Shown here in pieces: positions 1 to 64,000 of a stretch of 64,000 bases of DNA. The notes below the pieces were generated by a model. The model worked only from the letters and a program-made list of their open reading frames with translations. It searched no databases and was not told the DNA's origin. Made by a program: the position numbers and the translations under genes. Source of the DNA: Methanoculleus caldifontis (GTDB lineage Archaea; Halobacteriota; Methanomicrobia; Methanomicrobiales; Methanoculleaceae); NCBI RefSeq assembly GCF_032842345.1, contig NZ_WBKO01000001.1:1364001-1428000 (forward strand), in the 5' to 3' direction. The number at the start of each line of letters is the position of its first letter. Position 1 is the first letter of the stretch.

Positions 1-1645
1 TCAACGGGACGCCGGTCCAGATACTGACCCCGTCGTTATACTCCTTCGTGTGGTAGCCGCACTCCTCGAACTCTTCCTTCGTGAGGAGATCGCTGATCTG
101 CGGTCCCTCGACCGCGAGCGTCCACTCAGATTCGGTGCTCTCGCCCGGCAGCCCCTCGAGGGTGATCGACGCGATGCTGCCGATCCGCTGCTTGTTGGAG
201 GTCAGGGCGGAGCCGACGAGTTTCAGCGGCGCACCGTTATCCGCGCCGAGCGGTGCGGCGTTCATCTTGTCCGCAACAAGGAAGGTGTCGTTCCGGGCGA
301 TATCAGCGCTGCTGAACGTGGCGGAAAAGCCGTCGCTCGCGGTCACCCGCACGGTGTAGCCCTCGGCCGCCTGCGCGTCATTCAGCGTCCAGTGGCTGCC
401 GGTCTCCATATTGTCGACGACGGCCACCAGGTACCAGAGCGGTATGCCGGTCCAGACCTGCAGGCTCTCGTCGGTGTAACTCTCGCCGTGGCATTTGACT
501 CCGTCCTCGAACTCCGCCTGCGAGAGCGTCCGGTTGAACGCGCCCGCGAGCGTGATCTCCCACTCACCGGAGGGTTCGGGGAGGCCGACGAGTTCGATCG
601 CGGCGATGCCGCCGATCTTCTGGCCGGCGCTCACGTCGGGGCCGATGAGCTGGAGCGGCCAGCAGGGTTTTGCCTTCTCGCCGATGGTCTCGGGGAGCCC
701 GGTGCCGTTGAGAGTATTCGCGACGATGATCCCGCTGTTCTTTGCGACGCTTGCACTCTCGAAGTTGATCGCGTACCCGTCGTCCGCGATGACCTTGATC
801 GAGTAGCCCTGCGCGGCGAGTTCTTCATTGAACGCGCCGGATCCGTGCTTCAGACCGTCGTCGACGAGGCCGACGAGGTACCAGAGGGGCATGCCGCTCC
901 ATATGGCTCCGTTCTCATCGGTGTAGGTGGCGACGTGCCCGCAGGCGATCCCGTCCTCGAAGTAGTCCTGGTCGACGGTCTCGGTCGACGCACCCTTGAG
1001 CGTGAGGCTCCAGCCCGACGGCGTGGGAGTTGGGGTCGGCGTCACCGAGCTGTCCAGGTCCGCTTCGATCCGGATCAGCACAGTGGCCGTCTCCGGCGTC
1101 GTGTCGACACCGTAACAGAAGACGACCACATCGCCGTCGGCAAGCGCTACGGCGTTGAGGGCGTCAGCAGAACTGCTGTAACCGTCCTTCTCGACGCCGT
1201 TGACGTAGCAGGCCCACCCGGCGCCGCCTTTCACGAACGCGTATTCCCCGATGTTGTCGAGCAGGAGGACTTCGTTGCTGCCTTCCACCCACTTCTTGTC
1301 GGTGACATCGTACGTGAAGCCCGTGCGCCCGGCTACTGCCTGGAGAGCTCCGAGCGGCGTCCGGTTATCAACCGTATAAGACACTCCGGAGTTGTAGGCC
1401 GTACATTCAAACGCGCCTGCCTCCAGTGCAACCGGCCCGTTGAAGAGCACTACAGGGTCATCAGCCAGGGCTCCGGCAGATCCTGTGTCTGATGTCTCCT
1501 CAGCGACGAACGTATCCTTCACGGCGCTCTCCGGCAGGCTCACACCTGCGTCGTCGAGTGCCTCTGCTGCTGCCGGTGTTGCCAGCAGCAGGCAGGCCAT
1601 CAGCACGATTGCAACGTACTGAATCTTTTTTCTCGAGAATTCCAT
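1..1645 (-). CDS. Secreted DUF4430-like protein with oxidoreductase-like repeats (3' end outside window)
   Basis: The gene reads leftward from ATG at 1645 and is still open at base 1, so about 548 residues are visible and the C-terminus is missing. A GGTGAT ribosome site lies just before the start. Residues 1-28 form a Sec signal peptide (KK, a hydrophobic core, then ATPAAAEA). Residues about 65-195 resemble DUF4430, with the pattern GWACYVNG followed by LADGDVVVFCYG. A TPTPTPTP linker near 202-209 leads into a domain of roughly 145 residues that occurs at about 211-359, again at about 360-503, and as a partial third copy. Each copy carries W-S/T-G-x-PLWYLV, a DGY/DGF segment and an IxxIxLxGLP ending, which recall the molybdopterin-binding oxidoreductase fold, although I see no catalytic cysteine. 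Likely exported or cell-surface. The function is unknown. Confidence 0.8.
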   Translation of the reverse strand, partial: MEFSRKKIQYVAIVLMACLLLATPAAAEALDDAGVSLPESAVKDTFVAEETSDTGSAGALADDPVVLFNGPVALEAGAFECTAYNSGVSYTVDNRTPLGALQAVAGRTGFTYDVTDKKWVEGSNEVLLLDNIGEYAFVKGGAGWACYVNGVEKDGYSSSADALNAVALADGDVVVFCYGVDTTPETATVLIRIEADLDSSVTPTPTPTPSGWSLTLKGASTETVDQDYFEDGIACGHVATYTDENGAIWSGMPLWYLVGLVDDGLKHGSGAFNEELAAQGYSIKVIADDGYAINFESASVAKNSGIIVANTLNGTGLPETIGEKAKPCWPLQLIGPDVSAGQKIGGIAAIELVGLPEPSGEWEITLAGAFNRTLSQAEFEDGVKCHGESYTDESLQVWTGIPLWYLVAVVDNMETGSHWTLNDAQAAEGYTVRVTASDGFSATFSSADIARNDTFLVADKMNAAPLGADNGAPLKLVGSALTSNKQRIGSIASITLEGLPGESTESEWTLAVEGPQISDLLTKEEFEECGYHTKEYNDGVSIWTGVPL

Positions 1646-1753
1646 ACAATCACCAGATTTCGTTCATACTCTTTCCCAGCAGCCCGCTGGTTAAGCGACA
1701 GTTTAAATCTGGGTTACGGCTATGGAAAAAATTTTCATTTAATTAATCTATTT

Positions 1754-1766
1754 GATTAAGTTAATC
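1754..1766. promoter_or_regulatory. AT-rich palindrome upstream of the secreted repeat protein
   Basis: GATTAA-G-TTAATC is a perfect inverted repeat with a one-base centre. It lies in the AT-rich stretch 1705-1770, which contrasts with the GC-rich surroundings and contains further TTAATTAA words. It is about 110 bases before the start at 1645 and about 120 before cas1 at 1886, so it could be a regulatory site for either gene. No binding protein is implied by the sequence. Confidence 0.25.
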
Positions 1767-1885
1767 TCGTTGATATGGGGGGTCCGGCCCGACCGTCGTT
1801 CCATGCTCCGGGGATCGGGCAGTATCTCGGCAAATCGATGCATTAATCACCAAAAACCGCAAAATATTCACTTCCAGAGGATCTG

Positions 1886-2818
1886 ATGAGAGCGACGGAA
1901 TCCTGGCTCCCCGTCATCGGCTACGGGGGGCATATCAAGGCTACGACGCAGGACCTGGTCATCGCGTTCGGGAGCGAGACCCGGCGCTACCCGCTCCTGG
2001 AGGTGAAGCACCTCCTGGTCGTCGGCGGCCATACCCTGCACACCTCGGCAGTGACGAACCTTCTCAAAGCCGGGGCTATCATCACCTTCTTCGATATCGA
2101 CGGCACGCCCGTCGGGCACCTCTCCCCCTACGGCCACCAGAAGGATGAGAGGGTGCGCACCGCACAGGAGCGGGCCACCCCCCACCGCTTCGCGCAACCG
2201 CTTGCAACGGCCGGCCACCAATCGCGCCTCCTCCTCCTTGAGGAGCTCTACGACCGCGCCGGAGAGGAGATCTTCTACGCCGGAGAGCTCGACTTCCTCC
2301 ACCAGGCCCGCGAGGAGCTTGCGGCCTCGGTCACCATGGAGGAGCTGCGGAGGCTCTCCCGCCTGACGGCCGATATGTACTACGAGATCCTCTCCCGCAC
2401 GCTCCCGCCGGAGCTCGGGTTCCGGCGGAGGCTCTCCCGCCCGTATCTCGACCCCGTCAACGCCATGTTCTCGCTCGGGTACGCGATGCTGTATGGCAAC
2501 TGCTGCGTCTCCCTGGTCGGCGCCCACCTCGACCCCGATCGCGGCATGCTCCACGAGGGAGTCGGGAGCCTTGCCTACGATATCATCGAGCCGCAGAAGG
2601 CGGCGATGGTGGACCGCACGGTGCTCAAATTTGCCCGCGAGATCTCGGCCGGAGACTACGAGCGCGGTGAGAAGAGATGTTATCTGGATGGAACCTTTTC
2701 GGCCCGACTGGTCGAGGCGTTCCGCGGGTCCATCGATCAGTCCCGGATCGATACGCAGGTGCGCATCCTCCGCGACGCGCTGTTAGGCAACGCCGATTTT
2801 CATGTGCTGTACTGGTAA
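1886..2818 (+). CDS. cas1: Solo Cas1-family protein (no CRISPR array or other cas genes)
   Basis: A 310-residue Cas1 homologue. Recognisable blocks are the N-terminal beta domain (LLKAGAIITFFDIDGTPVG near 59-77), RPYLDPVNAMFSLGYAML (185-202), GAHLDPDRGMLHEG (212-225) and SLAYDIIEPQKA (228-239). Canonical Cas1 integrases bind metal with Glu, His and Asp/Asp(Glu). Here His223, Asp232 and Glu235 are present, but the helix that normally reads GIEGxAxxxY reads RLSRLTADMY, placing Ser158 where the catalytic Glu should be. No repeats, cas2 or effector genes are in the window, and there are no terminal inverted repeats or family B polymerase next to it as in casposons. It fits the CRISPR-independent Cas1-solo proteins described from methanogens. 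AGAGG lies 5 bases before the ATG. The 3' end overlaps the convergent acylphosphatase gene by 19 bases. Confidence 0.9.
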   Translation: MRATESWLPVIGYGGHIKATTQDLVIAFGSETRRYPLLEVKHLLVVGGHTLHTSAVTNLLKAGAIITFFDIDGTPVGHLSPYGHQKDERVRTAQERATPHRFAQPLATAGHQSRLLLLEELYDRAGEEIFYAGELDFLHQAREELAASVTMEELRRLSRLTADMYYEILSRTLPPELGFRRRLSRPYLDPVNAMFSLGYAMLYGNCCVSLVGAHLDPDRGMLHEGVGSLAYDIIEPQKAAMVDRTVLKFAREISAGDYERGEKRCYLDGTFSARLVEAFRGSIDQSRIDTQVRILRDALLGNADFHVLYW

Positions 2819-3087
2819 TTGCCCCGCTGGATCGTGAATTCGGGGTAAGGGGCGAGGGGGATCTCCTGCTGGGAGAGATCCCTGATGACGACCCGCGGGC
2901 ACCCATACAGCATCGAGACGAATTTGTCGAGGATGACGGGCTCCCCGGTCGCCGTGATGAGGACCCTCCCGTCAGGGAGGTTCATCGCCTCGCCGACGAC
3001 GCCGAGGTTGGTCGCGATCCTCTTGATGCAGGCGCGAAACCCCACGCCCTGCACCCTTCCTGCGATCCTGATCTCGATCGTCTTCAC
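2800..3087 (-). CDS. acyP: Acylphosphatase
   Basis: 95 residues, the usual length for this single-domain family, which hydrolyses carboxyl-phosphate bonds such as acetyl phosphate or carbamoyl phosphate. The signature GRVQGVGFR (10-18) supplies the phosphate-binding Arg18, and GEAMNLPDGRV (32-42) supplies Asn36; their spacing of 18 matches characterised acylphosphatases. Translation starts at GTG 3087, which overlaps the stop of the upstream 1188-residue gene as GTGA, with GGAG nine bases before it, so the two are translationally coupled. The last bases run into the end of cas1 on the other strand. No specific physiological substrate can be read from the sequence. Confidence 0.9.
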   Translation of the reverse strand: MKTIEIRIAGRVQGVGFRACIKRIATNLGVVGEAMNLPDGRVLITATGEPVILDKFVSMLYGCPRVVIRDLSQQEIPLAPYPEFTIQRGNYQYST

Positions 3088-6000
3088 AGCCAGTGCTCCT
3101 GGATGATCCGCATGGACATATCGAGTTCGTCGTAGACCTCGTCCCGGATCGTCGAGTCCCGGATGTTGAGGGCCTCGCTAACGGCCATGTCGAGGAGCTC
3201 CCTTGAGCGGTCCTCGTAGCGCTCCGCGTAGATCCGGCACGCCATGTCGCCGAGCACAAAGGCCCGCCGCGAGAGCGGCCTGATGATCCGCGCCTCTTCA
3301 AGCGCGCAGAGGAGCATCCTGTCCGCGACCTCGTGCTGCCCGGCGTTCCTCGCGATGAGGTAGAGTTCGGTGTAGTAGGCCGCCCGCTTTGCCCGGTCCG
3401 GCGCCGCCCTGATGGCACGGTCGAGCGTGACCATGTCCTTTGTGGTATACTCGCCGCTCCGGATCTTGTCGCGGCAGTCGAGGATCCTGCCGTAGACCGA
3501 GCTCTTCCACGACTGGGGCATGGCCTGCTCGAGCTGGACCATCAGGCTGTACCGGATCCGGTCGTCATCGATGGCGGAGACGATATCGACGGCTCGCTGC
3601 CGGATGGCCGGCTTTCCGCTCGCCCGGTAGTAGGAGAAGAGCATCTGTGCCATCCGCTGCCGCGTCATGGCGGTGACGAACGGGATCTGGATACTTCCGG
3701 CGGTCTTCTCCATGCCGTCCAGGAGTTCGTCGATCTCCTGCTCGTCGCCGTAGGTCTCGGCGAACTGGGCTACGTCGAAGAGCATCGAGAGCCGGACGTA
3801 GGGGGAGGGGATGCCCACCACGGTGTGGCACATGGCCGAGAGGATATCCTTCCTCTGGACGGGCTCGGTGACCATGTCAAAGACCGCTGCGAGGGCATCC
3901 ACGTACTCGACCGGATCCTCGATCCTGGCGACCTGTCCGATCGCCCAGTCGACGTCTTCCTCCTGCCGCTCGATGGTGTTGAGGCTTCTTGCCGCGTAGA
4001 TCAGGTTCTTCCTGACGAACGCCTCCCGCTCCGGTCCGATGAAATCCAGCATCGTCTGCGCCTCGCCGAGGTAGCCTCTGGCGGCGCCGTGGTCGATCCC
4101 GGCCATGAGCCCTGCAAGGTCGGAGAGCATGATCGCACGGACGGACGGTTCACCGATGGTGCCGATCGTCTCGTGAAGCCTTCTGATGATCCCTTCGGCC
4201 TGCTCCTCGTTGCCGAGGGCCGAGTACGCGCTCACGATCCGGTACATCCCGGAGTAGCGGGCGTAAACGTCGCCGGTGTGCTCGAAGAGGCGGTACATCA
4301 GTTCGAGCACCGGCGGTGCCGCCGTCGCCCCTTCGATACCCTCGAGCAGGTAGGCGATCACTTCGTAGGGATCGGCCGAGTCGAACTCCCGCGTGTAACT
4401 GGTGAAGAAGGTGAGGATCCGCTGGATCATCGCGGTCCGCTCGTAATCTCCCTCGATCTCCAGGGAGAAGAGCGTCATGGGGACGGCAAAGATCGGGCTT
4501 GCGTGGACCTGAGTGTACTCGAGCATGATGTCGACGTAACTCGCGATCTTGATCGAGAGTTCCTCACGCGGAGTGTTGGTCTGGAGGAGGTCGAGCGCGA
4601 TCGTGAAGGGCTCCATCATGCCGTCGAAGATCCTGAGTTTCCCCCGCGAGAGCTGGTCGGCCGCCTGCAGGCCCCCGACCCGGACGTAGCCCTCGATGAG
4701 AGGATCGACCAGCTGCCGCTGCAGGGACGGGTCGGTGATCTGGGAGAGGATCTGGGTTGCTTCGTCCAGCGCCCGGAGCGAGAGCTGCTCGATCCCGTAC
4801 ATGATCAGGCCGTGGATGACCTTGCCCATAGCAAAGAGGCAGTAGTCGCGCTCAAGCAGGGACGTGGAGAGGACCCGCATCCCGTGAAGCAGGTCGAGGT
4901 CGCCGTCTTCAACGGCGAGCACGGCCGCCTGGTCGACGATGCCGCCGATCGCCTCGGCCCGGGCGTGCTGGTCCATGATCTCGCAGGTGAGCGCGGTCGC
5001 GTGCCGGAGGAGGTCGCGGTCTTTCCTCGCGACGCCGATCCGCGCCATCTCGACGGCTATGGTCGAGATCGCCTGCTCGCGCAGGGACTGCTCACCGATC
5101 TGGCTCACGAGATCCACGAGGGCCGCCGCATCGTTCTGGCGGACGAACCCCCGCTCGATCATGATGGTGTTGCACTCGGCAAGCAGGGTGTCCTGCTCCC
5201 GGTGCGACTCAGCAAGTTCCTTGATAGCCGGTATATGCCTGACGACTTCGTCGAAGTCATACTCCTTGCAGAAGTCGGTCACCGCCTGGTGTACCAGCGA
5301 ATCGGCGATATCGAGTTCCAGTGTGGTGAGGATGTTCTCGCGGACGAGTTCGATCTCGCCGCGCCGGATACCCTCCTTGATCAGGCGGACACTGGTCTCG
5401 AAAAATTGGGCGTTGATCCTCTGCGCGCTGGTGCTGGCCTTCTTCATGACCTCGATCGCGTGGTAGAAGTCGCCCATCCGCGAGAGGGCGTCGGTGATCT
5501 GCCGGTAGAGGTGCGCTGCCTTCGCCGCGTCGCAGGACTCGTCGATCAGCGGGGTGATGTCGAGGAGGACGGTCGGGTTGCCGCTCTTCTCGACGACCGC
5601 TATCCCGGAGAGAACGATCTCCTCGATGGGGAGCTGGGTCCCCGCCGTGCTCCGGGCGTTGAACTCGAACGCCTTCTCGAGATACCAGCGCTCACCGCTC
5701 CGCTCCGCCTTCTTGAGGAGTTCGAGGACGAGGGTCTGGCCTGCCCAGGCCTTCTCGTCGTCGATCCTGAGCAGTCTGGTGTAGACCTGCTTCTTGTCCC
5801 GCTGGCGGTCGAGGAGCTGTTCGGTCAGGGTCGCGAGGACCTCGGTGAGCCGCTCTTCCGGCAGATCCGGGAGGGAGTCTATGATCTGCTCGATATCGGC
5901 GACCTCCTTCTTCAGCGACGACTTCCAGGCGGCGTCCACGATGTCGGCGATCGAGTTGGTCCGCCGGATCTTCTGGTTGATCTCGGCGGCGCTCGAGAGG

Positions 6001-6650
6001 GCCCGGATCACGAGGTCGATATTGCCCGATTCGATGCCGGAACTGGCTATAGCCCTGGCTACATCGGCATGAAGCTGGGATTGTCTTGATATATCGCCGA
6101 TCTCGGAGAGCGCCTGGAGAGCACGCTGCATGATCTCGACGTTCTGGTGTTTCCGCCCGTACTGGATGAAGAGCGGGATGATCTCGGAGAGGATTGCCGA
6201 GCGATATTTGCGGATGCTGATCTTATCGAAGGCCTCGCCGCCCTTCTCAATATAGTGGATATCACCGGTTTCGACCCCCGCCTGGACAAGGTCGCGGGAG
6301 ATCGCTGCGAGAATATCGGACTGGTGACTCTTGCGGTCGAGCTTGTCGACCAGGGTGAATATTGCAGAGAACCACGATTCGCTCCCGGTCTCCCGGTAAA
6401 ATTCTGCGGCGCGCCGGGCGAGGGTGAAGACTTCCTCTTTCGTCGGCTCGACGAACTGGCTCAGGAGCTCCGGTTGCCCGCTCTCAAACGCCGTCTTCAC
6501 CAGGGCGGCGTTCATCTGCTCGTAGAGCGATTTTTTCTCCTTTCTCGTCTGGGTCTCCGATATGTCCATTACGACCTTTTCAACCTCACGCAGATCGCCC
6601 GAAGAGATTGCGGAGTTGATCTTCTGTTTCATCTGGGGTTTACCATCCAT
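3084..6650 (-). CDS. Large all-helical repeat protein, unknown function
   Basis: 1188 residues from the ATG at 6650; an in-frame ATG at 6632 (MKQKINS) is an alternative start. The protein appears to be almost entirely amphipathic helices of 15-20 residues separated by short turns. Recurrent patterns such as SAIxxEI..., RALxxLxEIGD and AxAIASSGIExGN suggest TPR- or HEAT-like superhelical repeats. There are no membrane segments, signal peptide, cofactor motif or nucleotide-binding loop, and cysteines are few. A scaffold or protein-binding role is the natural inference, but the partner is unknown. A TATA box (about 6700-6708) precedes it, and it is the first gene of a two-gene operon with acylphosphatase. 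The opposite strand is open over long stretches only because of high GC content and codon bias. Confidence 0.85.
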   Translation of the reverse strand: MDGKPQMKQKINSAISSGDLREVEKVVMDISETQTRKEKKSLYEQMNAALVKTAFESGQPELLSQFVEPTKEEVFTLARRAAEFYRETGSESWFSAIFTLVDKLDRKSHQSDILAAISRDLVQAGVETGDIHYIEKGGEAFDKISIRKYRSAILSEIIPLFIQYGRKHQNVEIMQRALQALSEIGDISRQSQLHADVARAIASSGIESGNIDLVIRALSSAAEINQKIRRTNSIADIVDAAWKSSLKKEVADIEQIIDSLPDLPEERLTEVLATLTEQLLDRQRDKKQVYTRLLRIDDEKAWAGQTLVLELLKKAERSGERWYLEKAFEFNARSTAGTQLPIEEIVLSGIAVVEKSGNPTVLLDITPLIDESCDAAKAAHLYRQITDALSRMGDFYHAIEVMKKASTSAQRINAQFFETSVRLIKEGIRRGEIELVRENILTTLELDIADSLVHQAVTDFCKEYDFDEVVRHIPAIKELAESHREQDTLLAECNTIMIERGFVRQNDAAALVDLVSQIGEQSLREQAISTIAVEMARIGVARKDRDLLRHATALTCEIMDQHARAEAIGGIVDQAAVLAVEDGDLDLLHGMRVLSTSLLERDYCLFAMGKVIHGLIMYGIEQLSLRALDEATQILSQITDPSLQRQLVDPLIEGYVRVGGLQAADQLSRGKLRIFDGMMEPFTIALDLLQTNTPREELSIKIASYVDIMLEYTQVHASPIFAVPMTLFSLEIEGDYERTAMIQRILTFFTSYTREFDSADPYEVIAYLLEGIEGATAAPPVLELMYRLFEHTGDVYARYSGMYRIVSAYSALGNEEQAEGIIRRLHETIGTIGEPSVRAIMLSDLAGLMAGIDHGAARGYLGEAQTMLDFIGPEREAFVRKNLIYAARSLNTIERQEEDVDWAIGQVARIEDPVEYVDALAAVFDMVTEPVQRKDILSAMCHTVVGIPSPYVRLSMLFDVAQFAETYGDEQEIDELLDGMEKTAGSIQIPFVTAMTRQRMAQMLFSYYRASGKPAIRQRAVDIVSAIDDDRIRYSLMVQLEQAMPQSWKSSVYGRILDCRDKIRSGEYTTKDMVTLDRAIRAAPDRAKRAAYYTELYLIARNAGQHEVADRMLLCALEEARIIRPLSRRAFVLGDMACRIYAERYEDRSRELLDMAVSEALNIRDSTIRDEVYDELDMSMRIIQEHWL

Positions 6651-6699
6651 TTTGATCAGCGCTCTCCAGTGGGTTCTGCATCATGCATGTCCATTATCT

Positions 6700-6708
6700 G
6701 ATATATAG
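6700..6708 (-). promoter_or_regulatory. TATA box of the 1188-residue protein gene
   Basis: CTATATATC on the minus strand stands out in a GC-rich context. It would start transcription near 6678, giving a leader of about 28 bases before the ATG at 6650. Confidence 0.5.
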
Positions 6709-6868
6709 ATTACCCCTACCCCACAAGAATGTTTTTCAATGGTATTTTGAGAGTCCCTCGAAAATGGCGGTTGTATGGGGGAAGGTAAGGGTCCCCTTGC
6801 AGCACCTCGAAGGGAATAGTTAATGGTGGGTGGATCTCACCTGCCCGGCGTCCGGCCGGGCAGGCGCA

Positions 6869-8236
6869 TCATGCCCGCTCGATAACCTGCAAAATCTCGC
6901 GGTACATGCTTTCTGCGGTCTTTGGGTCGCGCGACTCGATCATGACCCTGACCATCGGCTCCGTGCCCGACGCCCGCACCAGCGCCCAGACATCGTCCCT
7001 GACGATCTTGATGCCGTCGATCTTCTCGATGACCTCTCCCGAGAACGCTTCTTCGACGGCCCGGACCAGTGCAGCCGGGTCGGGGGTGTGATGCTTCTCC
7101 TTGACGAGGTGGTATGCGGGGAGTTCGTCGAGGATCTCCGAGAGCGGCCTCTCGCCGTGGCCGGCAAGGACCGCGACCATCATGGCGGCGGTCATGCCGC
7201 CGTCGCGGCAGAACTGGTGATCGGAGTAGATCAGGCCGCCGTTCCCCTCGCCCCCGAAGGAGACCTTCTTGCCCTGCCCTATGAGCTCGATCATCCTCCG
7301 TGCGACATAGATGCTCCCTACGGCGGTGTAGTCGACGGTGCACCCGTGCTTCTCTGCGATGTCCTGGATCAGCCGCGAGGTGGCCACCGGGGTGACGACG
7401 AGCCCGCCGGGATTCCTGCTGCAGACGTAATCCTCGATGAGCCCGAACTCATAGTTCTCTTCTATATAGCGTCCTTTGTTATCAACGAAGACTGCCCGGT
7501 CGGCATCGCCGTCGTGGGCCACCCCGAAGTCGGCGCCTGTCGCGACGACCATCTCCGAGAGGGGCCGCAGCCCTTCGGGGGTCGGTTCGGGCATCCGGCC
7601 CGGGAAGGTGCCGTCGAGCCGGGCGTTGACGGTGTGGACCCTGCAGCCCATCCGCGAGAGGATGGCCGGGGTCGTGAGCGCCGCGGGGCCGGAGCCGGGG
7701 TCGACGACGACGGTCATGCCGTTGCCGATGCCCGGCGGGAAGTGGCCGACGATCGCCTGGATGTACTCCTCGATCCGGTCGGGTGCGGCGCTCTCGGCAC
7801 CGACGCCGTCCCAGGCCGCCGTCTCGAACGAGCTGGAGAAGAACCGGTCTTCGAGCAGGACGATCTCCTCATCGGACATCTCGGTGCCGTCGGCCTCGAT
7901 GATCTTCACGCCGTTGTACTCGGGCGGGTTGTGGGATGCGGTGATCATCGCGCCGCCGTCGAACCGGTTGGCCTTTATGATGTACTGCAGGGCCGGTGTG
8001 GGGAGGATGCCCATGTCCACCACGTCGCACCCGGTCATGAGGAGCCCGGCCTTGAGGGCGTGAGCCAGGGCCTCGCCGGACGTCCGGGTGTCCCGCCCGA
8101 TCGCTATGGTCCCCTTCCTCATCGATCCGAGTGCGGCGCCGACCTTGAGGACGAGGGTCGGTGTCATTCCCTCTCCGATCACGCCCCGCACGCCGTTCGT
8201 TCCAAACATCTGTTTTCCGCGTACCATCTCTGTCAC
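6869..8236 (-). CDS. glmM: Phosphoglucosamine mutase / phosphomannomutase family
   Basis: 455 residues, a complete alpha-D-phosphohexomutase. The N-terminus has FGTNGVRG (11-18). The phosphoserine loop ITASHNPPEYNG contains catalytic Ser101, and the magnesium loop DGDADR gives Asp242, Asp244 and Asp246. The sugar-recognition loop GGEGNGG spans 328-334 and the phosphate-binding loop RASGTEP 421-427. The family interconverts 1- and 6-phosphates of glucosamine, mannose or glucose, feeding UDP-GlcNAc or GDP-mannose for glycans. The GGEGNGG loop favours glucosamine, but specificity is not certain. The ATG overlaps the stop of the MobB-MoaE gene by four bases (ATGA), so it is the last gene of a three-gene operon. 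Confidence 0.92.
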   Translation of the reverse strand: MTEMVRGKQMFGTNGVRGVIGEGMTPTLVLKVGAALGSMRKGTIAIGRDTRTSGEALAHALKAGLLMTGCDVVDMGILPTPALQYIIKANRFDGGAMITASHNPPEYNGVKIIEADGTEMSDEEIVLLEDRFFSSSFETAAWDGVGAESAAPDRIEEYIQAIVGHFPPGIGNGMTVVVDPGSGPAALTTPAILSRMGCRVHTVNARLDGTFPGRMPEPTPEGLRPLSEMVVATGADFGVAHDGDADRAVFVDNKGRYIEENYEFGLIEDYVCSRNPGGLVVTPVATSRLIQDIAEKHGCTVDYTAVGSIYVARRMIELIGQGKKVSFGGEGNGGLIYSDHQFCRDGGMTAAMMVAVLAGHGERPLSEILDELPAYHLVKEKHHTPDPAALVRAVEEAFSGEVIEKIDGIKIVRDDVWALVRASGTEPMVRVMIESRDPKTAESMYREILQVIERA

Positions 8237-8991
8237 TTCTCCGCGTCGTGTAATTCCCTTTTGAGTCGATCGATAGCATTGCTGGCGGCGGCGAACGCCT
8301 CCTGTCTGTGCTCTGCAAGTATAGCGAGATAGGTTATATCTTCTCCGGCATAGAGCCGCCCTTTCCGGTGATGGAACCGTACCCCGATGATTCCGGGGAC
8401 CGCTTCCATCTCCTGCCCGATACTCTCGGTCACGGCATCGACGGTCTCGTCGAACTCGAGGTACTCAGTATGCTCGGTCCCGCTCCACTCCCTGACGATC
8501 CCGTTGAACGTGAGGATCGCGCCTGCATGCGCAAGATCGTGCTCGCGCTTCAGATCCCTGACCAGCCCTTCGATGGTGTAGTAGTCCTCGAACGAGGGGA
8601 GCGCGGCGATCACCTCTTCGACGGAGGAAGGGTTCCGGAGCACGACGTTCTCGCTCTCCAGGTCGCCTATCACGATCCGCGGGAACGGCCGGGTCTTGAA
8701 CCCCTCGATGACGGCGTACTCGATCCCCATGTTGCAGAGTGTTTCCAGAGTCGAGTCGAGGTCGTTCTCGCGCCTGATGAGGACCGACTTCTCGCTGTCG
8801 ACACCTGTCGATAGAGCAGCATGTGCTTCATGGTAGATGGTGGTGTCCTTTCCGGGCTCGAGTCGGTATCCGTGGTGCCCGACATGCTTCACTGCCCCGA
8901 CGGTCCCATGTGCAGAGAGCGCCGGGATCAGGTTCTTTATGAATGTGGTCTTCCCGGTGTTCGAGCGGCCGACGATCTGTATGATCTTCAT
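8233..8991 (-). CDS. MobB-MoaE fusion: molybdopterin guanine dinucleotide adaptor + molybdopterin synthase large subunit
   Basis: 252 residues in two domains. Residues 1 to about 125 are MobB-like, with P-loop GRSNTGKTT (8-16), an AVKHVGHHGY segment and EGFKT. Residues about 130-252 are MoaE-like: GAILTFNGIVREWSG gives the conserved Arg of the active site, then YLEFDE, RFHHRKGRLYAGE and AEHRQEAFAAASNAIDRLK. MoaE transfers sulfur from MoaD to form molybdopterin dithiolene, and MobB binds GTP in the later nucleotide-addition step. The protein ends ten residues after the NAIDRLK helix, so the usual P-x-WK(K/R)E segment with the second active-site lysine of E. coli MoaE (Lys126) is absent. Start and stop overlap the neighbours by four bases each. 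Presumably serves tungsten/molybdenum enzymes such as formylmethanofuran or formate dehydrogenase. Confidence 0.88.
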   Translation of the reverse strand: MKIIQIVGRSNTGKTTFIKNLIPALSAHGTVGAVKHVGHHGYRLEPGKDTTIYHEAHAALSTGVDSEKSVLIRRENDLDSTLETLCNMGIEYAVIEGFKTRPFPRIVIGDLESENVVLRNPSSVEEVIAALPSFEDYYTIEGLVRDLKREHDLAHAGAILTFNGIVREWSGTEHTEYLEFDETVDAVTESIGQEMEAVPGIIGVRFHHRKGRLYAGEDITYLAILAEHRQEAFAAASNAIDRLKRELHDAEK

Positions 8992-9575
8992 GGTTCTTCC
9001 TCTTCGTCTTCGTCGTCTTCCTCTTCCTCTTCCTCGTCCCCCCCGTCCTTCGCTGCCGGGTTCTCCTCCTGGCCTGGCCTGGACTTCAGGACGACCGAGG
9101 CCGCCTCGGCCACGCCCCGCATCACCTCGGTGATCCGGTCCTCGACATCGATCTCGTCGTCGATGTTCAGGCTCGTCCCCTCGACCTCGAGCAGGAACCT
9201 CGCGACCTCGCTTGCCTCAAAGAGGATCTCGTCGAGTTCTTCCGCGGTGAAGAAGCCGCACATGGCCCCGTAAAAGAATGTCGCCCCCGCCTTCTTCACC
9301 TTCTTCTTGAACGAACTCCTCGCCTGGTTGACCGCCTGCGGGGTGTAGGAGTCGAGCATGAATGGGCAGAGCTCCGGGAGATTCTCGCCGATGAACGTCA
9401 TCTCCGAGCCGCTGGTCGTCTTGAAGTCTGCGCAGAGGCGTGCGATCGCCCACTCGCGGGCGGTGATGTGGGTGTGTTTGCGCAGGAACTGGTTGACCCG
9501 CTGGTAGGTGGCGCCGTCCACTTTCTTGAATTTCTGGTACTTGTTCGGGTCTCTGGTGCTGTCGGGCTCTTCCAT
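8988..9575 (-). CDS. DUF5806-like conserved archaeal protein with acidic tail
   Basis: 195 residues. The N-terminal region (KYQKFKKVDGATYQRVNQFLRKHTHITAREWAIARL is the start of the domain, about 12-47) and the central helices (PELCPFMLDSYTPQAVN, VKKAGATFFYGAMCGFFTAEELDEIL) look like a compact conserved archaeal domain that I associate with DUF5806; the family name is from memory and not tested. The last 20 residues are almost pure Glu/Asp, encoded by a CTT/CCT-rich stretch at 8993-9045. No catalytic motif is evident. AGAGGAT lies 7 bases before the ATG at 9575. It heads an operon with the MobB-MoaE fusion and the hexomutase, overlapping the next gene by four bases. The function is unknown. 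Confidence 0.8.
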   Translation of the reverse strand: MEEPDSTRDPNKYQKFKKVDGATYQRVNQFLRKHTHITAREWAIARLCADFKTTSGSEMTFIGENLPELCPFMLDSYTPQAVNQARSSFKKKVKKAGATFFYGAMCGFFTAEELDEILFEASEVARFLLEVEGTSLNIDDEIDVEDRITEVMRGVAEAASVVLKSRPGQEENPAAKDGGDEEEEEEDDEDEEEEP

Positions 9576-10337
9576 TTTATCTATCCTCTTGTTGGTGTTG
9601 CTATTTCAATAGGGTTGTTGGTGAGGGGCGCGGGTCTGCCTATCGGTTCCTGCTGCCTCCAGGGCAGGTCCCGTAACTGCACTCCCAAAGTTACGTATAG
9701 CACTATGTGGTTTATCGGTGCCCCCTGCCCCGCCCTGGTCGGGTGGATCGCCCCGTGGTTTCGGCCGGGCTCACGACCCGATCTGCGGGCGATCTGCGGG
9801 TATCGAGTCCATGCGGGTCTGCCCCTTGTCGGCGGGGCGGCGGCGCCCTCCCCGAAGATCATCCCGGGCTCTCGACGCACGCTTTTTCTCGTAACCCGTC
9901 CGCTTTCCGGGGTCGTGGGGGCCGGCCGGCGGGTTTCGCCACCCGGATGTCCGATCAACTCTCCGCGTCGGATGCTGCCCTCCCTCCGCGAGGTGGGCCT
10001 GAATCGCACTATTCGCCGTACGGCTACCGGGCCGCCCTCTCCCTTTCGCGGGGGCGGGCCTCGCCCTCCGGTATGTTCGGTGCGGCCGGGCTCTGCTCCC
10101 CGTGCTGTGCCGGTGTGCTGGCTGGTTCTCGGGGCGGGGATGGTGGGCGAGGTCCGGATCTCTGATTGGCGGACCGGGCTCTCCCGGGCATGCCCCGGTC
10201 GTCGGGCAGTCGATCTGAGGGGTGGCCCCCTCTGACTGGGCGGCCTCGTATCGCACCTATGGGCCCTGATCGGGACGTCCTCCTATACAGACATCGTCGG
10301 GCGGCTGATCGTGCCCATAATCCGCTCTATGGCGGTC

Positions 10338-10346
10338 ATTTATATG
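10338..10346 (+). promoter_or_regulatory. TATA box of a candidate non-coding RNA
   Basis: ATTTATATG is a good archaeal TATA element in a GC-rich stretch. It predicts a transcription start near 10367-10369, just before the 5' strand of the helix described for the downstream RNA candidate. No coding start follows it. Confidence 0.4.
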
Positions 10347-10366
10347 TGGGCGGGCGGAGGGTGCTC

Positions 10367-10537
10367 TGTGGTGCCGGAGGTTGCTGCAGATTGTTCACTT
10401 TCACCCTGCGCGGCGGGGGATTCATATACTCAGAAGAAAAAGTATTCATCAGGGTCTGTTTCCCGTCCACCCGGGAGAGCAACCCCATACCTCCGAACAC
10501 CTGATGCCTCCAGCATCACTGAGATACACTTTTTTTT
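10367..10537 (+). ncRNA. Candidate structured non-coding RNA, about 165-170 nt
   Basis: The unit has promoter, structure and terminator in the right order and no coding frame. CGGAGGT (10375-10381) is complementary to ACCTCCG (10489-10495). The overlapping GGTTGCT (10379-10385) is complementary to AGCAACC (10478-10484), so a long closing helix with an internal bulge, or two alternative helices, can form. TGATGC-CTCCA-GCATCA (10502-10518) is a perfect 6-bp hairpin, followed after 11 bases by eight T residues (10530-10537), a typical archaeal terminator. The hairpin loop CTCC and the ACCTCC strand are both complementary to ribosome-binding sequences, so base pairing with mRNAs is conceivable. 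I do not recognise a known RNA family. The ends are estimated. Confidence 0.4.
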
Positions 10538-11005
10538 ATCGTGGGTCTTTCCCTCTGCGGGGATTTGCTGTCGCTCCGTTCCGGTAGCGGAACGCCATCT
10601 CGCGCCGGCGCAGCAGCCTTCCGGGGGGTGTCTGGATATCCTCGCCTTCGTCCGGGCTTCGAGGGGTTTCCCGGGTCCGGGGTCCGGCCGATCTCTTCCG
10701 GCGGGCCGGCTGTCCGGATGGATGCAGTTTCGGCCGGCCATTTCCTGCCGGGGATCTTCGGGGGCGTTCTCCTATCGCTATGCTCCTGCCGCCGTGTGCC
10801 CCTCTCTCGCTATCGTCTTCGATGCGGCCAGCAGGGCGATTATGGGCTGAGGTGGGGTCTGCCTGGCGTTATCCTGTCTGGGGTCCGGCCGCCCCGTATG
10901 CCTGGGGGCATGGGTTCTGCCGTGATCTCCCTCTCGGCCCGCGGCCGCCCGGGCGGGTGTGTCCCGCAGTCCGGCGGGTCCGGTGTTGCCCCCTGGAAAT
11001 ACCCG

Positions 11006-11033
11006 ATTGCGGGGAATAGTGATTTACCGCAAT
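11006..11033 (+). other. dif-like recombination site next to xerA
   Basis: ATTGCGGGGAA, a 6-base centre TAGTGA, then TTTACCGCAAT. The right arm read backwards is ATTGCGGTAAA, so the 11-base arms match at 9 of 11 positions and the outer 7 bases are perfect. The 11-6-11 layout, 28 bp in all, is that of Xer recombination sites, including archaeal dif. It lies 33 bases before the xerA ATG. A plain transcription-factor palindrome in the xerA promoter is the main alternative. Confidence 0.45.
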
Positions 11034-11066
11034 TTTGATATGCTCCCCCATTCAACTTATAATCCG

Positions 11067-11990
11067 ATGGAAAACGCTCCTTTTTCCGAATGGCTCGAAC
11101 GCTTCAGCAGTTACCTCCGGATGCGGAATTACTCCCCCCGGACCATCAAGAAGTACGGTCAGACCGTCGAACGCTTCGCCCGGTACGCCTGGCTCAGGCA
11201 GCATCCCGGTCCGGGCGGGATCCGGATCGATGAGGCTGCCCTCGATGCCGCGCCCCTCGATGCGGATGTGAACGTCTCCGCTGCCCTCGTCACGGATTTC
11301 TTCTCGTTCATCTCGGAGGGCCGGGATTACAAGCCAAAGACTCTCCACCGGATGGTCTCGACGCTCTCCTCGTTCTATCGCTACCTCTACGCGCAGGGCG
11401 TCGTTGTCGCGAACCCCATGATCGGGGTGGAGCGGCCCCGGATCAAGAATCAGGAACTGAAATACCTCAAGCACAGCCAGGTTCTCCGGCTGATCAACTC
11501 CATCGAGAACGGGCGTGACAAACTGATCGTCCGGCTCATCTACGCCACGGGCGTCCGTGTCTCCGAACTCTGCTCGATACGCGTCGAGGACATCGATTTC
11601 GAGGAGCAGACGATCCGGGTCAAGGGAAAAGGCGACAAGATCCGGACGGTCTTCGTCGACGAAGATACCCTCCAGACGATCGACGAATTCATCGGGAACA
11701 CGATAGAGGGGCCGCTCTTCGTGGGCCAGCAGGGCAACCCCCTCTCCCCCCGGACCGTCCAGCACATCTTCCGGCAGAATGCTCCCGCCGGGATTACGCC
11801 GCACAAGATCCGGCACTCCTACGCGAGCGAGCTCTACCGGCGCTCAAAGAACCTCCGCGTCGTCCAGGAAAACCTGGGGCACTCCTCCATCAAGACGACC
11901 GAGATCTACCTGCATACGGACCTCGATGAGCGGAGGAACGTCTATAAACAGTATTTCCCGCTCTCGAACGGGAAGAAGTCCGGTGAGTGA
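11067..11990 (+). CDS. xerA: Tyrosine recombinase XerA
   Basis: 307 residues from ATG 11067 (MENAPFSEW); ATG 11040 would add nine residues. The N-terminal SAM-like core-binding domain (about 5-115) has the YSPRTIKKY pattern. The catalytic domain (about 130-300) has all active-site residues: Arg164 in ATGVRVSEL, Lys188 in the KGKGDK beta-hairpin, His246 and Arg249 in TPHKIRHSYASEL, His272 in NLGHSS and nucleophile Tyr281 in TTEIYLHT. This is the small, complete Xer type that resolves chromosome dimers in archaea by recombining dif. A dif-like palindrome lies 33 bases upstream. There is no clear ribosome site, so the mRNA may be leaderless or nearly so. Confidence 0.93.
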   Translation: MENAPFSEWLERFSSYLRMRNYSPRTIKKYGQTVERFARYAWLRQHPGPGGIRIDEAALDAAPLDADVNVSAALVTDFFSFISEGRDYKPKTLHRMVSTLSSFYRYLYAQGVVVANPMIGVERPRIKNQELKYLKHSQVLRLINSIENGRDKLIVRLIYATGVRVSELCSIRVEDIDFEEQTIRVKGKGDKIRTVFVDEDTLQTIDEFIGNTIEGPLFVGQQGNPLSPRTVQHIFRQNAPAGITPHKIRHSYASELYRRSKNLRVVQENLGHSSIKTTEIYLHTDLDERRNVYKQYFPLSNGKKSGE

Positions 11991-12000
11991 GCTGATCTCG

Positions 12001-12520
12001 ATAAACCGTATGGTGCTATATGGGTTTGGGGCGGCAGAGGATCCTCCGGCCCCGGTCTCTTGCCCCTGGCATCTGTTGGGGGTCTGCCTGGATGCCACGC
12101 TCACTTCTATCGAATGATGTGGTTGAGGGCAGTCCTCCGGCCCTCTCTTCGTGTTCTTCGAAGCCTGATGGCTTCTCATGCTCGCTTACGCTCGCACTTC
12201 GCACCAGATGGTGCTCGAGCTCCGGCGCTTCGGCCCATCGCACTTCGAAGCCTGATGGCTTCTCATGCTCGCTTACGCTCGCACTTCGCACCAGATGGTG
12301 CTCGAGCTCCGGCCCTTCGGCCCATCGCACTTCGAAGCCTGATGGCTTCTTAAACTCCGGTTCTACGAACCGTCGTCCTTCGCGCCTTCGCGTGAGTTAA
12401 ATGCCGGAGATTGTAATGCAGCCTCGCGCGAAACCGCGAAGTGTGGGATGCACCTCCGACCGTTTCCCCGCTTCTTTCATCTGGCAACGCTCAAATGAGA
12501 GGAAGACCTACCGTATCGGT
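12001..12520. other. Gene-free stretch carrying tandem palindromic repeats
   Basis: Between the xerA stop and the epimerase start. Bases 12157-12350 hold the 87-bp tandem repeats listed separately. From about 12350 to 12520 there is a second compositionally odd section with words such as CTTCGCGCCTTCGCG and CGCGCGAAACCGCGAAG, which can form small hairpins. An open frame runs rightward through the repeats, but it only encodes the same 29 residues over again and is best explained by the repeat length being a multiple of three. Confidence 0.7.
12157..12350. repeat. Two 87-bp tandem repeats plus a partial third copy
   Basis: Copies begin at 12157, 12244 and 12331, each with TTCGAAGCCTGATGGCTTC. 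The first two are complete and differ at a single base in the GGCGCTTCGG/GGCCCTTCGG section; the third stops after about 20 bases. Each unit contains perfect small palindromes, GAAGCC-TGAT-GGCTTC and GCACCA-GA-TGGTGC, and the word pair GCTCGCTTACGCTCGCAC. There are no unique spacers, so this is not CRISPR. It resembles extragenic palindromic repeat elements. Proximity to xerA and the dif-like site may or may not be meaningful. Confidence 0.85.
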
Positions 12521-13465
12521 ATGCGCTACATCGTCACCGGCGGTGCCGGGTTCATCGGGTCCAACCTCGCAGAACATCTCTCACGCGACCACGAGGTCGT
12601 GATCGTCGACGACCTCACCTCCGGGCAGCGTCAGAATATCGAGCGCATCATGGACAACTCCCGCGTGACCTTCGTCGAGGGGAGCGTCACCGACCTCGAC
12701 CTCCTGATGGAGATCTTTGCTGGTGCGGACGGCATCTTCCACCAGGCGGCGATCGCTTCGGTCCCCCGCTCCGTGAAAGACCCTCTCGAGACGAACGCGG
12801 TGAACGCGGCCGGGACCGTGAACGTCCTCTGGGCCGCGAAAGAGTGCGGCGTCCCGTCGGTCGTCACGGCCTCCACCTCGGCGATCTACGGGGACGACCC
12901 GGTCTTCCCCAAGCGGGAGACGATGGCGCCGACTCCGCTCTCTCCCTACGCGGTCTCGAAACTCGCGGGCGAGTACTACGGGAAGGTCTTTGCCGACCTC
13001 TACGGCATCCGGACGGTCTTCCTCCGTTACTTCAACGTCTTCGGGCCCCGACAGGACCCGAACTCCGAGTACGCCGCGGTGATCCCGAAGTTCATCACCC
13101 GGTTGCTCGACGGGAAGCCCCCGATCGTCTACGGCGACGGGGAGCAGACCCGTGACTTCATCTTCGTCGCGGACGTGGTGCAGGCGAATATCAGGGCGAT
13201 GGAGAGCGAGGCCCGGGGAGTCTTCAACATCGCCGGCGGCCGCCGGATCAGCCTCAACGAACTCGCCGCCAGCCTATCGGAGATCACCGGCGTAGACCTC
13301 CGGCCGGTATACGAACCGCCGCGAGCGGGAGATGTGCGCGACTCTCTCGCGGAGATCTCCCGGGCGGAGGAGGCCTTCGGGTTCTCCCCCCGTTACACCC
13401 TCGAAGCAGGGCTCCGCGAGACCGTGGAGTGGTTCCGGGATGGTCGGGGCGGAAGACGCCGGTGA
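12521..13465 (+). CDS. NAD-dependent nucleotide-sugar epimerase/dehydratase (GalE-like)
   Basis: 314 residues from ATG 12521, an extended short-chain dehydrogenase. The nucleotide-binding GGAGFIGS motif is at 7-14 and the acidic NAD-selecting VDDL at 29-32. The catalytic set is Ser118-Ser120 in TASTSAIYG with Tyr143 and Lys147 in SPYAVSKLAGE. RYFNVFGPRQDP and the C-terminal substrate domain (DFIFVADV, FNIAGG) match UDP-glucose or UDP-GlcNAc 4-epimerases of archaea. The frame is open upstream to 12401, but that part is repeat-derived and unlike any enzyme N-terminus, so ATG 12521 before RYIVTGG is preferred. With the ManC-like gene nearby it probably supplies sugars for surface glycans or N-glycosylation. 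The exact substrate is not determinable. Confidence 0.9.
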   Translation: MRYIVTGGAGFIGSNLAEHLSRDHEVVIVDDLTSGQRQNIERIMDNSRVTFVEGSVTDLDLLMEIFAGADGIFHQAAIASVPRSVKDPLETNAVNAAGTVNVLWAAKECGVPSVVTASTSAIYGDDPVFPKRETMAPTPLSPYAVSKLAGEYYGKVFADLYGIRTVFLRYFNVFGPRQDPNSEYAAVIPKFITRLLDGKPPIVYGDGEQTRDFIFVADVVQANIRAMESEARGVFNIAGGRRISLNELAASLSEITGVDLRPVYEPPRAGDVRDSLAEISRAEEAFGFSPRYTLEAGLRETVEWFRDGRGGRRR

Positions 13466-13553
13466 ATGAACTTCAAGGCCCTTGCGTTCCCGGATTCCCC
13501 TCTCCGGCGGTCCGATAGGCGGCTCCGGGTCGGGGTGCGGCGGCAGCAGGAAC

Positions 13554-13561
13554 CTATATAT
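13554..13561 (+). promoter_or_regulatory. TATA box of the TPR protein gene
   Basis: CTATATAT at 13554-13561 predicts a start near 13582, leaving a leader of about 16 bases that contains the ribosome site GAGGT (13585-13589) before the ATG at 13598. This supports 13598 over the upstream in-frame starts. Confidence 0.55.
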
Positions 13562-13597
13562 CTTCACCCTGCTGTATGGGGTGCGAGGTACCGACGT

Positions 13598-14041
13598 ATG
13601 CCCCAACTGATTACACCGGAGATCGTCCGGAAGGGTGATAACAGGGACGCACCACGGGCGTACAACGATGCGACGGTGCAGAACCCGCATAGCCCGACGG
13701 TTTTAAACAACATCGGCGTGGCGCTTGAGAGGCAGGGACGCTACGAGGAAGCGCTCGCTGCATTCAGTGCCGCGCTCGTCTGCGACAACGACGACGTCTA
13801 TGCCTGGAACAACCGGGCGGTGATCCTCACCCGGCTCGGCCGTCTCCAGGAGGCGGTGCTCTCCTGCACGCAGGCGCTCGCGATCGACCGGTCGTGCATC
13901 TTCGCCTGGGTCACCTACGGCACGGTGCTCAGCAGGCTCGGGAAGTACCCGGAGGCGGAATCGGCTCTTGCGGTTGCTGAAGATCTCGACCCGCAGGCGC
14001 GGGCGCTCTATCCCGGCAACCTGACGATGACCCGGGCGTAA
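13598..14041 (+). CDS. Small TPR-repeat protein
   Basis: 147 residues. After a short N-terminal segment (MPQLITPEIVRKGDN), three tandem 34-residue tetratricopeptide repeats are visible: PTVLNNIGVALERQGRYEEALAAFSAAL, DDVYAWNN-RAVILTRLGRLQEAVLSCTQAL and SCIFAWVTYG-TVLSRLGKYPEAESALAVAEDL, with the typical W/Y, L, G-Y/R-E-A and A positions. The protein therefore presents a helical groove for protein binding, probably in the cytoplasm, as no signal or membrane segment is present. The start is set by the TATA box and GAGGT site just upstream; the longer frame from 13466 has no such support. A T7 run follows the stop. The partner is unknown. Confidence 0.85.
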   Translation: MPQLITPEIVRKGDNRDAPRAYNDATVQNPHSPTVLNNIGVALERQGRYEEALAAFSAALVCDNDDVYAWNNRAVILTRLGRLQEAVLSCTQALAIDRSCIFAWVTYGTVLSRLGKYPEAESALAVAEDLDPQARALYPGNLTMTRA

Positions 14042-14050
14042 TCTGAAACC

Positions 14051-14057
14051 TTTTTTT
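14051..14057 (+). terminator. Oligo-T terminator after the TPR gene
   Basis: Seven consecutive T residues begin ten bases after the TAA stop at 14041, the usual archaeal intrinsic termination signal. Confidence 0.5.
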
Positions 14058-14312
14058 GAAACCCCGTGCGGCCCAATAGGGTTCCCCCTCTCTGAATCGC
14101 GGAGTTCCGAAATTGATACACTATCGGATGCAATATGGGTCGTCTTCTTGCGTACATACTCCCGGTCCTGCACGTATCTCTCCTCGACCTCCATCCGGGC
14201 GGCCTGTGGCATCGCGAAGTCTCCCGGACCCCTGGAGGGACCCGTACGTATTTATCCACCTTCTTACACTAGAGTGTGCCATCGAGTGCCCTGCGGCACG
14301 GAGCCCGAGCCA

Positions 14313-15662
14313 ATGAAGACGCTCATACTTGCAGGCGGGAGCGGCACCCGCCTCTTCCCGCTCTCACGGGAACACTACCCGAAACAGTTCATCCCGCTGG
14401 TCGACGACGAGTCTCTCTTCCAGAAGACCGTGAGGAGGTCGCTCCTCTTCTCCTCTCCGCAGGATATCGCCATCGTCACGAACACGGAGCATAGGTTCCT
14501 GGTCCGGGACCAGCTTGCCGCCATCGGGTGCGACTGCCGGGTCCTCGTCGAACCGGTGGGCAGGAACACCCTGCCGGCGATCTACTACGGCGTCCGGGAG
14601 GTCGCCGAAGACGGGGCCGGGACGGTCGCGGTGCTGCCCTCGGACCACCTGATCACCGCTACCGCACCGTTCCACGAGGCGTTCCGGCGGGCGGAGCGGC
14701 TCGCGAAGGACTACCTGGTGGTCTTCGGGGTGCGGCCGACCTCGCCCCACACCGGCTACGGCTACATCCGGCCGGGAGAGCCTCTCGCGGACGGCTCGGT
14801 CGTGGACGCCTTCGTGGAGAAGCCGGATCTCCCCACCGCGGAGCGCTACGTTGCAGACGGCTACCTCTGGAACTCCGGCATGTTCTGTTTTGATGCCGCC
14901 CTCTTCCTTGCCGAGTGCGAGACCTGCGCACCGGAGGTCGTCAGGGCGTTCGAGCACCCCGTCGAGGAAGCATACGCTGCAACTCCCGCTCTCTCCATCG
15001 ATTACGGGATCATGGAGAAGACCCGGCGGGCGGTGGTCGTGCCGCTCGAGGCCGACTGGAACGACGTAGGAAACTTCGACGCGCTTTATGCCGCCCTGCA
15101 AAAGAACGGAAACGGCAACGCCGTCAGGGGCGAGCATATCGGGATCGATTCTTCCGAGAACCTGATCCTCGCGGACCGGCTGATCGCCACCGTCGGGGTC
15201 CACAACCTCGCGATCGTCGAGACGAAAGACGCCATCCTCATTGCCGACCGGGACGAGGCCCAGCGGGTGGGCGAGATCGCAAAGGCTCTCCGCGAGAGGG
15301 GGGACTCCCGTGCGTTCTTCCATACGCGGGTCCACCGGCCCTGGGGCTCCTACACGAACCTCGAGGAAGGGCGGGCATACAAGATCAAGCGGGTCACGGT
15401 CCCCCCGAAACGGCGGCTATCGCTGCAGATGCACCACCACCGCTCCGAGCACTGGGTGGTCGTCACCGGGTGCGCCGAGGTGACGATCGGCGAGAAGACG
15501 TACCTTCTCCGGAACGGCGAGTCCACCTTCGTCCCGGCGGGGACGGTCCACCGGCTCGCGAACCCCGGCCTCCTGCCGCTCGAACTGATCGAGGTGCAGA
15601 TCGGGGAGTATACCGGCGAGGACGACATCGTCCGGTACGAGGACGACTTCGAGCGGGCGTGA
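14313..15662 (+). CDS. manC: Mannose-1-phosphate guanylyltransferase / mannose-6-phosphate isomerase (bifunctional)
   Basis: 449 residues from ATG 14313. The nucleotidyltransferase domain (1 to about 270) opens with LILAGGSGTRLFPLSREHYPKQF, then has VEPVGRNTLPA, the metal-binding LPSDH, VEKPDLPTAERY and WNSGMF. The C-terminal cupin domain (about 335-449) has HRPWGSYTNLEEG, LQMHHHRSEHWVVVTG and ETxxVPxGxxHRLxNP-type spacing, the type II phosphomannose isomerase half. Together they convert fructose-6-phosphate-derived mannose to GDP-mannose. ATG 14313 is chosen because the GGSGTR motif starts at residue 7, as is normal; the longer upstream frame is not protein-like. A TATA element (GTATTTATC, about 14248-14256) and a small leader hairpin GTGCC-CTGC-GGCAC precede it. 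Likely supplies mannose for surface polysaccharides or glycoproteins. Confidence 0.93.
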   Translation: MKTLILAGGSGTRLFPLSREHYPKQFIPLVDDESLFQKTVRRSLLFSSPQDIAIVTNTEHRFLVRDQLAAIGCDCRVLVEPVGRNTLPAIYYGVREVAEDGAGTVAVLPSDHLITATAPFHEAFRRAERLAKDYLVVFGVRPTSPHTGYGYIRPGEPLADGSVVDAFVEKPDLPTAERYVADGYLWNSGMFCFDAALFLAECETCAPEVVRAFEHPVEEAYAATPALSIDYGIMEKTRRAVVVPLEADWNDVGNFDALYAALQKNGNGNAVRGEHIGIDSSENLILADRLIATVGVHNLAIVETKDAILIADRDEAQRVGEIAKALRERGDSRAFFHTRVHRPWGSYTNLEEGRAYKIKRVTVPPKRRLSLQMHHHRSEHWVVVTGCAEVTIGEKTYLLRNGESTFVPAGTVHRLANPGLLPLELIEVQIGEYTGEDDIVRYEDDFERA

Positions 15663-15797
15663 GCCGGCCGGCGGTGCCGGTCCACCGGCACCTCTCTGCC
15701 TGCTGCCCGGATGCCTGCTACAAAACCGATATAACACCCCGGCACATAGTACATAAGAGCTGGTATCGCAGGTGCCTGCGGGCCGGGTTCATTTCTC

Positions 15798-15870
15798 ACC
15801 CCCGTAGTGTAGTGGTCAATCATGCAGGACTTTGGATCCGGCGACGGCGGTTCGAATCCGCCCGGGGGTA
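15798..15870 (+). tRNA. tRNA-Gln (UUG)
   Basis: A 73-base cloverleaf without encoded CCA. The acceptor stem ACCCCCG pairs with CGGGGGT, and the T arm is GGCGG-TTCGAAT-CCGCC. The anticodon loop CTTTGGA gives anticodon TTG. The anticodon stem CAGGA/TCCGG pairs except for one A-G opposition at the second position (28:42). The discriminator base is A. Confidence 0.93.
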
Positions 15871-16034
15871 TGAGATGGTGGGATTCGGTCCCCCCGAAGA
15901 ACATTTTGCGAGAGTAAGTCCGGTGCCGGGGAAGTATGCCGGGGCGACGAAGCGAGCTGGAATACCCCGGAGTGCAACCCCCATACGTTCCATACAGTTC
16001 TTAAGGCCGTACTTCGCATCAATCATGGGCAACC

Positions 16035-17222
16035 ATGGAAAGCGCAGCTTTAGCAATTGAGATTCAGATGAGTCTCCTCCTCTTCCTCGCACTCGCCGGC
16101 TACCTCGTGGCATCCCGAATCAACCAGTCGGCGACGATCGGGGCAATTCTCGTGGGGGTTCTCGTCGGACCGAGTGTGCTCGGCCTGATCACTTACACGG
16201 ACTTCGTCGCGACCCTGGCGCATCTTGGGGCTATCATCCTCCTCTTCGTCATCGGTTTCGAGTTTAACGTCAAGGATATTATCGATCCGCGCTACGGAGT
16301 CATCGCCCTCCTCGGTGTGATCATCCCATGGATAGGCGGCTACGCCACTACCATCTTCTTCGGGTTCGACTTCGCGAGCGCGGTCTTCGTCGGTACGGCG
16401 CTGACCGCGACGAGTATCGCCATCACCGCAAACGTCCTCAAAGAGATCGGCGTGCTCCAGACCGGGGCCGCGAGAGCGATCATCGGTGCTGCGGTCATCG
16501 ACGACGTCCTCTCCCTTATCGTGCTCGCCATCGCCATCGATCTTACGGTCGGCGGCGACGTCTCGGTAACGTCGGTCGCCCTGATGCTCGCCAGAGCCGT
16601 GGGATTCATCATCATCGCCGGAGCCGTCGGGTACTTCGGCATACGGAAAGTCATCGAGCGGATGGACGGAACTCCCCTGGCACGGAAGTACCCGGAATTC
16701 ATCTTCATCTTCGCCATGATGATGGCGTTTCTGTATGCAATGCTCGCCGACCTGGCGGGCTTATCGGGCATCATCGGTGCGTTCCTCGCCGGGATCTCCT
16801 TTGCCGAGGTCAGACTCCGGCAGAGCAAGGGCGTCCACGAAGGTGCCGAGTACTTCCAGATCGTCTTCGCCTCGATCTTCTTCATATCGCTTGGAATCCT
16901 CGCGGACATCCGTGCACTCACCTCCGACATGGTCGTCTTCCTCGCGGTGCTGACCCTGGTCGCCATCGCCACCAAGGTTATCGGGTGCGGTATCCCCGCC
17001 CGGGCGATGGGGATATGCCGTGAGGACTCCCTCATCATCGGGTTCGGCATGGCCCCCCGGGGCGAGGTGGCGATGATCGTCGCCCTGATCGGGCTGGAGG
17101 CGGGGCTCATCGGCCAGCAAATCTTCGTGGTGGTCGTCCTGATGAGTCTGCTGACCACGCTCATCACCCCTATCGTCTACCGGAACTGGTTCTACAAAGG
17201 GGCCTACTGCACGACGGAGTGA
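16035..17222 (+). CDS. CPA2-family sodium/proton antiporter (NapA-like)
   Basis: 395 residues with about 12 hydrophobic segments spanning the whole protein. The antiporter signature includes GxxLVGxLVGPSVLGLI (39-52), an unwound-helix motif ALTATSIAITANVL (122-135) and the ion-binding pair Asp156-Asp157 in GAAVIDDVLS. The double-acidic DD pair is typical of electrogenic CPA2 exchangers such as NapA. A second GISFAEVRLR/MAPRGEVAMIVA (about 343-355) matches the conserved C-terminal half. No TrkA-like regulatory domain follows. There is no ribosome site. A TTAAG-type promoter word at about 15998-16003 would place the RNA start near the ATG, so a leaderless mRNA is likely; ATG at residue 12 is an alternative start. 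Role: sodium and pH homeostasis. Confidence 0.9.
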   Translation: MESAALAIEIQMSLLLFLALAGYLVASRINQSATIGAILVGVLVGPSVLGLITYTDFVATLAHLGAIILLFVIGFEFNVKDIIDPRYGVIALLGVIIPWIGGYATTIFFGFDFASAVFVGTALTATSIAITANVLKEIGVLQTGAARAIIGAAVIDDVLSLIVLAIAIDLTVGGDVSVTSVALMLARAVGFIIIAGAVGYFGIRKVIERMDGTPLARKYPEFIFIFAMMMAFLYAMLADLAGLSGIIGAFLAGISFAEVRLRQSKGVHEGAEYFQIVFASIFFISLGILADIRALTSDMVVFLAVLTLVAIATKVIGCGIPARAMGICREDSLIIGFGMAPRGEVAMIVALIGLEAGLIGQQIFVVVVLMSLLTTLITPIVYRNWFYKGAYCTTE

Positions 17223-17308
17223 TGCGGGGGAGAACCCCTCAATCTAATTTTACAAAAGCTCTTGTGTTTATTTCTCTTTGCAGGGTGAGAGGGGCGCAGG
17301 CCCCCTCC

Positions 17309-17764
17309 TCACCAGACTTCGGGAAACGCCATGTTGGTGTAGAGGTCCTCAAGGCGCGCCTTGTGGCCCCGCTCCATCGCGGCAAGGCTCTGGAACAACT
17401 CCTTCTGCTGTGGGTCGTCGCTCAGGCTCGCGAGCTGGGTGTACATCTGCATCGCGTCGAGTTCCTTCCTGATTGCGATCACGAGGCCGTCGAGCGGCCT
17501 TAAGTCGGCCGAGAGCGGGGGAGTCTCCAGGGAGTCGGCGACCTTGTAGTCCCGCTGCGTGTTAAAGCCGAGTTTCGCCGGCTCTTTCGTGAGAAAGCCC
17601 TCGAGGGTCTTTCTGTGGCCGGTCTCCTCCCCGGCAAGTTCGTTGAAAAGATTCTTTAAGTTCTCATCCGTGACCTTCTCCCGGACCGTCCGGTAGAAGG
17701 TGTAGGCCTCGATCTCCCTCTCGATGGCATTCGATATGATTGAACGGTAATTTTCGGCATCCAT
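17309..17764 (-). CDS. Ferritin-like diiron protein (rubrerythrin domain, no rubredoxin)
   Basis: 151 residues from ATG 17764. Two helix pairs carry diiron ligands: AIEREIEAYTFYRTV then LAGEETGH in the first half, and AIRKELDAMQMYTQLA then AAMERGH in the second. This is the duplicated E...ExxH arrangement of rubrerythrin and ferritin-like proteins. The C-terminal rubredoxin iron site is absent, so it is an erythrin-only form, perhaps acting in peroxide or iron handling. GGTG lies about ten bases before the chosen ATG; an upstream ATG at 17791 would add nine residues with no better ribosome site. It converges with the antiporter gene and appears to be a single transcription unit. Confidence 0.85.
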   Translation of the reverse strand: MDAENYRSIISNAIEREIEAYTFYRTVREKVTDENLKNLFNELAGEETGHRKTLEGFLTKEPAKLGFNTQRDYKVADSLETPPLSADLRPLDGLVIAIRKELDAMQMYTQLASLSDDPQQKELFQSLAAMERGHKARLEDLYTNMAFPEVW

Positions 17765-18027
17765 TGGTCTTACACCGGCGGGCAATAGCATCTGGAGACT
17801 CTTAACCTTATTGGGCCGGGCTCCCGTACCGGGTGCGGGCGGCGGCTGAGATCCCTGCGGTGGCCCGGGTGAGGGTCGAAACGGTGATTTCTGGAGACGG
17901 CAGAGGCAGGAACTGCTGCTATCTGAATAGTGGCTGTGATGGAGGAGGACCCGGCGCGGACGATCGATGATCCGGTAGCGGGACGGTCGCCTGCTCCCGA
18001 AAGAGTCTACGGCCGGCGCGGCCTCGC

Positions 18028-18033
18028 AAAAAA
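18028..18033 (-). terminator. Oligo-T terminator of thrS
   Basis: Six T residues on the minus strand follow two bases after the thrS stop codon (18036-18038), closing the leftward transcription unit. Confidence 0.5.
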
Positions 18034-18035
18034 GA

Positions 18036-19874
18036 TTAGATGAACCGGGGTTTCCGGGAGAGCTGACGGGGGGTGTAGAGCGGACGGAAGGGCTTTCCGG
18101 CGGTCTCCATCCTCACCGCCTGGATGAGCTCGCTTTCGGTCATCATCTCCTTGTAGGGTTTCTTCTTCTCCGAGAGCTTCCGGATGGTGACCGTGAGCCT
18201 GCCGGTCTCGGCCTCCTGGTCGCCGATGACCGCGACGTAGGGGACCCAGTCCATCCCGGCCTCGCGGACCTTCTTGTTCACGCTCTCGTCGCGGTCGTCG
18301 ACGTCCGCCCGGATGCAGGCGGCGTTCAGGCGGGCGCTGATCTCCTCGGCGAAGCAGACGTGCCGCTCCGCCACCGGGACCAGCCTGACCTGGGTCGGGG
18401 CGAGCCATGCCGGGAACGAGGGGACCTCCTGGGCAGCGGTGCCCTCGAGCATCGCGCAGATCACCCGCTCGATCGAGCCCGTGGGCGAGCAGTGGAGGAT
18501 CGGGGGGTGGACTTCCGTTCCCTCGGGGGTGTAATACTTGATGTCGAACCGGTTCGCGCTCTCCACGTCGATCTGGACCGTCGGGTTCTCGATCGGCCTT
18601 CCCTGCGCATCGATCGCCGCGAGGTCGACCTTTGCTATCCAGTAGTGGACCCGGTCCGAGAGGACCTCGATCAGCATCGGGACGCCGGAGACCGCGACCA
18701 TCTTCTTCACCCAGAGCTCGTACTGGTCGTAGAAGTCACGGGTGCACCGGATGACTCCCACGAGCGGGGTCTCGAGATCCTCGCCGCTCTTCCAGCCCAT
18801 CACGAGCTGCTCCTCGAAGGCCGCAAGCGCGCCGTCGACGTCGCGGCAGAGGGTGTGCATGTCGGGCATCGTGAAGGCGCGGAGGCGCTTCAACCCGATC
18901 ACTTCGCCCTTCTGCTCGTGCCGGAACGAGTAGGTCGAGAGCTCGTAGAGCTTCATCGGGAGGGTGTTTGGCGAGATGTGCATGTCGTGCATGATGGAGA
19001 ACATGCCGAAACACGCCGCGAACCGGAGCATCATGTCGCGGTTGCCGCTCTTGAACCGGTACTGCCGCTCCCCGAACTTGGCGGCGTGCTCCGAGATCGC
19101 CTTATCGGCGAGGTCGTACATCACCGGAGTCTCGACCGGCATCCCGCCGTACTCGAGCACCCGTGCAAGCACGTAGTCGGAGAGGAGGTCGCGGATCAGC
19201 TTGCCCCGGGGCATCCAGCGGTGGTTTCCGACGTCCGCGCGTGGTTCGTACTCCACGAGCTCCTTCGCACGCATCAGGTCGACGTGGACCGGTTCGGCTC
19301 CCTCGGGGTTCGGGTAGCCGAGCTCCTTCCGGATCAGGGATGCAAACGGCGTCTTCTCCTCGGCGTAGTCGGCCGGGTCCTTCCGCTCCCCTTCGGGAGT
19401 GAGGACGAAGAACTCGTGCTGGATCTCCTTCTTCGGAGCGGCCGCTCCTCCTTCGCCGGGGACGATCGTCCGGGAGAGCTCCGAGAGCGGGTGGCCCTTG
19501 CAGGTGAGGGAGAAAGCCTTGTACCAGCCGAATGGCGCCCGCTTCACGACGAGACCGCCCTTGCCGGCGAGAGCCTCCTCGATCCCCTTGAGAGCGCTCA
19601 CTGCCGCTTCCGGCGATGAGAGGTCGGCGGAGAGGTGGGCGTAGGGGTAGATCATGATATTGGTGGTGCCGAGCTGCCGGGCGGTGGCGACGATCTCGTC
19701 CGCCGCCTGCCGGACGGAGTCCTCTATGTTCTCTTCGTCAACGGATTCTACCGCACAGAAGACGGCGAGCGCCTCGTCGAGGGCATCCTTGGGGATGACA
19801 TCCTCTTCGGCGACCTTCGTCTTCTTCCGGGTCTCGTATTCGATATGATCGGAATGGATCAGGAGAAGTCGCAT
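18036..19874 (-). CDS. thrS: Threonyl-tRNA synthetase, archaeal type
   Basis: 612 residues. The N-terminal 140 residues ([18 protein letters not shown], then [14 protein letters not shown] and the PFGWYKAF loop) form the archaeal D-aminoacyl-tRNA-deacylase-like editing domain instead of the bacterial TGS/SAD module. The class II catalytic core follows: motif 1 around [12 protein letters not shown], motif 2 [21 protein letters not shown]-type with [26 protein letters not shown], and motif 3 [12 protein letters not shown]. The C-terminal anticodon-binding domain has [17 protein letters not shown]. It charges tRNA-Thr. The gene begins 143 bases downstream of dcd on the same strand, so it may have its own promoter. 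Confidence 0.96.
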
Positions 19875-20017
19875 GGTTTATCTCCAGTTGAATCGTTCAA
19901 TATCTGTTTTCCTGCTATATAGTGCATGACACTGCGGGGACGGGAGCGAAGGTGCGCCGCCCCGCATCTCCCGCCGGGTGGCGACGGCGGGCGCGGGAGA
20001 TGGCCGGATATCCGGCA

Positions 20018-20581
20018 TCATTCCTGCGCGCTGCGCGCGTTCTCGTGGTAGCGGGAGAGGGTCGCCTGCCGCTGGTCCATGTACTTCGCGTCCGTCTTCA
20101 TGTTGTAGGGGCGCGCGGCACGGTCCGTGCGGTAGAAGACCAGCTGCCCGATCGGCATCCCGGCGTAGACCTTGACCGGCCGGGAGTTCACGTTGCACAT
20201 CTCGAGCGTGATCGTCCCCCGGAACCCGGCGTCGATCCAGCCTCCCGTCTGGTGGAGTTCGACCCCGAGACGCGCGATGCTGCTCTTCCCCTCGATGCTT
20301 GCCACGACGTCGTCGGGGAGCTCGATCGCCTCCAGGGTCTCTGCGAGGAGGAACTGTCCCGGTGCGAGGACGATCGAGTCGGCGACCATCTCCTCGGTCT
20401 TTACGCAGACGCTCTCCCTGTCGTAGGGGTCGATCACGGTCTCTCCGGGAACGTACCAGACAAAGTGGGAACCGAGCCTGATATCCAGGGAGTTGGGCTG
20501 GATCAGGCCGGGATCGAAGGGATCTACCTTGATATATCCGCGCCTGATGCGGTCTTCTATCTGCCAGTCGACAAGAATCAT
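20018..20581 (-). CDS. dcd: dCTP deaminase
   Basis: 187 residues, typical length for the trimeric dCTP deaminase/dUTPase superfamily. Diagnostic stretches are [11 protein letters not shown] near 27-37, the phosphate-binding [30 protein letters not shown], which includes the catalytic glutamate at its end, and the C-terminal [12 protein letters not shown] segment that closes over the nucleotide. It converts dCTP to dUTP and ammonia; some archaeal members are bifunctional and go on to dUMP, which cannot be decided here. The ATG lies three bases after the TrmJ stop, so it is co-transcribed with that gene and GGGP synthase. Confidence 0.93.
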
Positions 20582-20584
20582 TCT

Positions 20585-21310
20585 CTAGATCTCTCCTTTA
20601 TAGCTGGTTTGTTCTCTGTTTTCCATCTGCCACTCCGTCCGCCGCATCAGCCCGTGCAGGGTGCTCGCCTCGCGGATGGTCAGTTTCGTCCTGCCGATCA
20701 GCCGGCGGATCAGGATCATCGTGTTCTCCCGCTTGAAGTCGGGGTGGTCGATCCGGTCCAGGAACGCATCGATGTGCTCGTAGAGCGCGTCCATCTGGAC
20801 GGGTCCCGCGATCGGATACTCGCCGCGGGGAAGGTTTGCCAGTTCATAGCAGAGGATGCCCACCGCGTGGGAGAGGTTTAAGATGGGGTAGACATCCGAG
20901 GTCGGGATGGTGCAGATGAGGTTCGCCCGTTTCAGCTCCTCGTTTGCGAGCCCCCAGTTCTCCCGCCCGAAGAGGATAGCGACCGTCCCGTCGATGTCGG
21001 CGACGATCTCCCTGACCTCGGCCGGTGAGTAGTAGGGCATCCGCATCGGGGTGCAGACCGATTTGCTCACCTCGCCGGTCGTCGCGACGACGAAGTCGAA
21101 CTCGCGGTAGACCTCGGCGACCGTCGTCATCCGGCGGGCATTATCGAGGACGTCGCGGGCGTGGGAGGCGCGCATGATGGCGTCGTCGCCGAGTTTGCAG
21201 GGGTTGACCAGCACCAAGCGGGTGAACCCGAAGTTCTTCATCACCCGGGCGGTAAACCCGACGTTCCCCTCGTAGAGGGGCTCGACCAGGACGATTGAGA
21301 CCTCGGGCAT
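20585..21310 (-). CDS. trmJ: TrmJ-type tRNA 2'-O-methyltransferase (SPOUT family)
   Basis: 241 residues from ATG 21310; a GTG one codon earlier is possible. Early residues VLVEPLYEGNVGFTARVMKNFGF match the TrmH/TrmJ N-terminus that positions the SAM-binding trefoil knot, and the knot itself has VAILFGRENWGLANEEL and IPTSDVYPILNLSHAVGILCYEL. These fit TrmJ, which methylates the ribose at position 32 of tRNAs, often cytidine 32 in archaea. The helical C-terminal extension (about 170-241) is also usual. The start overlaps the stop of GGGP synthase as TGATG, and GGCGGT precedes it, so translation is coupled. Confidence 0.9.
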   Translation of the reverse strand: MPEVSIVLVEPLYEGNVGFTARVMKNFGFTRLVLVNPCKLGDDAIMRASHARDVLDNARRMTTVAEVYREFDFVVATTGEVSKSVCTPMRMPYYSPAEVREIVADIDGTVAILFGRENWGLANEELKRANLICTIPTSDVYPILNLSHAVGILCYELANLPRGEYPIAGPVQMDALYEHIDAFLDRIDHPDFKRENTMILIRRLIGRTKLTIREASTLHGLMRRTEWQMENREQTSYKGEI

Positions 21311-22002
21311 CACTGTACCGCCCGGACCGTCGCCCGGAGCACATCGATCCCTTCGTCGTAGACGGCGTTCCCCACGACGATCGTGTCCGCGATCCGGCCC
21401 ATCTCGGCCGCCTGCTCTGCCGAGCGGATCCCGCCGCCGTAGTAGAGGGTGGCGTGCTCGGCCGCATCGGAAGCCGCCTGCACGATTGAGGGGTCCCCGT
21501 AGGTCCCGCTGTACTCGATATAGACGATCGGGAACCGGAAGTAGCGGTCGGCGACCTCCACGAACGCGGCGACATCCCCGGCCGAGAGGTTGCAGTCCGC
21601 TCCCGTCACCCGCCCGACGGCGGAGTTCGGGTTGAGGACGATGTAGGCTTCGGGCACCACCATCTCCCAGTCGACGCTCTCCGCGTGGCGCAGCCAGGCG
21701 TAGTGCTTTCCGACGATCCAGCGGACATCGTTTGTGTTCATCACGCTCGGCACGAAGAGGTGATCGACCGCTCCGTCGAAGATGGCGCAGTCGGGGCTCG
21801 CCGGTTCCACTACCAGCGGCAGCCCGTAGGAGGAGACCAGATCCAGGAGTTCGTGGAGGTTCTCCCGCGTCACGTTCAGGGTGCCCGAGAGCATCAGGGC
21901 GTCGGTCCCGCTCGTCACGATCTCTTCGATGGTGCCCGGCGGGAGGTGTTTATCGGGGTCGAGTTTCGTCACGTGTGCCCAGGTCTTCCAGTTCGCGTGC
22001 AT
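21310..22002 (-). CDS. Geranylgeranylglyceryl phosphate synthase
   Basis: 230 residues, a TIM-barrel prenyltransferase of the GGGPS/PcrB family. Opening WKTWAHVTKLDPDK, then GTDALMLSGT, PLVVEPASPD, HLFVPSVMNTND, YIVLNPNSAVGRVTGA, YIEYSGTYGD and the phosphate-binding YYGGGIRS with VVGNAVYDE are all characteristic. It joins geranylgeranyl diphosphate to sn-glycerol-1-phosphate, the first committed step of archaeal ether-lipid synthesis, and is strong evidence for an archaeal host. The gene starts four bases after topA and overlaps trmJ by one base, so it sits inside a long leftward operon. Confidence 0.94.
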   Translation of the reverse strand: MHANWKTWAHVTKLDPDKHLPPGTIEEIVTSGTDALMLSGTLNVTRENLHELLDLVSSYGLPLVVEPASPDCAIFDGAVDHLFVPSVMNTNDVRWIVGKHYAWLRHAESVDWEMVVPEAYIVLNPNSAVGRVTGADCNLSAGDVAAFVEVADRYFRFPIVYIEYSGTYGDPSIVQAASDAAEHATLYYGGGIRSAEQAAEMGRIADTIVVGNAVYDEGIDVLRATVRAVQ

Positions 22003-22006
22003 GGTG

Positions 22007-24802
22007 TCACTTCAGGTGGCTGATGTAGTCGTGGAGTCTGGCCCTTGCGATGCCGGTGATTGAGGCGACCTTCTCCGGGTCGGCCTCACGAAGTGTCGCG
22101 GCGTCGTAGATGCCTGCAAGGTAGAGCCGGTCCACGGTCGCTTCTCCGATGCCGGGGACTTCCAGGAGTTCTTTTCGCCCGCGTTCGAGAGCTGCTCTTG
22201 TGATCTTCTCCGGGACGGGACGGCCGAGGTGCCTGCAGACCAAATCCACATGTTTATGTACGGTCTCTGGATTAATGCCGGTTTTGCTTGCGAGGTAAGG
22301 AATGGGGAGGTAGCAGAAGTCGTCGGGGCTCCCGACGCCCCCCGCCTGGTACTTCTTCAGGCTGACCGCGGGGACGCCGGCTTCCCGAAGGGCGCGCTCG
22401 TTGCAGAGCCCTCTGGCAGCTCCCAGGAGCTCCGCCGCTCCGGCATCGCCGATGCCTGCCTTCTTCACTACCGCAGGCTCTGCCCGCGCGAGCGCGCGGA
22501 TATCCCCGACCCCCTGGTCGAGAAGACTCCTGATGATCTTCGCGTGGCTGCGGCCCTTCCTCGGCGGGACAACCTTTCTGACGAACTTCCGGAGTTCCGA
22601 GCGGCGCCGGAGGATCTCGAGGGCACCTTCCGCCTCATCTGTGAGCCGCGCGGCCTCGCCCGCATCGACGCCGGCGGCTTTCGCCAGTTCGCGGGGCTGC
22701 ATGCCCGCGATCTCGGAGACGGTATAGATGTGGTGCGCGTGCAGGCGTTGCATCAGGTCGTCGGTCATCGAGGGCATCATCCGGAGCGCCTCGACGTTCG
22801 AGGCGATGTGGCTGCAGAGCGGGCAGCCGATCGTCCACGGGGGAGACCCCTTCCGGATCAGGCGGACGTGGGCGAGCCCGTGTTTCTCGCAGACCTCTTC
22901 TGTCCGGATAGCCTTGCCCCAGGTGCTGCCGGGCAGGCTGATGTTGAACCGGCACTCCGGGTAGCCGGTGCACCCGATGAACTGCGAGACGCCGATGTGC
23001 CGGATCCGGAGATCCTGACCGCAGACGGGGCAGGGGCCGACGGTGTGCTCCTCCGCGGTCTGCTCCATGATCTCCTCGCCGATCTCCTTCTCGTGCGCTT
23101 CGAGTCCGTCAAAGACCCGATGGAGCATCTCACGGGACTCGGCGATAACATCGTCGCGGGAGCGCTGGCTCTGCTTGATGAGCTGCATGTGCTCCTCAAG
23201 CGTCCGGGTCATCTCGGGCTCGGTGATCGTCTCCGCGTGGTTGTCGAGCGCGTCTATGACGGCTCTCCCGACGAGCGTCGGGCGGAGCGGGTTCCCCTCC
23301 ACGTAGCGGCGGGAGATGAGTTTGCCGATCACCTCGTGCCGGGTGCTCTTCGTGCCGAGGCCGAGCTCCTCCATCACCTGGATGAGCCGGCTCTGGGAGT
23401 AGCGTGCCGGCGGCTGGGTCTGCTTCTCCTCGAGGTTCACGTTCTTGATCGGCAGCTTCTCGCCCGGGACGAAGGCCGGGAGGACGTTCTCCTTCGCCTC
23501 CGAGTAGGGGTAGATCCGGCGCCATCCTGAGGATATGAGCCGCCCGCCCGTTGCGGTGTAGGGCTGGCCCGACGCGTCGAAGAGGCACTTCGTCGTCGTC
23601 CAGGTCGCGTCGGGAGAGAGGGTCGCGAGGAACCGCCGAACAACGAGTTCGTAGACCTTCCACCGGTCCGGGCCGAGGGCCTCGCGGGTCGCGGCACCCG
23701 CCGGGTGGATCGGCGGGTGGTCGGTGCTCTCCTTCTTGCCGCGGGTCGGGACCGGTCGCCGGTTCTTCTGCACCCAGGTGACGTCCGCGTCGAAGACACC
23801 TCCCTTGAGCGTATCGAGGATCCCGTTCAGGTTCAGGGACTTCGGGTAGACCGTGTTGTCGGTCCTCGGGTAGGAAATGTACCCGTTCATGTAGAGGTCT
23901 TCGGCGATCCGCATCGCGTTCGCCGCCGAGAGGCCCAGGCGGCTCGCCGCGACGATGAAGGTCGTGGTGTCGAACGGTGTCGGCGCCCGGTCGGTCTTCT
24001 GCCCCTCCTTGACGTCCGTGACGACGAGCGGCTCTTTTGTCCCCACCTCCGCGGCGAGAGCCGCGTCGTGGTCGGTGAACCGCCCGGCGGTATGCCGCGC
24101 CTCCACCGGCATGCCGTCCTTCTCGGTGGCAAGCGAGAGCATCCAGTAGGTCTGGGGGACGAAGCTCTCGATCTCGCGCTCGCGCTCGACGATCATGGCG
24201 AGCGTCGGGCTCTGAACCCTCCCGACGGAGAGGATGTTCTTGCCGCCCCGGCGTGCCGCGAGGCTGATGAAACGGGTCAGCGACGCCCCCCACATCAGGT
24301 CGACCGCCTGCCGGGCCTCGCCGGCGGCGGCAAGCGCGAAGTCGAGCTCGGCCAGATTCTCGAAGGCCGAGCGGATCTCTGGGGGGGTGATCGCCGAGAA
24401 CCGGGCCCGGTTGATCCGGACCGTGGGGTTCACGGCACGGACGAGCTCGTAGGCCTCTTTCCCGATCAGTTCTCCCTCGGTATCAAAATCGGTGGCGATC
24501 GTGACGAGTTCAGCCTTCTTCGAGAGTTTCTGGATGAGGCCGACGATCTTCTTCTCGGTCGGCTTCTTGATGGTGCCCGCGTCGATGAGGCTCCGCGGGG
24601 TGTGGACTTCGCTCCGCCAGTTCGTGTAGCCGGGCTCGAAGTCCACCTCCACCACGTGTCCCTTGAGGCCGACCACGGTCTTCGTGTCGAAGGAGTAGGC
24701 GGATACGTTCCCATCCTTCGACGCCCTCACCTTCTCGTTGCCGGCGAGGATCTGCGCTATCCGGTTTGCCGAGATGTTCTTCTCTGCGATGATCAGATGC
24801 AC
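22007..24802 (-). CDS. topA: DNA topoisomerase I, type IA
   Basis: 931 residues. The toprim domain has Glu7 in LIIAEKN and DFDTEGE (105-111). The active-site tyrosine is Tyr311 in GYISYPRTDN, and ILSVGRVQSPTL (190-201) is the conserved domain linking the gate. After the core there is a four-cysteine zinc ribbon (CPVCGQDL...GCTGYPEC) and a second, shorter Cys/His cluster (CEKHGLAH...GCPLCSH). A long C-terminal region then carries several helix-hairpin-helix modules (GVGDIRAL, VPGIGEATVDRLYLAGI, ITGIARARLHDYI). This HhH tail is an archaeal feature. The enzyme relaxes negative supercoils. It starts six bases after gatB and is four bases before GGGP synthase. Confidence 0.95.
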   Translation of the reverse strand: MHLIIAEKNISANRIAQILAGNEKVRASKDGNVSAYSFDTKTVVGLKGHVVEVDFEPGYTNWRSEVHTPRSLIDAGTIKKPTEKKIVGLIQKLSKKAELVTIATDFDTEGELIGKEAYELVRAVNPTVRINRARFSAITPPEIRSAFENLAELDFALAAAGEARQAVDLMWGASLTRFISLAARRGGKNILSVGRVQSPTLAMIVEREREIESFVPQTYWMLSLATEKDGMPVEARHTAGRFTDHDAALAAEVGTKEPLVVTDVKEGQKTDRAPTPFDTTTFIVAASRLGLSAANAMRIAEDLYMNGYISYPRTDNTVYPKSLNLNGILDTLKGGVFDADVTWVQKNRRPVPTRGKKESTDHPPIHPAGAATREALGPDRWKVYELVVRRFLATLSPDATWTTTKCLFDASGQPYTATGGRLISSGWRRIYPYSEAKENVLPAFVPGEKLPIKNVNLEEKQTQPPARYSQSRLIQVMEELGLGTKSTRHEVIGKLISRRYVEGNPLRPTLVGRAVIDALDNHAETITEPEMTRTLEEHMQLIKQSQRSRDDVIAESREMLHRVFDGLEAHEKEIGEEIMEQTAEEHTVGPCPVCGQDLRIRHIGVSQFIGCTGYPECRFNISLPGSTWGKAIRTEEVCEKHGLAHVRLIRKGSPPWTIGCPLCSHIASNVEALRMMPSMTDDLMQRLHAHHIYTVSEIAGMQPRELAKAAGVDAGEAARLTDEAEGALEILRRRSELRKFVRKVVPPRKGRSHAKIIRSLLDQGVGDIRALARAEPAVVKKAGIGDAGAAELLGAARGLCNERALREAGVPAVSLKKYQAGGVGSPDDFCYLPIPYLASKTGINPETVHKHVDLVCRHLGRPVPEKITRAALERGRKELLEVPGIGEATVDRLYLAGIYDAATLREADPEKVASITGIARARLHDYISHLK

Positions 24803-24808
24803 TGCGGA

Positions 24809-26224
24809 TTACACCCCGGATGTATCGATACATTCGGATACTATTCGCCCGAGTTCCCGCGGGTCCGCCCTGCCGCGCGTCTCTTTCATCACCTGCCCCA
24901 CGATGAAGTTCAGGGCTCCCTTCTTGCCGGCCCGGTAATCTTCGACTGCCTGGGGGTTTGCGGCGACGACCTTCTCGACGATGCCGGAGAACTCGTCCCC
25001 CGCGGCCTTGCCGAGGCCCTCGCGCTTCACGATATCTGCAGGCTTCTCGCAGGGGCTGCCAGCCGCGCAGGCGTCGAGCATCTCCCGCAGCACCTGGACG
25101 CCGGCTTTATCGGTGATGGTGTCCGCCCTGAGGAGCGCGAGAAGCTCCATGAAGCGGTCGGCCGGGACGGCGGCGATGCTCATGTCGCGGTAGTTGAGCT
25201 CCCCAAGAAGGGTGTCGGCCACCCAGGTCGCGGCGAGGGCGGGGTCGACGTGAGCGACCTCCTCATAGAAGTCCGCGAGTTTCAGGTCGCCGGTCAGGGT
25301 CCGGGCGTGGTTGAGCGAGATGCCGTACTGCGCCGTGAACCGGTTCTTCCGTGCGACGGGCAGTTCGGGGAGATCGATCTCCGCGACCCATCCGGCGACC
25401 CTGAGCGGTCGGAGATCGGGCTCGGGGAAGTAGCGGTAGTCGTGCTCCTCCTCCTTGCCGCGGGCGGAGGTGGTGATCCCGCGCCCTTCCATGAAGTGCC
25501 GGGTCTCTCTCGTCACCTTCTGCCCGCGCCTGAGCAGGTTCTTCTGCCGGGTCACCTCGAAGGTGAGGGCCTTCTCGACGCCCTTGTAGGAGGAGATGTT
25601 CTTGACCTCGACCCGCTGTGAGCCCTCAAGCGAGATGTTCGCGTCCACGCGGAGAGAGCCCTCCCGGTCGCCGTCGAAGACGCCGAGGTACTCGAGGATC
25701 GTCCTGAGTTTGTTCAGGAACCGGCGGGCCTCCTGCGGGGACCGCATATCGGGCTCGGTGACGATCTCAAGGAGCGGGATGCCCGACCGGTTATAATCGA
25801 CGAGCGAGTACTTCGCGGCACCGGCGACGTGGACGAGCCTTCCGGGGTCCTCCTCGAGGTGTACCCGGGTGATCCGGACGATCTTCTCGTGCCCCTCGTC
25901 GTCCTCGATCTCGACGGTCCCTTCGACCGCGAGCGGTTTGTCGTACTGGGTGATCTGGTAGGCTTTCGGGAGGTCGGGGTAGAAGTAGTTCTTCCGGGCG
26001 AACTCCGACTCCTCCGGCACCTTCATATCGAGGGCTTTTGCGACGCGAAGTCCGTACTCGACCGCCTTTCTGTTCATGCGCGGCAGTGCTCCGGGGAGGC
26101 CGAGGCAGACGGGGCAGCAGTGGGTGTTGGGCTCGTCGTCGCGGTAGTCCGTCGAGCACCCGCAGAAGAGTTTCGTCGCCGTCGCGAGCTGGACGTGGAT
26201 CTCAAGTCCCACGATCGTCTTCAT
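24809..26224 (-). CDS. gatB: Asp/Glu-tRNA amidotransferase subunit B
   Basis: 471 residues with the GatB/GatE kinase-like core: [22 protein letters not shown] at the start contains the Cys pair of a zinc site that continues at [14 protein letters not shown], and [36 protein letters not shown] and the C-terminal YqeY-like tail domain follow. GatB activates Asp-tRNA-Asn or Glu-tRNA-Gln by phosphorylation and receives ammonia from GatA. The ATG overlaps the gatA stop as ATGA. The order gatC-gatA-gatB in one operon with an AsnB-like gene points to tRNA-dependent asparagine (and perhaps glutamine) formation. Confidence 0.95.
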
Positions 26225-27522
26225 GCCTTCACCCCCTGTTCGTAGGCGTAGGCAGCATCGACGACACGCTCGTCCTCAAACTCTCTTCCCATCAACTGGA
26301 GGCCCACGGGGAGCCCGTCAACCCTGCCGCACGGGACGGATATCGCCGGGATCCCGGCGAGGTTCGCCGGTACCGTGAGGATGTCGGAGAGATACATCGA
26401 GAGCGGGTCGGTCTTCTCGCCGAGGCGGAAGGCGACCGTCGGCATCGTCGGGCCGGCGATGATATCGACCTCGCGGAAGGCCCGCTCGAAGTCCTGCCGG
26501 ATGTTCCGGCGGGCCACCTGGGCCTTCGCGTAGTACCTGCCGGCGTAACCGGCCGAGAGGGCGAAGGTGCCGAGCATGATCCGGCGCCGGACCTCAGGCC
26601 CGAACAACTCCAGCCGCAGGTCCTGGTATGCCTCGTGCCAGGACTTCCTGGTGTCGACAGCCGGGCCGTAGCGGACGCCGTCGAACCGGGCGAGGTTCGA
26701 GGAGGCTTCGCTCGTGCAGATGACGTAGTAGGCGGCAAGAGCGTAGCGCATGCCGGGGATGCTCACCGGGACCGTGGTGGCGCCGAGATCTTCGAGGACG
26801 CCGATGGCGTTTCGGACCGTCTCCGCGACGCGGGGGTCGACGCCTTCGCCGAAGTACTCCTCCGGCACCCCGACCCGCAGGCCTGCGATATCGGCAGAGG
26901 GCCGGTGGTCGTAGGGCTTATCAAGCATCGTCGAGTCGCGGGGGTCATACCGCGCGATCGCCGACATCAGCCTTGAAACATCCTCCACCGTCCGTGCCAT
27001 CGGCCCGATCTGCTCAAGAGAGTTTGCATACGCGATGAGTCCGTAGCGGGAGACCCGGCCGTAGGTGGGTTTGAGCCCCACGATCCCGCAGAACGCCGCC
27101 GGGCACCGGATGGAGCCGCCGGTATCGGTTCCGAGCGCCATCGGGACGAGGCCCGCGGCGACCGCGGCAGCGCTCCCGCCGGACGACCCGCCGGGGACCC
27201 TTGACGGGTCCGCCGGGTTCCTGGTAGGGCCGAACGCGCTTGTCTCGGTGGTGGTGCCCATGCCGAACTCGTCCATGTTGGTCTTGCCGACGATCGCGGC
27301 CCCCTCTTTCCTGAGGAGTTCGACGACATGGGCGTCGTAGGGCGGGATGTAACCCTCGAGGATACGGGACCCGCAGGTGGTCTGTATGCCCGCCGTTGAG
27401 ATGTTGTCCTTGACCGCGACGGCGACGCCGGCAAGCGCGCCGTCGGAGAACGGCGCTTCTCTGCAGGTGGTGATGAACGCGTTGCACCGGTCGTCCGGTG
27501 TGAAATCGAGGCTCCCTGCCAC
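26221..27522 (-). CDS. gatA: Asp/Glu-tRNA amidotransferase subunit A
   Basis: 433 residues of amidase-signature fold. The Ser-cisSer-Lys triad is present: Lys38 in AVAVKDN, cis-Ser113 in [10 protein letters not shown] and nucleophile Ser137 in GTDTGGSIR. It hydrolyses glutamine and channels ammonia to GatB. The start is GTG at 27522, immediately after the TGA of gatC, and the end overlaps gatB by four bases. At 433 residues it is somewhat shorter than many bacterial GatA proteins, mainly at the N-terminus, as is usual in archaeal relatives. Confidence 0.95.
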
Positions 27523-27792
27523 TCACATCACCCTCGGCGCCTTGATGAACCCGTCCTCGGTAGATCCCGCGTTTGCGAGAGCCTCCTCCTGCGAGAGGCA
27601 GGGGCGGGGCTCGTCCTCGCGGAAGACATTCGTGATCCCCGCCGCCGGGGCGCTTTCGCCCTCTACGGCGTCGAGGACGTCGAAGTAGTCGAGGATCGCG
27701 TTGAACTGGGTGGTGAACTCCGGCACCTCGTCTTTCGATATGCCGATATCCGCAAGCTCTGCTATATGCTCAATATCGCTCTCAGTTACCAT
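27523..27792 (-). CDS. gatC: Asp/Glu-tRNA amidotransferase subunit C
   Basis: 89 residues, normal for GatC, the small belt subunit that wraps GatA and GatB. The N-terminal IEHIAELADIGISKDEVPEFTTQFNAILDYFDVLD helix pair (about 7-41) and the extended C-terminus with DEPRPCLSQEEALANAG are typical. It overlaps the end of the AsnB-like gene by 11 bases and is followed directly by gatA, so all four are on one transcript. Confidence 0.92.
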   Translation of the reverse strand: MVTESDIEHIAELADIGISKDEVPEFTTQFNAILDYFDVLDAVEGESAPAAGITNVFREDEPRPCLSQEEALANAGSTEDGFIKAPRVM

Positions 27793-28780
27793 GTTCAGCC
27801 CTACTGATCTCCGTTAAGTACCCTTGTACCGACTTTTTATAACCGTTTTTACGAGAGAGGTGCTGTATTGTCCGCCATATTCCGCTCCCGTACTGCATTG
27901 CTTTCTTCTCCGCCCGTGCGATTTCGGCGGGAATATATTCCTGTGCAACCATCCGCAGGGGGTACTTCCGCACCCCGCCGCGCACTCTCTCGGCGGCCGG
28001 GATCGATCGCGCGGCGCGCACCACCCTGACGTCGAGATACGGCATCGAGAGGTACGTGCCGTGGAGCGCCGCCACCGCCTGGTCCCGCGTCCCCTGGCGG
28101 CCGAGGTCCGCAAAGTCCCGCTCGAGCTCCGCCGCGAGGTCCGGGGACGAGAGGTAGCGGGCGTAGCCGCCGAAGAGTTCGTCGGCTCCCTGCCCGGCGA
28201 GGATCCGGGTGTGCCCCTGCTCCCCCGCCCAGGCGGCGGCGAAGTACATGGTCGTCGCAATCGAGGCCTCGACCGGGTTCGTCGGGTCGGGGATGACCCG
28301 GACCACCTGTGTGAGGGCCTCGGCGATCTCCTCTTCGGTCGGGGAGACGATCGTGAGGTCAAGCCCCATCGTCCGGGCGGCCGCGGCGGCCCACCGGGCG
28401 TCGTGCGATCCCTCGATCCCCACCGTCACGCAGGGAAGGCGGGCGAGCGCGGCGACAAGGCCCGAGTCCACGCCACCGGAGAACGCCGTCACTCCCTCGT
28501 CGCTCCGGAGACCTACCGCGGTGACGATCGCCTCCTCAAGGCTGCAGGGGGCCGGGTCGGGAGCTATGCGAGCCACCTCCCGGCCGCTGCAAAAGACTGT
28601 TCCCGGCGGGACCGGACCGGGCATGATCCCGAAAGCGTCGCGGGCGATGCAGTCGTCATGGGCGAGCAGGAACTCCCCGCCGCACCGGGCGAGAGCCTGC
28701 GGCTCCTCGGAGAGCATCCGCTCCGCCTCGGCCGGCGAAAGCCGCACCCCATCACGTTCTATCCAGCCTCTCAGGTTCAT
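27782..28780 (-). CDS. AsnB-like ATP-pyrophosphatase domain protein lacking the glutaminase nucleophile
   Basis: 332 residues from ATG 28780; a TTG at 28798 would add six residues. The synthetase domain is clear: PPi-loop SGGVDS at 101-106, then ILAGQGADELFGGYARYL and MPYLDVRVV, as in class B asparagine synthetases, and KKAMQYGSGI near the C-terminus. A full AsnB (about 500-600 residues) begins with Met-Cys, the Cys being the glutaminase nucleophile. Here the N-terminus is MNLRGWIERDG and only about 90 residues precede the synthetase domain, so no glutamine hydrolysis is expected. It is the first gene of the operon with gatCAB, overlapping gatC by 11 bases. It could make asparagine from free ammonia or amidate or adenylate another substrate. 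Confidence 0.85.
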   Translation of the reverse strand: MNLRGWIERDGVRLSPAEAERMLSEEPQALARCGGEFLLAHDDCIARDAFGIMPGPVPPGTVFCSGREVARIAPDPAPCSLEEAIVTAVGLRSDEGVTAFSGGVDSGLVAALARLPCVTVGIEGSHDARWAAAAARTMGLDLTIVSPTEEEIAEALTQVVRVIPDPTNPVEASIATTMYFAAAWAGEQGHTRILAGQGADELFGGYARYLSSPDLAAELERDFADLGRQGTRDQAVAALHGTYLSMPYLDVRVVRAARSIPAAERVRGGVRKYPLRMVAQEYIPAEIARAEKKAMQYGSGIWRTIQHLSRKNGYKKSVQGYLTEISRAEHGN

Positions 28781-29176
28781 CTTGAGCGCGTCCTGCAATC
28801 CGGCGGGTTACTGCCATGGGACAGCCGGGTACTGCGGCCGCCCAAAAAACGGATCAGGTTCAGTGTTTGCATTTCTGAACTATAAATATACGTGCAGCGT
28901 CCGGCACGAAATGCGGGCTGATCGGACGCTTTTAGCCGGCTTTGCGCCCGCCCGGCGGGCGATAGCGGTCCCGGCGGGAAGCGGCGCCGCCGGCGGAGCG
29001 TGACACCGGTGAAGGATCCCGTGGACGTCTCCGGTGGGGGCGGGCAGCCGGTGAGACCATGAGCTCAGGTATTCAGCTCCGGTGCCGGATGTTCATTTCA
29101 ACTCCGCTACGTATCTTTGTTTCATGCTCTTTATTTGCAGGACGCAAATAGAGAGATAGACCGGTGAAACACCATC
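28781..29176. other. Divergent intergenic region, 396 bases
   Basis: It separates the leftward gat operon from the rightward membrane-protein operon. An AT-rich word ACTATAAATATA at 28878-28889 can serve as a TATA element in either direction, about 100 bases from the AsnB-like start. A second promoter (CTTTATTT) with an inverted repeat lies at 29127-29150 near the rightward gene. Nothing gene-like is seen between about 28895 and 29110. Confidence 0.6.
29132..29150. promoter_or_regulatory. Candidate operator of the membrane protein / winged-helix operon
   Basis: TATTTGC-AGGAC-GCAAATA is a perfect 7-base inverted repeat with a 5-base centre. It overlaps the TATA-like CTTTATTT (about 29128-29135) and lies before the expected RNA start near 29156. 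A dimeric regulator bound here would block initiation. The second gene of the operon encodes a winged-helix protein, an obvious candidate for autoregulation. Confidence 0.45.
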
Positions 29177-29827
29177 ATGCACGAATCAGCACTCTTCCGG
29201 TTCAGAAGCGAGATCCGGCACTTCTGCCTTGTCGCAGTCGCAAACCTCGTCTTTGCCGCACTTGCGATGGCGTTCGGTATCAGCGTGATCGTCGGGCAGG
29301 CGGTATCCATGTACGAGACCTTCTCCACCGCGCTATACGTGATCTATTCGCCGGTGATCCTGTTTGTTGCGCTTGTCGCCACCCTTCTGGGGCTCGGCTG
29401 GATCCTCACCGGTCTCAGGATCTTTGAAGGCGTCGAGGCGATCAAGGACGATCTGGACGGGGAAGGAGGAGAGATCCGGGACGAGGACCTCACCCGCCTC
29501 ATCGTGAGGATGCTCTCCCACTACCGCGACAACCGTGCAACCATCCACACCATGATCCTGGTCTGCACGCTTGGCGGCTGCTGTTTCTTTGCTCTCGGGA
29601 TCGTCGGCAGCCTTGAGTATCTCTCCGTCTCGACAGACGGTGTCGTCTTCACCCTGAACAGTTACCTGGTCATCCCCTTCATGCTCCTCACGCTCGGGGT
29701 TGCCCTCGTCAGCCTTGCCTCTTCGTACTACTTCTCCCGGTTTGCAAAGGTCTGGGACGAACGGATAGACGAGATCGAAGCGTCCGAGGCTCTCCTGAAC
29801 GAGACGCTGGAGCGGGGTCGGGGATGA
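29177..29827 (+). CDS. Four-helix integral membrane protein, unknown
   Basis: 216 residues. Four hydrophobic segments are visible at about 17-42, 52-80, 122-147 and 156-186, with a charged cytoplasmic-type loop between the second and third (GVEAIKDDLDGEGGEIRDEDLTRLIVRMLSHYRDN). The C-terminal 30 residues are acidic and helical (WDERIDEIEASEALLNETLERG). No transport or catalytic motif is recognised. The stop overlaps the ATG of the winged-helix gene (ATGA), so the two proteins are probably made together, and a membrane sensor with a small DNA-binding partner is a reasonable guess. A 19-bp inverted repeat sits in the promoter. Confidence 0.8.
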   Translation: MHESALFRFRSEIRHFCLVAVANLVFAALAMAFGISVIVGQAVSMYETFSTALYVIYSPVILFVALVATLLGLGWILTGLRIFEGVEAIKDDLDGEGGEIRDEDLTRLIVRMLSHYRDNRATIHTMILVCTLGGCCFFALGIVGSLEYLSVSTDGVVFTLNSYLVIPFMLLTLGVALVSLASSYYFSRFAKVWDERIDEIEASEALLNETLERGRG

Positions 29828-30099
29828 GCGGACGCAGGACGGCATTTGAGATCTACTGGGAGATCCTGGTCTTCTGCAGGACGCCGCAGTCGTTTACCGG
29901 CATCATCAACCGGTGTGACCTGAACTCAAAGACCGGCCAGGAGTACATCGGGTTTCTCGTGGAAAAAGGGTATCTCGTCGGAGTGGCCGAGGGGGATAAG
30001 ACCCGGTACGTCTCCACCGAGAAGGCCGGGGAGTATATCGCGCTCTTCGGCTCGCTGTACCGGAAACTCTTCGATACCGCTCCCCGGTTTAAACTATGA
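29824..30099 (+). CDS. Small winged helix-turn-helix protein
   Basis: 91 residues, essentially a single winged-helix domain of the archaeal HTH_45 type: EIYWEILVFCRT (helix 1), SFTGIINRCDLNSKTGQEYIGFLVEKGYL (helix-turn-helix with the recognition helix) and VAEGDKTRYVSTEKAGEYIALF (wing and last helix). No ligand domain is present. It is coupled to the upstream membrane protein by a four-base overlap. The palindrome in the shared promoter may be its operator. Probable transcription regulator of its own operon; other targets are unknown. Confidence 0.82.
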   Translation: MSGRRTAFEIYWEILVFCRTPQSFTGIINRCDLNSKTGQEYIGFLVEKGYLVGVAEGDKTRYVSTEKAGEYIALFGSLYRKLFDTAPRFKL

Positions 30100-30144
30100 G
30101 GGTCGCCGGGCGGGACGCGGCGGCGTATCCCGCCCGGAACCTGT

Positions 30145-31485
30145 TTATGGGCAGAACGGCCTGAGTTTCTCGATCAGGCGCTCCACCTGCAGGACCGCCG
30201 TTCCGATGTAGGCGTCAGGGTCGAGGAGGGCTTCGAGTTCCTCGCGGGTGACGAACGCCGTGACCTCCGGTCGCTCGCCGAGCACCTCGGCAAGGTTCCG
30301 GTCCTCGGCGAGGGCCTGCATGCTCGTCGTCCGCATCACTTCGTGGGCTTCCTGCCGGTTCATGCCCCGCTTCGTCAGTTCGATCATCACCGACTCGGCG
30401 AGGTTCACCCCGCGGAGGAGCATCAGGTTCTTCCGGATATTCTCCTGGTTGAACTCGAGCCCCTCCATCACGCCGATCATCACCTTCAGGATGTGGTCGG
30501 CGAGGACCGAGGCCTCGGGGAAGAGCACCCGCTCGGGCGAGGAGTTCGTCAGGTCGCGCTCGTCCCAGAGGACGTTGTTCTGCAGCGCCGGTTCGACCGC
30601 GGACCGGACGATCCGGGCAAGCCCGCAGACCTGCTCGCTCTTGATCGGGTTCCTCTTGTGGGGCATCGTGCTCGAGCCGACCTGCTTCTTCCCGAACGCC
30701 TCCGCGAGCTCCCCGATCTCGGAGCGCTGCATCAGCCGGAGTTCGAGCCCGATCTTGTCGAGCGTGGTCGCGACGTTTGCAAGGAACATGAAGTACTCCG
30801 CGTAGCGGTCCCGCGATATGATCTGGTTCGAGACGTCCACCGGCCGGATCCCGAGGAACTCCATCATCGTCTCCTGGATAGCGATCCCTGCTTCGCCGAG
30901 GGCTGCCTGGGTGCCTACGGCACCGGTAAGCTGCCCGACGACGACCCGCGGGCGCATCTGGCGGAGCCGCTCGATGTGCCGGGAGACCTCGCTTGCCCAG
31001 ATCGCGAACCGCAGCCCGTAGGTGGTGGGCACACCGATCTGCCCGTGGGTGCGGCCGGCGCAGACGAGGGTCTTCGTCTCGGCGCTCCGGGCGAGAAGGA
31101 CACAGAGGAGCCTGCCCAGTTTCTCCTCGATGAGCGCGAGGCTCTCGCGGACCTGCAGGGCGGTCGCCGTATCCAGGATGTCGTTCGAGGTCGCCCCGTA
31201 GTGGATCCACCGCCCCGAGTCGCCGCAGACCTCGGTGACGGCCTTGACGACCGCCATCATGTCGTGGTTGATCTCGGCCTCGATCTCCTTTGCCCGCTCT
31301 AGGCGGGCCTCCGGCGCGCAGGATGCGATCGTCTCCGCGTCCTCGCGGGGGATCATCCCGTGCACCGCCTCGGCCCGGGCCAGCGCCACTTCGGCCGTGA
31401 CGATCGCCCGGAACCGGTTCTCTTCGCTCCAGACGGCGCGCATCTCCGGTGTGCCGTACCGGTAGTCGATGGGATGGATTGCCAT
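30145..31485 (-). CDS. purB: Adenylosuccinate lyase
   Basis: 446 residues from ATG 31485, preceded by CAGGTA. The fumarase/aspartase-superfamily signature GSSTMPHKRNP is present, with TSNDILDTATALQ (here ATSNDILDT) and AGRTHGQIGVPTTYG for the other two active-site blocks. MAIHPIDYRYGTPEMRAVWS is the normal PurB N-terminus. The frame remains open for another 116 codons upstream, but that part is not protein-like. The enzyme removes fumarate from SAICAR and from adenylosuccinate in purine synthesis. A TTTTTTAA promoter element lies about 27 bases before the start. Confidence 0.95.
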   Translation of the reverse strand: MAIHPIDYRYGTPEMRAVWSEENRFRAIVTAEVALARAEAVHGMIPREDAETIASCAPEARLERAKEIEAEINHDMMAVVKAVTEVCGDSGRWIHYGATSNDILDTATALQVRESLALIEEKLGRLLCVLLARSAETKTLVCAGRTHGQIGVPTTYGLRFAIWASEVSRHIERLRQMRPRVVVGQLTGAVGTQAALGEAGIAIQETMMEFLGIRPVDVSNQIISRDRYAEYFMFLANVATTLDKIGLELRLMQRSEIGELAEAFGKKQVGSSTMPHKRNPIKSEQVCGLARIVRSAVEPALQNNVLWDERDLTNSSPERVLFPEASVLADHILKVMIGVMEGLEFNQENIRKNLMLLRGVNLAESVMIELTKRGMNRQEAHEVMRTTSMQALAEDRNLAEVLGERPEVTAFVTREELEALLDPDAYIGTAVLQVERLIEKLRPFCP

Positions 31486-31699
31486 AGTCGGTACCTGTTT
31501 GCCCTGCCGCGTTAAAAAAGAGGCGTGGCCTGCGGGAGGGTCCCTGCGAGGCGACGCTATTGTCGCCGGGTCCGGCGGTGCCGCGCTTGAACCGTCCTCC
31601 TCCGGTCGCTTAGGGGATCTTTCACCCGGTCGTCGGGCCGCATCGAGGATGGCGGGATATCCGGTCAGAGTGGCGTCGAAGAGCGTATACGCGAGGAGA

Positions 31700-32734
31700 T
31701 CACCCGCTCTTGAAGGTGCCGTCGTGGTATCCGCCATCACTGTCGGGCCGGTCATGCACCTTGATCGGCCCGCCCTCATAAACAATGATATTCTCGGTGG
31801 CGATGATGATATCGTCGGCCGCTTCGATCGCAACCAGGAGTTTGCGGGAGAGTTCGTCTTTTACGGCCCGCTTCCTCCGGACTTCGGACACGTACCTGAT
31901 ATTGAAGGTGATCCAATTGTCGGTGAGGGTCAGGTAGATGGAGGGCTCCACGTCCCTCTTCGGCAGGTAGTAACGCTCGCCGATCCTCTCGATCTCCCAC
32001 TCGGCCTGTCTGACTGTCACCGCAGTCTCCCGGCGAACGATATCGAGGAAGAGAGAGACGGCCCGCTGCCAGTCCGACCCGTAGGTGATGGGGATGGAGA
32101 TCTCGTCCCAGACAAAGGTATGGTCCATCGTGTAGTTGAAGACTCGCGACGATAGTATCTCCCCGTTCGGGACGATGGCGATCCTGCCTGTCGCCTGGTC
32201 TCCTTTCACGTCGCGGGCGTGAATCTCGAGGAGCCTTGTCGTGAGAATCCCGATATCGATCACGTCGCCCATGGTCTCGCTGATCTCGATGCGATCCCCG
32301 ATCTGGTAGGTGCGGGAGAGGATTATCAGGATCCCGCCGACGAAGTTTTTGAAGAGGTCCTGGAGCGCGATGGCGACCCCAGCGCCGACAATTCCATAGG
32401 CGACGAAGATGTAGTTGGTATCGATCCAGACACGGAGGAGAATGACCCCGACAACGACGATCTTCAGGAACGATACCGTTCTCCTGAACGAATAGCGCTC
32501 CCGCTCGTCCCGGATGCGTCGGATAGTGAGGGACTCGAGGATGAGGAAGAGGAGGTAGACGAGGCTGATCGTGAGGGACGTATAAAAGATGCGCTCGAGG
32601 TAGATGTCCGGGTAGGCAAGCGCCATGAGCAAGAATATGACTGTGGCGGTGGCGGAGCTCACGATGACGGCGACAGTCCTCAGCGTCGCGCGCTTCTCTT
32701 CCTGCTCCTCCGGGGGCTGTCGGTTCACCTGCAT
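31700..32734 (-). CDS. Small-conductance mechanosensitive channel (MscS family)
   Basis: 344 residues from ATG 32734 (MQVNRQPP), with GTGGAG just before it; ATG 32743 is an alternative. Three to four transmembrane helices occupy about 20-145. The pore helix and beta-domain entry read VAYGIVGAGVAIALQDLFKNFVGGILIILSRTYQIGDRIEI, matching the MscS TM3 glycine/alanine face and middle beta domain. A cytoplasmic alpha/beta domain follows to the end. Such channels open under membrane tension to release osmolytes. The gene lies between corA and purB on the same strand, separated by clear gaps. Confidence 0.88.
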   Translation of the reverse strand: MQVNRQPPEEQEEKRATLRTVAVIVSSATATVIFLLMALAYPDIYLERIFYTSLTISLVYLLFLILESLTIRRIRDERERYSFRRTVSFLKIVVVGVILLRVWIDTNYIFVAYGIVGAGVAIALQDLFKNFVGGILIILSRTYQIGDRIEISETMGDVIDIGILTTRLLEIHARDVKGDQATGRIAIVPNGEILSSRVFNYTMDHTFVWDEISIPITYGSDWQRAVSLFLDIVRRETAVTVRQAEWEIERIGERYYLPKRDVEPSIYLTLTDNWITFNIRYVSEVRRKRAVKDELSRKLLVAIEAADDIIIATENIIVYEGGPIKVHDRPDSDGGYHDGTFKSG

Positions 32735-32872
32735 GCTCCACATCCTGCCGCCGGTGGTCCATGTGGCCCGCTTCTGCCTGCGGCAAGGTTGCGCGGGTCT
32801 CGACGCGGAGCGATATAATGGTATCCCGGTCACAGGCGGAGGCCGATGCCGGCGCTCTATCGCTCTTCTCGA

Positions 32873-33931
32873 TCAGATCCACCCCTTCTTCTTGAAATAG
32901 AGGAGCATCGTCCCCGCGACGGCAACCATCGAGGCGATCGCTGCCGGGTAGCCCCAGGGGTGCCTGAGTTCCGGCATGTATGCAAAGTTCATGCCATAGA
33001 CCCCGGCGATGAAGGTGAGCGGGATGAAGATGGTGGCGATGATCGTGAGGATCTTCATGATCTCGTTCATCCTGCTGCTCTGGCTTGAGAGATAGACGTC
33101 GAGGGTTCCCGACATCGTTTCGCGGTAGGTCTCTACGGTCTCGGCGACCTCGATGGTGTGGTCGTAGACGTCACGGAGGTAGACGAGCGTCGGCTCCCGG
33201 ACCAGGGACGACTCGCCCCGCTCCAGTTCCGCCACCACGTCGCGGAGCGGCCAGACCGACCGGCGGAGGGCGATCAGGGATCGTTTCAGGACATAGATCG
33301 CCTGCAGGGTTTCCTGGTCGGGGTCTGCGACAACCTCCTCCTCGACCGCCTCGATGCGTTCCCCGAACACCTCGATCACGGCGAAATAACCGTCGACGAT
33401 CGCATCCAGCAGGGCGTAGAAGAGGTAGTCCGCCCCCTCGCTCCGGAGCCGCCCGGCCCCGGCACGCAGACGCTCTCTGATGCGCTCGAAGGCGTCGCCC
33501 GGCTCTTCCTGGAAGGATATGACGTAGCCCTTCCCGAGCACAAGGCTGACCTGTTCGCTCCGGAACCCCCCGATGCCGTCGGCCGAGAGCATCCTGACCG
33601 CGAGGTAGAGGTAGTCGCCGTAATCCTCGATCTTTGGTCGCTGGTGGTTGTTCGAGATATCTTCGAGCGTCAGGGGATGGATCCCGACGATGTCCCCGAT
33701 CGACCGGATGACCCCGGCATCGTGGATGCCGTCGACGGCGATCCAGGTGACTGCCGGGGGGAGAGCGGGAGCCGGGATCTCCCCACGCCGGGTAACGCTT
33801 CGCTCCCGGAGGTGCGAGGTGTCGTATTCGAGGATCGTGACGGTGACCGGCCGTAGACCGGGAGTGCCGGGATGAATCAGCCTCGCCGGGTCGGCATCCC
33901 GCCCCGCCGTCTGGTCGTCGCGCCGGCTCAT
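32873..33931 (-). CDS. corA: CorA-family magnesium/divalent cation transporter
   Basis: 352 residues. A long cytoplasmic N-terminal funnel domain (about 1-285) includes HPLTLEDISNNHQRPKIEDYGDYL. Two C-terminal transmembrane helices follow, the first ending in the invariant GMN signature within AGVYGMNF, and the second near WGYPAAIASMVAVAGTMLLYF. The protein ends KKKGWI, the usual basic tail. This family forms pentameric channels for Mg2+ and sometimes Co2+ or Zn2+. Confidence 0.93.
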   Translation of the reverse strand: MSRRDDQTAGRDADPARLIHPGTPGLRPVTVTILEYDTSHLRERSVTRRGEIPAPALPPAVTWIAVDGIHDAGVIRSIGDIVGIHPLTLEDISNNHQRPKIEDYGDYLYLAVRMLSADGIGGFRSEQVSLVLGKGYVISFQEEPGDAFERIRERLRAGAGRLRSEGADYLFYALLDAIVDGYFAVIEVFGERIEAVEEEVVADPDQETLQAIYVLKRSLIALRRSVWPLRDVVAELERGESSLVREPTLVYLRDVYDHTIEVAETVETYRETMSGTLDVYLSSQSSRMNEIMKILTIIATIFIPLTFIAGVYGMNFAYMPELRHPWGYPAAIASMVAVAGTMLLYFKKKGWI

Positions 33932-33992
33932 CGGGGATCAGGTACGGGTCGGTTCGAAAGAAGTTGCCAAAAATGCGGGGGGTGGTGCAGGT

Positions 33993-34241
33993 TCACCGCG
34001 CTGCTACCTCATCCTCTCTCTTCGCCTTTGCTGCGGCGCGGCCGATCAGGATCACCGCGATCACCGCGACGATTGTCACGACGATAGCGTACACAAACAT
34101 TGCAACGAGCGTACTCTGATCACCGAAGAGGAGCGCGAAGAGTTCCTGGATGGCCCCGTTCCATGCGAGAGCGGCGACCAGGCCGAATGCGGCTGTGATG
34201 AGGGCTGCAATCTTTTCAATGACCTCGGTCTTGAAGGACAT
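33993..34241 (-). CDS. Small two-helix membrane protein (DUF5654-like)
   Basis: 82 residues. Two hydrophobic helices (about 9-30 with AALITAAFGLVAALAWNGAI, and about 43-67 with LVAMFVYAIVVTIVAVIAVILIG) are linked by a short loop and followed by a basic/acidic tail AAAKAKREDEV. The length and the FKTEVIEKIAALITAAFGLVAALAWN opening match what I know as DUF5654, a small archaeal membrane protein family of unknown role. The family name is from memory. It appears to be a single gene, with a short oligo-T on the minus strand (33968-33972) after the stop. Confidence 0.78.
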   Translation of the reverse strand: MSFKTEVIEKIAALITAAFGLVAALAWNGAIQELFALLFGDQSTLVAMFVYAIVVTIVAVIAVILIGRAAAKAKREDEVAAR

Positions 34242-34504
34242 ATGGTTTCCTCGGGCGGGGAGTATGCGGTTGATGCCATAATACTTTCGGCAAGGGCCGC
34301 TCCCAGCGCCCCTTCAGGAGATCAGGGGAATATTCTGCATCCTGATAAGAAATGAAAGAATCCAGGGGGGTATTTGAGTCCCGGCGGGATCTGGACCGCC
34401 CCGGCCGCTCCCCTCCCCGGTCCGGGTGCGGCCTGCCCGGCCTCCGTTCACTTTCACCCCGGGCACCCAAACTACATTGATACCAGCCGTCGACCTGTAT
34501 ACCA

Positions 34505-36517
34505 ATGGATAACCTCGACGGCTGGTTCCCGTACCGGGAGTACCGGCCCCACCAGCGGGAGATGCTTGACCTGGCCGCATCCGTCGCCCGCGACGGCGGC
34601 ATCGCCATGATCGATGCGCCGACCGGAAGCGGCAAGTCGAGCGTGGTCTCCGCGCTCCTCGCGGAGAGCCGGGGACGCAAAGTGCTCGTCGCAGTCCGCA
34701 CCATCAGCCAGCTCGCCACGTTCATGCGCGAGCTCGAGCTCGTCCGGAAGAAGCGCGGCGGCCTGAAGTTCGCCTACCTCATCGGCAAATCCAGCATGTG
34801 CCCGCTCGGCGGCGAAGGGGACGTCTACCGCCGGTGCGAGGGCGTCAAGGCTTTCTCGACTGCGCTTATGCGGGAGCGGGCGCAGAAGGGATCGCTCGTC
34901 CCGGCAAACGACCGCCAGATCCGGCAGCAGATCCGGAAGATGGACCCGGAACACCCGCTCATCTGCCCCTACTTCATCCACGGCAAGTCCTTCGTGGAGC
35001 CCGAGGACGCAGGGTTGAAGATGATCCCGTCGGCGGCCCTGCGCGTCCGTGCCGAGCGGGTGAGCACCGAGATGATCTGGCCCGACCAGCTCGCCGGGTT
35101 CTGCGGCGACATCTGCCCCTACGACACGATGATGCACGCCGCGCGGGACGCCGACGTCATCCTGGTGAACTTCTACCACCTCTTCGACGACGACATCCGG
35201 GCTCAGCTCTACCTATCGCTCGGCATCGAGGGGCACGACGCCCTGTTGCTCATCGACGAGGCCCACAACTGCGGCGACGTCGTCCAGAGCATCGAGAGCG
35301 TGACGATCGAGGAGCGCGATATCGTGCAGGCCGGGCACGAACTCGCCGGGCGGCGCCGGTCCCAGCACCAGGCCGACGCCGTCGCCCAGGTACTGCCGCA
35401 GATCGCCCGGTTCATGGAGGCGCTCAAAGCCTCCCACGAGGTCGAGGACTGGTTTGAACCCGCTATCTTCCAGAAGATGATCTTATCGGGCACGCTCTAC
35501 CGGAGCGTGGAGGAGGTCGTGGATGACCTTCTCAAGATCAGCGAGGGGATCCGCGAGAAGAACATGCAGGCGGGTGAGTTCCGGGAGAGCGCCATCGAGC
35601 GGCTGACCGAGTTCTTCTACCGGATCTTCCGGTCGGCGGCCGACCCGGCATACCTGACGGTATACCGGAAAGCAGACGACGGCACCGTGGCGCTCGAGGT
35701 GAGGAACATCGACCCGAGCACCAAACTCCAGGACCTCGCCCGGGCCCACGCCTGCTGCGTCCTGATCTCCGGGACGCTCTCGCCCATCGAGAGCTACCGC
35801 CGCTACTACTTCGGCGACCTTCCCGTCACGACGATCTCGCTCCCGAACTCCTTCCCGCCGGAGAACCGGCGGGTCTTCTGCGCAAACGACATCACCACCG
35901 CCTACTCGATGCGCCGGGACAGAGAGAACCTCGCCCGGACCGAGGACTACATCACCACGTTCGCCGCCCTCCCCGGGAACCTCGCGATCTACTTCCCGTC
36001 CTACGACCTCTTAAACACCTTCGCGGAGCGTTGCGCCCCCCGGATCCGGAAGAAACAGGTCTACGTTGAGCCCAAGGAGACCGGCACCGCCGCCGCGATG
36101 CTCCGGGAGTTCATGGCCCTCCCGGGGACCGGCCGGTCGGGCGTCCTCTTTGCGGTCTGCGGGGGCAAGTGGAGCGAGGGCCTGGACTACCGGGGCGAGA
36201 TGCTCTCGGGAGCGCTCGTCATCGGTCTCCCGCTTGCCCCGTTCAACCGCGTCCGCAAGATGGTGATCAGCTACTTCCGGATGAAGTTCGGCGAGGAGGG
36301 CGAGTTCATCAGCTACACCCTCCCGGCGATCAACCGCGCTCTCCAGGCGTTAGGAAGGGTCCTCCGGACACCGGAGGACCGGGGGATGCTCGTCGTCGGC
36401 GAACGGCGGTTCCTGGAGCCGCGGGTCCACGCCGGTCTCCCGCCGTGGATGCAGGCGGAGATGAGCGTATGCACCGTCGAAGAGTTCAAAAAGGAAGCCG
36501 GCCGATGGCGATCCTGA
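34505..36517 (+). CDS. XPD/DinG-family superfamily 2 DNA helicase with putative FeS cysteines
   Basis: 670 residues. Walker A is DAPTGSGKSS (38-46 region), the DEAH box is at 251-254 (LLIDEAHNC), motif III/IV is LISGTLSPIESY, and the C-terminal motifs include GGKWSEGLDYRGEML and NRALQALGRVLRTPEDRG. Between Walker A and DEAH lie Cys99, Cys111, Cys154, Cys200 and Cys204, which can supply the four ligands of the 4Fe-4S cluster of XPD, FancJ and DinG helicases. These unwind DNA 5' to 3' in repair. It is followed, with a 13-base overlap, by an alkylguanine transferase, consistent with a DNA repair operon. Confidence 0.9.
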   Translation: MDNLDGWFPYREYRPHQREMLDLAASVARDGGIAMIDAPTGSGKSSVVSALLAESRGRKVLVAVRTISQLATFMRELELVRKKRGGLKFAYLIGKSSMCPLGGEGDVYRRCEGVKAFSTALMRERAQKGSLVPANDRQIRQQIRKMDPEHPLICPYFIHGKSFVEPEDAGLKMIPSAALRVRAERVSTEMIWPDQLAGFCGDICPYDTMMHAARDADVILVNFYHLFDDDIRAQLYLSLGIEGHDALLLIDEAHNCGDVVQSIESVTIEERDIVQAGHELAGRRRSQHQADAVAQVLPQIARFMEALKASHEVEDWFEPAIFQKMILSGTLYRSVEEVVDDLLKISEGIREKNMQAGEFRESAIERLTEFFYRIFRSAADPAYLTVYRKADDGTVALEVRNIDPSTKLQDLARAHACCVLISGTLSPIESYRRYYFGDLPVTTISLPNSFPPENRRVFCANDITTAYSMRRDRENLARTEDYITTFAALPGNLAIYFPSYDLLNTFAERCAPRIRKKQVYVEPKETGTAAAMLREFMALPGTGRSGVLFAVCGGKWSEGLDYRGEMLSGALVIGLPLAPFNRVRKMVISYFRMKFGEEGEFISYTLPAINRALQALGRVLRTPEDRGMLVVGERRFLEPRVHAGLPPWMQAEMSVCTVEEFKKEAGRWRS

Positions 36518-36966
36518 CCGGGTCATGCCGGTTCGGCCTCTGGCACGTCCACGTCGCCTGGCAGGGCGATCTGGTCTACCAGGTGCGGTTCGCCCGCGAG
36601 GGCCTCGACGGTCCGGTCCCGGAAGAGATCCTCCGCTACTGCGCCGGCCGGCCGGCCGACCTCTCGACCCTCGAGAGTGTCGCAACCGCGGGGGAATCGA
36701 CGTTCGCGAGGATTTACCGCGCCGTCCGTGCCGTCCCCTGCGGGGAGACCGTCACCTACGGCGAGGTCGCCCGGCTGATCGGGACGGCGCCCCGTGCGGT
36801 CGGGTCGGCGATGGCGAAGAACCCGACCCCGATCGTGGTGCCGTGCCACCGGGTCGTCGCAAAGACCGATCTTGGCGGATTCTCCCCCGATCTCGCGATC
36901 AAGGAGGCGCTTCTTGCCATGGAGCGCCGGCGAAGGGTCTGCATGCCGGGAGATGGGAGGAGTTAA
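36505..36966 (+). CDS. ogt: O6-alkylguanine-DNA methyltransferase
   Basis: 153 residues. The active-site motif PCHRVV holds acceptor Cys114, preceded by the recognition helix TYGEVARLIGTAPRAVGSAMAKNP with its conserved RAVG and Asn hinge. The enzyme transfers alkyl groups from O6-guanine to itself. ATG 36505 overlaps the helicase end by 13 bases and is preceded by AGGAAG at a good distance. The N-terminal domain is short but complete for archaeal members. Confidence 0.92.
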   Translation: MAILTGSCRFGLWHVHVAWQGDLVYQVRFAREGLDGPVPEEILRYCAGRPADLSTLESVATAGESTFARIYRAVRAVPCGETVTYGEVARLIGTAPRAVGSAMAKNPTPIVVPCHRVVAKTDLGGFSPDLAIKEALLAMERRRRVCMPGDGRS

Positions 36967-36995
36967 CAGGTAACTCCGCCATATAGTACTCCGGA

Positions 36996-37907
36996 ATGAG
37001 GATCGTGGTCCTGGGGGCGGGGGCGGTCGGCCTGACCGTCGCCGCAAAGTTGTCCCGTGTCGCGGATGTCCATGCCGTCGCGAGGAAGCGGCATGCGGAC
37101 GCAGTGCGGGAACGGGGTCTCCTGATGACCGGCATATGGGGGGAAGGAGCCTACCGCTTCAGTTGCTCTGAGGACCTTCCCGATGCGTGGCAGGACGCCG
37201 ATTACTATATCATCGCCGCAAAGTCTACCGATACCGGGGCCATCTGCCGCCAGTTTGCCGACGCCATCAGGGGGCGCGAGGTGATGAGCCTCCAGAACGG
37301 GATCGGAAACGAGGAGATTATCGGAGAGTTCACCGACCGGGTCATCGGCGCCATGATCATCACCGGGTTCGAGTGGCGGGGCGATGCCTCGGTCCATGTC
37401 TCGGTGGAGGCGGCGCCCATGAGACTGGGGAGGTATCCGTCGGGGGTGGACGATGCTGTCGAGACGCTCGCGGCCCTCCTCCGGGAGGCCGGTATCCGGG
37501 CGGAGGCGACTGCAGAGATCAGGACCGATATCTGGTCAAAAACCCTCTACAACTGCGCGTTGAACCCGCTCGGCGCCATCGCGAACGTCCCCTACGGCGC
37601 GCTCACCGATCCGCACGCCTGGGCGATCGTCACCGCGATCGTCGGGGAGACCTTCCGGGTGGCGGAGGCCGAGGGCGTTCTTCTCCCCTGGGAGACCCCG
37701 GAAGAGTACCTGGCGTACCTCCGCTCCACCCAGCTCCCGGCGACAGCCGCCCATCACTCATCGATGCTCCAGGACCTCACTCGCGGACGAAAGACCGAGA
37801 TCGACTTCATGAACGGCGCGGTGGCTGCCCTTGCCGGGAAACATGGTCTCGAAGCACCCCATAATGCCTGCATCGCGGAACTGATCCGCTTCCGGGAGCG
37901 GCTATGA
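36996..37907 (+). CDS. panE: Ketopantoate reductase (2-dehydropantoate 2-reductase)
   Basis: 303 residues. The NADP-binding fold begins IVVLGAGAVG (3-12), AAKSTDTG and SLQNGIGNEE are the substrate/cofactor loops, and the C-terminal helical domain has the active-site Lys in IWSKTLYNCALNPLGAI plus SSMLQDLTRGRKTEIDFMNG. It makes pantoate for coenzyme A. It lies 29 bases after ogt and overlaps mobA by four bases (ATGA). Relatives include other ketoacid reductases, so the substrate is inferred from the motifs. Confidence 0.9.
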   Translation: MRIVVLGAGAVGLTVAAKLSRVADVHAVARKRHADAVRERGLLMTGIWGEGAYRFSCSEDLPDAWQDADYYIIAAKSTDTGAICRQFADAIRGREVMSLQNGIGNEEIIGEFTDRVIGAMIITGFEWRGDASVHVSVEAAPMRLGRYPSGVDDAVETLAALLREAGIRAEATAEIRTDIWSKTLYNCALNPLGAIANVPYGALTDPHAWAIVTAIVGETFRVAEAEGVLLPWETPEEYLAYLRSTQLPATAAHHSSMLQDLTRGRKTEIDFMNGAVAALAGKHGLEAPHNACIAELIRFRERL

Positions 37908-38560
37908 AGGAGGCCGGGGCGGAGATGCGATCTGCGATTGTCCTCGTCGGCGGGGCGGCACGCCGTGCCGGCGGACGGGAGAAGTACTTCTTCACCTTCC
38001 GGGGCCGGACGTTCATCGACCGCCTCATCGATACCCTGCGGGAGGTGGTGGACGAGATCGTGGTGGTCGCACGGGACCCTGAACAGTGCGATCGATTCGG
38101 CCACTTCGGGGAGATCCGGTGCATCCCCGATATCAGGAGGCATATCGGCCCCATCGGCGGGCTGCACGCGGGGGCGCTCGCGGTGCACGGCGAGTACGTC
38201 TTCGTCGCTGCCTGCGATATGCCCTGCATCAACCCCGATGTGGTGCGAATGCTCTTTGACGCCGCCGATGGCTACGATGCTGCTATTCCCGGCTGGAACG
38301 CCGATATGCTCGAGCCGCTCCACGCCGTTTACCGGCGAAGCGCACTGCTCGGCTACCTGGAGGAGCACGAGTCGCTCTCGCTCCGGTCGATGGTGAGGAA
38401 CCTGGACGCCCGGTACGTGGGCGTGGAGACGATCCGCCGGATCGATCCGGAACTGCTGACGTTCACGAACATCAACAACTTAAGCGACCTGGAACAGATC
38501 GATCCTTCTGCCGGGCACGACCTCGACGATGCCTGCGGTTCTGATCAGGGGCCGTCGTAA
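37904..38560 (+). CDS. mobA: Molybdenum cofactor guanylyltransferase-like protein (MobA)
   Basis: 218 residues with the MobA/GlmU-type nucleotidyltransferase start, here AIVLVGGAARRAGGREKYFF (canonical LAGGxSxRMGxDK). GPIGGLHAGALA and the metal-binding AACDMPCINP follow, and the C-terminus has DPELLTFTNINNLSDLE, the typical FxNINTPxDL ending. MobA adds GMP to molybdopterin to form MGD, used by formate and formylmethanofuran dehydrogenases. The first glycine-rich loop deviates slightly from consensus (Val for Ala, Ala for Met), so activity on a related nucleotide is possible. Overlaps panE by four bases. Confidence 0.87.
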   Translation: MKEAGAEMRSAIVLVGGAARRAGGREKYFFTFRGRTFIDRLIDTLREVVDEIVVVARDPEQCDRFGHFGEIRCIPDIRRHIGPIGGLHAGALAVHGEYVFVAACDMPCINPDVVRMLFDAADGYDAAIPGWNADMLEPLHAVYRRSALLGYLEEHESLSLRSMVRNLDARYVGVETIRRIDPELLTFTNINNLSDLEQIDPSAGHDLDDACGSDQGPS

Positions 38561-38759
38561 CAGGGCTCGCGCTTCATACCCGGCGTCGCGTCCCCTCTCC
38601 CTGGAAAACATCTTCTCTTTTCGCGGGCCCCCTTCCTCAGGCCTCCGAATCTTCCCCACAATGTCTGCGAGAGCCCGGCTCCTCCGGGCGGTCCCGGCAG
38701 AGCCTGAACGGGAACCAGGGGGTCGGGCCGGGGGGCTAACCGGGTGCGGCACCCACAAG

Positions 38760-38768
38760 TTATATATT
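38760..38768 (+). promoter_or_regulatory. TATA box of the secreted beta-propeller gene
   Basis: TTATATATT centred near 38764 lies 29 bases before ATG 38793, so transcription would start within about three bases of the start codon. This supports a leaderless mRNA and the choice of 38793. Confidence 0.6.
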
Positions 38769-38792
38769 GTCTCTTGGAGTAGTCAGGGCCTG

Positions 38793-40040
38793 ATGTCTTC
38801 GGGGGAAGTGACTTCTACAGGTTCCAGCGCCGCCAGCCCGGTCGACCCCGGGATCGTGCGCGCCATGTCTGCCGGTTGCCGGACCCGGCGCCTCCCGGCC
38901 GCCCGGATCGTCGTGCCGCTCCTTCTGCTCTGTTGCCTTGCTCCAATCGTGTTCGGAACTGCCTCCGCCGCCGGCGAGGAGTACGCTCCTCTCTGGGAGA
39001 AAGGGATGAGCGGTGTCGTCAGCTCCGTTGCCGTCACCCCTGACGGCTCCCTGATCGTTGCCGGGGCCGGCACGAGGGTCTACCTCCTGGACCGGGAGGG
39101 AACCGTTCTCTGGCAGATGCCGGCCGGTTCCGGGGTGAACGGCGTGGCGATATCGCCGGACGGGTCGCATATCGGCGTCGCTGCGGACAAGCTCTACCTC
39201 TACAACCGTGAAGGAGACCTGATCTGGACCGAGAAGACGGGCTACGTCTACTGGGGCGTGGCACTCTCGTCAAACGGCACCTATGTTGCCGCAGCATGCG
39301 ATAACGGCGCCGTCTTCATCTTCGATCAGGACAAGAAGACGCTCTGGGATTACGATATGGGAACCGACAGTTACGGCATCGCGATCTCGGATAACGGCCG
39401 GAAGATCGTGGTCGGGTGCGACAACCAGGGGGTCTACTACCTCAACAGCAGGGACGGTGAGTCCTGGAGTTACGGCACCGGGAAGGCCGTGAAGAGCGTC
39501 TCCCTCACTCCCGACGGGCGGTTCGTGGTTGCCGGGTCGCTTGACCGGTGCGTCTATCTCTCCACGGGGGAGGGCGAGCACCTCTGGAAGTACCCCACGG
39601 AGAACCCCGTCCTCGGGACGGCCCTGACCAACGAGGCGAACGAGGTCTTTGCCGCTTCGGGGAGGACGGTCCATGTCATCGGTCGGTCGGGGGCCAGCCT
39701 CCAGAAGATCTCGATCCCGGGACGTGCCGAATCGGTTGCCGTGACCCCCGACGGTTCGCTCCTTCTGATCGGGGGCGGCGAGGGCGACCGGTCCCTCCAC
39801 CTCTACACCAGGGACGCGGCCCTGCTCGAGAGCGCGGGGTGGGAGGAGGAGACCGGATCGGACGAGACGGGAGGCAATGTGACCGCCCATGCAGCCCCCG
39901 CCGGCGAGGAGAGGGAACCGGTGGCAGGGCCGGGTGCTCCGGTGCGGGATGAGGAGCGCTCAGCCGTCTCCATGGTGGCCGGCTGGGTGGAGAACGTCCT
40001 CTCCCTCCTCTTCAAGCCCCAGGAAGGCTTCATCGCCTGA
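38793..40040 (+). CDS. Secreted or membrane-anchored beta-propeller (WD40/PQQ-like) protein
   Basis: 415 residues from ATG 38793. A cytoplasmic Arg-rich stretch is followed by a hydrophobic segment at about 40-62 (IVVPLLLLCCLAPIVFGTASA), a signal peptide or anchor. Then come about seven blade repeats of roughly 40 residues with the recurring pattern SVAVTPDGSLIVAG..., YLLDREGTVLW, GVAISPDGSHIG, LYLYNREGDLIW, GIAISDNGRKIVVG and SVSLTPDGRFVVAG. The C-terminal 70 residues are acidic, with a hydrophobic patch AVSMVAGWVENVLSLLF. This is a surface-exposed propeller, probably for protein interaction; there is no catalytic motif. A T5 run follows the stop. Confidence 0.85.
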   Translation: MSSGEVTSTGSSAASPVDPGIVRAMSAGCRTRRLPAARIVVPLLLLCCLAPIVFGTASAAGEEYAPLWEKGMSGVVSSVAVTPDGSLIVAGAGTRVYLLDREGTVLWQMPAGSGVNGVAISPDGSHIGVAADKLYLYNREGDLIWTEKTGYVYWGVALSSNGTYVAAACDNGAVFIFDQDKKTLWDYDMGTDSYGIAISDNGRKIVVGCDNQGVYYLNSRDGESWSYGTGKAVKSVSLTPDGRFVVAGSLDRCVYLSTGEGEHLWKYPTENPVLGTALTNEANEVFAASGRTVHVIGRSGASLQKISIPGRAESVAVTPDGSLLLIGGGEGDRSLHLYTRDAALLESAGWEEETGSDETGGNVTAHAAPAGEEREPVAGPGAPVRDEERSAVSMVAGWVENVLSLLFKPQEGFIA

Positions 40041-40051
40041 GCCTCCCTCTC

Positions 40052-40056
40052 TTTTT
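40052..40056 (+). terminator. Oligo-T terminator after the beta-propeller gene
   Basis: CTCTCTTTTTCG, a pyrimidine run with five T residues, follows 12 bases after the stop at 40040 and ends the rightward unit before the convergent pyrK. Confidence 0.4.
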
Positions 40057-40062
40057 CGAGCG

Positions 40063-40827
40063 TTAAACTCTGTGCCGGCTCCCGGTCGCGTCCCGAGCAT
40101 ATCGCCCGAACTCGCTCCCGAGCAGAATGTCGCCGGAGAAGACGGGCCCGTCCCTGCAGACCCGGAGGCCATGCGGGTCGGTGCAGCACGAACCGCAGAC
40201 GCCGACCCCGCACTTCATGTAGCGGTGGAGGGAGAACCGGCCCCGTTCTGCACACCCTTCACGGTCGAGGATGGCGAGAACCGCGGCCATCATGACCTCC
40301 GGGCCGCAGACGCAGATCTGGGCGAAGTCGGCAAGGTCCACCCTCGAGATGAGCTGGGTCACGAACCCGTGGTGGCCGGCGGTGCCGTCGTCGGTCGCGA
40401 CCATCAGCGTCGCCGCCTCCCGAATCCGGTCTGCAAAGAGGAGTTCAGAAGCCGTCCGGGCGCCGAGGAGGAAGGTGTCCGCCTGGCCGGTCGTCACAAG
40501 CGGCAGCAGCGGGGAGACCCCGACCCCGCCGCCGATGGCGAGCGTCCTTCCGGAGACGGTAAACCCGTTCCCGTAGGGTCCCCTGACCCCGATCAGGTCG
40601 CCCTCGTGCATCGCAAAGAGGGCGGCGGTCGCATCCCCGACCTTCTGGACGGTGATCGAGGACGGCGAGGAGAGGGCCATCGGGACCTCGTCCACGCCCG
40701 GCACCCAGACCATCACGAACTGGCCCGGCCGGGCGGCGATCTCGCGGTCGAAGACGAACGTCCGGATCGACGGCGTCTCCTCGACGATCTCCGTTATCGC
40801 GACGGGGGCGGGCATCTGCTCATGCAT
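40063..40827 (-). CDS. pyrK: Dihydroorotate dehydrogenase electron-transfer subunit
   Basis: 254 residues from ATG 40827, overlapping pyrD by eight bases. The ferredoxin-reductase-like fold shows an FAD-binding PGQFVMVWVPGVDEVPMALSS, the NAD-binding GGGVGVSPLLPL and CGPEVMM, and a C-terminal 2Fe-2S cluster CGVGVCGSCCTDPHGLRVCRDGP with the four-cysteine pattern of PyrK. It passes electrons from dihydroorotate oxidation to NAD+ or, in methanogens, possibly another carrier. Its presence with pyrD defines a type 1B enzyme. An upstream start at 40854 is possible but overlaps pyrD more. Confidence 0.93.
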   Translation of the reverse strand: MHEQMPAPVAITEIVEETPSIRTFVFDREIAARPGQFVMVWVPGVDEVPMALSSPSSITVQKVGDATAALFAMHEGDLIGVRGPYGNGFTVSGRTLAIGGGVGVSPLLPLVTTGQADTFLLGARTASELLFADRIREAATLMVATDDGTAGHHGFVTQLISRVDLADFAQICVCGPEVMMAAVLAILDREGCAERGRFSLHRYMKCGVGVCGSCCTDPHGLRVCRDGPVFSGDILLGSEFGRYARDATGSRHRV

Positions 40828-41707
40828 GGGCGCACCCCACGATCTCCTGAGCATCGACTCCGTCAGGACCGTAGAGGTCCTTTGCGATCGCGGAGAAGAC
40901 GTCGATATCGTCGATGACCGCGCTCCCGATCTCGACGGCGCTCGCCCCCGCCATCATCAGTTCGACGACGTTGTCGGCGGTGGAGATGCCTCCGCACCCG
41001 ATGACCGGGATGGAGCATGCCTCGTAGAGGTCGTAGACGCACCGGACCGCCACGGGGAAGATGGCCTTTCCCGAGAGCCCGCCGAAGCGGTTCCCGAGCA
41101 CCGGCCGGCGGAGGGCCGTCGAGATCCGCATCGCCTTCACGGTGTTGACGGCAACGACCGCCGTCGCCCCGCCGCGCTCCGCGGCCGCGCCGATCTCACC
41201 GATATTGGCGACGTTCGGGGTGAGCTTCACCCAGGTGGGGACCCCATAGGAGGCTGCCGCCCTCGTGCACTCCTCCACGAGCGCGGGATCGCTCCCGATG
41301 GCCGCCCCGTAACCCTCGGCGTGGGGGCAGGAGAGGTTCAGCTCGAGCCCGGACGCCCTGCCGGCAAACCATCCGGCGACGGTCCGGAACTCCTCGGGTG
41401 TCCCTCCAAAGATGCTCACGACGACCGGCTCGCCCTGGAGGGCGGCCAGTTCCTCCGTGAACGCGGCCGAGGGGTTCGGCAGGCCCATGGCGTTGATGAT
41501 GCCGCCGTCGACGACGATCAGGCAGGGACCCGGATGCCCCTCCTTGGGGCTCGGTCCGATGGACTTTGTGACCACACCGCCAGCACCGCTTGCGAGGATG
41601 CGGGCGAGCGAGGCCCCGGTGGTCCCGAGGATGCCGGCAGCAAGCAGGAGGTGGTTCCTCAACCGGATGCCGCCGACCTCGACGGGACCGGGATACAGCG
41701 TAACCAT
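40820..41707 (-). CDS. pyrD: Dihydroorotate dehydrogenase, class 1B catalytic subunit
   Basis: 295 residues, an FMN TIM barrel. NxxLLAAG (NHLLLAAGILG), GAGGVVTKSI, NAMGLPNPS, the catalytic Cys in LELNLSCPH, WVKLTPNV and IPVIGCGGISTADN match class 1B PyrD. It oxidises dihydroorotate to orotate in pyrimidine synthesis. There is no ribosome site before ATG 41707, and a TATA element lies 27 bases upstream, so the mRNA is probably leaderless. pyrK is downstream and overlapping. Confidence 0.95.
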   Translation of the reverse strand: MVTLYPGPVEVGGIRLRNHLLLAAGILGTTGASLARILASGAGGVVTKSIGPSPKEGHPGPCLIVVDGGIINAMGLPNPSAAFTEELAALQGEPVVVSIFGGTPEEFRTVAGWFAGRASGLELNLSCPHAEGYGAAIGSDPALVEECTRAAASYGVPTWVKLTPNVANIGEIGAAAERGGATAVVAVNTVKAMRISTALRRPVLGNRFGGLSGKAIFPVAVRCVYDLYEACSIPVIGCGGISTADNVVELMMAGASAVEIGSAVIDDIDVFSAIAKDLYGPDGVDAQEIVGCAHA

Positions 41708-41729
41708 TCAAAAAAGGTGGGAGCGGGGT

Positions 41730-41738
41730 ATTATTATA
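41730..41738 (-). promoter_or_regulatory. TATA box of pyrDK
   Basis: TATAATAAT on the minus strand, within GGTATAATAATACC, is centred 27 bases before ATG 41707, the spacing expected for a leaderless transcript. Confidence 0.55.
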
Positions 41739-41908
41739 CCCTCGCGCCGCGTATAGTATCGGAGGAATCGGCGCTCCGTTCTTCGGAGCCCGGCGAGCGG
41801 TAGAGGAGACGGCGCTATGCCCTGCACCGCTGCCGGAGCGTTATTTTCCGCGCAGCAGGGCCGGTCACGCGGACTGCCTTTTACCGTTATTCATACAGGA
41901 CCGATACT

Positions 41909-42787
41909 ATGACCTCGCTTGCAATCTTGGGTGTTGGAAGGGTCGGCGGCGAGACGGCGTTTCTCGCCGCCGCGCTCGGCCTCGTCGACGAGATCATCGT
42001 CCACGACGCTTACGAGCCTATTCTCCGGGCACAGGTGCTCGACCTGCAGCACACGGGTATCGACGTCGGGGTCTCCACCGATACGGCGGCGATGCGGGAT
42101 GCCGACGTCTTCGTCTTTGCGGCGGGCACCCCGAGGACCCCGGAGATCAAGACCCGGGCCGACCTTCTCGAGGCCAACATGCCTGTAGCAAAGCGCTGCA
42201 GCGAGTACCTGCAGGGGTTTGACGGGGTCGTTATCACCGTCACGAACCCGATGGACGCGAACAACTACGGCCTCTGGAGGATGATGGGCGTCGACCGCCG
42301 GCGGTGCATCGGTTTCGGCGGCCAGCTCGACAGCGCCCGGTTCGCCTGTTTCCTCAAGGAGGCGGGAAGGTCCGGACCTGCGTGGGTGCTCGGCGAGCAC
42401 GGCGAGTACCAGGTGCCGCTCTTCTCAAAGACCGGCGTAGAGTTCGGCGTCAGTGAACGGGAGACGATCCTCTCTGCGATGCGGGGGGCAAGCATGGAGG
42501 TTATCCGGGGCAAAGGGGGGACGGTCTTTGGTCCTGCCTACCATATCGCCATGCTGATCCGTGCGGTCCTCCACGACCGGCGGGAGGTGCTCCCCTGCTC
42601 GTGCGTGCTCGAGGGCGAGTACGGTCTCTCCGGCTGCTCGCTTGGTGTCCCCGCCCGGATCGGCCGCGAGGGTATCCTCGGCATCGAGGAGTGGGACCTC
42701 GACCCGTGGGAAGAGGCGAAGATGACGGAGGCCGGAGCGTTTGTGCGCGGCCTCTGCAGGAGATTCGATGACCGATCAGGTGCTTGA
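41909..42787 (+). CDS. mdh: Malate dehydrogenase (lactate/malate dehydrogenase family)
   Basis: 292 residues. The NAD-binding start is LAILGVGRVGGETA, followed by HDAYE, AAGTPRTPEIKTRADLLE, ITVTNPMDANNY, GFGGQLDSARFACFL and the catalytic-His motif WVLGEHGEYQ. The residue at the substrate-discriminating position (102 in lactate dehydrogenase numbering) is Arg in GTPRTP, pointing to malate rather than lactate. It interconverts malate and oxaloacetate in the partial reductive citric acid pathway used for biosynthesis. Its 3' end overlaps the start of polB by 20 bases. Confidence 0.9.
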   Translation: MTSLAILGVGRVGGETAFLAAALGLVDEIIVHDAYEPILRAQVLDLQHTGIDVGVSTDTAAMRDADVFVFAAGTPRTPEIKTRADLLEANMPVAKRCSEYLQGFDGVVITVTNPMDANNYGLWRMMGVDRRRCIGFGGQLDSARFACFLKEAGRSGPAWVLGEHGEYQVPLFSKTGVEFGVSERETILSAMRGASMEVIRGKGGTVFGPAYHIAMLIRAVLHDRREVLPCSCVLEGEYGLSGCSLGVPARIGREGILGIEEWDLDPWEEAKMTEAGAFVRGLCRRFDDRSGA

Positions 42788-45206
42788 GTCCCGCATGAGC
42801 GTCCCGGCGACCCTGGACGACTTCGGGAAGGTCCGGGTCGGGATTCACCAGGTGGAGTACAGCGTCGGCGTCGAGATCCCGGTCATCCATATCTTCGGCC
42901 GGGACGCCTCGGGGAGGGCGATGAAGATCGACGTGACCGGTTTCCGCCCCTACTTCTACGTGCCTGCGGGTGCCGTGAACGAGCGATCCCTCCCGCGCGA
43001 GGTGGACGCGGAGCCGGAGACGGCTTACCGCTCCATCCGCGGCGAACCGCTCCGGCGGCTGTACACCCGGCGCCCGGGCGACGTTCGCGACGTCCGCGAC
43101 CTCTTCCCGCAGCACTACGAGGCCGACATCCCGTTTGCCACCCGGTTCATGATCGACTGCGGTCTTACCGCCGGGGTGGAACTTCCCGCCGACGTCTCGG
43201 CGATCGATTATCGCGAACTCGCGCCGTCCGACGTCAAGGCCCCCGCCCGGACCTGCATCATGGATATCGAGTGCGTGGACGAGCAGGGGTTCCCCGAGCC
43301 GGCGCGGGACCCGATCATCTGCGTCACCTGCTGGGACTCGTTCGACGAGGACTATACGACCCTCCTCTGGCAGCCCGGCGGGGTGCCGGGCGATGCGCCG
43401 GAACTCAGTCTCCACGAACAGCACCGGGTCGTCCGGTTCTCCGACGAGGTCTCGATGCTCCGCGGGCTCGTCGCCTATGTCAGGGAGCGCGACCCGGACA
43501 TCCTCTCCGGCTGGAACTTCGTCGAGTTCGATATCCCCTACATCCTGCAGCGGATGGCGGCGCTCGGCCTCCGGGGCGAGGACCTCGCGCGCCTCCCCGG
43601 CCAGACCGAGCGGAACGCCGTCCGCGGGAGGGCGATCTTCGACCTGCTTGGGGCTTACCGGAAGATGCACCAGGCCCAGAAGGAGTCCTACCGGCTCGAC
43701 GCGATCGCCGGGGAGGAACTCGGGGTGACGAAGGTCCGCTACACCGGGACGATCACCTCGCTCTGGCGGTCCGACCCGGCCCGGCTCGTGGAATACAACT
43801 GCCGCGACGTCGAGCTCTGCGTCGGGATCGACAGAAAAGACAATATCATCGAGTTCTACCGGGAGATCGCCCGGTACGTCGGGTGCCCGCTCGACCGGAC
43901 GCTGAACTCCTCAAACGTCATCGATATCTACGTCCTGCGGAAAGCCTCCGGCACGTTCGTCCTTCCCTCAAAGGGCCTCGCCGCCGGGGACGAGTTCGAG
44001 GGGGCGACCGTCTTTGAGCCCGCCACCGGCCTCCGGGAGAACGTGGTGGTCCTCGACTTAAAGTCCCTCTACCCGATGGCGATGATGACGATCAACGCCT
44101 CGCCCGAGACGAAGAACCCGGATGGCGAGCTGCGGGCGCCGAACGGCATCCGGTTCTCCCGCGAGCCCGACGGGTTGACGCGGAGCATCCTCTCCGAACT
44201 CTTAAGCGAGCGCGACGAGCGTAAGCGCCTGCGCAACCAGTTCCCCTTCGGGTCGCCGGAGTACGTCCTCTACGACCTCCAGCAGAACGTCCTCAAAGTG
44301 ATCATGAACTCCTATTACGGGGTCTCAGGCTACACCCGGTTCAGGCTCTACGACCGCGAGATCGGGTCGGCCGTCACCTCGGTCGGCCGGGCGATCATCA
44401 GGCACACCCGCGAGATCATCACCGGTCTCGGCTACACGGTCCTCTACGGCGATACCGACTCCTGTATGGTCCAGGTGCCGCCGGGGAGCCTCGAGGAGAC
44501 GATCGCACGGGCGAGGGCGGTGGAGGAGCGGCTGAACGCGAGTTACAGCGACTTTGCGAGAACCGAACTCGGCGCCGATACCCACTACTTCTCCATCAAG
44601 TTCGAGAAGGTCTACCGCCGTTTCTTCCAGGCCGGCAAGAAGAAGCGCTACGCCGGGCACCTGGTCTGGAAGGAGGGCAAGGACGTCGACCAGGTCGATG
44701 TCGTCGGGTTCGAGATCCGTCGGAGCGACTCGCCGCAGATCACGCGGGAGGTGCAGCGCACCGTCATCGAGATGATCCTTCGTGGGGACGCGTTTGAGGA
44801 TGTACGGGCGTACCTGCGCGACGTCATCCGGAAGTATCGGCGGGGCGAGTACTCTCTCAACGAGGCCGGCATTCCGGGCGGGATCGGAAAGAGCCTGGAG
44901 AGTTACGAGAACGACGATGCCCATATCCGGGGAGCAAAATACTCAAACGAGTATCTCGGAACCGACTTCAAGCGGGGCAGCAAACCGAAGAGGGTCTACA
45001 TCAAGGCCGTCACCGCGAAGTACCCGCGGACGGACGTGGTCTGCTTCGAGTACGCCGACCAGGTGCCGTCCGAGTTCGTCGTCGACTGGGAGACGATGCT
45101 TGAAAAGACGCTCAAAGGACCCCTCTCGAGGATCATCGAGCCGCTGGGATGGGACTGGCACGACGTCGACCCCTCGCGGACGACGCTCTTTGATTTCGGG
45201 ATGTGA
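42768..45206 (+). CDS. polB: Family B DNA polymerase
   Basis: 812 residues. The exonuclease site begins at Asp166-Ile-Glu168 (CIMDIECVD), with YNCRDVELC for exonuclease motif III. The polymerase palm has DLKSLYPMAMMTINASPET (motif A), KVIMNSYYGVSGYTRFRLYDRE (motif B) and LYGDTDSCMVQ (motif C). This is the archaeal replicative/repair PolB. The start ATG 42768 has AGGAGAT at an ideal distance inside the end of mdh, with a 20-base overlap; ATG 42795 is a weaker choice. No intein or insertion is seen. A T5 run follows the stop. Confidence 0.96.
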   Translation: MTDQVLESRMSVPATLDDFGKVRVGIHQVEYSVGVEIPVIHIFGRDASGRAMKIDVTGFRPYFYVPAGAVNERSLPREVDAEPETAYRSIRGEPLRRLYTRRPGDVRDVRDLFPQHYEADIPFATRFMIDCGLTAGVELPADVSAIDYRELAPSDVKAPARTCIMDIECVDEQGFPEPARDPIICVTCWDSFDEDYTTLLWQPGGVPGDAPELSLHEQHRVVRFSDEVSMLRGLVAYVRERDPDILSGWNFVEFDIPYILQRMAALGLRGEDLARLPGQTERNAVRGRAIFDLLGAYRKMHQAQKESYRLDAIAGEELGVTKVRYTGTITSLWRSDPARLVEYNCRDVELCVGIDRKDNIIEFYREIARYVGCPLDRTLNSSNVIDIYVLRKASGTFVLPSKGLAAGDEFEGATVFEPATGLRENVVVLDLKSLYPMAMMTINASPETKNPDGELRAPNGIRFSREPDGLTRSILSELLSERDERKRLRNQFPFGSPEYVLYDLQQNVLKVIMNSYYGVSGYTRFRLYDREIGSAVTSVGRAIIRHTREIITGLGYTVLYGDTDSCMVQVPPGSLEETIARARAVEERLNASYSDFARTELGADTHYFSIKFEKVYRRFFQAGKKKRYAGHLVWKEGKDVDQVDVVGFEIRRSDSPQITREVQRTVIEMILRGDAFEDVRAYLRDVIRKYRRGEYSLNEAGIPGGIGKSLESYENDDAHIRGAKYSNEYLGTDFKRGSKPKRVYIKAVTAKYPRTDVVCFEYADQVPSEFVVDWETMLEKTLKGPLSRIIEPLGWDWHDVDPSRTTLFDFGM

Positions 45207-45212
45207 GAAAAG

Positions 45213-45217
45213 TTTTT
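45213..45217 (+). terminator. Oligo-T terminator of polB
   Basis: AAAGTTTTTGAG, five T residues, begins seven bases after the polB stop and lies just before the convergent gene end at 45229. Confidence 0.35.
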
Positions 45218-45228
45218 GAGGGGGCGCT

Positions 45229-45639
45229 TTACGCGAGGCCCCTCTTTGCGCGCTCTTCCTCGAGGAAGGCGCTCCTCTCGAGATTTCTGGACCAGGCGAT
45301 CCGGCCGTCGACGACCTGCCAGTTACCCATCTCGAGAACGTCGATCCCTGCCGGGACCCTCGAGACGTTCGCTCCGCCGGGCACGACCAGGACAGCCTTA
45401 TCGGCGGCACCGGCGCTCGCTGCAGCCTGGAGCGCCTCGACGGCACCTGCCGGGACCTCGGAGGCCATCTTCACGTTCACGAGCACCCGCTCCGTCTTGC
45501 CGGCGACCCGGCGGGAGAGCACGCATTCCGGCTGCACATTGCCGGCGGACCATGCGAACTGCCACCCCTCCCGCGGGGAGAACCGCCGGGCGAGGGTCTT
45601 CTGGACATCAAGATACGTAGAATCCTTTATGCCACCCAT
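45229..45639 (-). CDS. Conserved-looking small protein, unknown
   Basis: 136 residues, not recognised. It appears to be a mixed alpha/beta single domain: STYLDVQKTLARRF helix, EGWQFAWSAGNVQPECVLSRRV strands, KTERVLVNVKMA strand, ADKAVLVVPGGANVSRVPAGIDVLEMGNWQVVDG strand-loop-strand. The pattern of strands with a late DVLEMGNW recalls small nuclease-like or DNA-binding alpha/beta folds, but no catalytic triad can be assigned. There are no membrane segments. A TATA element (CTTATATTC on the minus strand, about 45675-45683) precedes it. It converges on polB. Confidence 0.65.
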   Translation of the reverse strand: MGGIKDSTYLDVQKTLARRFSPREGWQFAWSAGNVQPECVLSRRVAGKTERVLVNVKMASEVPAGAVEALQAAASAGAADKAVLVVPGGANVSRVPAGIDVLEMGNWQVVDGRIAWSRNLERSAFLEEERAKRGLA

Positions 45640-45780
45640 ATCAATATCCTCTGCTCTACTGTATGGTCACGGTCGAATATAAGTATTATAGTTCTCTCTT
45701 CCCCGGCGGTTCTCCTTTCTCCCGGCCGGTGCGGTGACCGGCCCGGATGGTGCATGCGTACATTCTGGAGGAACACTTTT

Positions 45781-45816
45781 ATGCTACCACCCGTAATATG
45801 CGGCGGGGTTTGTTGA
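45781..45816 (+). CDS. Candidate 11-codon leader ORF before the 210-residue protein
   Basis: ATG at 45781 reads MLPPVICGGVC and stops at TGA 45814-45816, leaving one base before the ATG of the next gene (45818). The ribosome site GGAGGA (45767-45772) is 8 bases before this small ORF, while the next gene has only a weak GGCGGGG. Termination here would hand ribosomes to the downstream start. The main doubt is that CTTTTATGC around 45776-45784 could itself be a TATA box, in which case the RNA would begin downstream of the ribosome site. Confidence 0.35.
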   Translation: MLPPVICGGVC

Positions 45817-45817
45817 T

Positions 45818-46450
45818 ATGGCAGAGGCAACGCAGACAGAGGCCGGGGTTGTGGAGGCGTACGAGAGGCTGGCACGTGAGGTTCAGAGCCGGCCCGAGAG
45901 CATCCCGAGCGCTATCCACAATCTTCTCCTGAAACTGGCGGAGACGCATCCGGGAGCAGTCTACTGGATCGTCCGAAAGTTCTACCAGGAGTACCTCCGG
46001 CTCTACGTCTCCGACACCGGGTACATCGGTATCGCGGACAGGTACGAGCCGGACCTGATGTACCCGGGGGATATTGCCCTCTACATGGTGCCGGAGAGCC
46101 CGAAGGAGGGCGACGTGGTCCAGATCTCCTTCACCGACAAGGATGAGGTGAGCGTCTACGTCATCCACGGCCGGGTCGTCAGGTACAACGAGGACCAGTC
46201 GATCCAGGTCGCCGACACGAGTACCGGGGAGGAGTACAAGGTCGTCGGCTGGAACATCCTCGGGACACTGGTCAAGGTCATTCCGTTCGGCTCCGACGCG
46301 TGGCAGGAGCTCTTCCCTGCATCCGGCGTCCCGAAGGACTGGGTGGCCACGTCGATCGAGGAGAACATCCGGTCGGTCCGGGAGTCGGAGGTTCCCGGGA
46401 AAGACGAAGCGGTCGCCGAACTCAAGCGCCGCCTGGAACAGCTCGTGTAG
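45818..46450 (+). CDS. Soluble 210-residue protein, unknown
   Basis: Not recognised with confidence. The N-terminal 65 residues are helical (EAYERLAREVQ, AIHNLLLKLAETHP). A central beta-rich segment (about 85-155: MYPGDIALYMVPESPKEGDVVQISF, VSVYVIHGRVVRYNEDQSIQVADTSTGEEYKVVGWNILGTLVKVIPFG) resembles the S24/S26 peptidase or LexA-like beta fold in its strand pattern, but no Ser-Lys dyad is seen. The C-terminus is helical and charged. There is no signal or membrane segment. It may be translationally coupled to the short leader ORF that ends one base before its ATG. An oligo-T lies after the stop. Confidence 0.75.
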   Translation: MAEATQTEAGVVEAYERLAREVQSRPESIPSAIHNLLLKLAETHPGAVYWIVRKFYQEYLRLYVSDTGYIGIADRYEPDLMYPGDIALYMVPESPKEGDVVQISFTDKDEVSVYVIHGRVVRYNEDQSIQVADTSTGEEYKVVGWNILGTLVKVIPFGSDAWQELFPASGVPKDWVATSIEENIRSVRESEVPGKDEAVAELKRRLEQLV

Positions 46451-46468
46451 GCGCTCGCCGCACTCTTA

Positions 46469-46473
46469 TTTTT
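46469..46473 (+). terminator. Oligo-T after the 210-residue protein gene
   Basis: CTTATTTTTCGC, five T residues, begins about 19 bases after the stop at 46450. Confidence 0.35.
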
Positions 46474-46549
46474 CGCGGGGGCCCGGGTGTCTCCATCGCC
46501 CTATCTCCCGCCGGCCAACCTTTTTGAAGGAGGCATACCATCCTCCCGC

Positions 46550-47533
46550 ATGAGACATCTGGCAATTGTCATCCTCGCCCTGCTGCTCATCCCGTCCGGT
46601 GCCCAGGCGCTCACCTTGCTCGGCGGAGACCGGGCACTGGTCGATGCTCCCATCTCCGACGACGTGGTCGTCTCCGGTGGAACCGTGACAGTCCGTGCCC
46701 CCGTCGACAGCCTGACGGCCGTCGGGGGCACGGTGACGGTGGATGCGCCGGTCGCCGGCGACGTCATCGCCGCGGGAGGGACCCTGATCGTCAACGGGGA
46801 CGTCGGGGGGAAGGTGCTCGCCGCCGGGGGCGAGATCGAACTGAACGGGAACGCGACGAACGCTCTCGTCATGGGCGGTACGGTCCGGATCGGGAGGGAC
46901 GCCGTCATAGAGCGCGATGCGGTGATCAGCGCGGGGGAGGTCGTGAACGAGGGATCGGTCCTGCGTAACCTGACCGTATCGGGCGCGACCTTCAGCAACA
47001 CCGGGACGGCCGGAAACGTGACGTTCGAGGAGCAACAGGAGCCTGATACGGCATTGCCCGGCCTCTTTGCGGTGCTCTCCGCGATCGGGTTCCTCATCCT
47101 CGGTCTCCTCCTGGTGCGGCTTCTTCCCGGCCCGTTCACGGCGGTCGTCCGGGAGGTTGAGAAGAGCCCGGTCGTCCTGACCGTCCTCGGCTTCGTCGCG
47201 ATCCTCGTCACGGCGATCCTCCTGCTGATCGTCGCCGTCACCATCATCGGTCTCCCGGTAGCGCTCGTCGGAGGACTGCTCTTCCTCGTCGCCCTCATGA
47301 TCTCGTCGCTCTTTGTCGCATACGCCCTCGGCGACGTCATCGCCTCGCGGACGGGGTGGAAGCCGGGGCCCATGGCGATCTTCGTCCTGGGGTTCGTGAT
47401 CCTGCAGATCCTCACCTTCATCCCGCTTCTCGGAGCGCTCGTCCAGGTCGTCGCGGTCAGCCTCGGCTACGGGGGGCTGCTCTACGCGCTCAGGAGTGCC
47501 TGGCCGCCCGGCGCGGGCAGGGGGGCGACGTAA
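46550..47533 (+). CDS. Bactofilin-like beta-repeat membrane protein
   Basis: 327 residues from ATG 46550. Residues 1-21 are a signal peptide (LAIVILALLLIPSGAQA). Residues about 25-165 form short parallel-beta repeats rich in Val, Gly and Asp: ISDDVVVSGGTVTVRAPV, VDSLTAVGGTVTVDAPV, VAGDVIAAGGTLIVNGDV, VGGKVLAAGGEIELNGNA, then NALVMGGTVRIG and NLTVSGATFSNTG. This resembles bactofilin/polymer-forming cytoskeletal domains but placed outside the membrane. Four hydrophobic helices follow at about 178-203, 213-255, 258-285 and 293-318. The C-terminus GAGRGAT is short. A cell-surface scaffold is plausible. A GGAGG occurs 19 bases before the start, rather far; a GTG at 46487 is less likely because it would bury the signal peptide. 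Confidence 0.8.
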   Translation: MRHLAIVILALLLIPSGAQALTLLGGDRALVDAPISDDVVVSGGTVTVRAPVDSLTAVGGTVTVDAPVAGDVIAAGGTLIVNGDVGGKVLAAGGEIELNGNATNALVMGGTVRIGRDAVIERDAVISAGEVVNEGSVLRNLTVSGATFSNTGTAGNVTFEEQQEPDTALPGLFAVLSAIGFLILGLLLVRLLPGPFTAVVREVEKSPVVLTVLGFVAILVTAILLLIVAVTIIGLPVALVGGLLFLVALMISSLFVAYALGDVIASRTGWKPGPMAIFVLGFVILQILTFIPLLGALVQVVAVSLGYGGLLYALRSAWPPGAGRGAT

Positions 47534-47537
47534 CCCC

Positions 47538-49091
47538 TCAATCTCCGGCAGGCCTGCGGGAGCCGGGAATCTCCGTTGGGCCGGTCCCGGCTCCCTCACC
47601 CTGCGGGGACCCGACCGGCTCTACCCGGGTCCCGGGGAGGACGACCAGATTGTAGGCATTATGGTCTTTGTTGAACCGGACGAGGACACCGTAGAGCCGG
47701 ACGATATCGCCATAGGCGGGGCCTTCGAGCGCGTCGCGGTTCGTGCCGCGGAGGGTCGCCGGGACCACGGCGTAGACCTGGTCTGCAGGCGTCCCGTCGC
47801 AGACCTTGTAGACCTTCGTCCGGTTATCGCCGAGGTTCGCGGACATCAGCGCGGCGACGACGTTGATCTTCTTGTCCCGGTGCTGGCGGAGGTGGGAGAG
47901 GCGGGCGAACTTCGCTCCCGGCGGGACCCGGTAGGCGTGTTGTACCGAGGCATCCTTCCGCAGGAGCGCCGAGGCATACTTGATGTCTACGTTGATGAAC
48001 CGGTAGCCATCTTTCCCCTCCGCGAGGCGCTCCATCAGCCGGGTCGGCCGGATGTCGCCCTTCTGCTCGAAGGTCCAGCACCGCGCGGGGTTGCAGGCGG
48101 TGCCCCAGATGAACGAGCAGGGACTGAAGACGGTGAGCCCCCGGTCTGCGATGGCGCGAACGGTCTGGCGCATCGCGGTTGCGTTGGCGAGGTCGGCGGG
48201 CTCCACGATGACGATCGTCCCGTCGGGAGCGAGCCGTTCGGCGAGAGCGGCGACGAGGTCGGCACGCTGGTCGATACTCATCTGGCGGAGCTCGCCGAGG
48301 ACGTTCGAGAAGACCATGAGATCGATCTCACCGGGCAGGTCTTTTGCCGCGAGCGCTCCGATATCCGCGCGGATGAGCTTTTCCACCCGCACCCTGTCAC
48401 CCATCGCCGCGGCTGCGGCCGGGACGAGGGCGTTGTAGGCCTCGAAGTGCTCTTCGGAGCGTTCGACGGCGTAGATATCAGCCGTTCCAGTCCCGATTCG
48501 CCCGAAGAGATCGATGACGGCGAGCGGCACCACGCCCGGCCCGGTGCCGAGATCGAGGATGCGCATGTGAGGTTTCGCGAGCCCGCGGCCGACGATCTGC
48601 CAGAGGATGTGCTCGAACTGCACCAGGTAGACCGGGGCGTGGTAGGCGAGATAGCCGAGGACCGGGTAGGCCTTCCGGTAACTCACCTGCCGCTCCTTCC
48701 AGTACTGGCTCTTCTGGGCGAGGATGGCGTTCTTCATCCGGTCGAGCACGGTAGCGTCGTCCCAGGGCTTGGCGGTCTTCTTCGCGATGTAGGACTCGAC
48801 CAGTTCCTGGAGATAGCCGGGAACCCCGGGGTTCCGGAAGAACGCCAGCTGGCGCTCCCGCCCGGCTTCGTCGACCGCGAGACTCCCGCCGTCCGGGCGG
48901 CGGCCGATCACGTAGTCCTCGCCCGCGGGCCTGATGGCGAGGCCGAGGCTATCAAGGTGCGGGCGGAGGTCCGCGGCGAGGCGTTCGAGCGATTGCCCGG
49001 CTCCCAGGTCTTTTTGAAGTTCCGAGAGCCTGAACTCCGGCTCTGCGCCTGCACGGCGCTCCAGTGCTGCAACGATATCCCGCTCGCTCAT
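47538..49091 (-). CDS. Rsm22-like methyltransferase with cysteine cluster
   Basis: 517 residues. The SAM-binding Rossmann fold begins MRILDLGTGPGVVPLAVIDLFG, with VFSNVLGELRQMS and IVIVEPADL for the later motifs. This matches the small-ribosomal-subunit Rsm22 family (METTL17 relatives). After the methyltransferase core, FSPCSFIWGTACNPARCWTF places three cysteines in the region where Rsm22/METTL17 proteins have cysteines reported to bind an iron-sulfur cluster. A C-terminal OB-like region (about 430-495) follows, with VRLYGVLVRFNKDHNAYNLVVLPGTRVE. The N-terminal helices are probably a docking domain. Likely acts in ribosome assembly; whether it methylates RNA is unknown for this family. It converges with the bactofilin-like gene (gap of four bases). 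Confidence 0.82.
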   Translation of the reverse strand: MSERDIVAALERRAGAEPEFRLSELQKDLGAGQSLERLAADLRPHLDSLGLAIRPAGEDYVIGRRPDGGSLAVDEAGRERQLAFFRNPGVPGYLQELVESYIAKKTAKPWDDATVLDRMKNAILAQKSQYWKERQVSYRKAYPVLGYLAYHAPVYLVQFEHILWQIVGRGLAKPHMRILDLGTGPGVVPLAVIDLFGRIGTGTADIYAVERSEEHFEAYNALVPAAAAAMGDRVRVEKLIRADIGALAAKDLPGEIDLMVFSNVLGELRQMSIDQRADLVAALAERLAPDGTIVIVEPADLANATAMRQTVRAIADRGLTVFSPCSFIWGTACNPARCWTFEQKGDIRPTRLMERLAEGKDGYRFINVDIKYASALLRKDASVQHAYRVPPGAKFARLSHLRQHRDKKINVVAALMSANLGDNRTKVYKVCDGTPADQVYAVVPATLRGTNRDALEGPAYGDIVRLYGVLVRFNKDHNAYNLVVLPGTRVEPVGSPQGEGAGTGPTEIPGSRRPAGD

Positions 49092-49174
49092 GGCGTATCA
49101 GGTCGGCAGGATGGGTAATACAGGTTGCGGGAGGTGAGAAAGTGGTGAGGGAGGGGTCGGCGGCAGTTCGCCGG

Positions 49175-49771
49175 TCAGGGCGTGCCCGCGCCCCGCGCCC
49201 CCGCCTCCCGGCCGAGCCTGAAAGCCGCGGCGTTGACCTCGACGGTCTTTCTCGGGACGCACCGGCGCACCGCCTCTTCGAGGGTATCGGGCCGGAGCGG
49301 GATGAACCCGGACGCGGCGCCGAGCATCACGATGTTCTGCGAGAGGATGCTCCCCGCCTCCTCTGCGAGGCCTGCGGCGTCGATGCAGGCGACGTCAAGA
49401 TCGGCGAGCGCGGAAAGGATGCTCTCCTCGTCGGGCACGTCCAGGTTCTGCTGGTAGACCGACGTGGGGACGACCAGGTTCCGGTTCACGATGAGCCTTC
49501 CTCCGGCCGGCAGGTAGTGGCGGTAGCGGAGGGCCTCGAGGAGGTCGAAGGCGATGAGGAGATCCGCCGTCCCCGGCGCGATCAGGGACCCGAACTTCCC
49601 GTCGATCCGGATGTGGCTCTCCACCGACCCGCCGCGCTGCGCCATGCCGTGGGTCTCGGCGCTCCGGACGGTCCGGTTCTCGATGATGCAGGCCTCGCCG
49701 AGGACATTCGAGGCGAGGACGGTACCCTGACCGCCGATTCCGACGATCAGGATGTCGAACGAGGGTTTCAT
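49175..49771 (-). CDS. iorB: Indolepyruvate:ferredoxin oxidoreductase, beta subunit
   Basis: 198 residues from ATG 49771. The pyruvate-ferredoxin-gamma-type fold is plain: ILIVGIGGQGTVLASNVLGEAC, VRSAETHGMAQRGGSVESHIRI and GTADLLIAFDLLEALRY. It pairs with IorA to oxidise aryl pyruvates to aryl acetyl-CoA, or in methanogens to run in reverse for aromatic amino acid synthesis. The ATG overlaps the iorA stop as ATGA, so the two are made together. The C-terminal residues (GREAGARGAGTP) are not conserved-looking. Confidence 0.93.
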   Translation of the reverse strand: MKPSFDILIVGIGGQGTVLASNVLGEACIIENRTVRSAETHGMAQRGGSVESHIRIDGKFGSLIAPGTADLLIAFDLLEALRYRHYLPAGGRLIVNRNLVVPTSVYQQNLDVPDEESILSALADLDVACIDAAGLAEEAGSILSQNIVMLGAASGFIPLRPDTLEEAVRRCVPRKTVEVNAAAFRLGREAGARGAGTP

Positions 49772-51537
49772 TGCCGTCCCTCCATGCCGATCGCACCCGA
49801 CGGGCAGATGTCTGCGCAGACCCCGCAGCCGGCGCAGAGTTCGGTGATCGTCGCGTTTTTCCCGGCAAACGCGATCGCCGGGCAGCCGAACGACCGGCAG
49901 ACGCCGCAGCCGGTGCACCGCTCAAGATCGATCGCGTAGACCTTGCGTTTGATCCCGCTCTTCCGTGCGGTGATGACGCAGGGCTGTTTTGCGATGATGA
50001 CCCGGACGCCTTTGCGCTCCTTTGCCTTCCGGAACGTGTCGAGGAGGACCGGGAGGTCGTAAGGATCGACGGTCTCGACCCAGGAGACCCCGCACGACCG
50101 GCAGATGGCGTCGAGCGATATCGGGGTGCTCTCGACGCCTGTCGCCGTCATTCCGGTGTTGGGGTTCGGCTGGTGGCCGGTCATGGCGGTGGTCCGGTTG
50201 TCGAGTATGACGACGACCATCTCGGCGCCGTTATAGACGGCATTCAGGAGTCCCGGCATTCCCGTGTGGAGGAACGTCGAGTCGCCGATGGTGCAGACCA
50301 CAGGGTGCTCCTCCCCCGATCGGGCGATGCCGCTCCCGACGGTGATCGAGGCGCCCATGCAGATGGTAGTGTCCACCGCGCCGAGCTGGAGGCCGAGGGT
50401 GTAGCACCCGATGTCGCTTGGGAAGATGCCGTCGCGGAAGACCTTCCGCATCGCGTAGAACGTCGGCCGGTGCATGCACCCGGCGCAGAGGATCGGCGGG
50501 CGGGGCGGCACCCCCTGGACCGGGGCAGGTGCGGGGAAGGTCACGGTGGGGGCGATGCCTGCCTTATCGAGGACGGCAGAGACGGTCGCCGGGTTGAGTT
50601 CCCCTTCCCACGGCACCGTCCCGGTCGTCTTGCCGAGGACCTCGGTGGTTGTCGCCACCTGGCGGATCGCCTCCTCGACGACGGGGGCGAGTTCCTCGAC
50701 GACGAGGACCTTCTCGTGCCGGTCGACGAAGGATTTGAGCCACTCCTCGTCGATGGGGTAGGCGCCGACGATCGCGAGCGAGACGTTGTCGGGGAGCACC
50801 TCCTGGACGTAGGCGGCCGCGACGCCGCTCGTGACGACGGCGGTCGTGCCCCGGACGGTGTGGCGGTTGTAGCCGAGTTCGACCAGTCGCCTTTGCAAGG
50901 GCTGTTGCTTCTCGTTCAGCTTCTTATGCAGCACCCTCGTGTGCGCGGGGATGACCACGTACTGCTTGGGGTCGCGCTGGAAGACGGCGGTCCGGTGTTC
51001 GGTCCCGACTGCGCCGAGCTCGACGTCGCTCTTTGAGTGGCAGATCCGGGTGGTGGGCCGGAAGATCACGGGGAGACCGAACTCCTCGGAGAGGGCGAAG
51101 GAGTCCCGCAGCATGTCGTGGGCTTCCTGGACCGATGAGGGGTCGAGGCAGGGGATCTTCGCAAAGTGCGCATAGCGCCGGGTATCCTGCTCGTTCTGGG
51201 AGCTGTGCGCGAAGGGGTCGTCTGCGCAGAGGACGACGAACCCTCCGGTCACCCCGGTGTATGCGCTCGTCATCAGGGGGTCGGCAGCCACGTTCAGCCC
51301 GACATGCTTCATGGTGCAGAGTGCGCGCAGTCCGCACCAGGCGGCGGCGAGCGCGTTCTCGAAGGCGACCTTCTCGTTCGTGGACCACTCCACGGTGAAG
51401 GGCCGCTCCTCCTGCACCCGGAGGATATCGATCACTTCCGATGACGGCGTTCCCGGATAGCCGCTGGCAAAATCGATGTTTGCCTCCAGGCATGCGTGAG
51501 CGATGCCCTCGTTTCCGAGTAGGTATCGTACAGCCAT
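49768..51537 (-). CDS. iorA: Indolepyruvate:ferredoxin oxidoreductase, alpha subunit
   Basis: 589 residues from ATG 51537; ATG 51564 would add nine residues. The N-terminal pyrimidine-binding domain has GYPGTPSSEVIDIL and VEWSTNEKVAFENALAAAW; the thiamine-diphosphate domain has LCAGCMHRPTFYAM, DIGCYTLGLQLGAVDTTICMGASITVGSGIA, GDSTFLHTGMPGLLNAVYNG and VVILDNRTTAMTGHQPNP. Two ferredoxin-type 4Fe-4S motifs end the protein: CTGCGVCRSFGCP and CAGCGVCADICP. iorB follows with a four-base overlap. A TATA-like word is shared with the divergent tRNA-Ile gene. Confidence 0.95.
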   Translation of the reverse strand: MAVRYLLGNEGIAHACLEANIDFASGYPGTPSSEVIDILRVQEERPFTVEWSTNEKVAFENALAAAWCGLRALCTMKHVGLNVAADPLMTSAYTGVTGGFVVLCADDPFAHSSQNEQDTRRYAHFAKIPCLDPSSVQEAHDMLRDSFALSEEFGLPVIFRPTTRICHSKSDVELGAVGTEHRTAVFQRDPKQYVVIPAHTRVLHKKLNEKQQPLQRRLVELGYNRHTVRGTTAVVTSGVAAAYVQEVLPDNVSLAIVGAYPIDEEWLKSFVDRHEKVLVVEELAPVVEEAIRQVATTTEVLGKTTGTVPWEGELNPATVSAVLDKAGIAPTVTFPAPAPVQGVPPRPPILCAGCMHRPTFYAMRKVFRDGIFPSDIGCYTLGLQLGAVDTTICMGASITVGSGIARSGEEHPVVCTIGDSTFLHTGMPGLLNAVYNGAEMVVVILDNRTTAMTGHQPNPNTGMTATGVESTPISLDAICRSCGVSWVETVDPYDLPVLLDTFRKAKERKGVRVIIAKQPCVITARKSGIKRKVYAIDLERCTGCGVCRSFGCPAIAFAGKNATITELCAGCGVCADICPSGAIGMEGRQ

Positions 51538-51610
51538 TGTTCTACTCAACTGTACTTCTATCATCGGTTTTCAACATAGCGCTTTGGATGCCAATCCAAA
51601 AAATTAAGTG

Positions 51611-51619
51611 CTTATATGC
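51611..51619. promoter_or_regulatory. Shared TATA region of tRNA-Ile and iorAB
   Basis: CTTATATGC reads as a TATA element rightward (29 bases before the tRNA at 51644) and GCATATAAG leftward (RNA start near 51588 for iorA). A second leftward option, TTAATTTTTT, lies at about 51596-51606. The two units therefore appear to diverge from one short promoter. Confidence 0.45.
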
Positions 51620-51643
51620 CAGATGCTGGAGGGAATTTTACCC

Positions 51644-51716
51644 GGGCCCGTAGCATAGCCGGTGGTGCACCCGGCTGATAACCGGGAGGTCGTGCGTTCG
51701 AATCGCACCGGGCCCA
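51644..51716 (+). tRNA. tRNA-Ile (GAU), copy 1
   Basis: 73 bases, no encoded CCA. The acceptor stem GGGCCCG pairs with CGGGCCC. The anticodon arm is CCCGG-CTGATAA-CCGGG with anticodon GAT, and the T arm is TGCG-TTCGAAT-CGCA with flanking pairs. The discriminator is A. Identical to the second copy 307 bases downstream. Confidence 0.95.
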
Positions 51717-51950
51717 TACTCTTTCTGTCATGCTTTTCCGGAACGGGCCCTATTTCGCCTGAGATTATGTGCGGTTCTGCCATCACCTCTCTCGCGGGTG
51801 GGGCGGCGACCTGTGTTGAGCTGCCGTCGGTATGCTATCCCGTGCGTGTTCTGCAATAATATCGTAATCAGGCGGTTCGGGAGCAGGGTTCCGGCGCAAC
51901 CTTTATGTTGGTGATGATACAACATTTATAGGCACTAAGGTAATCCCACC

Positions 51951-52023
51951 GGGCCCGTAGCATAGCCGGTGGTGCACCCGGCTGATAACCGGGAGGTCGT
52001 GCGTTCGAATCGCACCGGGCCCA
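51951..52023 (+). tRNA. tRNA-Ile (GAU), copy 2
   Basis: Identical to copy 1 over all 73 bases, with the same GAT anticodon and CCCGG/CCGGG stem. It has its own TATA word (TTTATA, about 51925-51930), and the flanking DNA is not duplicated except for the preceding CC dinucleotide. A pyrimidine-rich stretch (CCTTCTTTCCTTGG) downstream is a likely terminator. Confidence 0.95.
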
Positions 52024-52238
52024 TCCTTCTTTCCTTGGTTCTTTCCTTGAGATTGTTTCTGCCCGGTCAGGCTATCGAGCAATTTCTCTCCCCGGCAATC
52101 CACCCGCCCCTCGCACGATACCTGCTCCTTTTACGCTTTCGCGTGGAGATCTATCCCTATGTATGTTACCGGTCACGCAGCCGGGAGACTCCGGGGGACC
52201 TCCGGCAACCGCTTCGCGGGATACAGGAGGTCGCCGGC

Positions 52239-53171
52239 GTGAGCACCGTCGAGGTCCGGGGCCTCTCGCGGTCCTTCGACGGCCGCGACGTCCTCCGCGA
52301 CGTCTCGTTCACCGTCGGGCAGGGTGAGATCTTCGGCTATCTTGGTCCGAACGGCGCCGGGAAGACGACGACCATCCGGATCCTGCTCGGCCTCCTCGCC
52401 CCCGGCACGGGGGAGGTCCGGGTCCTCGGGCGGGACCTTGCCGCCGACGACGATGCGCGCCGGAGGGTCGGGGTGCTCTTTGAGAACAACGGTCTTGCCG
52501 ACCGGATGAGCGCGGCCGGCAACCTGGCCTACTACGCCGGCCTCTACGGTGTCGAGGACCCGGCGGAGAGGATCGACGAGCTCCTCGCCCTCGTCGATCT
52601 CGCCGACCGGCGGGACGATCCCGTCGGGACGTTCTCGACCGGGATGAAACGGAAACTCGGGATCGCCCGCGCCATCCTCCACCGTCCTGAAGTCGTCTTC
52701 CTCGACGAACCCTCTTCAGGCCTCGACCCCGGCGCGCAGAGGATGGTCCGCGACCTCATCCTCGAACTCTCCCGGCGGGAGGAGATGACGGTCTTTTTGA
52801 ACTCCCACCACCTCGATGAGGTCGAGCGGATCTGCTCGACGGTCGCGATCCTTGCCGGCGGCAGGATCCGTGCCTTCGATTCGGTAGAAAACCTCACCGC
52901 GGCCTCCGGCCGCCCGGCCGTGACGGTCTCCCTCGCCGACCCGGCCGACCGCGCCCGCGCCTGTGAGACCGTCGGGAGACTGCCGTTCGTCACCGGGTGC
53001 GACGCCGACGGCGATAGTCTCCTCTGCACCCTCGCCGAACCCGGCGCGACCCCCGACCTCGTCGCGGCCCTCGTCGGGGCGGGGTTCCGGATCGAGGAGG
53101 TTTGCCGGTCGTCAAGGTCGCTTGAGGAGATCTACCTCGAACACGTCGGTTCTGCGGAGGGCGGGGCATGA
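52239..53171 (+). CDS. ABC transporter ATP-binding protein (export type)
   Basis: 310 residues from GTG 52239, chosen because AGGAGGT sits seven bases before it. Walker A is GPNGAGKTT, the Q-loop region is GVLFENNGL with an unusual Glu-Asn-Asn in place of the usual Gln, the signature reads FSTGMKRKLG, Walker B is VVFLDEPSSGLDP and the switch His is in LNSHHLDEVE. This is the DrrA/CcmA-like subclass of one-sided exporters. A C-terminal 90-residue domain (ASGRPAVTVSL...) is common in the group. It overlaps the membrane subunit by four bases. The substrate cannot be inferred. Confidence 0.9.
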   Translation: MSTVEVRGLSRSFDGRDVLRDVSFTVGQGEIFGYLGPNGAGKTTTIRILLGLLAPGTGEVRVLGRDLAADDDARRRVGVLFENNGLADRMSAAGNLAYYAGLYGVEDPAERIDELLALVDLADRRDDPVGTFSTGMKRKLGIARAILHRPEVVFLDEPSSGLDPGAQRMVRDLILELSRREEMTVFLNSHHLDEVERICSTVAILAGGRIRAFDSVENLTAASGRPAVTVSLADPADRARACETVGRLPFVTGCDADGDSLLCTLAEPGATPDLVAALVGAGFRIEEVCRSSRSLEEIYLEHVGSAEGGA

Positions 53172-53869
53172 GCACGTTTCGCGTCATCGCCGGCCGTGAG
53201 ATGCGGCTCGCGCTCCGGAACCGGAGCGCCCTCATCGCGGCGCTCATCTTCGCCGTATGGTTCCCGGTCGTCTCGATCCTCGGGATCGCCGCGGGCGCCG
53301 GTGAGGACGCAGCGGTCATTACCGCCGGCATCGCCACGATCACCCTCCCGGTCGGGGTCTTTATGGGCTACCTCTTCTGCGCCGACGCCTTCCTCCGCGA
53401 GAAGCGGGACGGCTCCATCGAGACGCTCCTCTGCACCCCGGTCTCCCTCCGCCGCCTCTGGGAGGGGAAGGCCGCCGGGGTCGCCGTGCCGGCCTACCTG
53501 ATGACCCTCGTCTCGGCCGCAGTGACCATCGCGGCTGTTTACACCCTGTCGAGCGCTCCCGTAGCCGGCGAACCCCTGCTCCTCCTTCACCTCGCGGTCG
53601 TCGTCCCGGTCTGGATCGTCGCTGCGGCCGGGCTCATCGGCGCGGCCCAGCTCGCGCTCGGGATGCGGGAGAACCAGATCCTCGGGTTCGTGCTGATATT
53701 CGGGTTCATCTTCCTGATCATCGGGCTCCAGCAGGTCGCACCGGCCGGGTCGGGCATCTCGGTGACGATGGAGGCAATCCTCGCGGCAGTCGGGATCGTG
53801 CTCCTTGCCCTCGCCCGCGTCATCGCCGGGAAGGTGACGAAGGAGCGGATTGTCAGAACAATTCCGTAA
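53168..53869 (+). CDS. ABC-2 type transporter membrane subunit
   Basis: 233 residues with six hydrophobic segments at about 20-45, 53-75, 103-128, 138-163, 174-195 and 203-222. The ABC-2 hallmark between helices 2 and 3 is DAFLREKRDGSIETLLCTPVSLRRLWEGK, the coupling-helix region that contacts the ATPase. It is preceded by the overlapping ATPase gene, so the pair forms a small exporter of the two-gene type. Substrate unknown. Confidence 0.9.
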   Translation: MSTFRVIAGREMRLALRNRSALIAALIFAVWFPVVSILGIAAGAGEDAAVITAGIATITLPVGVFMGYLFCADAFLREKRDGSIETLLCTPVSLRRLWEGKAAGVAVPAYLMTLVSAAVTIAAVYTLSSAPVAGEPLLLLHLAVVVPVWIVAAAGLIGAAQLALGMRENQILGFVLIFGFIFLIIGLQQVAPAGSGISVTMEAILAAVGIVLLALARVIAGKVTKERIVRTIP

Positions 53870-53890
53870 GGTATGGAACGGGCCGGTCTA

Positions 53891-55111
53891 CTATTCGGCC
53901 ACCGTCCCTTCCTTGAGATATCGGAGGACCGGGGCGAGGATCTCCTCGTTTACCGCGCCCGCTTTTGCCGCCGAGTTGCTGTTCATGGCGATGTAGGTGT
54001 CTCTCTCGGCCCAGTAGTAGAGGATTGTGTACGAGCCGTAGTAACCGCCGGTATGGCCGTAGAGGGTCAGGCCCTCCGATCCGTTCTGTTGCGCGAAGTA
54101 TCCGTAACCGCATCCGACGCTCATCTCCCCGAAACCGGGGACCTGCCCGGACTTCTGCGACTGGGGGGAGGTGTTCTCCATCGCAGCAAGCGATGCCGGG
54201 CCGATCAGCGCCCCGGAGCGGAGTGCGCGGTGGAACCTGTTGAGATCGGCCGTCGTGCTCACGATATCCCCGGCGCCCCGGTCGAACTGGAGGTAGAGGT
54301 CGCTGAAGTCCAGAACGGAGCCGTCCTCTCCGCTCTCCTGGGCCCGCATGTGCGGTCCGGGGATGTGATTGGTCCGGTGGACGAAGGTGTCGTTCATCCC
54401 GGAGGACACGAGGATGTTGCGGGTGACGTAATCCTCGTAGGGGACGCCGGCCGCCTCATCGATGATCAGGGTCAGGAGGATGTAGTTCACGTTCGAGTAG
54501 GTGTAGTTCGTTCCAGGCGGGTAAAGGGGGCCGGCATCGAGGCTCTGGCGCATCCCTTCCTGGTAGGGGACGGGGGTGTCGGGGTTCTCGTACTCTTCGA
54601 AGACGATCGCGTCCTCGTCGTAGTCCGCGATGCCGCTCGTGTGATCGAGGAGCTGGCGGATCGTGATCGTGCTGCTCTCCGGGATCATCGCCGCCACGTC
54701 CGCCGGCAGCCGGCGGCCGATGGGATCGTCGAGCGAGAGTCTTCCGTCCTCGGCGAGCTGCTGGATGGCGACGCTCGTGAAGGTCTTCGTCACGCTCGCG
54801 ATGATGAACCGCATCTCCGGCGTTGCAGGTCTCGCGGGAGAGAGCGAGGCGTTGCCGGCTGCATAGTTCCAGGTCCATTCCGGCGTCGAGATCTCGATCA
54901 GGGCGCCGGGGACGCCGGCGCTGACGACTCCGGCCGAGACGATCGACTCAAGGTCGGCAGATGTCGCCGGCGACGGGGGATTTTTGTAGGCATCGTCTGC
55001 TTCCTGCACGGGTCCGGCGCTCTGCATGCACCCGGAGGAGAGGATGGCCGCCGCTACGACGATACCGACGAGAAGGAGGATATGAAGCCTCGGATGTGGG
55101 AAGGAGGGCAT
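53891..55111 (-). CDS. Beta-lactamase/penicillin-binding-fold serine hydrolase lipoprotein
   Basis: 406 residues from ATG 55111. A signal peptide (LHILLLVGIVVAAAILSSGC) ends in a lipobox-like SSGC. The class C beta-lactamase fold has Ser-x-x-Lys as SVTK in IIASVTKTFTSVAIQQLAEDG, Tyr-x-Asn as YSN in NYTYSNVNYILL and the third motif HTGG in GHTGGYYGSY. These support an active serine hydrolase (esterase, DD-peptidase-like or beta-lactamase-like). The host presumably has no murein, so another ester or amide substrate is more likely. The TATA word CATATATG is 27 bases before ATG 55111, indicating a leaderless mRNA; ATG 55117 is the alternative. Confidence 0.85.
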   Translation of the reverse strand: MPSFPHPRLHILLLVGIVVAAAILSSGCMQSAGPVQEADDAYKNPPSPATSADLESIVSAGVVSAGVPGALIEISTPEWTWNYAAGNASLSPARPATPEMRFIIASVTKTFTSVAIQQLAEDGRLSLDDPIGRRLPADVAAMIPESSTITIRQLLDHTSGIADYDEDAIVFEEYENPDTPVPYQEGMRQSLDAGPLYPPGTNYTYSNVNYILLTLIIDEAAGVPYEDYVTRNILVSSGMNDTFVHRTNHIPGPHMRAQESGEDGSVLDFSDLYLQFDRGAGDIVSTTADLNRFHRALRSGALIGPASLAAMENTSPQSQKSGQVPGFGEMSVGCGYGYFAQQNGSEGLTLYGHTGGYYGSYTILYYWAERDTYIAMNSNSAAKAGAVNEEILAPVLRYLKEGTVAE

Positions 55112-55134
55112 AATCATTCCTATGAGATTTTTCA

Positions 55135-55142
55135 CATATATG
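55135..55142 (-). promoter_or_regulatory. TATA box of the serine hydrolase gene
   Basis: CATATATG, centred near 55138, lies 27 bases before ATG 55111 and so favours that start over 55117 or the longer upstream frame. Confidence 0.5.
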
Positions 55143-55306
55143 CCATCCTTTTCTTCCGGAGGAGCACTCGGCGTGCCTCTGCCGTCGAGCATCGGCTCCG
55201 GCCGTTCGGTGGCACCTCTGACGGGTTTGACGAGGAACATGTCGACTTTCGGAGTTGATCCGGCCCGTTGCGCGGAGTCCGGTGGGCGAGCCTCCCGCTG
55301 AGGGAT

Positions 55307-55396
55307 ATGGATTACGTCACCTGCGAGGGTCTCGCCGAGGAGCGCCGGGTCTACGGGGTGCTGCTCGGCGAGATCGCAGGGCTGCGGCAGAAGTAG
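55307..55396 (+). CDS. Possible 29-residue small protein
   Basis: ATG 55307 to TAG 55394-55396 encodes a 29-residue product beginning MDYVTCEGLAEERRVYGV and ending GEIAGLRQK. AGGGAT lies immediately before the ATG, and the composition (helical, charged, no Pro/Arg excess) is more protein-like than the other frames here. It could be a genuine small gene or the remnant of a larger one. No homologue is recognised. Confidence 0.3.
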   Translation: MDYVTCEGLAEERRVYGVLLGEIAGLRQK

Positions 55397-55410
55397 GCCG
55401 CCTTCCTGCC

Positions 55411-55438
55411 AAAAAGAAGGTGTTTCCGGGCTCCCCGG
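55411..55438 (-). terminator. Hairpin plus oligo-T terminator of serS
   Basis: On the minus strand CCGGG-GAG-CCCGG (55426-55438) forms a perfect 5-bp hairpin, and TTTTT (55411-55415) follows after ten bases. It lies 13-40 bases after the serS stop. Confidence 0.5.
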
Positions 55439-55451
55439 AGGGCCGGTGCGC

Positions 55452-56729
55452 CTACAGCGTCTCGCTACCGTAGAGGTAGGGCCTGAGGGCCTTCGGGATG
55501 GTGACCGACCCGTCCTCGTTCTGGTAGTTCTCGAGGATCGCCCTTATCGCACGGGAGGTCGCGATCGCGGTGCTGTTCAAGGTATGCAGGTAGCGCTTCT
55601 CGGTGAACTCAACGGGATCGCGCACCTTGATGTTCAGCCGGACCGCCTGGTAGGCCGTGCAGTTCGAACAGGAGACCGCCTCGCGGTAGCACTCCTCCCG
55701 CGGCATCCAGACCTCGAGGTCGTACTTCTTCGCGGCGACGGTCCCGATGTCCCCCGTGCAGATCAGGACGACCCGGTAGGGGAGGCCGAGCTGCTGGAAG
55801 ACCGCCTCGGCGTTCGCGAGCAGCTCCTCGTGGAGATCCCAGGACTGCTCCGGTGTCGCGTAGACGAACTGCTCCACCTTGTGGAACTGGTGGACGCGGA
55901 AGAGCCCTTTCGTATCGAGCCCGTGCGCCCCGATCTCGCGCCGGAAGCACGGGCTCAGGCCCGCCAGCCGGAGCGGCAGGCCCTTCTCCTCGAAGATCTC
56001 GTCGCTGTACATCGCGGCCATCGGGTGCTCGCTCGTCGCGATCAGGTACTCGTCCTCGCCGTCGACCTTGTACATGACGTTCTCGAAGTCGGCCAGATCG
56101 GTCACACCCTCGTATGCGGCCCGGTTCATCATGTAGGGGGGGATGATCGGGGTGTATCCGCGCTCGACGAGGAGGTCCATCACAAACCGCTGGAGTGCCA
56201 TATCGAGGAGGGCGAGCCTCCCCTTCAGGAAGTAGAACCCGGCCCCGGAGATCTTTGCTGCGCGTTCGAAGTCCGCCCAGTCGTGCTCGACGGCGAGCGC
56301 CCCGTGGTTCTTCAGATCGAATGCGGGGATCCGCGGTTCGCCCCACCGCCGGACCTCGACGTTCTCGGTGTCGTCTTTCCCTACGGGGACGCTCTCGTGG
56401 AGGATGTTCGGGAGCCGCATCAGGCGGTACGTCACCGCTTCGGTGAGCGTATCGCGCTCCATCTCCGCCTCCTTGATCCGTCCGGGAAGACCCGCCGTCT
56501 CGGCGATGAGGTCTGCGGCATCCTTTCCCGCCTTTCTCGCCTGGCTGATCTCGCGGGATATGACGTTCCTCCGGTTGCGCAGGTCGCCGATCGCCACGGT
56601 GAGTTCCCGTGCCCTCCGGTCCATCTCCAGCACCTCGTCGATCCAGGTCAGCTTCTCGGTATCTCCTCTCTTGATGAGGTCTGCCCTGACGACATCGGGG
56701 TGCGCACGAACGAACTTCAACTCAAGCAT
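55452..56729 (-). CDS. serS: Seryl-tRNA synthetase
   Basis: 425 residues of the common (bacterial/eukaryotic-like) SerRS, not the rare methanogenic type. The N-terminal coiled-coil arm spans about 30-100 (RARELTVAIGDLRNRRNVISREISQARKAG). The class II core has motif 1 around DLLVERGYTPIIPPYM, TSEHPMAAMYSDEIFEEKGLPLRLAGLSPCFRREIGAHGLDTKGLFRVHQFHKVEQF for motif 2, and NSTAIATSRAIRAILENYQNEDGSVTIPKALRPYL for motif 3 and the C-terminus. It charges tRNA-Ser. A hairpin plus T5 terminator lies downstream. Confidence 0.96.
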   Translation of the reverse strand: MLELKFVRAHPDVVRADLIKRGDTEKLTWIDEVLEMDRRARELTVAIGDLRNRRNVISREISQARKAGKDAADLIAETAGLPGRIKEAEMERDTLTEAVTYRLMRLPNILHESVPVGKDDTENVEVRRWGEPRIPAFDLKNHGALAVEHDWADFERAAKISGAGFYFLKGRLALLDMALQRFVMDLLVERGYTPIIPPYMMNRAAYEGVTDLADFENVMYKVDGEDEYLIATSEHPMAAMYSDEIFEEKGLPLRLAGLSPCFRREIGAHGLDTKGLFRVHQFHKVEQFVYATPEQSWDLHEELLANAEAVFQQLGLPYRVVLICTGDIGTVAAKKYDLEVWMPREECYREAVSCSNCTAYQAVRLNIKVRDPVEFTEKRYLHTLNSTAIATSRAIRAILENYQNEDGSVTIPKALRPYLYGSETL

Positions 56730-56860
56730 GCTGTCTCTCTGTACATACTTTCGCCATGACGGTATATGGTCATGTTGCCCTCCCTGCAGGATGAGTGCGG
56801 GTGGCCTGCAGAAGAGCGCGTCCGGATCGCGTCCCGCCGCTCCCGCTCGAAACCGACCCC

Positions 56861-56868
56861 TTATAATT
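56861..56868 (+). promoter_or_regulatory. TATA box of the 150-residue membrane protein gene
   Basis: TTATAATT is centred 27 bases before ATG 56892, as expected for a leaderless transcript, and excludes the longer upstream frame. Confidence 0.55.
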
Positions 56869-56891
56869 CCCGGTGCGCTAACTCATGTAGC

Positions 56892-57344
56892 ATGGATAAG
56901 AACCAGAGGATCGTCCTGGTGGCGGGGGCTCTCATCACGCTGGGCCTGTTCTTCATCAACGTCTTCTTCGCCCTCATCGCGCTGGTCTGCGTGCTCGCCC
57001 TCCTGATGAGCATCCGTATCATGGGGGAGACTGGCAGCTTCCCGCTCGTCACCGTAGACCTCTCCGAGGATGCCCGCGAGGTCATCGTCACCAATACCGG
57101 CAATGCGAGAGCACAGAAGATCCGTGTCGCCCTCGTTCCGATGAACATCGATTTCGAGGTCCCCTCTCTCGAGCCGGACGAGGAGTCCGGGTTCAGCCTC
57201 GGCACCATGATCTCGGAGGCAAAAGCAGTCGTCTCCTACGAGGATGCCGCCGGCAGAAAGCATACCCGCTCGTACCCGCTCACGGCGCTCGGGGCCGGGC
57301 GCGACCCCACCGAGCCGATGTTCCCGATCTTCGGAAGCCGGTGA
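56892..57344 (+). CDS. Small membrane-anchored protein with Ig-like C-terminal domain
   Basis: 150 residues from ATG 56892. A hydrophobic hairpin (IVLVAGALITLGLFFINVFFALIALVCVLALLMSI, about 6-42) forms two close transmembrane helices. A beta-sandwich-like segment follows: LVTVDLSEDAREVIVTNTGNARAQKIRVALVPMNIDFEVPSLEPDEESGF. TNTGNARAxxIRVALVP is typical of CARDB/NEW3-like Ig folds. It ends with PLTALGAGRDPTEPMFPIFG. Function unknown; a membrane-attached domain facing one side is all that can be said. Confidence 0.78.
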   Translation: MDKNQRIVLVAGALITLGLFFINVFFALIALVCVLALLMSIRIMGETGSFPLVTVDLSEDAREVIVTNTGNARAQKIRVALVPMNIDFEVPSLEPDEESGFSLGTMISEAKAVVSYEDAAGRKHTRSYPLTALGAGRDPTEPMFPIFGSR

Positions 57345-57433
57345 GGTTACCTGACGGCTTGGGGTGCCGGGAGTCCGTCGGGCGCCCCCTGTCTGTCGCG
57401 TATACCCCCGTGCATCCGGCCGGATCCCGGGGG

Positions 57434-57439
57434 AAAAAA
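57434..57439 (-). terminator. Oligo-T terminator of the 174-residue protein gene
   Basis: Six T residues on the minus strand lie eight bases after the stop codon at 57447-57449. Confidence 0.45.
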
Positions 57440-57446
57440 GCGGGTT

Positions 57447-57971
57447 TTAGGATCTGAGGTAATCGAGCGTCCGCGCGAGTGCGGCCGTCAGTTCCTCTTC
57501 CTTCTGCGCATATTCAAAAAGCGCCCGGTAGAGCATGACGACGAGGTCGTAGCCGTAGACCTCGAAGGTCTCCTCCGGTGTCAGGGGAGAGAGGCAGGAG
57601 TCGACCCGGATCTCGGTGTTGGTATACATCACCTCGTAGAAGTTCCCGTCCGCGGAGAGGACGCATATCTGGGCATGGACCGGCATGGTCGGATCGTCCG
57701 GGCGATATGGGAGCGGATCGGTCTTGCCGAGGACGATCATCTTCTTCTCGTAGTAATCCTGCTCGTAGAGGTCTCCGGAGGCCTCCCGCTTTGCGCGCCG
57801 GAGCATCTCAAGGCCGATCCTTTCTACGGCCGGCGCCGTATCGGCGGCCATCCGCGCAAGGAGAGGGCCCATACTCTCCCGAACCTTCCCGGCCGACTCT
57901 TCCTTCTTTGCCTGCAGATCCTCGAGAGTCTCAAGGAGCCGGGCGTATCCCTCTTCGATGATCGGATCCAT
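57447..57971 (-). CDS. Unknown 174-residue soluble protein
   Basis: Not recognised. The N-terminal 70 residues look like an amphipathic helical hairpin (YARLLETLEDLQAKKEESAGKVRESMGPLLARMAADTAPAVERIGLEMLRRAKREA), followed by an alpha/beta part (KKMIVLGKTDPLPYRPDDPTMPVHAQICVLSADGNFYEVMYTNTEIRVDS) and a final helix (DLVVMLYRALFEYAQKEEELTAALARTLDYL). There is no signal, membrane segment or catalytic motif. It lies just downstream of the zinc-uptake permease gene on the same strand, with a 49-base gap, so co-transcription with the uptake operon is possible. Confidence 0.72.
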   Translation of the reverse strand: MDPIIEEGYARLLETLEDLQAKKEESAGKVRESMGPLLARMAADTAPAVERIGLEMLRRAKREASGDLYEQDYYEKKMIVLGKTDPLPYRPDDPTMPVHAQICVLSADGNFYEVMYTNTEIRVDSCLSPLTPEETFEVYGYDLVVMLYRALFEYAQKEEELTAALARTLDYLRS

Positions 57972-58020
57972 TGCTCACCTACTCTTGCGCCGGCCGGCAT
58001 AAGCGCACCGGTTTGCCCTT

Positions 58021-58830
58021 TCAGTCGCCCTGCCGGAGGCGCTCGATGCCGAGGGCCCCCGCATACGCGACCGTGCTCACCAGGATGATCGTCGCCCCCG
58101 ACGGGACGTCGATGAGGTAGGAGAGCCCGATCCCCGTCACGGTGAAGACGATGCCGAGGACGACGGCAAGAAGCATCATGCTCCAGATCCGCGTGGTGTA
58201 GAGGCGGCTGATCGCCGCCGGGAGCGTGAGGAGCGCGATCACGAGGATGATCCCCACCACCCGTATCAGCATCACCACCGTGAGGGCGATCAGCACGAGG
58301 AGGAGGAGCGAGAGCCGCTCGACCGGCAGGTTCATGACCGTCGCGTAGTCCGGGTCGAAGGTGACCGCCTGGAGTTCCCGGTAGAGAAGGGCCACGACGG
58401 CGACGATGATGGTGACGAGGACCGCCATCAGCAGGATATCGCCCTGCGGCACGAGGAGGATGTTCCCGAAGAGGTAGGAGAAGAGGTCGGGGGCGAACCC
58501 CGGTGTCAGGTAGACGAAGAGGATCCCGATAGCCATCCCTGCCGCCCAGACGGCGCCGATGAGCGTGTCCATCTTCTGCCGGGCACGGAGCTCGAGCGCG
58601 CCCATCCCGAGAGCCGTGGCCACGGTGAACCCGGTCGCGCCGAGGAGCGGGTCGATCCCGAGGTAGTAGCCGAGGCCGATCCCCCCGAAGGCCGCGTGGG
58701 AGATGCCGCCGCTGACCGAGACCATCCGCCGCACCACGACGTAGGTGCCGATGATCCCGCAGGCGACGCTCGCGAGCGCCCCGGCGATGAGCGCGTTCCT
58801 GAAGAACTCGTACCCGAGCACTTCGAGCAT
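58021..58830 (-). CDS. znuB: Metal ABC transporter permease (ZnuB/MntB family)
   Basis: 269 residues with eight to nine hydrophobic helices across the length. The family hallmarks are GTYVVVRRMVSVSGGISHAAFGGIGLGYYLG near the N-terminus and the EAA-like cytoplasmic loop, with ISRLYTTRIWSMMLLAVVLGIVFTVTGIGLSYLIDVPSGATIILV at the C-terminal half. It forms the membrane channel of a zinc or manganese uptake system with the two upstream genes. The gene starts one base after znuC. Confidence 0.92.
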   Translation of the reverse strand: MLEVLGYEFFRNALIAGALASVACGIIGTYVVVRRMVSVSGGISHAAFGGIGLGYYLGIDPLLGATGFTVATALGMGALELRARQKMDTLIGAVWAAGMAIGILFVYLTPGFAPDLFSYLFGNILLVPQGDILLMAVLVTIIVAVVALLYRELQAVTFDPDYATVMNLPVERLSLLLLVLIALTVVMLIRVVGIILVIALLTLPAAISRLYTTRIWSMMLLAVVLGIVFTVTGIGLSYLIDVPSGATIILVSTVAYAGALGIERLRQGD

Positions 58831-58831
58831 C

Positions 58832-59602
58832 TTACTCCTCCCGCGAGTGCTCCGGAAAGACCCGGTGCGGGACGCCGTGGGCGATCAGGTCCACCGGGCA
58901 GTGGTACGCGGCTTCGAGCATATCTGCCGTGATCTCGTTCGTGTCGTGCGTATAGAGGCGCCGGTTTAAGCAGGCGACCCGGGTCACGCGCTCCGGGATC
59001 ACCCCGATGTCGTGGGTCACGAGGACGATCGCCATCCGGTCGCGGAGCCGATCGAGGATCCCGTAGAAATGGGCCTCCGTCGGGGCGTCCACGTAGACCG
59101 TGGGCTCGTCGAGGAGGAGCACCTTCGGGTCGCCGACGAGCGCCCGGGCGATGATCGCCCGCTGCTGCTCGCCGCCGGAGAGGTCGCGGATCTGCCGGTC
59201 GGCAAGGCCCGCGATGCCCATCGTCTCGAGCGCCTCCTCGGCCCGGGCCTGGTCTTCCTCACCGTAACGCCTTGGAAAGCGGGTGATGCGGCCGAGCCGG
59301 CCGGAGAGGACCATCTCCCGCACGGTGATCGGGTAGTCGAAGTCGAACGTCCGAAACTGGGGGACGTAGCCGAGGTTCTTGCGCATCGCCGCTCCGGTGC
59401 CGCCGAGGACCCGGATCTCGCCGCGGGAGGGGGGGAGGAGGCCGAGGATCACCCGCAGAAGCGTCGTCTTCCCGCCGCCGTTCGGCCCGATGATCGCGTA
59501 GAACTCCCGCGGGTGGACGGCGAGGCTCACGCCCTCGAGCACGGTCCGGCCGTGCAGCCTGACCCAGACGTCGTCTACCTCGATCACGGGACCGTCGCTC
59601 AT
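58832..59602 (-). CDS. znuC: Metal ABC transporter ATPase (ZnuC family)
   Basis: 256 residues from ATG 59602. Walker A is GPNGGGKTT, the Q loop is YVPQFR, the signature is DLSGGEQQRAIIARAL, Walker B is VLLLDEPTVYVDA and the switch His is in VTHDIGV. GGGKTT and DFDYPITVREMVLSGRLGR are typical of metal-type ATPases. It overlaps the end of znuA by four bases (ATGA), so the order znuA-znuC-znuB is one operon. Confidence 0.94.
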   Translation of the reverse strand: MSDGPVIEVDDVWVRLHGRTVLEGVSLAVHPREFYAIIGPNGGGKTTLLRVILGLLPPSRGEIRVLGGTGAAMRKNLGYVPQFRTFDFDYPITVREMVLSGRLGRITRFPRRYGEEDQARAEEALETMGIAGLADRQIRDLSGGEQQRAIIARALVGDPKVLLLDEPTVYVDAPTEAHFYGILDRLRDRMAIVLVTHDIGVIPERVTRVACLNRRLYTHDTNEITADMLEAAYHCPVDLIAHGVPHRVFPEHSREE

Positions 59603-60522
59603 GGGCTCCCGCTCTCCGCAAATGCCGCCGCCACGTGCCGCATGTTCGCGAGGTAATCCTTCTCGAGCGGACTTATCAGCACCACGGTCCCGCCGATCTC
59701 CCTCGCGATCACCTCGGCGCTCCGGGTGGAGTGCTCGGGCGACGCGAAGATCGTCCTGATGCCTTCCTCCCTTGCCTGCGAAACAAGGTGCTCTATCCTC
59801 TGCGGGGAGGGCTCTTTGCCCTCGCTCTCGATCGGGACCTCCTGCAGGTCGTAGTCCCTGGCGAGGTAGGCCCACGACGAGTGGTAGACCATGACCTTCT
59901 TCACCCCCGATTCGGCGATCGCATCGGCGATCCCGGCGTCGAGGGTGTCGAGTTCCGCCAGGTATGCTTCTGCGTTCCGGCGGTAGGCGTCGGCGTTCTC
60001 CGGGTCCGCCTCAATGAGGGCCTCGCGGATGTTCTCGACCATGACCTTCGCGTTCCGCGGGGAGAGCCAGATGTGCGGGTCGGTCCCGCCGTGGTGGTGC
60101 CCCTCTTCTGCGTGGTGGTGCTCTCCGGCCGAGATCAGGTCGATGCCGCGCGAGCAGTCGACGACCAGCATGTCGGGGTTTAAGGAGGCGATCTTATCCT
60201 TCCAGGCGAGCTCGAACTCTATCCCCGACCCCACCGGGGCGTAGACGTCCGCCTTCGCGACGGAGGCGAGGATGCCCGGCGGCGGTTCGTAGGTGTGCGG
60301 GTCGGCCCCCGCCGGCACCAGCAGGACCACGTGGACGTTCTCGCCCCCCACCCGTTCCACGAACTCCTGCTCGGGGGGTATGGTGACTGCGACGACGATC
60401 TTTCCGTCCTCTCTCTGTTCGGTTCCGGTGCACCCCGCCGAGGCTGCAGCCAGCAGAAGGACTGCCAGTGCGGCGCAGGCGAGCGATGACAGGGTTCGCC
60501 TGCCCTTATCCTGTGATGCCAC
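59599..60522 (-). CDS. znuA: Zinc-type metal-binding lipoprotein of an ABC uptake system (ZnuA family)
   Basis: 307 residues from GTG 60522, chosen because GGAGGTG sits just before it. LACAALAVLLLAAASAGC is a lipoprotein signal with the lipobox Cys. Metal ligands are His in GADPHTYEPPP and His in HIWLSPRNAKVM, with MVYHSSWAYLARDY and the Glu/Asp of ASPEHSTRS near the C-terminus. A His-rich loop HHHAEEGHHHGG between the first and second ligand sites favours zinc over manganese. Upstream in-frame sequence to 60711 overlaps the regulator gene and is not part of the protein. A 17-bp candidate operator lies at 60540-60556. Confidence 0.92.
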   Translation of the reverse strand: MASQDKGRRTLSSLACAALAVLLLAAASAGCTGTEQREDGKIVVAVTIPPEQEFVERVGGENVHVVLLVPAGADPHTYEPPPGILASVAKADVYAPVGSGIEFELAWKDKIASLNPDMLVVDCSRGIDLISAGEHHHAEEGHHHGGTDPHIWLSPRNAKVMVENIREALIEADPENADAYRRNAEAYLAELDTLDAGIADAIAESGVKKVMVYHSSWAYLARDYDLQEVPIESEGKEPSPQRIEHLVSQAREEGIRTIFASPEHSTRSAEVIAREIGGTVVLISPLEKDYLANMRHVAAAFAESGSP

Positions 60523-60539
60523 GCGTCTCCACCTCCGGA

Positions 60540-60556
60540 TTTGGTGTGAGTCTAAA
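60540..60556. promoter_or_regulatory. Candidate metalloregulator operator before znuA
   Basis: TTTGGTGTGAGTCTAAA, an imperfect palindrome (TTTnG...CTAAA). It lies 18 bases before the GTG start of znuA, overlapping the expected RNA start. A related word, TTTTCGGTAGGGCTAAA, stands before the regulator gene at 61064-61080. Both end in CTAAA and begin TTT with a 17-base length, the size of DtxR/MntR-family sites. Confidence 0.35.
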
Positions 60557-60590
60557 CATTCCCCTCTCCGGGTGTAAAAATGTTGTGCCG

Positions 60591-61031
60591 TCACCCCTGA
60601 CGCCCGCAGGAAGGGCAGCAACAGTGGTCGTGCTCGATCTCCCCGCAGCCGCTCATCATCGGATGCCCGAGCGAAGAGCAGATCCTGTTCGTGAGATCCT
60701 TTGAGAAGCACTGCTCGATCCTCTCCGCCTCCCTGCAGGCTTCGTCGGGTTCGAGACCGTAGCGGCTGAGGACCAGGGCGACGATCCGGTGACGCCGGAG
60801 CAGGAACCGGGCGTAGTCGGTGCCGGCGGGAGTGAGCCGCACCCCGTGGTAGGGCGTATGCTCGATGTATCCCGCTTTCGCTATCTCCGTGAGGGCTTTT
60901 GTCACCGTCGAGGGCGCGACCGAGAACCTGACGGCGATCTCGGTCGTCTTCACGACGTCGCCCTGCATATGGATGAACTTGAGGTATTCGGCCTTCTTTG
61001 AGGAGAGTTCGTGCCCGCTGATCCCCTGCAT
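60591..61031 (-). CDS. DtxR/MntR-family metal-dependent transcription regulator
   Basis: 146 residues. The winged helix-turn-helix is KKAEYLKFIHMQGDVVKTTEIAVRFSVAPSTVTKALTEIAKAGYIEHTPYHGVRLTPAG (about 12-70). The dimerisation/metal domain is helical: RFLLRRHRIVALVLSRYGLEPDEACREAERIEQCFSKDLTNRICSSLGHP, with the conserved HR, E-A-C-xxA-xxIE-xxxS and LGHP motifs of metal-sensing DtxR proteins. The C-terminus is unusual: MSGCGEIEHDHCCCPSCGRQG, five cysteines and two histidines that could form an extra metal site. Immediately upstream of znuACB and probably its repressor. Normal DtxR members end with an SH3-like domain, which is absent. Confidence 0.9.
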   Translation of the reverse strand: MQGISGHELSSKKAEYLKFIHMQGDVVKTTEIAVRFSVAPSTVTKALTEIAKAGYIEHTPYHGVRLTPAGTDYARFLLRRHRIVALVLSRYGLEPDEACREAERIEQCFSKDLTNRICSSLGHPMMSGCGEIEHDHCCCPSCGRQG

Positions 61032-61063
61032 GGGGGAATGGTATGACTCTCCCGGAAGAAAAA

Positions 61064-61080
61064 TTTTCGGTAGGGCTAAA
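61064..61080. promoter_or_regulatory. Candidate metalloregulator operator before the regulator gene
   Basis: TTTTCGGTAGGGCTAAA, resembling the site before znuA. It lies 33 bases before the regulator ATG (61031) and overlaps the end of the methylthiotransferase gene. Autoregulation by the DtxR-like protein is the implied role. Confidence 0.35.
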
Positions 61081-62314
61081 CTTTATGGCCGGCCCCGTCC
61101 GGGATCAGCTCCCCGACGACGTAGTGCCGCCGGTTCTCCGTGATCACCGCTCTCCCCGAGAACCCGAACGGCAGGTCCTCTCTCACGACGACGTTGAGGT
61201 AACAGGGACTGCGGCAGATCGTCGAGCCCGGAGCGTTCTTCTCGGTCGCGACGACCGGTATCTCCCTCCCGATCCAGCGCTCGTTGTAGCGGTCGTAGAT
61301 CCGGTTTGCCTCTGCAAGCAGTATCCGGGACCGGTCTTTCCGTATCCGCTCGGGAAGGTCTTTGAAGGCCGCAGCGGGCGTCCCCGGCCGCCGGGAGTAG
61401 CGGGTGATGTTCACCTTCACGAACGCCGCACGCTCGAGAAGTCCGAGCGTCTCACGGAACTCCTCTTCGGTCTCCCCCGGAAACCCGGTGATGAAGTCGG
61501 ACGAGATCATCATCTCCGGGTAGCGCTCCCGGAACGCATCGACGATCCGGATCACGTCGGCGGCAGAATAGCCCCGCTGCATCCGCTCGAGAACGGTATC
61601 GGAGCCGGACTGGACGGGGAGATGGAGGAACCGGAAGACCTTCTCGCCTGCGCAGGCGTCGATGAGGGGGTCGAGGATCCCGAGCACCGAGGCCGGGTGC
61701 ATCATCCCGAGCCTGACGGCGAACCGCCCGGGAACCCCTGTTATCGCCTGGAGGAGGTCGGGGAGCGATTCGCCCCGGTCGAGCCCCCAGGCGGCCACGT
61801 CCTGGCCGGTCAGCTGGATCTCGTATGCGCCCGACGCGGCAAGGCCACGGACGGCGTCGAGGATCTCGCCTGCGGATGCGCTCTTGAGCCTTCCTCGTGC
61901 GAGCCGGGTGATGCAGTAACTGCACCGGCCGAGGCACCCGCTCGCCACCTGCACCACGCCGATCGCTCCCGCACCGGGGGTGCCGACGGTGCCGGAGCGC
62001 TCGTGGATCTCGTCGGGGTGGATGAGGTGTGGGGTGCAGACCGACCTGATCCTCTCCATCTGGACGAGCGGCATGCACCCGGTCACGTAGAGGTCCCGGT
62101 CCGCGAAGACCGCAAGGCGCCGGAGCATCTTCCTCTCCGTCGCATCGATCACCGTGCAGGTGTTGACGATCACGGCCTCCGCGTCGTCCGGCCCGGTCAG
62201 CGTGCAGCCGAGACCTTCCAGTATCGCTTCGAGCCTCCGGGTATCGGCGTGATTGTAGGTGCAGCCGTAACTCTCGATGTAGATCGCTCTTCCCCGCAGG
62301 TCTTCAAGGGTCAT
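61076..62314 (-). CDS. tRNA N6-threonylcarbamoyladenosine methylthiotransferase (archaeal MtaB/CDKAL1 type)
   Basis: 412 residues from ATG 62314. The N-terminal UPF0004 domain supplies three cluster ligands, Cys18 in ESYGCTYN, Cys53 in VNTCTV and Cys80 in VTGCMPL. The radical-SAM cluster is Cys127, Cys131, Cys134 in GCLGRCSYC. The rest of the barrel has ITLTGQDVAAWG-type QLTGQDVAAWG, RLGMMHP and LHLPVQSGSDTVLERMQRGYS. A TRAM domain ends the protein (GREIPVVATEK...GFSGRAVITENRRHYVVGE). It adds methylthio groups to t6A37 in tRNAs. The 50 codons upstream of the chosen start are not conserved-looking. Confidence 0.93.
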   Translation of the reverse strand: MTLEDLRGRAIYIESYGCTYNHADTRRLEAILEGLGCTLTGPDDAEAVIVNTCTVIDATERKMLRRLAVFADRDLYVTGCMPLVQMERIRSVCTPHLIHPDEIHERSGTVGTPGAGAIGVVQVASGCLGRCSYCITRLARGRLKSASAGEILDAVRGLAASGAYEIQLTGQDVAAWGLDRGESLPDLLQAITGVPGRFAVRLGMMHPASVLGILDPLIDACAGEKVFRFLHLPVQSGSDTVLERMQRGYSAADVIRIVDAFRERYPEMMISSDFITGFPGETEEEFRETLGLLERAAFVKVNITRYSRRPGTPAAAFKDLPERIRKDRSRILLAEANRIYDRYNERWIGREIPVVATEKNAPGSTICRSPCYLNVVVREDLPFGFSGRAVITENRRHYVVGELIPDGAGHKV

Positions 62315-62463
62315 GATGATCGACTCCCCGCGCGCGGCGGACGGCCGGCCCGGCCTTCCGACGGTCCGGTCCCCTCGCTCGCGGAAGGATGTTTTATCTC
62401 TCTCCCGGCCGGTTTTGTGCGGAGCACAATACTTAACCGCTGATATTACAACTTCTCTATTCA

Positions 62464-63222
62464 ATGATTAAAATAGGGTTGCTGGGATGCGGCAACGTCG
62501 GGCATATTATCGCTGCGCACGCCGAGAGCATCCAGATTGTTGCGGTCTTCGATATCATCCCCGGCCGGGCGGCGGAGCTCGCGGCGCTCTGCCGTGCCCG
62601 GCCCTATACGGACTTCGACGCCTTCATGCGGGAGGACTTCTCGATCGTCGTGGAAGCCGCCTCCGTCGATGCCGTCCGGCGCTACGGAGAGGCGGTTCTC
62701 CGGGCAGGCCGGGATATCGTCGTCCTCTCCGGGGGAGCACTCGCGGACGAGGAGTTCCGCGAGCACCTCGTCGACGTGGCACGCGAGGCCGGAAAGAAGA
62801 TCCGGATCCCGAGCGGCGCCATCGTCGGGCTCGACAACCTCAAGATCGGCCAGGTCTCGCCGCCGACAAAACTGCTTCTGCGGACGACGAAGCCCCCGGC
62901 CTCGCTCGGCCTCCCCGTCACGGAGCGGATGGAGATATTTAAGGGGCTGGCGCACGATTGTATAAAGCAATACCCGAAGAACATCAACGTCGCTGTAGCG
63001 CTGGGACTCGCTGCCGGCAGGGACGCCGACGTGGAGCTCTGGGTCGACCCTGCAGCGGAGAGGAACGTCCACGAGATCTTCGTCGAGGGCGACTTCGGAG
63101 ACATCTACGTCCGGGTCAGGAATGTCCCGAGCCCGGACAACCCTGCGACGAGTTATATGGCAGCCCTCTCGATCCTGACGCTCTTGAAGAACCTCGAGAA
63201 CCCTCTGGTGGTGGGGACATAG
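62464..63222 (+). CDS. nadX: L-aspartate dehydrogenase
   Basis: 252 residues. The NAD(P)-binding loop is GLLGCGNVG (5-13). The middle has VEAASVDAVRRYGEAVLRAGRDIVVLSGGALAD and RIPSGAIVGLDNLK, and the C-terminal domain has TKPPASLGLP, FKGLAHDCIKQYPKNINVAVALGLAAG and WVDPAAERNVHEI, including the His typical of aspartate dehydrogenase. It makes iminoaspartate from aspartate for NAD synthesis. nadA follows after two bases. ATACTTAACC (about 62428-62437) is a promoter-like word 27-36 bases before the ATG. Confidence 0.94.
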   Translation: MIKIGLLGCGNVGHIIAAHAESIQIVAVFDIIPGRAAELAALCRARPYTDFDAFMREDFSIVVEAASVDAVRRYGEAVLRAGRDIVVLSGGALADEEFREHLVDVAREAGKKIRIPSGAIVGLDNLKIGQVSPPTKLLLRTTKPPASLGLPVTERMEIFKGLAHDCIKQYPKNINVAVALGLAAGRDADVELWVDPAAERNVHEIFVEGDFGDIYVRVRNVPSPDNPATSYMAALSILTLLKNLENPLVVGT

Positions 63223-63224
63223 CA

Positions 63225-64000
63225 ATGGACCAGGAGATTCGTGCGCTCAAAGCCGAAAAGAACGCCGTCGTCATGGCGCATAACTACCAGCCTCCCGAGA
63301 TCCAGGCGCTCGCCGACGTCGTGGGCGACAGCCTCGAACTCGCGGTGAAGGCGAAAGAGAGCCGGGCGGACCTGATCGTCGTCTGCGGCGTCCGGTTCAT
63401 GGCCGAGACGGCGAAGATCCTCAACCCGGAGCGGAAGGTGGTCATCCCGGTAAAGGACGCGGGCTGCCCCCTTGCCGACTTCCTGACCCCCGACCTGATC
63501 AGAGAGGCGCGGGGGCGGCACCCCGATGCGGCCGTTGTGGTCTACATCAACAGCACGGCGGAGAGCAAGGCGCTTGCCGACATCACCTGCACCTCCGCAA
63601 ACGCGGTCAGGGTCGTCGCGTCGCTCCCAAACGATACGATCCTCTTCGGGCCCGACGCGAACCTCGCTGCATACGTCCAGCGGCAACTCCCCAAAAAGAC
63701 TATCATCCCTCTGCCGCCCGGCGGCCACTGCTACGTCCACGCCGGGTTCACCCTTGCCGACGTCGAGTCAGCCAGAACGATGGGCGGCAGGATCGTCTGC
63801 CACCCCGAGTGCCCGCCCGAGGTCCAGGCAGAGGCCGATCTCATAGCCTCCACGGGTGGCATGGTCCGCGGGGCCGCCGCCGGCGGAGACGAGCCCTGGT
63901 CGGTCTTCACCGAGCGGGACATGGTCTCCCGTCTCCGGACCCTCTACCCCGGAAGGGTCTTTTACGAGAAACCCGAGGCTATCTGTGCCGATATGAAGAA
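63225..64000 (+). CDS. nadA: Quinolinate synthase (3' end outside window)
   Basis: The first 258 residues are visible before the right edge. Characteristic stretches are AVVMAHNYQPPEIQALADVVGDSLELA, IVVCGVRFMAETAKILNPERKVVIP, AGCPLADF, YINSTAESKALADITCTSANAV, DAFL-type GPDANLAAYV, PGGHCYVHAGF and VCHPECPPEVQ. The cysteines in VVCGV, CTSAN and one to come near the C-terminus bind the 4Fe-4S cluster. NadA condenses iminoaspartate with dihydroxyacetone phosphate to quinolinate. It begins two bases after nadX, so the two act in one operon. Confidence 0.95.
   Translation, partial: MDQEIRALKAEKNAVVMAHNYQPPEIQALADVVGDSLELAVKAKESRADLIVVCGVRFMAETAKILNPERKVVIPVKDAGCPLADFLTPDLIREARGRHPDAAVVVYINSTAESKALADITCTSANAVRVVASLPNDTILFGPDANLAAYVQRQLPKKTIIPLPPGGHCYVHAGFTLADVESARTMGGRIVCHPECPPEVQAEADLIASTGGMVRGAAAGGDEPWSVFTERDMVSRLRTLYPGRVFYEKPEAICADMK

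Follow-up and report, generated by a model that had tools for sequence, protein, structure and literature searches.

A very probable chromosomal dif site directly upstream of xerA in Methanoculleus caldifontis and its relatives in the Methanomicrobiales

Does the short palindrome directly upstream of xerA in Methanoculleus caldifontis serve as the chromosomal dif site of the XerA recombinase? The site occupies positions 11006-11033 on the forward strand of the window, by which we mean the whole 64,000-nucleotide stretch of DNA analysed, and reads ATTGCGGGGAA TAGTGA TTTACCGCAAT (left arm 11006-11016, centre 11017-11022, right arm 11023-11033). Its inverted-repeat arms pair at 9 of 11 positions around the 6-base centre, and 33 bases separate its right end from the xerA ATG at 11067. 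A sequence-only reading had described this 28-bp, 11-6-11 site upstream of xerA, and the description held. It had also noted that the arms reproduce the geometry of Xer sites, but a 9/11 palindrome is no evidence by itself: the window contains 18 such patterns with at least 9/11 matches, where a Markov model expects 20.2. Palindrome statistics alone were therefore dropped as proof of dif, the chance of meeting such a pattern within 150 bp upstream of xerA being about 0.026. The site is significant because it is conserved among relatives, not because of its geometry.

An archaeal dif is expected to have two 11-bp inverted arms around a 6-bp centre, to be conserved in related genomes, to have a cognate XerA in the genome and to occur once per chromosome. 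The first expectation is met, with arms pairing at 9/11 in the window and up to 11/11 in relatives. The third is met by xerA (11067-11990, forward strand), which encodes a 307-aa tyrosine recombinase that scores 293.9 bits against NCBIfam NF040815 (recomb_XerA_Arch, cut-off 220) and matches the PDB XerA chains 4a8e and 5hxy. The catalytic set R-K-H-R-H-Y is complete (R164, K188, H246, R249, H272 and Y281), so that a family profile above its cut-off and intact catalytic residues, which together define XerA, are both present. It is the sole strong match in the genome (2.6 Mb, four contigs).

Conservation and copy number were evaluated in Methanoculleus. Across 24 loci of the genus the mean top-base frequency is 0.97 in the site vs 0.46 in the 99 bp immediately upstream. 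The site is single-copy, with 0-1 mismatch, in 33 of 35 genomes, where it sits at a constant offset of 61 bp before xerA; the remaining two (G020 and G023) have either no xerA match or an xerA truncated at its 5' end. A search of the M. caldifontis genome for a better or second 11-6-11 match, with two relaxed patterns, gave no credible candidate. The expectations of conservation and, for this genome and Methanoculleus, of a single copy are thus met.

The arrangement extends to the order Methanomicrobiales. In most of 60 further sampled genomes from five families, the site stands at the same 61 bp, counted after correcting for the start of the protein alignment. The order consensus is nTTGCGCAGAA-TRGnTA-TTCTGCGCAAA, and it resembles bacterial dif, agreeing at 20 of 28 positions with E. 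coli dif. The arms vary in sequence yet remain inverted repeats in most of the order, with GCGG/CCGC in Methanoculleus, GTCGCAGAA/TTCTGCGAC in Methanofollis-like genomes and TTGCGCAGAA/TTCTGCGCAA elsewhere. This co-variation is beyond what shuffling produces: pairing holds for 85% of cells, and changes on both sides affect 18 cells vs 9.1 in shuffles, a number that 0 of 500 shuffles reach, with slid-arm controls far lower. With a profile scan at the permissive cut-off of E up to 1, 207 of the order's 231 genomes give a match, some of these matches being weak. Degenerate sites occur in a few genomes (G039, and contig 18 of G101), and second dif-like sites exist in some genomes of other genera, several of them within mobile elements; most genomes have no other dif-like site in the order-wide scan. 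We consider it very likely, jointly with the identification of dif itself, that xerA and dif form one module in the Methanomicrobiales.

Natural insertions exactly at the orthologous site provide a different kind of evidence. In two Methanoregula-like genomes, G193 and G195, two sites lie 8.5-8.7 kb apart beside xerA, with a virus-like element placed exactly within dif. The 8.5-kb element of G193 is flanked by ACTTCGCAGAA-TGTCTA-TTCTGCGCAAT and GTACCTCAGAA-TGTCTA-TTCTGCGCAAA, and its sister genome G194 carries an uninterrupted ACTTCGCAGAA-TGTCTA-TTCTGCGCAAA with the same flanks. The element ends are hybrid half-sites, the distal one joining the host left arm to TTCTGCGCAAT and the proximal one joining GTACCTCAGAA to the host right arm. 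G195 has the same hybrid arrangement with the centre TAGGTA, which is also the centre of the intact site of G192. Hybrid half-sites together with an uninterrupted sister site are therefore natural evidence of recombination, for which an operator alone gives no explanation, and the orthologous site is likely to recombine in nature, although the evidence from these hybrid sites is indirect.

One product of the element is a P-loop protein that shows weak similarity to the packaging ATPase STIV B204 (E=0.007) and a PHROG terminase match at 1.1e-10; the others are small virus-like proteins. This packaging ATPase is found within the order only in G193, G195 and G139, at most 10 kb from xerA in all three; G139 retains one recognisable site. 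No recombinase was recognised among the element proteins examined in G193 and G195, and bacterial IMEX integrate at dif using host Xer enzymes (PMC5357621), so that integration by the host XerA is inferred, from the missing recombinase and by this analogy. In G047, G049 and G196 a full palindrome stands 0.6-1.3 kb upstream while a TTCTGCGCAA half-site is still present at xerA, which probably reflects old insertions followed by decay, again by inference. Searches of IMG/VR and of phage records with the element proteins returned no relatives, and the Methanoculleus-specific dif pattern has no match among viral contigs.

Dif-like sites were also seen away from this context. A generic dif pattern matched one Microviridae-like viral contig (L182, 3775-3798), where the palindrome is presumably a bacterial XerCD target; being of bacterial type, it was considered unrelated. 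Sites distant from xerA were observed at L165:8189, L168:5666, L170:8159 and L172:2128, with a separate tyrosine recombinase nearby in L165, L168 and L170 and phage-like genes in L170 as well. These four might be multimer-resolution sites of mobile elements.

Taken as a whole, the site at 11006-11033 is very likely the chromosomal dif of XerA, with dimer resolution as its most probable role, even though no binding, cleavage or recombination data are available. Its uniqueness, its conservation, its co-varying arms and the precise insertions that relatives carry at the orthologous position are shown; XerA as the acting enzyme, dimer resolution as the main role and the right arm's contribution to the xerA promoter are inferred. 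On this model, XerA, encoded 33 bp downstream, would bind both 11-bp arms and exchange strands at the edges of the 6-bp centre, and the recombination would resolve chromosome dimers, most likely its main function, while the right arm would also contribute to the xerA promoter. XerA of Pyrococcus abyssi recombines its own dif in vitro, and dimer resolution has been proposed as its role (PMC2958812). The sequence-only claim that dif lies immediately before xerA has thus withstood all tests made in this analysis, and its proposal of a dimer-resolution locus is retained as the most likely, inferred, role.

One alternative, considered very unlikely, is that the palindrome is an operator only, through which XerA or another protein controls xerA transcription, with the recombination site located elsewhere. 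In its favor, the 61-bp spacing to the ATG is constant, the right arm abuts a TATA-like box, and this arm is better conserved than the left and stays beside xerA in genomes whose full site has been displaced. However, the hybrid half-sites flanking the insertions record strand exchange at this palindrome, most genomes lack another dif-like site, and several genomes preserve an intact palindrome apart from the promoter. A second rival, that element-encoded or transient integrases merely happen to target the site and tell us nothing about XerA, can draw on second dif-like sites in elements with their own tyrosine recombinase (e.g. L165 and L170), but it is very improbable given that no recombinase was recognised in the G193 and G195 elements inserted at xerA-dif and that conservation of the site across the order is independent of elements.

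The identification as dif does not preclude a regulatory contribution of the right arm. The TATA-like box of xerA, TTTGATAT (11034-11041, forward strand), whose promoter function is inferred from its sequence, directly abuts this arm, and other genera have TTTATTTA, TTTAATTA and similar sequences at the equivalent position. Per-column information also indicates that the right arm is the more conserved one. Because it adjoins the TATA-like box, is better conserved and persists at xerA after displacement of the full site, the right arm may double as part of the xerA promoter; this remains a possibility inferred without expression data. The suggested link between recombination and xerA expression is plausible to that extent.

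Whether this dif marks the replication terminus could not be established. GC skew is flat in the window and in 20-kb stretches sampled from the M. caldifontis genome (G000), G001, G058 and G157, and coding-strand bias gives no usable terminus signal in 20-kb stretches of the last three. The distance from dif to the best Orc1/Cdc6 gene is 42-170 degrees, with a median of 105, in 24 genomes, some of whose lengths were rounded; the angles are scattered and the species are not independent, so that no meaning is attached to their KS value. Thermococcal dif sites have been placed at 122-142 degrees (PMC2958812). GC skew and Orc1/Cdc6 positions therefore do not place dif at the terminus. A second Orc1/Cdc6 gene was noted 24-106 kb from dif in 14 of 24 complete or near-complete genomes.

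A 21-bp motif, ATAAACCRTATGATGCTATAY (pattern form ATAAACC[AG]TATGATGCTATA[CT]), brackets the locus. The left copy, ATAAACCACATAGTGCTATAC, lies at 9695-9715 on the reverse strand, and the right copy, ATAAACCGTATGGTGCTATAT, at 12001-12021 on the forward strand, 10 bp past the xerA stop; both point outward from dif. We searched 34 genomes with at most 2 mismatches, using the reversed pattern as a control. Most Methanomicrobiales genomes searched hold about two to four copies, whereas the reversed control seldom matches, and none was found in the two Methanocella-like genomes searched. Among copies less than 12 kb from dif, 80 of 82 point outward, and the motif occurs on both sides in 28 of 32 genomes; the binomial value for this bias ignores the relatedness of the genomes. 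Polar copies opposed across dif, as would be required of a Ter-like motif, are thus present. Inversion of the xerA-dif segment relative to its neighbors leaves the outward rule intact, and the G193 and G195 elements carry their own weaker copy, outward relative to the distal full dif. Exceptions are the Methanospirillum-like genomes G197, G201 and G207, with one copy near dif and an outward pair at a distant locus, and G035, where the left copy is missing. The second outward pair of Methanospirillum-like genomes (L227, L228 and L229) is spaced 7-9 kb apart around a conserved gene block that appears aminoacyl-tRNA-synthetase-like by eye and includes neither dif nor xerA.

The function of the motif is yet to be delineated. 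It may be a polar fork barrier, an accessory site for XerA at dif or a regulatory element of neighboring genes, all of which are only possibilities; no protein has been identified. A promoter element of the DUF5806 gene is weakened, though not excluded, because a second copy lies across dif from that gene and the Methanospirillum-like motif lies beyond glmM. In a bolder reading, the outward pair would form a polar archaeal chromosome-terminus system, either as a fork trap confining fork fusion to dif or as polar sites at which a XerA-controlling protein is loaded; with no fork-arrest or protein data, we regard this reading and both of its variants as unlikely. Archaea have so far yielded no termination pause site (PMC7174701). 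The motif resembles bacterial Ter sites (Tus-ter, B. subtilis) in being short, polar and inverted in orientation, around dif here and around the termination region for Ter (PMC10331603), but unlike them it has no shown terminator protein, fork arrest or terminus position.

A 28-bp dif and XerA are already known kinds, and the comparison with described systems locates what differs. Thermococcales such as P. abyssi likewise have a 28-bp 11-6-11 site, a single XerA and a single copy per chromosome (PMC2958812, PMC8371274); their dif, however, lies away from xerA and near skew optima, whereas the present site immediately precedes xerA and GC skew gave no signal. In the Sulfolobales, a distant archaeal lineage, dif is predicted close to xerA and has a 13-bp conserved sequence on one side, an adjacency contrasted with the Euryarchaeota, where it was reported absent (PMC2958812). 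The assertion that archaeal dif usually lies elsewhere in the chromosome therefore holds only in part, being true for the Thermococcales. Unlike that of the Sulfolobales, the Methanomicrobiales dif abuts the xerA promoter and has an inverted 21-bp motif on both sides at 0.5-11 kb. Among bacteria, XerS/difSL of streptococci and XerH/difH also use a single recombinase, and XerS immediately adjoins its own site (PMC5357621); difSL differs in having 31 bp, an 11-bp centre and FtsK dependence, while archaea have no FtsK homologue (PMC2958812). In contrast to IMEX, the element described here is virus-like, resides in a methanogen and has an STIV-B204-like packaging ATPase, albeit on a weak match, and its dependence on XerA is inferred.

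A review mentions xerA/dif modules in some archaea (PMC5357621); the open-licence literature searched contains no order-wide Methanomicrobiales module, no virus-like insertions in such a module and no outward motif pair. A palindrome that is at chance level on its own has become, through comparison, a well-supported dif for an entire methanogen order. Close xerA-dif linkage is extended beyond the Sulfolobales, and natural genomes show an archaeal dif both before and after integration. The polar motif pair around dif opens two questions to experiment: by what means dimer resolution is restricted in archaea that lack FtsK, and whether these archaea have an organised replication terminus.

Several features of the neighborhood were recorded in addition. 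The gene of a DUF5806 protein (8988-9575, reverse strand; Pfam PF19122, E=1.8e-72) is near dif in most mapped loci; its AlphaFold model is all-helical with a mean pLDDT of 52.8, too weak for a fold search. The intergenic region 9576-11005 is long and A-poor (10.8% A, 24% T), and its counterparts in Methanoculleus relatives are similar in length (0.9-1.5 kb) and usually in skew. Inside this otherwise unconserved 1.4-kb region, a block of about 220 bp (10320-10540, forward strand) is conserved across Methanoculleus, and contains TTTATAT, a TATA-like sequence, at 10339-10345 as well as a run of T at 10530-10537. The block resembles a non-coding RNA gene, a possibility inferred from its sequence; an Rfam scan of 9000-12600 gave no match. 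In the Methanocella-like loci L156 and L157, dif-like palindromes (10/11) precede the estimated xerA start by 105 and 174 bp. In G101, a dif-like palindrome (L167:6354-8443) with outward motifs and DUF5806-mobB-glmM synteny stands beside a broken Xer-like gene, and a better xerA is on a different contig, the one with a degenerate site. Finally, downstream of xerA in the window, 12156-12357 consists of two 87-bp direct repeats of 99% identity and a partial third copy.
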